Shown: positions 1 through 34,156 of the stretch, piece by piece
Position numbering within the stretch: the stretch's first letter is position 1
Layout of the letters: each line of letters opens with the position of its first letter
Source of the DNA: Acidobacteriaceae bacterium
GTDB lineage: Bacteria; Acidobacteriota; Terriglobia; Terriglobales; Acidobacteriaceae
DNA length: 34,156 bases
Direction of reading: 5' to 3'
Assembly (NCBI GenBank): GCA_003138955.1
Contig: PLHP01000082.1
Span: 1 to 34,156, forward strand
Notes under the pieces: model-generated
The model's input: only the letters and a program-made list of their open reading frames with translations
Told to the model about the DNA's origin: nothing
Databases searched by the model: none
Translations under genes and position numbers: made by a program

Positions 1-4
1 AGTC

Positions 5-1447
5 GTGCCCGCCAACACCAACACGCAGACCCAGCTCTCGCGCAACATTCGGCTGAACATCCCCATCATCAGCGCCGCCATGGACACGGTGACCGAGTCG
101 CACATGGCGATTGCCATGGCGCAGCAGGGAGGCCTCGGCATTATTCATCGCAACCTGACCATCGACCAGCAGGCCAATGAAGTCGACAAGGTGAAACGGT
201 CGGAGAGCGGCATGATCGTCGATCCGGTTACCATGTCGCCGGATGCCAAGGTTTCCGATGCGCTCGAAGTCATGCAGAAGTTCAAGATTTCAGGTGTGCC
301 GATCACGCTGAAGGATGGGAAACTGGTCGGCATTCTCACCAATCGCGATCTGCGCTTCGAGACGCGCTTCGACATTCCGATCAGCAAGGTGATGACCAAG
401 GAGAATCTGATCACCGTCCCCGTCGGAACCACCCTGGAGCAAGCCGAAGAGATCCTGCACGAACACCGCGTCGAAAAGCTGCTTGTCGTCGACGACAAGT
501 ACAACCTGAAGGGCTTGATCACGGTTAAGGATATTCAAAAGAAGTTGAAGTATCCGGGCGCTGCCAAAGACACACACGGACGCTTGCGCGTCAGCGCCGC
601 CATTGGCGCCACCGGCGACTTCCTGGAGCGCGCCCAGGAACTGGCGAAGGCGAAAGTCGACGTGCTGGCCATTGACAGCGCGCATGGGCATTCCGCGCTC
701 GTGCTCGCAGCGGTCAAGAAGATAAAGGCGACGCTGCCGGAAGTGGAACTGATTGCCGGCAACGTAGGGACCTTCGATGGCGCCTGCGACCTGGTGCGCG
801 CTGGCGCGGACGGGGTCAAAGTCGGCATTGGGCCGGGCTCGATCTGCACCACGCGCATCGTAACCGGCGTGGGCGTTCCGCAGATCACGGCGATTGCGGA
901 GGCGGCGCGGGCCACGCGCGACGCGGGCGTTCCCGTGATTGCCGACGGCGGCATCAAGTATTCCGGCGATATCAGCAAAGCGCTGGCAGCGGGCGCTTCC
1001 GCGGTGATGATCGGATCGATGTTTGCGGGAACGGATGAAAGCCCGGGCGAACAGATTCTGTATCAGGGGCGCACCTTCAAGGCGTATCGCGGCATGGGGT
1101 CGCTCGGGGCGATGGCGGCGGGTTCGAGCGAGCGCTATTTCCAGAACTCGGATGGAGATGCGTCGACCGCAAACCCAATGACAATGACGGGCGAAGAGTC
1201 GAACCGGCTCGCTAAGCTGGTGCCGGAGGGAATCGAAGGCCGCGTGCCGTATCGTGGTTCGGTGGCGATGATCGTGCACCAGATGGTGGGCGGCCTGAAG
1301 TCGGGCATGGGTTATTGTGGATGCCAGACGGTCGCTGAACTGCAGCAGAAGGCGCGATTCGTGCGCATCAGCGCCGCTGGTCTGCGCGAAAGCCACGTGC
1401 ACGACGTCATGATCACGCGCGAAGCTCCGAATTACGCGGCGGAGTGA
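5..1447 (+). CDS. guaB: IMP dehydrogenase, 5'-truncated by the window edge
   Basis: IMPDH motifs: [19 protein letters not shown], paired CBS domains, [20 protein letters not shown] catalytic loop, [19 protein letters not shown]. The GTG at 5 is probably an internal Val codon, since homologues have upstream sequence. Confidence 0.97.
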
Positions 1448-1932
1448 GGGACCAGGCCAATTTGACTGCGTCTCGTCCCAATCTTGTGCGCGCCTGGTGG
1501 CCAGCGGTCGTCTGGATCGGTCTCATTACGTTTGAGTCCACCGATTTTTTCTCGTCCGAGCACACCGGCAGCTTGCTGTATACGTTGTTGACGCGCCTGT
1601 TCGGCCAAATCAATTTCTACGACTTCCTCATCTTCCATCACTATCTGCGCAAGACCGGACACGTTGTCGGGTACGGCATGTTGAGCCTTCTGCTGCTGCG
1701 TGGCTGGCGGGCTACGCTCGGTCGAGTTCATACCTTGTTGTTGCGCATGGCGCTGTTGTCCTGGTTAGGTACAGCTTTCGTTGCCGCGATGGATGAATGG
1801 CACCAGAGCTACATTCCATCGCGCACGGGCACGGTCTGGGATGTCGCTCTGGATAGCGTGGCGGGCGTGGCGTTTCTTTTGGTCGCCTATTTCTGGTTGC
1901 GCCGGTCTGATGAGGCGGAGCAGACAGCCTGA
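1444..1932 (+). CDS. VanZ-like family membrane protein
   Basis: Overlaps the guaB stop (GTGA). Contains [25 protein letters not shown] and [25 protein letters not shown], typical of VanZ-like domains. Confidence 0.85.
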
Positions 1933-2208
1933 ACAGGCTGCCGGAAACTCGGAAACGCCGCAGCAAGCCAGGGTCACCCGCCGCATGTGCCGGGTTGGGG
2001 AGCTACACATAAGTAGTACTTCCGAAGCTTTACTGCTCCCGGCTAACCCACGTGGGCACTTGTAAAACGCTCGCCGAAGGTTGAGAGTACCGAAAGCGCC
2101 CGAGTTGGCCCTCCCCCAGCCCCCGGGGTCATCGGCGACAGAAGAAGCCCCAGTCTTATCCGCCAGGAGCGAGATCCGCAAGGAGCGAACTCTGCCTGCC
2201 GAAGCCGC

Positions 2209-3486
2209 TCAGGTTTTAACGGGCCGCGCGGACGAACGGTGGGCGAGCAGGGCGAACGCCGAGACGGTCGCGATCCCCGCGGAAAAATAAAACGGGACCG
2301 CTGGGCCATATACCTTCCAAAGCGCACCGGTCATGACGCTTGAGAGCAGCGTGGTTACGCTGGTGAGAAACGAATAAATCCCAAGAGCTCGGCCACGGAC
2401 ATCGGCGCCCACACTTTCGACGACCAGAGCCTTGAGCACAGGATTGGTCAGCGCATAGAAGAGTCCGTAGAAGGCCATGGTCAGCCAGATTGCCAGTTGA
2501 GAAGGCGCGAGCGCGAAGACAAAATAGACGATGGCGAAAACGAAATATCCGGCGGCGGCGATGGCCGAACGCGAGAAGCGATCGCTGAACTTGCCCGCCG
2601 GCCAGGACAGCAACGTGAACATGATGTTGAAGACCAGTCCCAGCAGTGGCGCTCGAGACGCCGGAATGCCGATATTTCCGGCGCGCAGAACCAGGAACAT
2701 ATCACTGGAATTTCCCAGCGAAAACAGTGTGACCACTGCCAGCACGTAATAGAAGCCGGCAGGCAATTTTGGCAGCCACTTGGATTTGCTGGCGGAGCGA
2801 CGGGCGTCCTCGCCCGTCCGCGTAGGGGCAGCCCCCTGCGACCCGAGCAGTTCTGGATTCGTTCCAGTTTTCGTAAGCGGGTTGCCGCCGCGACGAACCT
2901 CGCTGATTCCGAGCCAGACGACGATTACGCAGAGCGCTCCCGGGATGGCGGCGGACGCGAACACGGCACGCATGCCGAAGCGTCCGATAATTCCGAGCGC
3001 CAGCAGCGGGCCGGCGATGGCGCCGGCGGAATCCATGCCTTGAATCAGGCCATAGGCTGAGCCGAGCGTTGACTTGTCGACCGACTCGGCCACCATCACG
3101 TCGCGGGCGGTGCCACGCACGCCTTTGGCAAAGCGATCGCAAAAGCGAATTCCCAGAATTTGCCACCACGACGAAACCAGCGCCAGCAGCGGCTTCACCG
3201 CGTTGGCCACGAAGTATCCGCCGAGCACGATAGGCTTGCGGCGCGCAACCTTGTCGGCCAGGTAGCCGGAGAAAAACTTGGCAAAAGAAGCCACACTCTC
3301 GGCGATGCCCTCGATAATCCCAAGTTGCGCCGGTCCGGCGCCGAGCGATGCGAGAAAGGCTGGCAGTATCCAGTACGCCATTTCGCTGGCCGTGTCGTTG
3401 AGGAACGAGGTCAGGCCGAAAACGTATACATTCCGGGGGATATTTCGGGGGAGGGACTGCGAAAGTGGTGGGGGCGGCGCGTCCAT
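2209..3486 (-). CDS. MFS transporter
   Basis: Multi-TM protein with FLNDTASEMAYWILPAFLASLGA and GYLADKVARRKPIVLGGY. The MDAPPPP start at 3486 is more plausible than the ORF-track start at 3549. Confidence 0.88.
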   Translation of the reverse strand: MDAPPPPLSQSLPRNIPRNVYVFGLTSFLNDTASEMAYWILPAFLASLGAGPAQLGIIEGIAESVASFAKFFSGYLADKVARRKPIVLGGYFVANAVKPLLALVSSWWQILGIRFCDRFAKGVRGTARDVMVAESVDKSTLGSAYGLIQGMDSAGAIAGPLLALGIIGRFGMRAVFASAAIPGALCVIVVWLGISEVRRGGNPLTKTGTNPELLGSQGAAPTRTGEDARRSASKSKWLPKLPAGFYYVLAVVTLFSLGNSSDMFLVLRAGNIGIPASRAPLLGLVFNIMFTLLSWPAGKFSDRFSRSAIAAAGYFVFAIVYFVFALAPSQLAIWLTMAFYGLFYALTNPVLKALVVESVGADVRGRALGIYSFLTSVTTLLSSVMTGALWKVYGPAVPFYFSAGIATVSAFALLAHRSSARPVKT

Positions 3487-3654
3487 GTCTGTCCATGAAA
3501 ATAGCACGGGCAAGAAGCCAAACGGGGCGGGCGGACAAGCATCCAACACCTTTTACATTGCCTTTACCAGTTGTATTGCCGTTACCCGGCCCTTACGCGG
3601 GCTGCCGAGAAGTCTGGTAACATTTTGCGAACAGCATTTCACTCCGGAGCATCA

Positions 3655-5109
3655 ATGTTTAAAGCGGGCGCGAACCATAAAGAATCTGCGGATTCAAAAG
3701 CACTGGGCATGAATCCGGGGGAGTGTCGACTTCTGGAGGGTGCCAAACCCGGCCCAGCCGGCGTTCGCTCTCGAACGTTCTTTCTGATGGTAGCGACGGC
3801 GCTGGCGATCCGGCTAATCGTCATGGCATTCATGTATCCGCAACATCTGGTGTCCTTTCACGATCACTTCCACTTTGGGTTTGAAGCCGGAAGAATTGCA
3901 CGATCGATTGCACAAGGCGAGGGCTTCAGCAGTCCTTTGTATGAGAAGACCGGGCCGACGGCGTGGATGACGCCGGTCTATCCCTACATCCTGGCGGGAT
4001 TCTTCAAGGTTTTCGGGGTCTACACCAAGGCTGCGGCGCTAGCGGTCCTCTCTTTCAATTGCCTGACATCGGCTTTGACTTGCCTCCCGATCTTTTTTTT
4101 CGCGCGCCGGAGCTTCGGTACACATGTGGCCAAGTGGGCAGGATGGACGTGGGCTTTCTTCCCTTATGCCATCTATTTCCCCATCGACCGAATTTGGGAA
4201 ACCTGGCTCGCCACGCTGCTGTTCGCCCTGCTCTTTATGATTGCACTAAAGCTGGAGCGCACCGATCGAATTTCGGCATGGGCGGGCACGGGCCTACTGT
4301 GGGGCCTAGCCGGGCTAACCAGCGCCGTTGTCGTTTCCGTGCTCCCGTTCCTGCAGTTGCGAATTTCCTATCTTCGGCACAAGCAGGGGCGCCGCTGGTT
4401 GGTGCCGAATATTGTGCTTGGGCTGGCGCTCGTGGTCGCGGTCTCTCCCTGGTTTGTGCGAAACTGGCGCACCTTCCATACTTTCATTCCCTTCCGGGAC
4501 AACATGGGGCTAGTGCTGCGCATGGGCGTTAAGGGCGCCACCAGTGACTGGCAGCGCAATGTCGATTATTGGCAGCCGACTGAACTCGGACCCTGGAATA
4601 ACCCAGTTGAGGTGCAGGAGTTCCAGCGCGATGGCGAACTGAAATATATGGCCACGAAGAAACAACAAGCGCTGGCCTTCATCAAGACTCATAAGCGTTG
4701 GTACCTGTGGACATCGTTACGACGGATGGTTTTCCTTTGGACCGGATACTGGAGTCTGTCGCCCTCATACTTGCAAATAGAGCCGTGGGATCCGGCGAAC
4801 ATAGTGTTTTGCTCGGCCTTCACCATACTGGCATTCGCCGGCCTGCGCAGAGCCTGGAAAAGACGGGCGGACGCGGCGATCTTCTACACTATCGTTCTGC
4901 TGGTGTTTCCTCTGATGTACTACATCACGGCTCCGGAGTTTTACTATCGCCGGCCCCTGGACCCGATAATGGTTGTTCTTGCCGTCTATGCGCTGACTCC
5001 GTCTCGTCGACTCGATGAGCCGCCATCGGCTGACAAGGTTGAAAAGGATCGGCTGCTGCGGGCGTGTGAGGATGACCAGTTCGACTCCGAGTTGGCCGAG
5101 CCGGTGTGA
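3655..5109 (+). CDS. ArnT/PMT-like (GT39 type) polytopic glycosyltransferase family protein
   Basis: Many TM segments; an N-terminal acidic loop with GRIARSIAQGEGFSSPLYEKTGPTAWMTPVYPYIL is typical of GT39/ArnT-like proteins. ATG at 3655 or 3709. Confidence 0.75.
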   Translation: MFKAGANHKESADSKALGMNPGECRLLEGAKPGPAGVRSRTFFLMVATALAIRLIVMAFMYPQHLVSFHDHFHFGFEAGRIARSIAQGEGFSSPLYEKTGPTAWMTPVYPYILAGFFKVFGVYTKAAALAVLSFNCLTSALTCLPIFFFARRSFGTHVAKWAGWTWAFFPYAIYFPIDRIWETWLATLLFALLFMIALKLERTDRISAWAGTGLLWGLAGLTSAVVVSVLPFLQLRISYLRHKQGRRWLVPNIVLGLALVVAVSPWFVRNWRTFHTFIPFRDNMGLVLRMGVKGATSDWQRNVDYWQPTELGPWNNPVEVQEFQRDGELKYMATKKQQALAFIKTHKRWYLWTSLRRMVFLWTGYWSLSPSYLQIEPWDPANIVFCSAFTILAFAGLRRAWKRRADAAIFYTIVLLVFPLMYYITAPEFYYRRPLDPIMVVLAVYALTPSRRLDEPPSADKVEKDRLLRACEDDQFDSELAEPV

Positions 5110-5266
5110 TCCGTGCCTCGATTCCGCTGCTGGCGTGCTTCAGGGAGCGATCTTAACCGCTCCCGCCCCGGCGCGTTATTTGTATCGCGTCCAGCGCTTT
5201 GTTATTCTTTATAAAGGTATTTAGACAGCATAAAGATGCAGGCGTCTTACCGCGCAAGGGGAGAGT

Positions 5267-6643
5267 TTGCCTAAACAGACCTCGGCAGCTGTGGCCCGTT
5301 CCTCTCCTACCCCACATGTACGCTGGTTCTCCCGCCGGCGGCTTATCGCTTTATTTTGCATGGGAGCGGCCATTGCGCTGGTCGTAATGGCTTCGGTCGG
5401 CTCGGTTGGATGGGATGCCCAGGGTTATTGGAAGGCCATTCAAGCTGTTCACCACGATTCCGATCCGTATGCTGAAGATCTTGTGGCGCTGCAGGCGTTT
5501 CACACCCGCTTGGCATCCAACCCGGCCGAGCGCCCGCCCTTTGTCTATGTCTACTCTCCGATGACGCTGCCTTTTCTGCGACTGCTGGCAGTGTTTCCTC
5601 GCTGGCTCCTGGGCCTGCTTTATTGGGCTGCGGTCGCAGCCGGAGTCCTGCTTCAGCTCTGGGCGGGATTCCAGATGGCTGATCAACGCGAACGCCGCTG
5701 GCTGGCGTTGATGCTGCCGGCCATTATCTTCTTCCCCGGACTCATCACCGACGATGCGATTTTGAGCGGCAACGTGGCCTACCCGCTTTATGGCGTAATC
5801 CTGGCCGCCGCTACCGCCGGGTGGAAACATGGCCGGTGGTCCTGGTATTACATCGCCGTTCTGGCCGCTTCAGTTTTCAAGACGCCATTTCTCGTGTTCC
5901 TCGCGTTTCCCGTTCTGATGGAGACGGGTAGGGATAGGGATAGTGGCAGTGACCGCGGCAGGCGGCAATGGGTTCCGTCCGCCATGGCAGCAATTATTGG
6001 AGTGCTGATCTTTGCCGCCCAGATCCGTCTCTGGCCCGGTTTGTTCCGCGAGTACCTGTCGAGCCTGCGATTAGTGTTTGACTACCTGCACGATTTTGGA
6101 TTCGGCCCGGCGGGCACTGTGGGCAGAGCTCTCTGGAGGCGGGGACTGCCGTCTTCTCTCGCAACCACTATTCTGCACCTGCTCGTTGTCTGTGCGCTTG
6201 CAGTTGTCCTCCTGTTGCTTGCGCGTCGCGTCCGCGAATGGAAGCTTCCGCGGGAGGCATGGGTCCCCGTCGCACTGGTCGGCACTGCCCTGTTGAACCC
6301 GCGCATCATGAAATACGATCTCGCCGCCATCACCATTCCGATGCTGCTGATCGGCGGGCGAGCGCTGCGGTTCGCTTTGGGGCGCTCAGCCGGTGAAAAC
6401 CAGGCAGCCAATTCACACGGCGCCGGCCAGAAGCGCTCCGATCGTACGCTGATTCTGGTTGCATCGGGATGTTTCCTGATCCCCAATGTCATAACAGTAG
6501 CCGGGCCATTCTGGTTTCCGGTGGAAGCCGTGATATTGCTTGCCATCTTCGCGATGGGAGTCTGGTCACTTGATCAGAGTTCTCAGGTCTCGGTTTTCAA
6601 CAAAACGTGTAGAACCGTAGAACTCGGTTTTGCTGAGAACTGA
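5267..6643 (+). CDS. GT87/DUF2029-like polytopic membrane glycosyltransferase
   Basis: TTG start; WDAQGYWKAIQAVHHDSDPYAEDL then multiple TM segments, GT87-like. The C-terminus runs into a heptamer repeat array. Confidence 0.7.
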   Translation: MPKQTSAAVARSSPTPHVRWFSRRRLIALFCMGAAIALVVMASVGSVGWDAQGYWKAIQAVHHDSDPYAEDLVALQAFHTRLASNPAERPPFVYVYSPMTLPFLRLLAVFPRWLLGLLYWAAVAAGVLLQLWAGFQMADQRERRWLALMLPAIIFFPGLITDDAILSGNVAYPLYGVILAAATAGWKHGRWSWYYIAVLAASVFKTPFLVFLAFPVLMETGRDRDSGSDRGRRQWVPSAMAAIIGVLIFAAQIRLWPGLFREYLSSLRLVFDYLHDFGFGPAGTVGRALWRRGLPSSLATTILHLLVVCALAVVLLLLARRVREWKLPREAWVPVALVGTALLNPRIMKYDLAAITIPMLLIGGRALRFALGRSAGENQAANSHGAGQKRSDRTLILVASGCFLIPNVITVAGPFWFPVEAVILLAIFAMGVWSLDQSSQVSVFNKTCRTVELGFAEN

Positions 6644-6702
6644 GAACTGAGAACTGCGAACTAATAGCTGAGAACTGGCAACCGACAACCGGCAACTGGC
6701 AA
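6633..6702 (+). repeat. Heptamer array A, 10 units (consensus ctgagaa/ctggcaa)
   Basis: Read directly: ctgagaa ctgagaa ctgagaa ctgcgaa ctaatag ctgagaa ctggcaa ccgacaa ccggcaa ctggcaa. An inverted arm agttctcag lies at 6578-6586. Confidence 0.9.
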
Positions 6703-6735
6703 CTGATTTTCGCCCACGCTGTAGAATAGGAACAC

Positions 6736-7176
6736 ATGTCCGACCGCACTTTTACCCTCGATGAAGCGCAGATGCTCCTGCCGATTCTGGAATCGCTGCT
6801 CCGGCAGGCGATCACCGGCAAGAAGCTGATTGAAGACGTGGACGCCGAGTTGCAGGAAACGGCGCACCGGGTTTTTCTCAGCGGCGGCATGCTGCTGAAT
6901 GTCGTCCATCTGGCGCGACGCAAGGCGGAGCGCGAAAAGTCGCTTCGGCGCATCAAGGATGCTCTCGCCGAAATTGACTCGACCGGCGTGCAGGTGAAAG
7001 ACCTCGACATCGGATTGCTCGATTTCCCCTGCAAGGTAGAGGGCGAGATCCTCCTGTTGTGCTGGAAGCTGGGCGAGCCCACGATCGCGAACTGGCACGG
7101 AACAAACGAGGGCTACGCCGCACGGAAGCCGATTGACCAGCGGATCGCGAACGCGGGCAAGAAGCGGCCGAAGTAA
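6736..7176 (+). CDS. DUF2203 family protein
   Basis: FTLDEAQMLLPILESLL ... GVQVKDLDIGLLDFPCKVEGEILLLCWKLGEPTIANWHGTNEGYAARKPI is characteristic. Confidence 0.88.
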   Translation: MSDRTFTLDEAQMLLPILESLLRQAITGKKLIEDVDAELQETAHRVFLSGGMLLNVVHLARRKAEREKSLRRIKDALAEIDSTGVQVKDLDIGLLDFPCKVEGEILLLCWKLGEPTIANWHGTNEGYAARKPIDQRIANAGKKRPK

Positions 7177-7213
7177 GGACGCTAGGACCGGCTGCTGACA
7201 CCATAAAAAAAGC

Positions 7214-7595
7214 TGTCATCCTGAGCGAAGCGAAGGACCTATGCACTCTCCGGCGCGTAGAGATGCCGTTCGTACCATCCCTCGCTCAAATCGCTCCACG
7301 TCGGATTCACCGAAACGATCAACTGAATTTTCCTAATCCGCAGCCAGCCTTTGATGCGCTTCTCGCGGTCAATCGCGTTGCGCACATCGTCAAAACTCTC
7401 GTAATAGACGAGTCGATCAATCTTGTAGCGCTTGCAGAATTCCGATCCGTTTCCAAACCTGTGTTCCCAAACGCGACGGTGAAGGTTGTTAGTAACGCCG
7501 ACGTAGAGCGACTTCGAGCGATTTGTTAAAATGTAAACGCAATAGCACCGGCGGTCGGCGGAATGCATAGGTCCTTCGCTTCGCTCAGGATGACA
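7214..7595. mobile_element. Candidate IR/GIY-YIG cassette, 382 bp
   Basis: Perfect 32-bp inverted repeats at 7214-7245 and 7564-7595 (TGTCATCCTGAGCGAAGCGAAGGACCTATGCA) bracket one ORF whose start and stop codons lie inside the repeats. Confidence 0.7.
7239..7568 (-). CDS. GIY-YIG domain endonuclease (COG2827/UPF0213-like)
   Basis: CYCVYILTNRSKSLYVGVTNNLHRRVWEHRFG ... LVYYESFDDVRNAIDREKRIKGWLRIRKIQLI. Carries GIY-like VYI, YIG-like YVG, and conserved R and E. Confidence 0.92.
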   Translation of the reverse strand: MHSADRRCYCVYILTNRSKSLYVGVTNNLHRRVWEHRFGNGSEFCKRYKIDRLVYYESFDDVRNAIDREKRIKGWLRIRKIQLIVSVNPTWSDLSEGWYERHLYAPESA

Positions 7596-7685
7596 AGGAT
7601 TAGATTGTGCGTTGCGAAAACGCGGAATTCAGTGAGAGATGGACACCGAAATTGTGATGATTCGCTGCTTGGGCTACCAAAAGTT

Positions 7686-7717
7686 TGTCATCCTGAGCGC
7701 AGCGAAGGACCTATGCA
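7686..7717 (+). repeat. Third (solo) copy of the 32-bp repeat
   Basis: TGTCATCCTGAGCGCAGCGAAGGACCTATGCA, one mismatch to the copies at 7214-7245 and 7564-7595. Confidence 0.95.
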
Positions 7718-7900
7718 CTAGCTTGCAGCGGCGGAAAATCCTCAGCCTCCCAGAAAACAGCGCAAGTTCAGCCTCGCGCCCCGTTCCTTTACTACAGAGC
7801 GCTCCGAGCAGTCTGGGCGGAGGTATGTTCCCAGACATGCACTATCGGCAGTCGAGCAAGCGCCGGGCGTTCTGCTAGAATTATTCGAGGGCGATTACTT

Positions 7901-8599
7901 ATGAGCACTGGACGCAGGTTTACCGGGAAAAGACTGCCCTTGACGCTGGCTTTTGGCGTGCTGGTCGCAGCGGCGATTGGAGCCGCCTGCAATGGCTTTT
8001 TCCAACCCAACACTCTCAGTTCGATTGCGATTCAGCCTCCGAGTCCGCAGGTCCAAGTTGGGCTATCGACGGGCTTAGAGGCTTGGGCAACTTATTCGGA
8101 CAACTCCAGGGGTCTGCTTACTAGCGGTGTTGCATGGGCAAGCACTGGACAAGACGTCAGCGTGGACATCGACCCAAATACCGGGCAGATCACGGGAGTG
8201 GCCCCCGGTGGCACAGCCACAATCACCGCTGCTGCGCAGGGCATCAGCGCGACCGCGACCGCGACTGCATATCTTGGCAACGTCACCGGTCTTATGGTGT
8301 GCACGGGTACGTTTAACACTGGAGTCTGTCCCGCCGCCACCTGGACCATAAGCGGCTCGGTTGGCGGAAGCCAGCAATACTACGCAAAGGCTACCTCCAG
8401 CGGCACAGTAGTGGACGTTACAGTTGTGGCGACTTGGACCGTGTCGCCGACTCCAACCTTAGGATCGATTCAGTGCACAAACAGCCTTGTTTCCCCGGAG
8501 ACCTGCACGGTGGCTAACCCGACAACGGCGGCTCCTTATGTCATTACCGTGACGTATCCCGGCACTACCCCGGCCACGGCAAACATCACGGTGGATTAA
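7901..8599 (+). CDS. Ig-like (BIG2-type) domain lipoprotein
   Basis: Signal/lipobox-like VLVAAAIGAAC; LSSIAIQPPSPQVQVGLSTGLEAWATYSD and DPNTGQITGVAPGGTATITAA are BIG2-like. Confidence 0.75.
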   Translation: MSTGRRFTGKRLPLTLAFGVLVAAAIGAACNGFFQPNTLSSIAIQPPSPQVQVGLSTGLEAWATYSDNSRGLLTSGVAWASTGQDVSVDIDPNTGQITGVAPGGTATITAAAQGISATATATAYLGNVTGLMVCTGTFNTGVCPAATWTISGSVGGSQQYYAKATSSGTVVDVTVVATWTVSPTPTLGSIQCTNSLVSPETCTVANPTTAAPYVITVTYPGTTPATANITVD

Positions 8600-8804
8600 C
8601 CCTGAAAGTTTGAATCGTGCTGCCGGGTGCCCTTCGCCTCGCGGTTTTCGAGACGTGGGATGCCGCGGTCGTTTTCATTTCTACATCTCACGCCCTGACT
8701 TTTTTCATCACAAACCAACGACCAGGCAGCACGCCAAACCGTAGTCGGAGTCACCGAATGAATGCCGGCGGAAGCAGCCTCGCGCTATATTGGGTAGCGA
8801 GCCC

Positions 8805-9845
8805 GTGAAACTTTCCCGCCATCGTTTTTTGCCGCTGATTCCAATTTTTTGTCTCGTGTTGCTCGCCGCGTGCAATCGCGGCCGCGGACGCGTGCTGGAG
8901 ATTGCCTACGTTTCCGGAGTTCAGGCCATCCTGCGCGACCGTGTGGCGGCGGTGTACGAAAAGGCCGGAGTGGTGAAAAACGGCGAGCGCGTGGAAGTGC
9001 TCGACCATGACCGCCGCTTCGTCAAAGTGCGCACCGCAGCGGGCGTCACGGGATGGGTGGAGCAGCGCTACCTCGTCGGCCAGGAAGTCTTCGATCGGAT
9101 CCAGAAGCTGACCGCGGACAACCGGAACGATCCCGTGCAGGCGCAAGGCGCCGCGCGCAACGACACGAATCTGCACGTCGAACCGGGAAGGGATGCCGAA
9201 CATCTGTATCAGATTTCTTCCGGCGAAAAGCTATCGCTGTTGAAGCGAGGCACGGCCGAGAAGCCAGGCGCGGTTGTGCCGCCATCGCGCTCCGCCACAC
9301 CGGGGGGCAACCCGCAAGACAACAAGCCCGTGCCGGTGATTGAGGATTGGTGGCTGGTGCGCGACTCCCACGACCGTGTGGGCTGGGTGCTGGGACGCAT
9401 GATCGATCTCGACATCCCGCTCGACGTCGCGCAATACGCGGAAGGCCAGCGCATCGTCGCATACTTCGTGCTGAATCAGGTTCCGGATGGAGACAAGAAA
9501 GTCGCGCAGTACCTGACCGTCGTCACCGAACCCAAGGACGGCTTGCCGTTTGACTTCAACCAGATTCGCGTCTTCACCTGGAACGTGAAACGCCATCGCT
9601 ATGAGACGGCCTATCGCGAGCGCATGGAAGGCGTCCTGCCGGTGACCGTTTCGCAGGAGAACTTCGACAAGGAAGGCGTGCTGCCCGCGTTCACCCTTCG
9701 CGTGCAGGACGACAACGGCAACGTTACCGAGCGCAAATACAAGCTCAACACGCCAATTGTGCGCCGCGTGTACGCGCTGGGAGAAGAGCCGGCGCGGGCG
9801 GTGAGCAGGAAAGCTGTGAGCCGGAAAGCCAAGCGTAGACGGTAA
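8805..9845 (+). CDS. SH3-like domain lipoprotein
   Basis: Lipobox LVLLAAC; YVSGVQAILRDRVAAVYEKAGVVKNGERVEVLDHDRRFVKVRTAAGVTGWVEQRYL is bacterial SH3-like. GTG 8805 is preferred to TTG 8790. Confidence 0.75.
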   Translation: MKLSRHRFLPLIPIFCLVLLAACNRGRGRVLEIAYVSGVQAILRDRVAAVYEKAGVVKNGERVEVLDHDRRFVKVRTAAGVTGWVEQRYLVGQEVFDRIQKLTADNRNDPVQAQGAARNDTNLHVEPGRDAEHLYQISSGEKLSLLKRGTAEKPGAVVPPSRSATPGGNPQDNKPVPVIEDWWLVRDSHDRVGWVLGRMIDLDIPLDVAQYAEGQRIVAYFVLNQVPDGDKKVAQYLTVVTEPKDGLPFDFNQIRVFTWNVKRHRYETAYRERMEGVLPVTVSQENFDKEGVLPAFTLRVQDDNGNVTERKYKLNTPIVRRVYALGEEPARAVSRKAVSRKAKRRR

Positions 9846-9857
9846 GAGCGACAAATC

Positions 9858-9966
9858 TTTAACGCAGAGGACGCTGAGAAAATCTTTAACGCAGAGAACG
9901 CTGAGCAGAGAACGCTGAGCGCGCAGAGGTTTTAGAGATTCTTTTTTCCGCGTCCTCTGCGTTAAA
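9858..9966. repeat. Inverted/direct repeat element between convergent genes, possible bidirectional terminator
   Basis: Perfect 17-bp inverted repeat tttaacgcagaggacgc (9858-9874) / gcgtcctctgcgttaaa (9950-9966). Internal direct copies of tttaacgcagaRacgctgag and cagagaacgctgag. Confidence 0.85.
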
Positions 9967-11244
9967 TCAACTGTAGAACTCGGCAATGCTCTCAACCACC
10001 GACTGAATCTCGGCCTCGGTCAACTCCGGGAACATCGGCAACGCCAGCACTTCCCGCGCTGCCTGTTCGGAGACCGGCAAGTCTCCGGCCTTTAGCCCCA
10101 GATAGGAAAACACCGGCTGCAGGTGCAGCGGCAGCGGGTAGTAGATTTCCGACCCGATTTTTCGATCCGCAAGGAATTCGCGCAGTTCGTCGCGGCGTTG
10201 GGCGCGAATCACGTACTGATGAAACACATGTTTGGCTTGCGGACTTCGCGCCAGCAAGCGCACCGGCGCGCTGCTTGGGTTGGAAGTTTGGCCGGAAGTC
10301 TGAGCGGAAGTCAGCCCGGACTCGGCAAACAGCCGGTCGTAGGTCGCGGCGTGCTGCTGGCGGCTCCGGTTCCAGTCCGCGATGTGTCCGAGCTTCACGC
10401 GCAGCACCGCTGCCTGAATGGCGTCCATGCGTCCGTTCCAGCCAAATTCGTGATGGTAGTAGCGCCGCGGGCTGCCATGGTTGCGGAGTTGCCGCATGTG
10501 CTCAGCCGTCTCCGGACGGTTCGTGGTGACGATGCCAGCGTCTCCGTAGGCGCTGAGGTTCTTGGTGGGATAGAAACTGAAGGCGGCGGTTACACCGAAC
10601 GAGCCCGCGCCGCGTCCGCTCCACTCGGCGCCAATCGCCTGGGCGGCGTCTTCCACAATGGCGACTCCGAATTCCTGAGCATCTTCATGAACTATGCGGT
10701 CGAATGCGTCCATGTCGGCGCACTGGCCGTAGAGGTGGACGGGAAGAATGGCGCTAAGATTTTCAGGTCGTTTTGTGCGGAGTTGGCGATCCTGCAGTTG
10801 GGAACGGACGAGCGCCGCATCGAGATTCAAGGTGCCGGGATCGACGTCCACGAAGACCGGCGTTGCGCCCGCCCGCACAATTGCGCTGGCCGAGGCAAAG
10901 AAGCTGAATGCGGTGGTGATGACCGAGTCCCCGGGCTTTACACCGGCGGCGACCAGCGCCAGCCAGAGCGCCTCCGTTCCCGACGCACAACCCACGGCGC
11001 AGGCTGCTCCCGTCAGCGCGGCAATCTCGCGCTCCAGCGCTTCGACCTCCGGACCGAGGATGAAGCTTTGCGAGTCGCAGACGCGAGCGATGGCGGCCAG
11101 CACCTCGGCGCGAAGGCCATCGTACTGGCGGCGCAAGTCCAAGAGAGGAACAGCGAGTGGAACAGCGAGAGGAACAGCGAGTGGAACGGACTCGGACGCG
11201 GCGTTTGCTGGCGTCTTGTGTGGAAATGAGAGACTGGACTTCAC
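9967..11244 (-). CDS. DegT/DnrJ/EryC1/StrS family aminotransferase
   Basis: VPLLDLRRQYDGLRAEVLAAI, GCASGTEALWLAL, HLYGQCADMDAF, EDAAQAIGA, FSFYPTKNLSAYGDAGIVTTN. Confidence 0.95.
   Translation of the reverse strand: MKSSLSFPHKTPANAASESVPLAVPLAVPLAVPLLDLRRQYDGLRAEVLAAIARVCDSQSFILGPEVEALEREIAALTGAACAVGCASGTEALWLALVAAGVKPGDSVITTAFSFFASASAIVRAGATPVFVDVDPGTLNLDAALVRSQLQDRQLRTKRPENLSAILPVHLYGQCADMDAFDRIVHEDAQEFGVAIVEDAAQAIGAEWSGRGAGSFGVTAAFSFYPTKNLSAYGDAGIVTTNRPETAEHMRQLRNHGSPRRYYHHEFGWNGRMDAIQAAVLRVKLGHIADWNRSRQQHAATYDRLFAESGLTSAQTSGQTSNPSSAPVRLLARSPQAKHVFHQYVIRAQRRDELREFLADRKIGSEIYYPLPLHLQPVFSYLGLKAGDLPVSEQAAREVLALPMFPELTEAEIQSVVESIAEFYS
11147..11188 (-). repeat. 12-bp tandem repeat in the aminotransferase N-terminus, encoding VPLA units
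   Basis: ggaacagcgagt ggaacagcgaga ggaacagcgagt ggaac on the + strand. Confidence 0.9.
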
Positions 11245-11324
11245 AACAACAAGATTCTAGCAGGCGCGGTCATTCAATACGCGGTCATTCATACGCGGGC
11301 GCAATCAGCGCGCAACCTTCTGAT

Positions 11325-11445
11325 CTAGTACCGTGACCGCGAGATGTTTAACGCAGGCTGGTGAGTTGTAGCGCCGGGACGGCGGCGCTACAGTCATAAC
11401 GTATCGGCCGACTCAGTAGTAGAGATCACACGGTCACGGTGCTAG
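11325..11445. mobile_element. MITE-like 121-bp element
   Basis: Terminal inverted repeats ctagtaccgtgaccg (11325-11339) / cggtcacggtgctag (11431-11445), 14/15 complementary. Contains a perfect internal 10-bp stem palindrome at 11367-11392. Confidence 0.55.
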
Positions 11446-11882
11446 CGGCGCAGCATAATCTTCGGCAGGGCTGGGGCAGTGTGGCGACGAACTTCCCTCT
11501 CGCCCGATTTCTTCTCGTCTTTTTTCTCGTCCGCGCTCTCGACATCGTCCAGATACTTGCGCCAGGGCATTAAGTCAGCGCGCAACCGGTCGAAATCGAT
11601 CTCGGGAAAAGAGCGGTCCGCGCCGTTGAGATTGCGCATGGCGCGCTCCAGAACCGAGCGCGCACCCACATGGTTGCCAGTGGACTGGTGATGGAAAGCG
11701 ACTGCCAACTGAACCATACCTTGGACGTGCAGACGGAGATGCCGACGCGAGGGCCGGTCGCGAGGCAGGGAGCGCCAGACGTCTTCGAGAGCTTCATGAG
11801 CGTCGAAAAAATGGGCGCGATTGAAGAGGTCGAGGCCTCGCTTGAAGTTCTCGTGGTCGGGCGTCATGGTCATAACGAACAA
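11442..11882 (-). CDS. DUF309 domain-containing protein
   Basis: FKRGLDLFNRAHFFDAHEALEDVWRSLPRD ... LHVQGMVQLAVAFHHQSTGNHVGARSVLERA is typical of DUF309. Confidence 0.88.
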   Translation of the reverse strand: MFVMTMTPDHENFKRGLDLFNRAHFFDAHEALEDVWRSLPRDRPSRRHLRLHVQGMVQLAVAFHHQSTGNHVGARSVLERAMRNLNGADRSFPEIDFDRLRADLMPWRKYLDDVESADEKKDEKKSGEREVRRHTAPALPKIMLRR

Positions 11883-12178
11883 GCTCCATCGGACTGCGTT
11901 ACTCTGTCTGACAATCTACATGTTTTCATAGGTTAATCGATGGCACGTCTCCAGGGAAATGTAGAGATTTCTGTGCGCGAAATGTATGTCATTGAAAAAT
12001 ATGATTTGTTCGGTTACTTTTTTTGGAATGCCGATTGCGCTTAAGTCAGTAATCTTCCGGGAATTTTCCTGTGCTGTGGGCCGGCCCTCGGCCTTGGGGT
12101 CGGAGCTTTCGGAACAATCGGAGTCGGCGAGTTAACCAGTCTGTTTACATAAGGATGGTGGCGGGCAAGGAGGAAGCG

Positions 12179-15100
12179 ATGAGGTTCGAAATGGACAACG
12201 GTTTAGTGCGTGTTGCGGCGTCACTTATGCTGCTGTGTGCGCTGTCGGCGGTTCCAATGGTCGCCCAGGTTGTGACCGGCTCTCTTAGCGGTACAGTCGT
12301 GGACCCCTCGGGTGCTGTCGTACCGGGCGCGGCAGTGACGCTGACCAGCCAAGCCACCAACGCGAAGCAACAGGCGACGACTTCCGACACGGGTGGCTTT
12401 CGCTTTACCTTGCTTTTGGTTGGCCAATATGACCTGGAAGTCAGCAAAGCCGGCTTTCGGAAGCTTAAGGTGACGGGCGCCGCGGTGGATGCCAATGTCG
12501 AGCATGCCCTTGGAACACTACAGTTGGAGGTGGGCGAGGTCAGCGCGTCGATTGAGGTGACAGCAGCGCCCCCTCTGGTTGAATCGGCGCAGGCTCAGGT
12601 GACGACCTCAATCAGAGGCCCGGCGCTTGAAACCTTTGCTGGAGTCAGCGAGGGCGAGGGCATGGATTTCATTGCCCTGACTCTGCCCGGGGTGGCCGCC
12701 AGCCGCGACAACAATTTCTCGAATTCGAACGGCGTGGGCTTCAGCGTGAACGGCATTCGCGGCCGGAACAATGACCAGCAGATTGATGGACAGAACAATA
12801 ACGACAACTCGGTCTCCGGTCCGCAAATTTTTGTGTTCGACACCGACTGGGTTAGCGAGTATCAGGCCACCACCAACAACTTCGGGCCGGAGTACGGCCG
12901 CAACTCGGGCTCGGTAATCAACATTGTGACCAAGAGCGGCACCAACCGCTGGCACGGGACGGTGTCCGGAGAGGAAACGAACTCGGTTCTGACCGCCATG
13001 ACCAACATTGAGGAGGGTACAGGACCGGGTGAGGAGGGCCTCACGAAACCCCCTCGCTTCAACGAGGAATTTACGGGTGGAACCATCGGCGGACCACTCC
13101 TGAAGAACAAAGTGTTTATCTTTGGTAGTTTTGACAATCAAATTGAATCCTCCACCGCGCCTTTCAGCAGCGGTGGTATCTTGACGCCTACGCCAGCCGG
13201 GATCGGACAATTGGACGCGTGTTTCCCGGGAAGCACAAGTTTGCAAGCATTGACGGCATATGGTCCCTTCGGGGTAGGAGGGGGTTCGCCGATTATTGCG
13301 CCGGGGACAATCACAACTCAATACTTTGATAATGCGCCCGTCAATAACGGCACGGATCCGGTCACTGGGGCGCCAGCGTGTGGATATCAACTGAGCGGCG
13401 TCCAGCGCACTCTCGCTGACGGTTTTCATTCCTACAATTGGATTGCAAAACTTGATGTGCACCTCACAGACTCCGACTCGTTCTATACGCGTTACCTCTA
13501 CCAGAAGGAGAATTTCGTCAACGCCTTCGCATTCCCCTACCAAGCCGCGGGATATCCGGTCAGCGTTCCATCGTTAGGACAGTCGGGGCTGATCGATTGG
13601 ACCCATATTTTTAACAACCACATGCTGAATGAAGTGCGAATTGGCTATCAGCGAAGCAGCGTCCAGTTTGGCACCAACTCGCTGGGCACGGTCCCAAGCC
13701 AGGAAGCGGTCGGCAGCGCGTTGACGAACGTGGTCTTCAGCAATTCGTCATTGCTAGGATTCGGGCCGCCGAGTTCCTTCCCACAGGGCCGAATTGTTAA
13801 CACCTATCAGCTTCAGGACAACTTTGAGTACACCCGCGGACAGCACCAACTGAAGTGGGGCGCCAACATCACCAACCAGCGGTCGCCCAACGTCTTTCTG
13901 CCGAATTACAATGGATTTTACGTGTACCCGGACTGGGGCTCCTTTGCAGCCAACGGCCAGTTCCCGGACGTGACGACCGCGGGCGCGTCGGCGGTAAGTA
14001 TCACCGACGGGAATCCGAAGTTCGGGTTCAAGGAGTGGGATACTTTCTTCTATGTCGGCGACGATTGGAAGATCAAGAGCAATTTGACCTTAAACCTGGG
14101 GTTGACGTGGAGCTATCTGGGTCAGCCTGCCAATATATTCAACCAGGAAACCGTGGCGCAGCAAAACGGCCCGAATCCCTTCTGGCTTAAAACCTTGCCG
14201 CTTTCGGCCACTACGAGCCCGAAGGTCGGGTCGGTCCACACCCTCTTCGGTCCAAGCATTGGATTCGCCTGGTCGCCGAATGGACCGCTGACAGGCAATG
14301 GCAAAACGGTTGTGCGCGGAGGCTTTCGCCTGACCTACGACCCCTCGTATTACAACACCTTTCTGTTGAATGCGATTTCGGCTCCGGTCGTTTTGGCGCA
14401 GACGTTAGAACCTACGACGACGACTCCGTTAAATGGGCTTCCGGCAGCGCCTTTTGGTCCGGCGATTCGGGCTGAATACGCAAGCAGCCTGACTCCCGGG
14501 GTTTTCGATCCACGAAATTTCGATCGCACGATAACTCCACCCACGTTCCGTCCAGATAAGGTGTACGAGTGGTCGTTCGGTGTTCAGCGCGAAGTCACGA
14601 AGAATTCAGCGGCGGAGGTGCGATACGTCGGCAACCACGGTACCGACCTGTTCCAGTCCATCAACGTGAATCCGTATATTGCAGGGCTGGCAGCATCCTA
14701 TCCGAATCAGGTTCCGGGCGGCCTCACTCCCTGCACAACGCCGCTTTCGACGGTGCCGAATGCCTTGGGCCGCATTAATTGCGATGTGGGCATCACCGAC
14801 GCGACCGCGAACACCGGTTACTCGAACTACGACGCCTTGCAGGCGGAATTCCGCACTACGAACATTTTCCGTCAGTTGACTCTGCGAACCAGCTATACGT
14901 GGAGCAAGACGCTGGATAACGTCAGCGAGATCTTCGACACCGGCGCCGCGGGGAATACGAGCGCCTATTCCCAAAACGTCCTGAACTACACGGGGCAGGA
15001 ATACGGACTTTCCGGGCTTAACTTCCCGCAGACCTGGACCGTCTCCTTCCTCGAAGATATCCCCGTCATGCGTACGCAGCACGGCGTCCTCGGACATATC

Positions 15101-15766
15101 ATCGGGGGTTGGGCGGCATCGGGAAGCTACATTCTCCAGTCCGGGCAGGGGTATACGCCATCGCAGATATACATTAACGAAGCCACCGGAGGCGTAGCTA
15201 ACGATGCCGGCTTCGATCTTGCCAACAATGGCCCGTACGATGGCGAGACTTCACGGCCGTTCGTGGGAAGTTTGAGCGCTCCGGCAACCCAGGTGGGTAT
15301 TTTTGCGGGAGACGCTTGCAATGTTTACGGAGAGGGTTGCAGTGTGGGTGCGAATACATTACTCAGCCTCAACGGCATCAACAATGGGGTGGTTGCGACC
15401 GTTAGCAAAAGCCAAGTCCGCCTCATTGCGAACGGCGCGGAAGCTGACAGCCTCTTCGGCACTCCTTTTGGAAACGTTGGACGAAACAGCATTCGCGACT
15501 TCCATACGAACATAGCTAACTTCACGCTGTTCAAGAACATCAAGTTCTGGGAGCGTGCGACGCTGCAATGGCACATGACCATGGATAACGTGTTCAACCA
15601 TCCGAATTACGGCAACACGATTCCCGGCATTGTCCCGTATATTGAGGAGGCCGGAGTACCGGGTGCCTTCACGACGTTTGGTGACCCCAAGGTGACGTCG
15701 ACAGCTGACCTGGCCTGTCCGGCTGGCTCACGCTGCATTTACTTCGGGCTGAAGGTCATTTACTGA
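12179..15766 (+). CDS. TonB-dependent receptor, Oar-like, with N-terminal carboxypeptidase-regulatory-like domain
   Basis: VTGSLSGTVVDPSGAVVPGAAVTLTSQATN, a plug-like region, and EYGRNSGSVINIVTKSGTNRWHGT. AAGGAGG at 12167-12173, five nt before ATG 12179, supports this start over 12071. Confidence 0.93.
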   Translation: MRFEMDNGLVRVAASLMLLCALSAVPMVAQVVTGSLSGTVVDPSGAVVPGAAVTLTSQATNAKQQATTSDTGGFRFTLLLVGQYDLEVSKAGFRKLKVTGAAVDANVEHALGTLQLEVGEVSASIEVTAAPPLVESAQAQVTTSIRGPALETFAGVSEGEGMDFIALTLPGVAASRDNNFSNSNGVGFSVNGIRGRNNDQQIDGQNNNDNSVSGPQIFVFDTDWVSEYQATTNNFGPEYGRNSGSVINIVTKSGTNRWHGTVSGEETNSVLTAMTNIEEGTGPGEEGLTKPPRFNEEFTGGTIGGPLLKNKVFIFGSFDNQIESSTAPFSSGGILTPTPAGIGQLDACFPGSTSLQALTAYGPFGVGGGSPIIAPGTITTQYFDNAPVNNGTDPVTGAPACGYQLSGVQRTLADGFHSYNWIAKLDVHLTDSDSFYTRYLYQKENFVNAFAFPYQAAGYPVSVPSLGQSGLIDWTHIFNNHMLNEVRIGYQRSSVQFGTNSLGTVPSQEAVGSALTNVVFSNSSLLGFGPPSSFPQGRIVNTYQLQDNFEYTRGQHQLKWGANITNQRSPNVFLPNYNGFYVYPDWGSFAANGQFPDVTTAGASAVSITDGNPKFGFKEWDTFFYVGDDWKIKSNLTLNLGLTWSYLGQPANIFNQETVAQQNGPNPFWLKTLPLSATTSPKVGSVHTLFGPSIGFAWSPNGPLTGNGKTVVRGGFRLTYDPSYYNTFLLNAISAPVVLAQTLEPTTTTPLNGLPAAPFGPAIRAEYASSLTPGVFDPRNFDRTITPPTFRPDKVYEWSFGVQREVTKNSAAEVRYVGNHGTDLFQSINVNPYIAGLAASYPNQVPGGLTPCTTPLSTVPNALGRINCDVGITDATANTGYSNYDALQAEFRTTNIFRQLTLRTSYTWSKTLDNVSEIFDTGAAGNTSAYSQNVLNYTGQEYGLSGLNFPQTWTVSFLEDIPVMRTQHGVLGHIIGGWAASGSYILQSGQGYTPSQIYINEATGGVANDAGFDLANNGPYDGETSRPFVGSLSAPATQVGIFAGDACNVYGEGCSVGANTLLSLNGINNGVVATVSKSQVRLIANGAEADSLFGTPFGNVGRNSIRDFHTNIANFTLFKNIKFWERATLQWHMTMDNVFNHPNYGNTIPGIVPYIEEAGVPGAFTTFGDPKVTSTADLACPAGSRCIYFGLKVIY

Positions 15767-15796
15767 GGGAGTGTCGTCGGCAGAACAGCGTTCAAG

Positions 15797-15823
15797 AAGG
15801 GCCGGCCGCGAGGTCGGCCTTTT
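15797..15823 (+). terminator. Rho-independent terminator after the TonB-dependent receptor
   Basis: aagggccggccgcgaggtcggcctttt: 8-bp stem (one G.T pair), 4-nt loop, then a T run. Confidence 0.8.
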
Positions 15824-15854
15824 CTCTGACTTCCAAACATTATTTCCCAAACCA

Positions 15855-16538
15855 CTATTTGCCAAACATGGGATAGTGGCTCGCGGCTCCCATCAGGAAC
15901 AGCATGGGGAACGAGAGCACGAAGTTCGCGCGCGATGTAAGGAAGGCTTGCCGGGCCAGATACTTTGCTTTGTCTGGCATCGGTGTGCCATGGGCTGCGT
16001 TGTCGGCGGTCCACTGGATGATTTTCTTCTGCGCGCGCCAGATTACGCCCCAGACGTTCAGCATCATCACCCAGCCCATCCCGCCGCCGATGCCGATGGC
16101 GAGCAGGCGATTACTCTCCCAGCCATAATCGTTGAAGCGCAAAAACAGGCACGAGGCGACGACCACGATTGCGGCGTAGATCACGGCGAGCACCGGACCT
16201 TTGTCGAGCGCGCCTCTACCGGGGATGGTGCAGGCATACATTAGCGCCCAGGCGACCGTCCAGATGACAAAGAAGGTTGCCATTGGAACACCGGAAGATG
16301 CGCTGCCGTTTCTGGCGTCGGAGCCTACGACGCTGCCCCAGTATGCCAGGCCCATCAGCACGGTTAGAACCGATGACCAGCGAAACCACCACAGCGCGCG
16401 CGACATCAGGCTGGGCAGGACTTTGCCTTTGGTGGCGGGATCGAGTCCCTTCATGAAGGGAACATTGACCAGATTGAAGAAATACAGCAGGCCGAGCCAG
16501 GTCACGCCGCCGACAAAATGCAGCCAACGAAACAGCAT
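15855..16538 (-). CDS. Urate hydroxylase PuuD / urate-oxidase N-terminal-like membrane protein
   Basis: MLFRWLHFVGGVTWLGLLYFFNLVNVPFMKGLDPATKGKVLPSLMSRALWWFRW ... GGGMGWVMMLNVWGVIWRAQKKII. The ORF-track extension to 17369 overlaps hfq and is implausible. TTG 16583 is an alternative start. Confidence 0.8.
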   Translation of the reverse strand: MLFRWLHFVGGVTWLGLLYFFNLVNVPFMKGLDPATKGKVLPSLMSRALWWFRWSSVLTVLMGLAYWGSVVGSDARNGSASSGVPMATFFVIWTVAWALMYACTIPGRGALDKGPVLAVIYAAIVVVASCLFLRFNDYGWESNRLLAIGIGGGMGWVMMLNVWGVIWRAQKKIIQWTADNAAHGTPMPDKAKYLARQAFLTSRANFVLSFPMLFLMGAASHYPMFGK

Positions 16539-16865
16539 CAGAAGGTTAGTGTTGAAGTCGGTGGGGAGGTTGATGTTGGTCAAGGTCGGCAGCTCCTGTT
16601 GTGCAAGTCTGTTCTGGAGTGACGATTGTAGATGGCTGGCGGCGGAAATGAAACCCGGTCGATTCTCTGGGGCGGCCGGACTTGGGGCGGACGGGAATGA
16701 GCGCATGCCAGGTGCAGGACAGTTTCGGAGAATATTTGTTGGGCGGGAAGTTGAAAAGCGCGAGACAAGGCCGTATTGTAGGAGCCTACAGGAACAGAGC
16801 TGCGGCCAATTGCCCTTCCCAAAGTTCGTGGCGCAGCATCGAATCCGCAAAAAGGAGATCGGCAA

Positions 16866-17171
16866 ATGGAAGCCAAGCCGGCACAGCAGAACATTCAGGA
16901 TTCCTTCCTCAATACGGCACGAAAGGAACGGCACAATATTACGATCTATCTGGTCAGCGGCGTGAAACTGACAGGTCGTATCCGCTCGTTCGACAAGTAC
17001 TCGGTGGTCCTCGAAACCAGCAACCAGGAGCAGCTCATCTTCAAACATGCGATTTCGACTGTCGTCATTTCGCGCGGAGCCCACATCCACGCGGATGCGA
17101 AGCCGGCGGCGGTGGCGTCCCAGGGGGAGGCGGCGATCGCGAGTTCCGCTTCCGGCAACACCGAAGGATGA
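16866..17171 (+). CDS. hfq: RNA chaperone Hfq
   Basis: [59 protein letters not shown] carries Sm1/Sm2 motifs. Confidence 0.97.
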
Positions 17172-17265
17172 AGTGAGTTTGCTTGCGCCGAGACGACTCC
17201 AGACTGAGCAGCCGCGATAGGCCGCGAAATATTCGCGAAATAGTTCGCGGAATGAGCCCAAGGCG

Positions 17266-18696
17266 GTGCTGAATCCTTCGGAACGGCGGGAACGGGCGTT
17301 CCTGGTGGGGGTGGAGTTTCGCACCAAGGGGCGCGCGGGTGGCGCACGAAAGACAAATTCCGCAACCATTACTCCGGGGGCGCAGGCGGCTCGCGATCAT
17401 GCCACGAGCGTGGCCGCCTCGTCATCGTCGTCCTCATTCTTGGCGGCGGATTCGCCGGATTTCAGCTCCGATTTCACGTCCGAAGACTCGCTCGACGAAT
17501 TGCGGGCGCTGGCGACGAGCGCGGGCGCCGAGATCGCCGGCGAATTCACGCAGCGGCGCGACCGGCCGGAGCCTGCCACGCTGATCGGCAAGGGCAAGCT
17601 GGAGGAAATTGCGGGCGCGTCGGCCTCGGTTTCCGCGGATGTGATTCTGTTCGATCACGACCTTTCGCCTTCGCAACAGCGCAATATTGAGCGCGTGGTC
17701 GACACGCGCGTCATCGATCGCACGCAACTGATTCTCGATATTTTTGCGCGCCACGCACGCACTCGTGAAGGTCAGTTGCAGGTGGAACTGGCCCAGCTCG
17801 AATACATGCTGCCGCGGCTGGCGGGGCGCGGCGTGGAAATGTCGCAAATCCGCGGCGGGATCGGCACTCGCGGACCGGGCGAAACTCAACTGGAGACCGA
17901 CCGGCGGAAGATTTTCCGCCGCGTGCGGCACGTCAAGCAGCAGATCGAAAATGTGCGCCGCATACGGGCGCAGCAGCGGCAACGGCGCGAATCGGTTCCG
18001 GTGGCTACGGTGGCGCTGGTGGGGTATACGAACGCGGGAAAATCGACGTTGTTCAATGCCCTTACCAAGTCGAATGTGGCGTCGTCGTCGCGCATGTTTG
18101 CCACGCTCGATCCGACCATTCGAGGCGCTGAACTGCCCTCAAAGCGCAAGGTTCTGTTTTCCGATACGGTGGGTTTCATCCGGCATCTTCCGCATACGCT
18201 GGTTTCGGCGTTCCGCGCCACGCTCGAAGAAGTACAACGCGCCACGCTGATCATGCAGGTCTCGGATGCCAGCAGCCCGGTCTCTGCCGAGCAGGACGCG
18301 CAAGTCGAAAGCGTCCTCAAGGAACTCGAAGCCGACAAAAAGCCGCGGCTGCGCGTGATGAACAAGATCGATCTGCTGCTTCCGAAGCAGCGCGAGTCGC
18401 TGCGGGACAGCGATCTGCGTGACCATGATCTGCTGAACCATGAGCAGATCATCCACGTTTCGGCGGCGAAAGGGATCGGATTAAGCACGCTGCTCGATCG
18501 CGTCGATGCCCTGCTCGACGAAGACCGGCCGCGCCGCGTTCGCCTGCGCATCCCGCAAAAAGAGGGCAAGATGCTGGCCCTGTTGGAGGCCCGTGCCCGA
18601 ATCTATTCGCGCCAGTATCAGGACGGGCTGGTGGTGCTGGAAGCGGACGCGCCTGCTTCGCTGCTGCGGCGGCTGCGGGAGTGGGTGGTGGAGTAA
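17266..18696 (+). CDS. hflX: GTPase HflX
   Basis: GKLEEI...[55 protein letters not shown]; immediately downstream of hfq. Confidence 0.96.
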
Positions 18697-18702
18697 GGAT
18701 TT

Positions 18703-18734
18703 TGCAATTTGGCAATCGGGTAATTTGGTAATTT
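18703..18734 (+). repeat. 8-bp phased array B, 4 units
   Basis: tgcaattt ggcaatcg ggtaattt ggtaattt, just after the hflX stop. Confidence 0.8.
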
Positions 18735-18805
18735 CCGTTGTGCGGACTTTAGGAAATTGAAGAATGCTCCGATTAGGAGACTGGAGACTGTTTAGAGGTG
18801 GTGAG

Positions 18806-18988
18806 ATGAAGAAGCGGAAACGGGCACGTCGTAAGGTCGACCGGCAGCCAACAGTGGCGAAGGCCACAGCGCAAGGCGGTAATGCTGCGAAATTTGACCG
18901 CGTAACGCCACTTACTGAGTTGGATTTCAAACCCATAGAGATACGCGGTGAGCCACTGTCCGTCACGGTCCTGCGTGACAGGAGATGA
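18806..18988 (+). CDS. Small basic hypothetical protein (60 aa)
   Basis: ATG after GAGGTGGTGAG; MKKRKRARRKVDRQPTVAKATAQGGNAAKFDRVTPLTELDFKPIEIRGEPLSVTVLRDRR. No family recognised. Confidence 0.3.
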   Translation: MKKRKRARRKVDRQPTVAKATAQGGNAAKFDRVTPLTELDFKPIEIRGEPLSVTVLRDRR

Positions 18989-19009
18989 GTGGAGGCCTCT
19001 GCGCCTTTC

Positions 19010-19180
19010 CGAACGGGTCCTCCAGCGACGGGCTTTGCGGGGTGAACAATTCTGCGCCCTTTCCGTGATGTGCATGTCGTCTTCCAGACGGATGCCGAAT
19101 TCTCCGAGAATGTAGATGCCCGGTTCATCGCTGAACGTCATCTCCGGCTGGAGTTTCGTCGGGCTGCCGCGGACTAGAAT
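19010..19180 (-). pseudogene. C-terminal remnant of an M24-family (Xaa-Pro aminopeptidase-like) peptidase, frameshifted
   Basis: Minus strand reads LVRGSPTKLQPEMTFSDEPGIYILGEFGIRLEDDMHITE, then in another frame GAELFTPQSPSLEDPFGKA. No N-terminal part is present. Confidence 0.75.
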
Positions 19181-19186
19181 GGCTTT

Positions 19187-19366
19187 GTGTTGAGTGGCTT
19201 TGTTTGCGGCGATTGCGGAGAATGGAACTCGACCACAGTGGATGAGTCCGCCGGCAGTCGCCAGCGCTACGTCGAGGACTGCCAGGTCTGCTGCAAGCCG
19301 AATGTGCTGCGCGTCAGTTGGGACGCTGGCGCTGGAGAATTTGCGATCGACGCTGAATTAGAATGA
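19187..19366 (+). CDS. CPXCG motif-type cysteine-rich small protein (59 aa)
   Basis: Missing from the ORF track. Translation: [59 protein letters not shown]. Stop overlaps the next ATG (ATGA at 19363-19366). Confidence 0.8.
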
Positions 19367-19788
19367 CGCGTTACTATAGCGGCGGGGCTAACGCCGAGTC
19401 TTTTTCCGGAGGAGCTATGGGTAATTATGCCGTGACCGCGGGGCGGATGGTCCCGCATAACATGGTGACCACGCAGTTTGAACTCGATGGCTTTCGCGTT
19501 GTGCGCACGCTGGGCGTGGTGCGCGGAATCACGGTGCGCTCCCGGTCGATCTTTGGGACCATTGGCGCTGGGCTGCAGACGCTGATTGGAGGCAACATCA
19601 CTCTGCTGACCAATCTCTGCGAGAGGACGCGCGCCGAAGCTTTCGACCTGATGTTGCAACATGCCGCGGATATCGGAGGCAACGCCGTCGTCGGCGCCCG
19701 CTACGACGCCACCGAAGTGATGCAGGGGGTCACGGAAGTTCTGGCCTATGGCACGGCCGTTTTTGTGGAAGCGGCGCCGAAGGGTTAG
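19363..19788 (+). CDS. YbjQ/UPF0145 family heavy-metal-binding-domain-like protein
   Basis: [77 protein letters not shown]. Confidence 0.9.
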
Positions 19789-19823
19789 ACGCGCGTCCCA
19801 GAGTTGCTGTGGCTGCGGGCAAC

Positions 19824-19873
19824 TGCCGAGCTTCGCTCGGCTTGGACGGGGCGTAGCCCCGTCACCACACGAG
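19824..19873. repeat. Double-hairpin (BIME/REP-like) element, copy 1
   Basis: tgccgagcttcgctcggcttggacggggcgtagccccgtcaccacacgag: two adjacent palindromes, nearly identical to 31603-31651. Confidence 0.88.
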
Positions 19874-19903
19874 CACGCCACCACACGAGCACTTCACCAC
19901 ACG
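19861..19903 (+). repeat. 16-bp tandem repeat, about 2.7 units
   Basis: gtcaccacacgagcac gccaccacacgagcac ttcaccacacg. Confidence 0.85.
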
Positions 19904-19930
19904 CCCCGGCCTGAACCGATCACGTCCACG

Positions 19931-20350
19931 TTACTCTTTGTACAGGAAACCTGCGACCAGCGTTGCCAGGATGGCGCCTATCCACAGTTCGAGCATCCAT
20001 CCGAGCGGCAACATGCGCGGAACCGGGGACCAGGTGGCTTGCGCAAAGTTGCTTGGCATGCCCGCGAAGAATCCTACGATCATCCCGATTTTTAGGGCCG
20101 TCTTCGGTCCGGGGCCGGCGGTGGCTCGGCTCCACGCGTAGAGATAGGCCAGGAGAATCGACATTACGAACACGAGAAGAATCCACTGCCCTACGAAAAA
20201 TGGATAGCGCGGTTCCTTTAGGAGTAAGCCTTGCTTCTGTACGGACTCGTAGAACGGGCCCAGCCGCGTCTGAACAAAGAAGCTCCAGGCATTCCACACC
20301 ACTCCTCCGGCAATGCCTCCCAGCCACACCCGAGTCGTATTCAGCTTCAT
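19931..20350 (-). CDS. Hypothetical membrane protein, 4 predicted TM segments
   Basis: MKLNTTRVWLGGIAGGVVWNAWSFFVQTRLGPFYE ... hydrophobic segments. The start at 20350 is chosen over 20485 by protein plausibility. Confidence 0.65.
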   Translation of the reverse strand: MKLNTTRVWLGGIAGGVVWNAWSFFVQTRLGPFYESVQKQGLLLKEPRYPFFVGQWILLVFVMSILLAYLYAWSRATAGPGPKTALKIGMIVGFFAGMPSNFAQATWSPVPRMLPLGWMLELWIGAILATLVAGFLYKE

Positions 20351-20642
20351 TGCGCCCCCTGTTTTCGTCTGGCTTGAATTCGGCACAAGTGTACTCCAGA
20401 GGGTCAATAGCGTGGAGTCCCGCGCTGGATGCGGCCACCGCCTTCGTCCTTCCTTGCCAACCCGCAGCACGACGGCAGCTGCCATTTACCGGTGATAGGA
20501 TGTGGGGCTGCACGGCATAATAAGCTACGCGTCCGTCTCGCTGGCAATTGCCAGGGCGTCACGAAATAGATACGAAGAAAAGTTCTCCCGCGCCGCTGCC
20601 ATCGAGGCACTTGAAAGCGTGCTGGACGCCTCATGAGCGGGC

Positions 20643-20678
20643 GGGGCTAGCCCCAATGGACAGCCGGGGGCGGCTGTC
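20643..20678. repeat. Double-hairpin GC-rich element
   Basis: Perfect 12-bp palindrome ggggctagcccc (20643-20654), then gacagccg-gggg-cggctgtc (20659-20678). Confidence 0.85.
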
Positions 20679-20852
20679 CCCACGTTGGTTTGCGCAGGGA
20701 AGTGCTTGACGGGCGCGGAATGCAAGCGAATAAATAGCGAAGGCATCTAAAGCATAAACCCAATCCGTAGTGGTCACCTTTCTGGTTAACCGCAACATTT
20801 CGCGTTTTGCACCTTGAGCCCCTTGAGCAAATCTCAACCTGAAACTTTGTGG

Positions 20853-20902
20853 TTGACAAGCAAGGATTTCGGCGTATTGTGGAAAAAAGTGGTTCAAAGT
20901 GG
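20853..20902 (+). promoter_or_regulatory. dcw promoter with three MraZ-box-like repeats
   Basis: TTGACA (20853-20858), 16-nt spacer, TATTGT (20875-20880). ATTGTGG-AAA-AAAGTGG-TTC-AAAGTGG at 20876-20902 has a 10-bp period. Confidence 0.75.
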
Positions 20903-21104
20903 AGTAACTATTAGAGGTTGTGGGTACGAACACTAGCTTTCGAGGCGCCAGTGGTTTCCGAGACTGACACCGCAAAAAACCGGCCCAACCAACCCGAATC
21001 CACTGCTTTCTTGACCGCTTGTACCTCCCCCATAGTAGTGGCTGTGGTAGCAGCCATAAATAAACGGAGCCCGTCATTTCCATCAAGAGCGGTGAACGGG
21101 GCAC

Positions 21105-21545
21105 ATGTTTCGCGGAAATCATCCAACCCGCGTCGACGAAAAGGGACGGTTAAAGGTCCCCGCGGAATTCAAGCGCGTGATCGACGAGAAATATGCGCAG
21201 AGATTTTACATCACAAGTCTGGATGGAATTGTTGCTCAAGTGTATCCCTTCGAGGAATGGGAGCGGATCGAGCAGAAGCTGGCGGCGCTGTCCACTTTCA
21301 ATCCGACGAAGAAAAAGTTCTTAACTCGCACGAATTATTACGGGCAGGTCGTGGAAATGGACGGGCAGGGGCGGCTGCTGATCCCGCAGATTCTGCGGGA
21401 GGCGGCGCACCTTCGCGGTGAAGTGGCAGTGCTCGGCCAGTTGACTTACCTGGAAGTTCGGAACCTGGAAGCGCTGGAAAAGGAGATCGGCGAGCAGGCT
21501 TTTACGGATGACGACACGAGTACGCTCGACAAATTGGGCATCTAG
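21105..21545 (+). CDS. mraZ: Transcriptional regulator MraZ
   Basis: MFRGNHPTRVDEKGRLKVPAEFKR ... MDGQGRLLIPQILREAAHLRGEVAVLGQ: two DXXXR half-motifs. Confidence 0.96.
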   Translation: MFRGNHPTRVDEKGRLKVPAEFKRVIDEKYAQRFYITSLDGIVAQVYPFEEWERIEQKLAALSTFNPTKKKFLTRTNYYGQVVEMDGQGRLLIPQILREAAHLRGEVAVLGQLTYLEVRNLEALEKEIGEQAFTDDDTSTLDKLGI

Positions 21546-21559
21546 TAATCGGGCAAACG

Positions 21560-22561
21560 GTGCGCACGGATTCGGATTCAACAGACATCCCCGAGTGGGG
21601 TGGGCATGGAGCGGTTGGCCATGTCCCGGTTCTTTTAAAAGAAGCGATCGATTTTCTGGCCGTAAAGCGTGGCGGAACTTATCTGGATGCCACGGTGGGC
21701 TTGGGCGGGCACAGTTACGAAATCGCAAGACGCCTCGGCGCACTGGGACATTTGATTGGCTTCGATAAGGATGCGGCGGCGCTGGAGAGGGCGAGGGAAA
21801 GGCTAAAGGCGGTCGATAGTCGTTCGTCGTTGGTCGCTAGCGAGCCAATTTCCGAACGACCAACGACTGACGACCAACGACTGCAGTTGGATTGGCCGCA
21901 GATCACGCTGATTCATGGGTCGTTTGCTGAAGTTGGTGAGCGCGTTGCTCCGGCTTCTTTGGACGGTTTGCTGGCGGATCTGGGGGTTAGCAGTTTGCAG
22001 CTCTCGGATCCGGCGCGGGGATTTAGTTTTCAGGCGGAAGGACCGCTGGACATGCGGATGAACGCGATGTCCGGCGAAACCGCCGAACAAGTGGTAAACC
22101 ACATCGACGAGCGCGAGCTGGCCGATGTGATTTACGAATTCGGTGAGGAAAGGAGGTCGCGGAGAATCGCCAGAGCCATTGTCCGGTCGCGGCCGATACG
22201 CACGACGATGCAACTTGTCGAGGTGGTAGCGGCCGCGGCCCGGTCAATGAACTGGAAACATGAGCGAATTCATCCGGCGACGCGAACCTTTCAAGCTCTC
22301 CGAATATTCGTAAACCGTGAACTGGACGATCTGAAAGCACTGTTGGAGGCGGCGCCTAGCGTGCTGAAGCCGGGCGGAAGGCTGGTGGTGATCAGCTTTC
22401 ATTCGCTCGAAGACAGAATCGTCAAGGATGCGCTTCGCGAGGGTGCGAAGCAGGGCTGCTACCGGCTGCTGACCAAGAAGCCGGTGACGGCGGGCGGGGA
22501 AGAGATAGATCGCAATCCGCGGTCGCGCAGCGCCAAGATGCGGGCGGCCGAAAAAGTTTGA
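21560..22561 (+). CDS. rsmH: 16S rRNA m4C1402 methyltransferase
   Basis: GHVPVLLKEAIDFL, YLDATVGLGGHSYEIARRLG, GLLADLGVSSLQLSDPARGFSFQAEGPLDMRMN, HPATRTFQALRIFVNRELDDL, RSRSAKMRAAEKV. Confidence 0.96.
   Translation: MRTDSDSTDIPEWGGHGAVGHVPVLLKEAIDFLAVKRGGTYLDATVGLGGHSYEIARRLGALGHLIGFDKDAAALERARERLKAVDSRSSLVASEPISERPTTDDQRLQLDWPQITLIHGSFAEVGERVAPASLDGLLADLGVSSLQLSDPARGFSFQAEGPLDMRMNAMSGETAEQVVNHIDERELADVIYEFGEERRSRRIARAIVRSRPIRTTMQLVEVVAAAARSMNWKHERIHPATRTFQALRIFVNRELDDLKALLEAAPSVLKPGGRLVVISFHSLEDRIVKDALREGAKQGCYRLLTKKPVTAGGEEIDRNPRSRSAKMRAAEKV
21812..21883 (+). repeat. Inverted heptamer array inside rsmH
   Basis: Left arm gtcgata gtcgttc gtcgttg gtcgcta (21812-21839). Right arm gaacgac caacgac tgacgac caacgac (21854-21881). 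Confidence 0.8.
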
Positions 22562-22742
22562 GTTAGCCCGGAGAAACTGCCGGGCCCCCGGTGCGGTGAT
22601 GGTAAGGCGCGCCGGGTAAAGAGTTTGGGAATGGCGGCCGTTCCGTATGAAGAGGCCGCAACTCTGCGATGGAATTTTCCCGGAGCGGCCAAGAAGAAAT
22701 GAAACAAGGCCGGGTCCGGAGAAGAAAACTGGATTATTCGAA

Positions 22743-22904
22743 ATGACATTTACCGGCACTCTTATTGAAGATCTGATGGCAACGGTCGAGCGCGTGGAAA
22801 AGAGGGCGCGAGCGGACAGAGCCTTGGCGGTCGACGCATCGGCCCTGGAACCCATGGTCGTCGAAAACGCAGACTACGATTCCAAATTTCTTGGAGTGGC
22901 ATAA
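22743..22904 (+). CDS. Small hypothetical protein between rsmH and ftsL
   Basis: MTFTGTLIEDLMATVERVEKRARADRALAVDASALEPMVVENADYDSKFLGVA, 3 nt upstream of ftsL. ORF could begin at 22647. Confidence 0.5.
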   Translation: MTFTGTLIEDLMATVERVEKRARADRALAVDASALEPMVVENADYDSKFLGVA

Positions 22905-22907
22905 ATC

Positions 22908-23366
22908 ATGAGCGCCTTGGCCATGCAAAGCGCAGCTCCTCTCAGCCGGCGGAAGTCCTGTTGGCTGGGGACCCCGGAAATTTATTTCCGCAAGACCATC
23001 GATAATTCGCGGCTGGTCAAGGTCGAAGATCCGCGGCGCGCGCGGGAGATGAAATATTTCGGACTTGCGCTCGGTTGCCTGTTCCTGCTGGTGATGGGAT
23101 TCGCGCTGCAACATTTCCGCGCAATTGAGTACGGGTACAAGATCGAGGCGCTGCGGTCGGAGCGCGAGGGTCTCACGGAAATGAACCGTGCCCTGCGGCT
23201 GGAAGAGGCGTCGCTGCGCGATCCGGAGCGAATTGATGTGATGGCGCGCAAGCTCGGCCTGCAATCGCCGCAGCCCGGGCAAGTGCTCCGCATGGACGCG
23301 GCCAGCGATGCGGCTACGCCGGTGATGGCCAGCGTGGCTCCGGTCGCCGTGGTATCGGCGCGGTAA
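22908..23366 (+). CDS. ftsL: Cell division protein FtsL-like
   Basis: dcw position; single TM (FGLALGCLFLLVMGFALQHF), coiled-coil segment, then DPERIDVMARKLGLQSPQPGQVLRM. Confidence 0.82.
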   Translation: MSALAMQSAAPLSRRKSCWLGTPEIYFRKTIDNSRLVKVEDPRRAREMKYFGLALGCLFLLVMGFALQHFRAIEYGYKIEALRSEREGLTEMNRALRLEEASLRDPERIDVMARKLGLQSPQPGQVLRMDAASDAATPVMASVAPVAVVSAR

Positions 23367-23368
23367 AT

Positions 23369-23455
23369 CAGTTCTCAGTTCCCAGTTCTCAGTTCTCAGT
23401 CAGGAGCCGTGAGTTTTTCACTGAGAATTGAGAACTGAGAACTGGGAACTGAAAT
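23369..23455. repeat. Inverted heptamer array C (hairpin-forming) between ftsL and ftsI
   Basis: Left: cagttct cagttcc cagttct cagttct cagt. Right: ctgagaa ttgagaa ctgagaa ctgggaa ctg. Arms are about 29/32 complementary; the loop is caggagccgtgagtttttc. Confidence 0.9.
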
Positions 23456-25682
23456 GGCGGCATCCACCTCTTCGAACGGCGCAAAATTCAGGCTCTACGC
23501 CTTGTCTGGATTGCTTTGCTTCTGGCTGCTGGCCATCTGCCTGCGCCTGGTTTATCTGCAAATCTTCTGCTACGGCGATTTCGAGCGGCGCGCGCAGCAT
23601 CAACAACAACGCAGTTTCGATCTCTCGCCTAAACGCGGCGTCATCTACGATCGCGCTGGGCGGGAACTGGCTATGTCCATTCAGGTGGACTCGGCTTTCG
23701 TGGTGCCATCGGAAACTCCCGACCTTGCTAATGCTATTAGCCTGATTGCGCGCATTACGCAGGACGATCCTCGCGTCCTGCTGGCTGACTGCGGCGCGCA
23801 CAAGACTTTTTGCTGGGTGGCACGCAAGGCCGACGCCGAAGCGATTGAGCGCATCCGCGCGCTGAATTTGCAAGGCATCCACTACCAGAAAGAACCCAAG
23901 CGCTTTTATCCGAAGCGGGAACTGGCGGCGCAAATTCTGGGCTACGTGGGCACCGACGATCAGGGACTGAGCGGACTGGAGAGACAATTCAACCAGCAAC
24001 TGCAGGGCAAGCCGGGCAAGCTGATGATTTCCGTCGACGCGCGCAAGCGCTGGTTTGCCAGTGTAGAAAAGGAGCCCGAAGCGGGCAACAGCGTCGTCCT
24101 CACCATCGATCAGAACATCCAGTACATTGCCGAACGGGAACTGGAGCGCGGGATGGAAGAGACGCACGCCATTGCGGGCACGGCGATCGTGGAAAATCCT
24201 CGCACTGGCGAGATTCTGGCTCTCACCAACCGGCCCACGTTCAATCCGAATATTCGTAAGGAAATTAAGAACGACGCGCTGAAAGACCGCGCCGTCAGCG
24301 ACATCTACGAGCCCGGCTCGACTTTCAAGATGGTGACTATCTCGGCCGGTCTGGAAGAGAAGATTACGCGGCCCGACGAAATGTTCGACTGCCAGATGGG
24401 ATCGATTGTGATCAATGGCATGCGCATCCGCGACAGCAGGCCGCACGGTCTGCTCTCGGTCGCGGACATTATTGCGGAATCGAGCGACGTCGGCGCCATC
24501 AAAGTCGCGCTGCGGCTCGGCGACGAGCGGCTCTACAAATACATTCGGGCCTTCGGATTCGGTCAGCGGACGGGGATCGAGCTGCCGAGCGAAACGGCCG
24601 GGCTGACGAAGCCGGTGGAACGGTGGTCGAAGGTTTCCATTGGCGCGATCTCGATGGGGCAGGAGATTGGCATCTCGCCGTTGCAGCTGGCTTCGTTGAT
24701 TTCGACGATTGCGAACGGCGGGGTGCGCGTCCCGGCGCGCATCGTTGCCGGGACGATCGCGGCCGGGACGATCGCGGCTGGGACGATTGCGCCCCAGAAT
24801 ACTCCACAAACGATCGTGTTTCAGCCTGCCGCGGGGACGCGGGTGATTTCAGCTCTGACCGCAGCCGAGATGCGACAGATGTTGCAGGGGGTGGTGCTCC
24901 ACGGCACCGGACGCAAAGCTATTCTCGAGGGCTACAGTTCGGCGGGCAAAACCGGGACGGCTCAGAAGGTGGACCCCGCCACCGGCGCTTACTCGAAGAC
25001 GAAGTATGTCGCGTCTTTTGCCGGATTTGCTCCCATCAACGATCCGCAAATCGCAGTGGTGGTGATCCTGGACTCTGCGGTCGGCTTGCACCAGGGAGGC
25101 CAGGTTTCGGCTCCGGTCTTTCAGCGGATCACGCAGCAGGTGCTGGAGTATCTGCACGTTCCGCATGACGTTCAGCTTCCGCCCAGCCGCCAGGTGTTGC
25201 TGGCTCGCCGCGATGTTCCCGACGCTAGTCTGGAAGAAAGCTCGCCCGATCACCTCGGGGCCAGCCTGGATATGGCCGAGGCCAATGAGGGGCCCGTTAT
25301 GCCAGCCGCGGTCAAGCCCGGCGCGATTGGAGCCCAGGTGGTTCCTGCCGCGATGACCGCTAGAGATGCGGATCACCAGGCGGTGGGCAGCTTGACGACA
25401 GCGGCCGCGAGTTCGGCCGGTGCACTTTCATCTGTCACACGATCTGAGAATTCACCCGCGCAGAAATCGCCGACCAGTGGAACGGTGGTGCTCGACGTGG
25501 AAGAGGGAGGGATCGCGGTTCCTTCCTTCCTTGGCAAGAATCTGCGGGTTGCGATTGAGGCGGCGCAGGATGCCGGGCTCGACCTCGACGCCATCGGCAG
25601 CGGCGTTGCCCGCGAGCAAACGCCTCTGCCCGGTGCGCACGTGGCGGCGGGGTCGCGGGTGGTGGTGAAGTTTGGAAGGTGA
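23454..25682 (+). CDS. ftsI: FtsI-type penicillin-binding protein with C-terminal PASTA domain
   Basis: GSTFKMV (SxxK), AESSDVG, AGKTGTAQKVD; C-terminal IAVPSFLGKNLRVAIEAAQDAGLDLDAIGSGVAREQTPLPGAHVAAGSRVVVKF. Confidence 0.95.
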   Translation: MAASTSSNGAKFRLYALSGLLCFWLLAICLRLVYLQIFCYGDFERRAQHQQQRSFDLSPKRGVIYDRAGRELAMSIQVDSAFVVPSETPDLANAISLIARITQDDPRVLLADCGAHKTFCWVARKADAEAIERIRALNLQGIHYQKEPKRFYPKRELAAQILGYVGTDDQGLSGLERQFNQQLQGKPGKLMISVDARKRWFASVEKEPEAGNSVVLTIDQNIQYIAERELERGMEETHAIAGTAIVENPRTGEILALTNRPTFNPNIRKEIKNDALKDRAVSDIYEPGSTFKMVTISAGLEEKITRPDEMFDCQMGSIVINGMRIRDSRPHGLLSVADIIAESSDVGAIKVALRLGDERLYKYIRAFGFGQRTGIELPSETAGLTKPVERWSKVSIGAISMGQEIGISPLQLASLISTIANGGVRVPARIVAGTIAAGTIAAGTIAPQNTPQTIVFQPAAGTRVISALTAAEMRQMLQGVVLHGTGRKAILEGYSSAGKTGTAQKVDPATGAYSKTKYVASFAGFAPINDPQIAVVVILDSAVGLHQGGQVSAPVFQRITQQVLEYLHVPHDVQLPPSRQVLLARRDVPDASLEESSPDHLGASLDMAEANEGPVMPAAVKPGAIGAQVVPAAMTARDADHQAVGSLTTAAASSAGALSSVTRSENSPAQKSPTSGTVVLDVEEGGIAVPSFLGKNLRVAIEAAQDAGLDLDAIGSGVAREQTPLPGAHVAAGSRVVVKFGR
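24747..24791 (+). repeat. 15-bp in-frame tandem repeat in ftsI, 3 units encoding AGTIA
   Basis: gccgggacgatcgcg gccgggacgatcgcg gctgggacgattgcg. Confidence 0.93.
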
Positions 25683-25725
25683 AGTGGCCTTCGGGCACGG
25701 CCGATGCCATCTACTCGGACGATGA

Positions 25726-25742
25726 GCCGGCGAGACGCCGGC
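25726..25742. repeat. Short GC-rich palindrome upstream of murE
   Basis: gccggcg-aga-cgccggc, perfect 7-bp stem. Confidence 0.8.
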
Positions 25743-25764
25743 GCTACTCGTTATAATCACTCCA

Positions 25765-27306
25765 ATGACATTCCAACAGCTCCTGCAGGGCGCCGAGGTT
25801 CTCTCGCAGAGCGGAAACCCAGCCGTTGCCGGGGTGGAATACGATTCGCGACGGGTGCGCCCTGGAACTGTTTTTGTCGCTATGAAGGGTGAGACCAGCG
25901 ACGGCAATCGGTTCATCGATCAGGCCATCGCTGCCGGAGCAGTTGCCATCGTCACCGACTCCGCGGCCGAAGCGCCGCGCCCCGCGGTTGGCTGGGCGCA
26001 GGTCGTGCATGGGCGCCGTGCGCTTGCCCGCCTGAGCGCGAATTTTTACAAGCGTCCTGCCGAGCGCATTGCGAATACTGGAATCACCGGCACAAACGGA
26101 AAAAGCACGACCGCCTTCCTGATCGAATCCATATTGCAAGCGGCCGGGCGCAAGACCGCGCTGGTCGGGACGATTGAATATCATGTAGCCGGGAAGATTT
26201 TGCCGGCTCCGCATACCACGCCGGAAGCGCTGGAGTTGAACCGGCTTTTGTCGGAGGGTTTGGGCTTGGGAGTCACCGAGGCGGTGATGGAGGTGTCATC
26301 GCATGCGCTGGAGCAACAGCGCGTTTTTGGAATTCCTTTTGATGTGGCTGTATTCACGAATCTCACTCGCGACCATCTCGACTACCACGGCACGATGGAA
26401 AATTACTTCCGCGCCAAACAGATGCTTTTCGAAGGTTGCGGGACCGACCCTCCGCGCGCCGCCGTTCTTAATATTGACGATGAATACGGCCGGCAGCTCT
26501 GGAAGTTTTGCAAGAAGAAGAGCGCACTGCTGCTCTCCTACGGTCTGACTTCCGGCTCCGGCGACTGCGATTTTCGTGCCGAGTCCGTCGAAATCACGCC
26601 TCGGGGAACCCGGTTTCAGATGGTGACGCCCTCGGGTAAGGTCGCCATGTGGTCTCCGCTGATTGGCAATGTGAATGTTTATAACGTGCTCGCAGCTTCT
26701 GCTGCCGGTCATGCGCGCGATTGTTCTACCGAGGCGATCGCCAAGGGAGTCTTCGACCTTACCAGCGTTCCCGGGCGCTTCGAACGCGTGGATTGCGGGC
26801 AGCCCTTCACGGTGGTGGTGGATTATGCGCACACCGATGACGCGCTCCGCAACCTTACCGCGCTGGCTCGCGATTTTACCGCTCGCGCCGGGCTCAAAGG
26901 CAAAGTGATTACGCTTTTTGGCTGCGGCGGAGATCGCGATCGCGCTAAGCGTCCGCTGATGGGCGAGGCGGCGGGCAGGGGAAGCGACTTTGTCGTGCTT
27001 ACCTCCGACAACCCGCGGTCGGAAGATCCGCTGGCCATCATGAACGATGCGCTGGTCGGATTGCAGAAGTCGGGCGCAAAATATTCCATGGAGCCCGATC
27101 GCCGCAAGGCTATCGCTTTTGCTTTCCGGCAGGCAGCGCCCGGCGACATCGTGCTGCTTGCGGGGAAGGGGCACGAACAAGTGCAGATCACACGGGAGGG
27201 AACGATTCCGTTCGACGATGTGGACGTTGCTCGCGAAAACCTGAAGGCTCTGGGCTACGACTGCAAGAGTGCTGCGACGGCAGGCACGGCGGGGAAGACG
27301 GCATGA
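25765..27306 (+). CDS. murE: UDP-MurNAc-L-Ala-D-Glu ligase (third amino acid)
   Basis: DSRRVRPGTVFVAMKGETSDGNRFI, GITGTNGKSTTAFLIESIL, TTPEALELNRLL, DNPRSEDPLAIMNDA (DNPR motif suggests meso-DAP). Confidence 0.96.
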   Translation: MTFQQLLQGAEVLSQSGNPAVAGVEYDSRRVRPGTVFVAMKGETSDGNRFIDQAIAAGAVAIVTDSAAEAPRPAVGWAQVVHGRRALARLSANFYKRPAERIANTGITGTNGKSTTAFLIESILQAAGRKTALVGTIEYHVAGKILPAPHTTPEALELNRLLSEGLGLGVTEAVMEVSSHALEQQRVFGIPFDVAVFTNLTRDHLDYHGTMENYFRAKQMLFEGCGTDPPRAAVLNIDDEYGRQLWKFCKKKSALLLSYGLTSGSGDCDFRAESVEITPRGTRFQMVTPSGKVAMWSPLIGNVNVYNVLAASAAGHARDCSTEAIAKGVFDLTSVPGRFERVDCGQPFTVVVDYAHTDDALRNLTALARDFTARAGLKGKVITLFGCGGDRDRAKRPLMGEAAGRGSDFVVLTSDNPRSEDPLAIMNDALVGLQKSGAKYSMEPDRRKAIAFAFRQAAPGDIVLLAGKGHEQVQITREGTIPFDDVDVARENLKALGYDCKSAATAGTAGKTA

Positions 27307-28739
27307 AACTTCTTCTCTCCCGCATCGGCGAGTTTTTGTCTGCGACCGGCCAATACGACGGGCGCGAGACGGCCCAGGGATATTCCATCGACTCCCGCAC
27401 GGTGCAGGCCGGCGAACTCTTTTTTGCCGTCAAAGGCGAACGGCTCGACGGTCACGACTTTGTTGAGCAGGCAATGAGCCGGGGCGCGATTGCCGCGGTG
27501 GTTCGGAAAGATCAGTTGGCGCGCTATTCCAATCTTTCCGGCTCCGCCGGCCTGCTTGCCGTCGATGACACTCTGATTGCGCTCCAGACTTTGGCGACGG
27601 CGGTTCGCAAAATTTGGGGCAAGACTGCCATCGGCGTTACCGGCTCGATGGGCAAGACCACTACCAAAGAAGCGATGGCCCATTTGCTCGCGATCAAGTA
27701 CCGCGTGCATCGCACCAGGGGAAATTTTAATAATCACTTTGGTCTGCCGCTTGGGCTGCTGACGCTTGAACCGGAATACGATCTCGCCGTGGTCGAGATG
27801 GGGATGTCTCATCCCGGCGAAATCTCCGCTTTGGCCCGCATCGCCCTGCCGAACCAGGCCGTGGTCACCAATGTTGCGCCCGTGCACCTGGAGAACTTTG
27901 ACTCCATTGCCGGAATCGCTCGCGCGAAATACGAACTGATCGAGGCTCTTCCCCATGGCGGCACAGCGGTGCTGAATGCCGACGATGAATATGTGTGCCA
28001 GTTCGGCCGCGACTTCAAGGGCAAGGTCGTCCTGTTCGGATTGAAACCGATTGTTCCTGCGGACGTGAGGGCGGAAAACATCGAGGTGCTTGGACCCGAA
28101 GGCACGCGCTTCGATCTCGTCAGCCGCCTCGTCAGCATCGAAGCCCGCCAGTTGGTGCAGAGTCCGTTGCTCGGCAAACACAACGTGTACAACGTGCTCG
28201 CCGCGGCCGCCGTTGCGCTTGAGCACGGCATCACGCCGTCCGAGATCGCCGCCGCTCTGCCGTCCCTCCAGCCCGCCGACAAGCGTGGACAGGTCGTTCA
28301 AGTGGGTAACATTAGCGTGCTGTACGATTGCTACAATTCAAGTCCGAAGGCGCTTATGGCTGCCGTGGATACTCTGGCTGCCATGCCCGGCCGGCGCCGG
28401 ATTGTTGTCGCCGGCGAAATGCTGGAACTCGGGCCGACCGGCGAGGAACTGCATCGCGAGTGCGGGCGTTATATGGCGGGAAGTAAACTTGACTTTCTGC
28501 TCGGCGTGCGGGGCTTGGCGAAGCCGATGGTGGAAGCGGCTAGCGACTCGGGTATGAAAGCGGAGTTCGTTGGGACGCCGGAAGACGCCGGCGAATGGCT
28601 TGCGCGCGAGACTCGGGAAGGCGATGTGGTATTGCTGAAAGCGTCGCGCGGCGTGAAACTGGAAAAAGCGCTGGAGACGTGGAGACAGAGAAGCGGCATT
28701 CCCAACGCTCTTCCCAACGCCCAGGGAAACTCTGATTAA
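27303..28739 (+). CDS. murF: UDP-MurNAc-tripeptide-D-Ala-D-Ala ligase
   Basis: ATGA overlap with murE; DSRTVQAGELFFAVKGERLDGHDFV, GVTGSMGKTTTKEAMAHLL, RTRGNFNNHFGLPLGLL, YNSSPKALMAAVDTLA. Confidence 0.96.
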   Translation: MKLLLSRIGEFLSATGQYDGRETAQGYSIDSRTVQAGELFFAVKGERLDGHDFVEQAMSRGAIAAVVRKDQLARYSNLSGSAGLLAVDDTLIALQTLATAVRKIWGKTAIGVTGSMGKTTTKEAMAHLLAIKYRVHRTRGNFNNHFGLPLGLLTLEPEYDLAVVEMGMSHPGEISALARIALPNQAVVTNVAPVHLENFDSIAGIARAKYELIEALPHGGTAVLNADDEYVCQFGRDFKGKVVLFGLKPIVPADVRAENIEVLGPEGTRFDLVSRLVSIEARQLVQSPLLGKHNVYNVLAAAAVALEHGITPSEIAAALPSLQPADKRGQVVQVGNISVLYDCYNSSPKALMAAVDTLAAMPGRRRIVVAGEMLELGPTGEELHRECGRYMAGSKLDFLLGVRGLAKPMVEAASDSGMKAEFVGTPEDAGEWLARETREGDVVLLKASRGVKLEKALETWRQRSGIPNALPNAQGNSD

Positions 28740-28815
28740 GTGTCCGAAGAAAAGCTTGAACCACAGAGGACACAGGGGTCCACAGAGGACCACCGGGTAC
28801 CTAATCAGAGTTTCC
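28725..28815. repeat. Inverted-repeat element straddling the murF stop codon
   Basis: Perfect 14-bp arms ggaaactctgatta (28725-28738) / taatcagagtttcc (28802-28815). Loop holds two copies of ccacagagga (28761-28770, 28780-28789). Confidence 0.85.
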
Positions 28816-28834
28816 TTAGGCGCAGGGGGCTAAA

Positions 28835-28862
28835 CTGAGAGCTGACAGCTGAGAGCTGACAG
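28835..28862 (+). repeat. Heptamer array D, 4 units, upstream of mraY
   Basis: ctgagag ctgacag ctgagag ctgacag. Confidence 0.9.
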
Positions 28863-28879
28863 CTGGTGTCGGAGGCGGA

Positions 28880-30013
28880 TTGCTCTACTGGCTGCTCTAC
28901 CTGAAGCTCTTCCATTATTTTCCGCCATTCCGCATTTTTCGTTATCTGACTTTTCGCACGGCCTTTGCCAGTCTTACCGCCCTGTTTACGGGCCTGATCG
29001 TTGGGCCCATGGTGATTCGGCGTCTGCAAGATTTCCAGATCGGGCAGTACATCCGCGAAGAGGGGCCGCAGGCTCATCAGAAAAAAGCGGGTACGCCGAC
29101 TATGGGCGGGTTGCTGATCGCCATCGCCATCCTGGTGCCTACATTGCTCTGGGCGGACCTGAGCAATCCGTTCGTCTGGATCGCGGTGTTTGCCACGCTG
29201 GCCTTTGCTGCGATTGGTTTTGCCGACGACTACCTGAAAGTCGTTCATCACCGCAATCTCGGTCTTACCGCGCGCGTTAAACTGGGCTTTCAGGCTGCGG
29301 CCAGCATCGCGATTGCGATCGCACTGATTGCTTTGCAGTACCGCGGATTGTACTCCACCAGGCTGGTGGTTCCGTTCTTCAAGCAGTTCCATCCGGACCT
29401 GGTGATTCAACGATTGGCGGTTCATCCCCAACTCTGGCCGCTGGCCTTCCTGCCGTTCGTGGGCTTCGTTGTGCTTGTGATTGTCGGATCGAGCAACGCG
29501 GTGAATCTTACCGACGGCCTGGACGGGCTCGCCATCGGCTGTACGGTGATCGCAGCCGGAGCGCTCGCGGTTCTCACCTACCTCAGCGGCCACGCCACGT
29601 TTGCCACCTACCTCGAATTGCAGCGCATGCCGCAGATCGGTGAGCTCACTATTTTTTGCGGAGCCATGGTCGGTTCTTCCATCGGATTTCTCTGGTATAA
29701 CGCGCATCCGGCGGAAGTGTTTATGGGCGATGTCGGCTCGCTGGCTCTGGGCGGCGCGATTGGCACCATAGCCGTTATGATCAAACAGGAACTGCTGCTG
29801 CCGTTCATTGGAGGTATTTTCGTCATCGAGGCGCTTTCGGTGATCCTGCAGGTTGGTTCCTACAAGCTGCGCAAGAAACGTATTTTCAAGATGGCGCCGA
29901 TCCACCATCACTTCGAACTGCTGGGCTGGTCGGAATCGAAGGTGATTGTGCGCTTCTGGATCGCATCGCTGGTATTCGCTCTGTTTGCGCTGACGACGCT
30001 GAAGTTGAGATGA
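28880..30013 (+). CDS. mraY: Phospho-MurNAc-pentapeptide transferase
   Basis: EEGPQAHQKKAGTPTMGGLLI, GFADDYLKV, NAVNLTDGLDGLAIG, FMGDVGSLALGG, MAPIHHHFELLGWSE. TTG start preceded by GGAGG. Confidence 0.97.
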   Translation: MLYWLLYLKLFHYFPPFRIFRYLTFRTAFASLTALFTGLIVGPMVIRRLQDFQIGQYIREEGPQAHQKKAGTPTMGGLLIAIAILVPTLLWADLSNPFVWIAVFATLAFAAIGFADDYLKVVHHRNLGLTARVKLGFQAAASIAIAIALIALQYRGLYSTRLVVPFFKQFHPDLVIQRLAVHPQLWPLAFLPFVGFVVLVIVGSSNAVNLTDGLDGLAIGCTVIAAGALAVLTYLSGHATFATYLELQRMPQIGELTIFCGAMVGSSIGFLWYNAHPAEVFMGDVGSLALGGAIGTIAVMIKQELLLPFIGGIFVIEALSVILQVGSYKLRKKRIFKMAPIHHHFELLGWSESKVIVRFWIASLVFALFALTTLKLR

Positions 30014-30019
30014 GAAAAT

Positions 30020-30107
30020 TTGTAATTGGTAATTTGTAATTGGTAATTTGAAGACTCAAGACCAATTGGTACTGGAACGGTTTTAAATTACAAATTACCA
30101 ATTACCA
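30020..30107. repeat. Inverted heptamer array E between mraY and murD
   Basis: Left: ttgtaat tggtaat ttgtaat tggtaat (30020-30047). Right: attacaa attacca attacca (30087-30107). Confidence 0.9.
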
Positions 30108-30117
30108 ATTGAACTTG

Positions 30118-31494
30118 ATGGAACTCAACAACAAACGCGTGCTGGTGGTTGGTCTTGGCAAGTCCGGCGTGGCCTCTGCGCTTTTTTTGAAGTCGCGCGG
30201 CGCTCGCGTTACGGTTTCGGATTCCAAGCCCGAATCCGAGCTTCGCACGGAAATCCTGCTCCTGCTGGAGCATGGGATCACGGTCGAAACCGGGGGCCAC
30301 GGCGACCGCACTTTTCGTGGGCAAGACTTGATCGTCCTCAGCCCGGGTGTGCCGGTCGATACGCCGCAACTGGTGCAGGCGCGCAACCTGGGAGAGCCGG
30401 TGATCGGCGAAATCGAACTCGCGGCGCGATTTCTGGCCGGTCCGATCGCCGCCATTACCGGAGCCAACGGCAAAACCACAACCACTTCATTGGCCGGCGA
30501 GATTATTGCCGCCGGAAAGTTCTCCACACTGGTTGGCGGTAATATCGGCACGCCGGCTATCAGTCTTGTGGATCAGGCTGGGCCGGCGACCTGGACGGTG
30601 CTGGAAGTATCCAGCTTTCAGCTGGAAACGATCGTTGAATTTCGTCCCCGGATCGCGGTGATTCTGAACATCACGCCCGATCATCTCGATCGTCACAAGA
30701 CTTTTGTCAATTACGTCGGCGCCAAAGCGCGCGTCTTTGAGAACCAACTTGCGGATGATTTCTCCGTGCTCAACGCCGATGAACCCACCACCGCTGGCTT
30801 GTCGGACCGTACTCGCGCGCAGTTGTTCTGGTTCAGCCGAAGCAAGGAGATTGAAAAGGGAGCCTTTGCCCGTGGCACGCATATCTATTTCCGGGATGGC
30901 CATAGCGAACGCGAGATCATGCCGCTGGCGGATGTACCGCTGAAAGGCGCGCACAACCTGGAAAATGTGCTGGCGGGAGTTTCCATCGGCATGCTTGTCG
31001 GCTGCCAGCCTGAACAGATCCGCCAGGCTGTCCGGAATTTCAAAGCCGTCGAGCACCGGTTGGAATTCGTGGCCAAGGTCGCGGGGGTGGATTACTACAA
31101 CGACTCCAAGGCCACGAACGTTGACGCCACGATCAAGGCACTGGAAGCGTTCCCGGCGGACATTCCTCCGCACCTGCACCTGATTCTCGGGGGCAAGGAT
31201 AAGGGCAGCGACTACACTGCGCTCGCTGATTTGTTGCGACAGCGCGTGAAGCGCGTCTACACCATAGGAGCCGCTGCCGCCAAGATCGAATCGCAGATTC
31301 AGGGCGCTGCCGAAATCGAACATGCTGAGACTCTGGAAAATGCGGTCAGACGCGCCAGCGAATCCGCGGTGGCCGGCGATGTTATTCTTCTTGCTCCGGC
31401 TTGCGCCAGCTTTGATCAGTTTCAGAGTTACGAACACCGGGGACGAGCGTTCAAAGAGATTGTGCATTCCCTGGCGATGTCTCGATCTATTTAG
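30118..31494 (+). CDS. murD: UDP-MurNAc-L-Ala-D-Glu ligase
   Basis: MELNNKRVLVVGLGKSGVASALFL, AITGANGKTTTTSLAGEII, VEHRLEFVAKVAGVDYYNDSKATNVDATIKAL. ATG 30118 preferred to the TTG 30109 that lies in the repeat. Confidence 0.96.
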   Translation: MELNNKRVLVVGLGKSGVASALFLKSRGARVTVSDSKPESELRTEILLLLEHGITVETGGHGDRTFRGQDLIVLSPGVPVDTPQLVQARNLGEPVIGEIELAARFLAGPIAAITGANGKTTTTSLAGEIIAAGKFSTLVGGNIGTPAISLVDQAGPATWTVLEVSSFQLETIVEFRPRIAVILNITPDHLDRHKTFVNYVGAKARVFENQLADDFSVLNADEPTTAGLSDRTRAQLFWFSRSKEIEKGAFARGTHIYFRDGHSEREIMPLADVPLKGAHNLENVLAGVSIGMLVGCQPEQIRQAVRNFKAVEHRLEFVAKVAGVDYYNDSKATNVDATIKALEAFPADIPPHLHLILGGKDKGSDYTALADLLRQRVKRVYTIGAAAAKIESQIQGAAEIEHAETLENAVRRASESAVAGDVILLAPACASFDQFQSYEHRGRAFKEIVHSLAMSRSI

Positions 31495-31602
31495 CGCCTT
31501 GGACGGGCGGGCGTCTCCCCCTTCCTTGTGACACGACGGGCTAAAAAGCCTTAGTCTGTCTTGGTAGGAGTGCCTTTCAAAGTTGGTATGACGACGGCCA
31601 GA

Positions 31603-31651
31603 TGCCGAGCTTCGCTCGGCTTGGACGGGGCAGAGCCCGTCACCACACGAG
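31603..31651. repeat. Double-hairpin (BIME/REP-like) element, copy 2
   Basis: tgccgagcttcgctcggcttggacggggcagagcccgtcaccacacgag, flanked by 8-bp inverted repeats agttggta (31581-31588) / taccaact (31657-31664). Confidence 0.88.
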
Positions 31652-31739
31652 CCGGGTACCAACTCAGTTATCACCGTTCCCAGATCGTGGGCTGAAACTC
31701 CTCCTTGTCTGCTTGTCTCCGTGGTGAAATAGATTACTT

Positions 31740-32831
31740 ATGGCTAAGCGGGTCAGCGTCGATCGCTGGATGTTCACTGTGACTGCGATCCTGGTTTTTA
31801 TCGGGCTGGTCATGATCTTCAGCGCCTCGGCCGTGATGGCTAAGGAGCGGTTTGGGTCGGCTTACGAATTCCTGGTGAAGCAACTGGTATGGGCGGTTGC
31901 GGGATTCGCCGCGATGATCGTGGCCATGAAGGTGGATTACAAACGGCTGCAACATCCGGCGCTGGTTTTTTCGTTTCTGGGCTTTACCACGCTTCTGCTC
32001 ATCTCGGTTTTTTTTCTTGACCGGGCGCACGGCACACACCGCTGGTTTCATGTGGGCCCGGTTTCCTTGCAGCCTTCGGAACTGGCCAAGCCCGCGCTCA
32101 TTCTGTTTCTCGCGTGGTTTCTCGAAAACAAAACCAAGGCCATGGACGACTGGCGGAATACGCTGATTCCGGCCGTGGCGCCCACCGTGGTTTTTCTGGG
32201 GCTGATTGTTTTTCAGCCCGACCTGGGCACCGCCATCGCCTGCGCGGGCATTACTGCTTGCGTCCTGTTCGTCGCCGACATGCGCCTGCGCTACTTCGGA
32301 TATGCCTTCGCGGCCGCGCTCGTGCCGCTCTATTTCCTGATCTTTCACGTGTCGTACCGGAAAGATCGCATCCTGGCCTTTCTGAATCCCTATGCCGACC
32401 CGAAGGGATTTGGCTTTCATATTATCCAGTCGCTGATTGCGGTCTCGACCGGCGGCGTGACTGGAATGGGGCTGATGGAAGGGAAGCAAAAATTGTTTTA
32501 TCTCCCCGAACCGCACACGGATTTTATTTTCGCGGTCACCGCCGAGGAGTTGGGCTTGGTGGGAGCGCTCACGGTCATCATCCTGTTTGCGATCTTCCTC
32601 TGGCGCGGGACGCGCGCGGCGCTGCGCACGCAGGATAACTTCGGCCGCTACCTGGCGGTGGGAATCACCAGCATGATCGTGCTCCAGGCCTTCATCAACA
32701 TCAGCGTCGTGCTCGGCATGATGCCGACGAAAGGCATCCCGCTGCCGTTTGTTTCCTACGGCGGGTCGTCGCTGTTTGTGACTTTGATGTGCGTTGGGGT
32801 GCTGCTGAATATCACGAAGCAGGCGGAGTAG
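31740..32831 (+). CDS. ftsW: Cell division protein / peptidoglycan polymerase FtsW
   Basis: SVDRWMFTVTAILVFIGLVMIFSASAVMA, VGPVSLQPSELAKPALILFLAWFL, FQPDLGTAI, GITSMIVLQAFINISVVLGMMPTKGIPLPFVSYGGSSL. Confidence 0.96.
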   Translation: MAKRVSVDRWMFTVTAILVFIGLVMIFSASAVMAKERFGSAYEFLVKQLVWAVAGFAAMIVAMKVDYKRLQHPALVFSFLGFTTLLLISVFFLDRAHGTHRWFHVGPVSLQPSELAKPALILFLAWFLENKTKAMDDWRNTLIPAVAPTVVFLGLIVFQPDLGTAIACAGITACVLFVADMRLRYFGYAFAAALVPLYFLIFHVSYRKDRILAFLNPYADPKGFGFHIIQSLIAVSTGGVTGMGLMEGKQKLFYLPEPHTDFIFAVTAEELGLVGALTVIILFAIFLWRGTRAALRTQDNFGRYLAVGITSMIVLQAFINISVVLGMMPTKGIPLPFVSYGGSSLFVTLMCVGVLLNITKQAE

Positions 32832-33006
32832 TTCCGGGCCAAGGTGGCGACATGTCTCTGAATGCGCGAAGTGTTTTCCGCAGAACACCTGATGTTGGCA
32901 CGTCAACTGTTGATAAATCGCGATTTCACCAACGACCCGTCATTACCGAAAGCGCTGCTTGCGACAATTACCGCGCTCCCACCTTCCGCGTGATGCAGGA
33001 GGAAAG

Positions 33007-33027
33007 GCCGCCCAGACATAGGGCGGC
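33007..33027. terminator. Possible hairpin terminator downstream of ftsW
   Basis: gccgccc-agacata-gggcggc, 7-bp perfect stem, but no strong T tract. Confidence 0.35.
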
Positions 33028-33101
33028 GTTGCCTGTTGGGGGCGTGACAATCCACTAGGCGTTTCCGGGATATTCCTCATCGTCCAGGCGGGAATAGTGA
33101 A

Positions 33102-34097
33102 CTAGCTAGCTACCTTTGACTTCAGCGCGAGCCCGTGGTTGCTGACATCGGACGGAAAACTGATGGAAACAGCGTCCTGCCCATGGAAGCTGATGTTCAC
33201 GCTGGTTTCGGCTTCGACGGCTTCGCCGTTCAATTCATGATGAGTGTAGCGCCAGAACCTGACGGCCTGAATCGCGGCCTCAGCCAAAATCCGATTGCCC
33301 CTCAATATGTGAATTTCCTTCACCCGGCCATCGGTCGCGATCACAGCCTTCATGCCGACTGTGCCGACAAGATTGGCGTCGGGCGCGTCAGGATAGATCA
33401 CATGGCCCTGGGGCGCTTCTGCCACTTGCAAGCGATTCGATTCCGAACCGGCTTCTTCCCGGAAGAAAATTACTTTGACATTGCCGTAAGGTCTTGGGCT
33501 ACTTGAAACCACAGGCACAACCATCGCGGGAGCCGATGCTGGTAGAGGGATGGTCTCAGCTCGCTCAGAGTTCTTTACAATCCAGTGCCCGACGAATACT
33601 AGCGACGAAACTGCCAGCAGTAGACTGGCGGCGATGGTAATCCAGCGCATCCGCGGATTCGTGGGCTGTGCCACGTGAGGACGGAGCGACCGGGGCTGGA
33701 GAGGCTCTTGATACGTCTCCGCCAAGGAAAGTGGAGTCGGGATTGCAAAACTGGGTTGCGTGAGGGAGCTGGCAGGGGACGCAGGTTCGTCGGGAAGTTC
33801 GAGTCCCCAGACTTTTTCTTCGAATGCCACCGACTCAATGCCCGCCTGACTCTCGCCTGGGCCGAGCTGCTTGGTCCAGACCACCCGAAACTGAGATCTA
33901 TTTTGGCCCCGCTGTAGCACGATGGTCTGACCGGCGTGCAGCGGATTGCGTAATCCCCCCAACCGTCCCCCGATGGGGCTAATGTCGACCGTGTGGGCAA
34001 GTTGAGGCTCGGCGTTCTGACCATTCTCGTCGTCGGGCCAGACTCGCAACGGCAGCACCATCTTAGTGCGCTTGTAACGCTGTACTCCCCGAGGCAT
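33102..34097 (-). CDS. PilZ-TM-TonB C-terminal domain fusion protein
   Basis: N-terminal RGVQRYKR (RxxxR) and DISPIGG (DxSxxG), PilZ c-di-GMP motifs; TM WITIAASLLLAVSSLVFVGHWIV; C-terminal LVGTVGMKAVIATDGRVKEIHILRGNRILAEAAIQAVRFWRY is TonB_C-like. Confidence 0.75.
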   Translation of the reverse strand: MPRGVQRYKRTKMVLPLRVWPDDENGQNAEPQLAHTVDISPIGGRLGGLRNPLHAGQTIVLQRGQNRSQFRVVWTKQLGPGESQAGIESVAFEEKVWGLELPDEPASPASSLTQPSFAIPTPLSLAETYQEPLQPRSLRPHVAQPTNPRMRWITIAASLLLAVSSLVFVGHWIVKNSERAETIPLPASAPAMVVPVVSSSPRPYGNVKVIFFREEAGSESNRLQVAEAPQGHVIYPDAPDANLVGTVGMKAVIATDGRVKEIHILRGNRILAEAAIQAVRFWRYTHHELNGEAVEAETSVNISFHGQDAVSISFPSDVSNHGLALKSKVAS

Positions 34098-34156
34098 TGA
34101 CTACAGAGTACGTTCGTTCGCGAGGCGAACCAAGTTACCGAGGTAAGCGCCATGCG

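Follow-up and report, generated by a model that had tools for sequence, protein, structure and literature searches.

A dispersed heptad-armed palindrome has probably taken over the leader of the essential cell-division gene ftsI in a Terriglobales genus

In the stretch of 34,156 nucleotides of acidobacterial DNA analysed here (the window), a palindrome built of 7-nt units lies directly in front of ftsI. Did this array evolve at ftsI to control ftsI, or did it come from elsewhere in the genome? And what would it do to the translation of a gene that the cell cannot divide without? The array lies among rsmH, ftsL, ftsI, murE, murF, mraY, murD and ftsW. The host genome is a 4.6-Mb draft (85% complete), and the named relatives with which we compare it are Acidobacteriaceae/Terriglobales metagenome-assembled genomes.

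The upstream gene, ftsL (22908-23366, + strand), is identified by its place in the dcw cluster, where it lies between rsmH and ftsI, and by a match to the NCBIfam model ftsL_broad (E 5.4e-7, below the curated cut-off). Its stop codon TAA occupies 23364-23366. One nucleotide further on, the left arm of the palindrome begins (23368-23400, + strand). This arm consists of TCAGTTC units and includes a 31-nt arm, AGTTCTCAGTTCCCAGTTCTCAGTTCTCAGT, of which the genome has further, dispersed copies. It is followed by the loop or core CAGGAGCCGTGAGTTTTTC (23401-23419, unstranded) and by the right arm, whose ACTGAGA units are complementary to the left arm (23420-23452, + strand). Again a single nucleotide separates the end of the right arm from the ATG of ftsI (23454-23456). 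ftsI itself (23454-25682, + strand) encodes the class B penicillin-binding protein of the dcw cluster; in the congeners it is 75-94% identical and found in the same place. The arms of the palindrome fill the whole gap between the two genes.

Both arms are period-7 tandem arrays of 33 nt, flanking a 19-nt loop. They are 91% complementary, which agrees with the 29 of 32 positions reported in the initial annotation of this locus. When the arms are shifted by 7 nt, that is by one unit, 24 of 24 nt pair. The annotation had placed a strong hairpin over the ftsI start and suggested RNA folding as a check, and folding bears it out. The RNA from 23340 to 23480 folds with -75.1 kcal/mol, compared to -40.7 ± 4.1 kcal/mol for shuffles (z = -8.4). 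The palindrome forms a single stem, and none of 200 shuffles was equally stable.

The same annotation took a GGGA inside the stem for the only sequence resembling a Shine-Dalgarno (SD) motif. This GGGA (23444-23447, + strand) lies in the penultimate unit of the right arm, 6 nt 5' of the ATG, and it is the only well-placed SD-like string. However, AGGAG also occurs, in the loop (23402-23406), 47 nt from the ftsI ATG. No promoter and, on the + strand, no terminator-like site were found at the array. An intrinsic terminator consists of a GC-rich stem and a T run; here the right arm is followed by AAATGG. Searches of Rfam with the array gave no credible match, only sub-threshold microRNA models, which score any long hairpin, and no Rfam family was found in two relatives.

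Where does the palindrome come from? The array at ftsI is one copy of a dispersed palindrome of about 85 bp with heptad arms, which is common in this Terriglobales genus. A BLAST search with the ftsI element yields 67 matches in its own genome at E ≤ 0.001 and 38 at 1e-6, where both strands of the palindrome are scored separately. All 24 genomes of the genus have matches. In the own genome, the 31-nt left arm, AGTTCTCAGTTCCCRGTTCTCAGTTCTCAGT, is present in exact form at 8 loci and its reversed control at none. With up to two mismatches, the arm is present in only 6 of 297 genomes of the phylum. Hence the element is largely confined to this genus and some of its relatives.

The copies resemble each other in their internal order. 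An unbiased pattern scan, in which a CCC variant was allowed in any unit, found 17 arms in the own genome. A single CCC unit is present in 11 of these, as the second unit in 10 cases. Since the variant arms share this position, they look like copies of one template. Sixteen copies that we read with their flanks start with CAGTTCTCAG-like arms and end with the complement; an exact loop conserved across all copies was not found. Fresh slippage as the source of the arrays of the CAGTTCT family is disfavoured, because the order of variant units is common to different loci.

At ftsI, the loop occurs in both orientations. In this genome (G000), G018 and G022 it is similar; G011 and G023 have it in inverted form. 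When the loops of this genome and G011 are compared, the inverted score is 13 versus 3, and none of 1000 shuffles scores as high. Arm recombination, or insertion in either orientation, would explain both loop orientations. The copy number suggests that the element is mobile. We infer that it spread for its own reasons and was not selected for ftsI. Alternatively, the array could have been selected for instead of spreading by itself.

Heptad arrays are frequent in this genome beyond the family found at ftsI. In a sample of 129 kb, 7 is the commonest short period, with five arrays of period 7 and two of period 14; there were none with periods of 4-6, 8-11 or 13. Across 612 kb there are 33 period-7 arrays, 12 of them palindromic, and 7 of the 33 lie in predicted coding sequence. 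Genome-wide counts are based on pattern and BLAST searches together with about 612 kb of the own genome and 800 kb of G014.

What does the ftsL-ftsI gap contain when the array is missing? The junction holds the heptad palindrome in 8 of 20 congeners (the own genome included) and a GC hairpin in the remaining 12. This second type has the form CGGCGGCTC-loop-GGGCCGCCG, lies 20-21 nt before ftsI and is followed by GAAAGTTTCTGAGGACTGGAA-GTG or a variant of it. Its exact pattern was matched in 7 genomes, with one copy each and solely at ftsI. Other genera of the family have TGGCGGCTCCC-loop-GGGCCGCCATGTTTGTCTAAGG-like hairpins in the same gap. In relatives such as L029 and L114, this single-copy hairpin of the ftsL-ftsI gap, conserved throughout the family, reads TGGCGGCTC-loop-GGGCCGCCATGTTTGTCTRAGG; it is absent from the window.

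Covariation points to a conserved RNA structure. We aligned 29 hairpin sequences, two of which (G006, missed, and G071, where another stem was chosen) were set by hand after a home-made stretch search. In this alignment 95.4% of cells are paired, and 13 cells changed on both sides (shuffled mean 5.0). The covariation score is 0.225 compared to 0.160 ± 0.016 after shuffling, with none of 500 shuffles as high and a maximum of 0.078 in slid controls; the structure was drawn from the same 29 sequences that were scored, so independent genomes were needed. When a covariance model was run on 42 genomes outside the training set, its top 10 matches all fell in the ftsL-ftsI gap, as did 12 of the best 15. 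Within the genus, the 12 GC-type ftsI leaders were matched at 37-48 bits. The covariance-model search of this genome found no copy of the hairpin. A second strong match of the leader model (34 bits) was observed at G005:C430:13278-13333, about 290 nt before a weak match to the FtsI N-terminus; this is perhaps a second or partial ftsI locus.

On the ftsI tree, the array state changes 6 times and clusters no more than expected by chance. Hence the array was gained, lost or exchanged several times. The GC hairpin is common to other genera and the array is not, so that replacement of the hairpin by the array is the simplest reading. The array probably replaced an ancestral leader hairpin, a direction that we infer from this distribution.

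Such a replacement would change the surroundings of the ftsI start. In the GC-type species, the hairpin leaves the SD (GAGGA or similar) outside, and in most of them 6 nt separate it from GTG. In contrast, 6 of the 8 array species have GGGA within the stem, in the variant unit CTGGGAA, 6 nt before ATG. The spacing of GGGA to the start equals that of GAGGA in the relatives without an array. As an equilibrium estimate, opening the region from -17 to +3 is predicted to cost 12.7-30.1 kcal/mol in 7 array species and 3.1-14.2 kcal/mol in 12 others. In the array species G023, the stem is weaker (z -3.9) and the SD more accessible. The initial annotation's idea that the repeat provides or sequesters the ribosome-binding site is thereby supported in part: the stem holds GGGA, and the modelled accessibility is far lower in most array species than in their sisters.

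The predicted cost also depends on the upstream gene. If a ribosome on the ftsL stop is modelled by masking the RNA to +15, the equilibrium opening cost in array species decreases by 3-19 kcal/mol, to 7.8-15.5 kcal/mol. In non-array species, the same masking shifts it by less than 4 kcal/mol in either direction. For this species, the predicted cost falls from 30.1 to 15.5 kcal/mol.

To explain these observations, we propose that a dispersed palindrome, two heptad arms of about 31 nt with a short core, was inserted at the ftsL-ftsI gap or recombined into it. There, an older GC-rich leader hairpin, present in single copy and conserved throughout the family, would have given way to it. The SD would now come from the variant unit CTGGGAA, in place of CTGAGAA; it would keep its ancestral distance from the start but lie inside the stem. 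In free mRNA, the stem would hide both the SD and the ftsI start codon. When a ribosome terminates at the ftsL stop codon, 1 nt 5' of the left arm, it would cover or melt the outer units that pair with the SD. ftsI would then be translated mainly just after ftsL translation, that is, by translational coupling through RNA unfolding.

On balance, we consider it probable that a dispersed palindrome took over the ftsI leader, replaced the GC hairpin and imposes coupling to ftsL, which is the best explanation of the locus. Judged by the modelled opening costs, the array probably ties ftsI translation to ftsL translation. We do not favour the annotation's suggestion that the array may separate the expression of ftsL and ftsI, since its geometry points to coupling with ftsL translation and no terminator was found there. 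In the RNA-unfolding model of coupling, the ribosome translating the upstream gene opens a stem over the downstream SD (PMC12548453). Known cases are individual gene pairs, whereas the ftsI stem would derive from a dispersed repeat. In a screen, as cited in that review, structure just after the upstream stop lowers coupling (PMC12548453), so that the effect of the ftsI stem may run in either direction.

Does the palindrome have to affect ftsI at all? It may be a neutral passenger that sits in a tolerant operon gap and does not appreciably affect ftsI, if ribosomes and helicases melt the stem. The SD match in the last unit would then be due to chance or to minimal compensation. Such indifference would suit an element that is identical in kind at dozens of loci, is scattered on the tree and, as an array, lies in predicted coding sequence in 7 of 33 sampled cases. 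One of the arrays in the window is found inside rsmH: a palindromic heptad array (GTCGTTR ... ACGACCA; 21812-21883, unstranded) within the reading frame, where it is read as extra residues. At the same site, congeners have in-frame palindromic heptad arrays of differing unit families, or none (for example, G020, G016 and G021). Heptad arrays in the rsmH frame cannot act as ribosome-binding devices. However, a passenger does not account well for the variant unit with the SD-like GGGA, which 6 of the 8 array species have at the spacing of the ancestral SD. Neither does it explain why the usual outermost unit of the element is missing exactly at the ftsI SD site, or why the predicted SD accessibility differs so strongly. 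Hence we think a purely neutral role unlikely, though it deserves consideration.

A second junction of the operon raises a different possibility. The mraY-murD gap is filled by another palindromic heptad array, of AATTTGT/AATTGGT units (30017-30110, unstranded). In 13 of the 14 congeners with a readable gap, this spacer is about 60 nt or longer and mostly palindrome. The palindromes belong to at least two unrelated families: AATTTGT/AATTGGT heptads and CACCACGGAGACACGGAG palindromes, with one nested case (G018). Strong folds (z about -3 or lower) occur at ftsL-ftsI in 15 of 19 cases, with unrelated sequences, and at mraY-murD in 11 of 15. In the control gaps they are rare (murF-mraY 2/17, ftsI-murE 3/15).

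Thus certain stop-start pairs might need a hairpin for which any palindrome serves, so that families turn over and the hairpin stays. Such a bridge could join stop and start, protect the transcript or prevent Rho entry. At certain dcw junctions of the family, the ancestral hairpin and unrelated palindromes would then be interchangeable, and repeats would supply coupling structures of free sequence. The stem of the Nostoc trnL intron, in which repeats replace each other, is a published parallel (PMC4476775). Where palindromic arrays lie in co-directional gaps of this genome, the median length of the remaining spacer is 68 nt. This residual spacer is smaller than expected if arrays were placed in proportion to gap length (P 0.0001), but compared to unweighted gaps the difference is only suggestive (P about 0.08). 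The position bias of arrays relative to gene starts and stops was determined with a simple home-made gene caller, and its figures are indicative only. Yet the mraY-murD gap of G021 is nearly empty (15 nt). Moreover, an insertion hot spot combined with purifying selection elsewhere gives the same picture; the turnover at the junctions fits both this and selection for replaceable hairpins. We therefore regard a general need for bridging hairpins as doubtful, slightly more so than a neutral passenger.

That the heptad array evolved at ftsI as a dedicated riboregulator or attenuator of this gene is very improbable, as the strong fold over start codon and SD is outweighed by an element that is dispersed, missing at ftsI in most congeners, present there with its loop in both orientations, and without a terminator-like site on the + strand or a credible Rfam match. 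The annotation had read the array as such a device. Twelve of the 20 congeners lack it at ftsI, those that have it are scattered over the ftsI tree, and relatives carry a different, conserved hairpin in its place. A variable and often absent array in close relatives had been named in the annotation as evidence against its own reading, and as regards presence this is what we find.

For an essential cell-division gene, the locus offers a natural experiment. The surrounding genes are the same in sister species, but the leader is of two types: either the hairpin is the conserved one and the SD is open, or the hairpin derives from the repeat and the SD is predicted to be buried. With this contrast, one can test whether translation control of an operon can pass to a dispersed repeat. 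The family-wide RNA hairpin between ftsL and ftsI appears to be undescribed, with no Rfam match and no paper found in the open-licence literature. The heptad-armed Terriglobales palindrome family, which enters operon gaps and, in frame, the rsmH coding sequence, appears to be undescribed as well; we found no description of an acidobacterial heptamer or palindromic repeat family in the open-licence literature.

Similar repeats are known from other bacteria. The P6b repeats of Nostoc are heptamers (short tandemly repeated repetitive sequences, STRR), and related heptamers are dispersed in cyanobacterial genomes. The acidobacterial arrays, too, are tandem 7-nt units dispersed in the genome, with period 7 enriched (33 arrays in 612 kb). 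Two repeat classes account for all P6b stem-loops of the Nostoc trnL intron, and replacement of one by the other has occurred repeatedly (PMC4476775). This is the closest published parallel, a stem-loop of repeat motifs that is kept while the repeat class is exchanged. The ftsI array differs in phylum and unit sequences, and it lies at an mRNA start site rather than in a self-splicing intron. Its dispersed copy is a pair of 31-nt arms of fixed order with a core.

In marine Beggiatoaceae, TAACTGA heptamers lie just 5' of start codons and overlap the expected SD (MacGregor, PMC4679880). Translational regulation has been proposed for them and possible mobility discussed. They form 169 sets of direct repeats and one inverted pair, with a single unit of little SD character (PMC4679880). 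In contrast, the ftsI arms are inverted repeats that fold into a strong hairpin and include GGGA, and their units are CTGAGAA and CTGGGAA instead of direct TAACTGA repeats.

Like REP elements and MITEs, the acidobacterial element is a short, dispersed, intergenic palindrome without coding capacity, but its arms are heptad-periodic. REP elements are palindromes of 20-40 bp with a GTAG or CGTC tag; by eye, the 16 copies have no such constant end. The element shares some features with MITEs (terminal inverted repeats of 15-30 bp, noncoding, multicopy), with arms of about 31 nt, a length of about 85 bp and dozens of copies. MITEs are transcribed and influence neighbouring genes through RNA structure (PMC3733652). 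Rickettsial palindromic elements, in the description cited here, insert in frame within the reading frames of proteins that are likely functional (PMC3733652). By that description they resemble the heptad array in rsmH, a palindromic repeat in frame within a gene, whereas the acidobacterial elements are mostly intergenic and built of heptads.

The window contains further repeats. A heptad array of CTGAGAA and then AACTGGC units is intergenic (6633-6705, + strand). A single-arm array (CTGAGAG CTGACAG; 28835-28865, + strand) lies just 5' of mraY and is retained in most congeners; it is absent or nearly so in G023, G016, G006 and G014. Just 3' of it, before the mraY start, is a conserved GGAGGCGGA. 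Most congeners have a conserved TATAATCACTCCAATG in the ftsI-murE gap, just before 25765; it abuts the start of murE, in the manner of a -10 box for a murE transcript without a leader. Other repeats that look dispersed are AACGCAGAGAACGCTGAG and ACCACAGAGGACACAG-like units at 9853-9920 and 28760-28793, and the ACCACAGAGGACACAG-like type also forms palindromes in relatives. By eye, the polarity of palindromic arrays looks constant, with the GTY-type arm first (TTCTCAG, GTCGTTR, AGGTCTC) and the RAC-type arm second.
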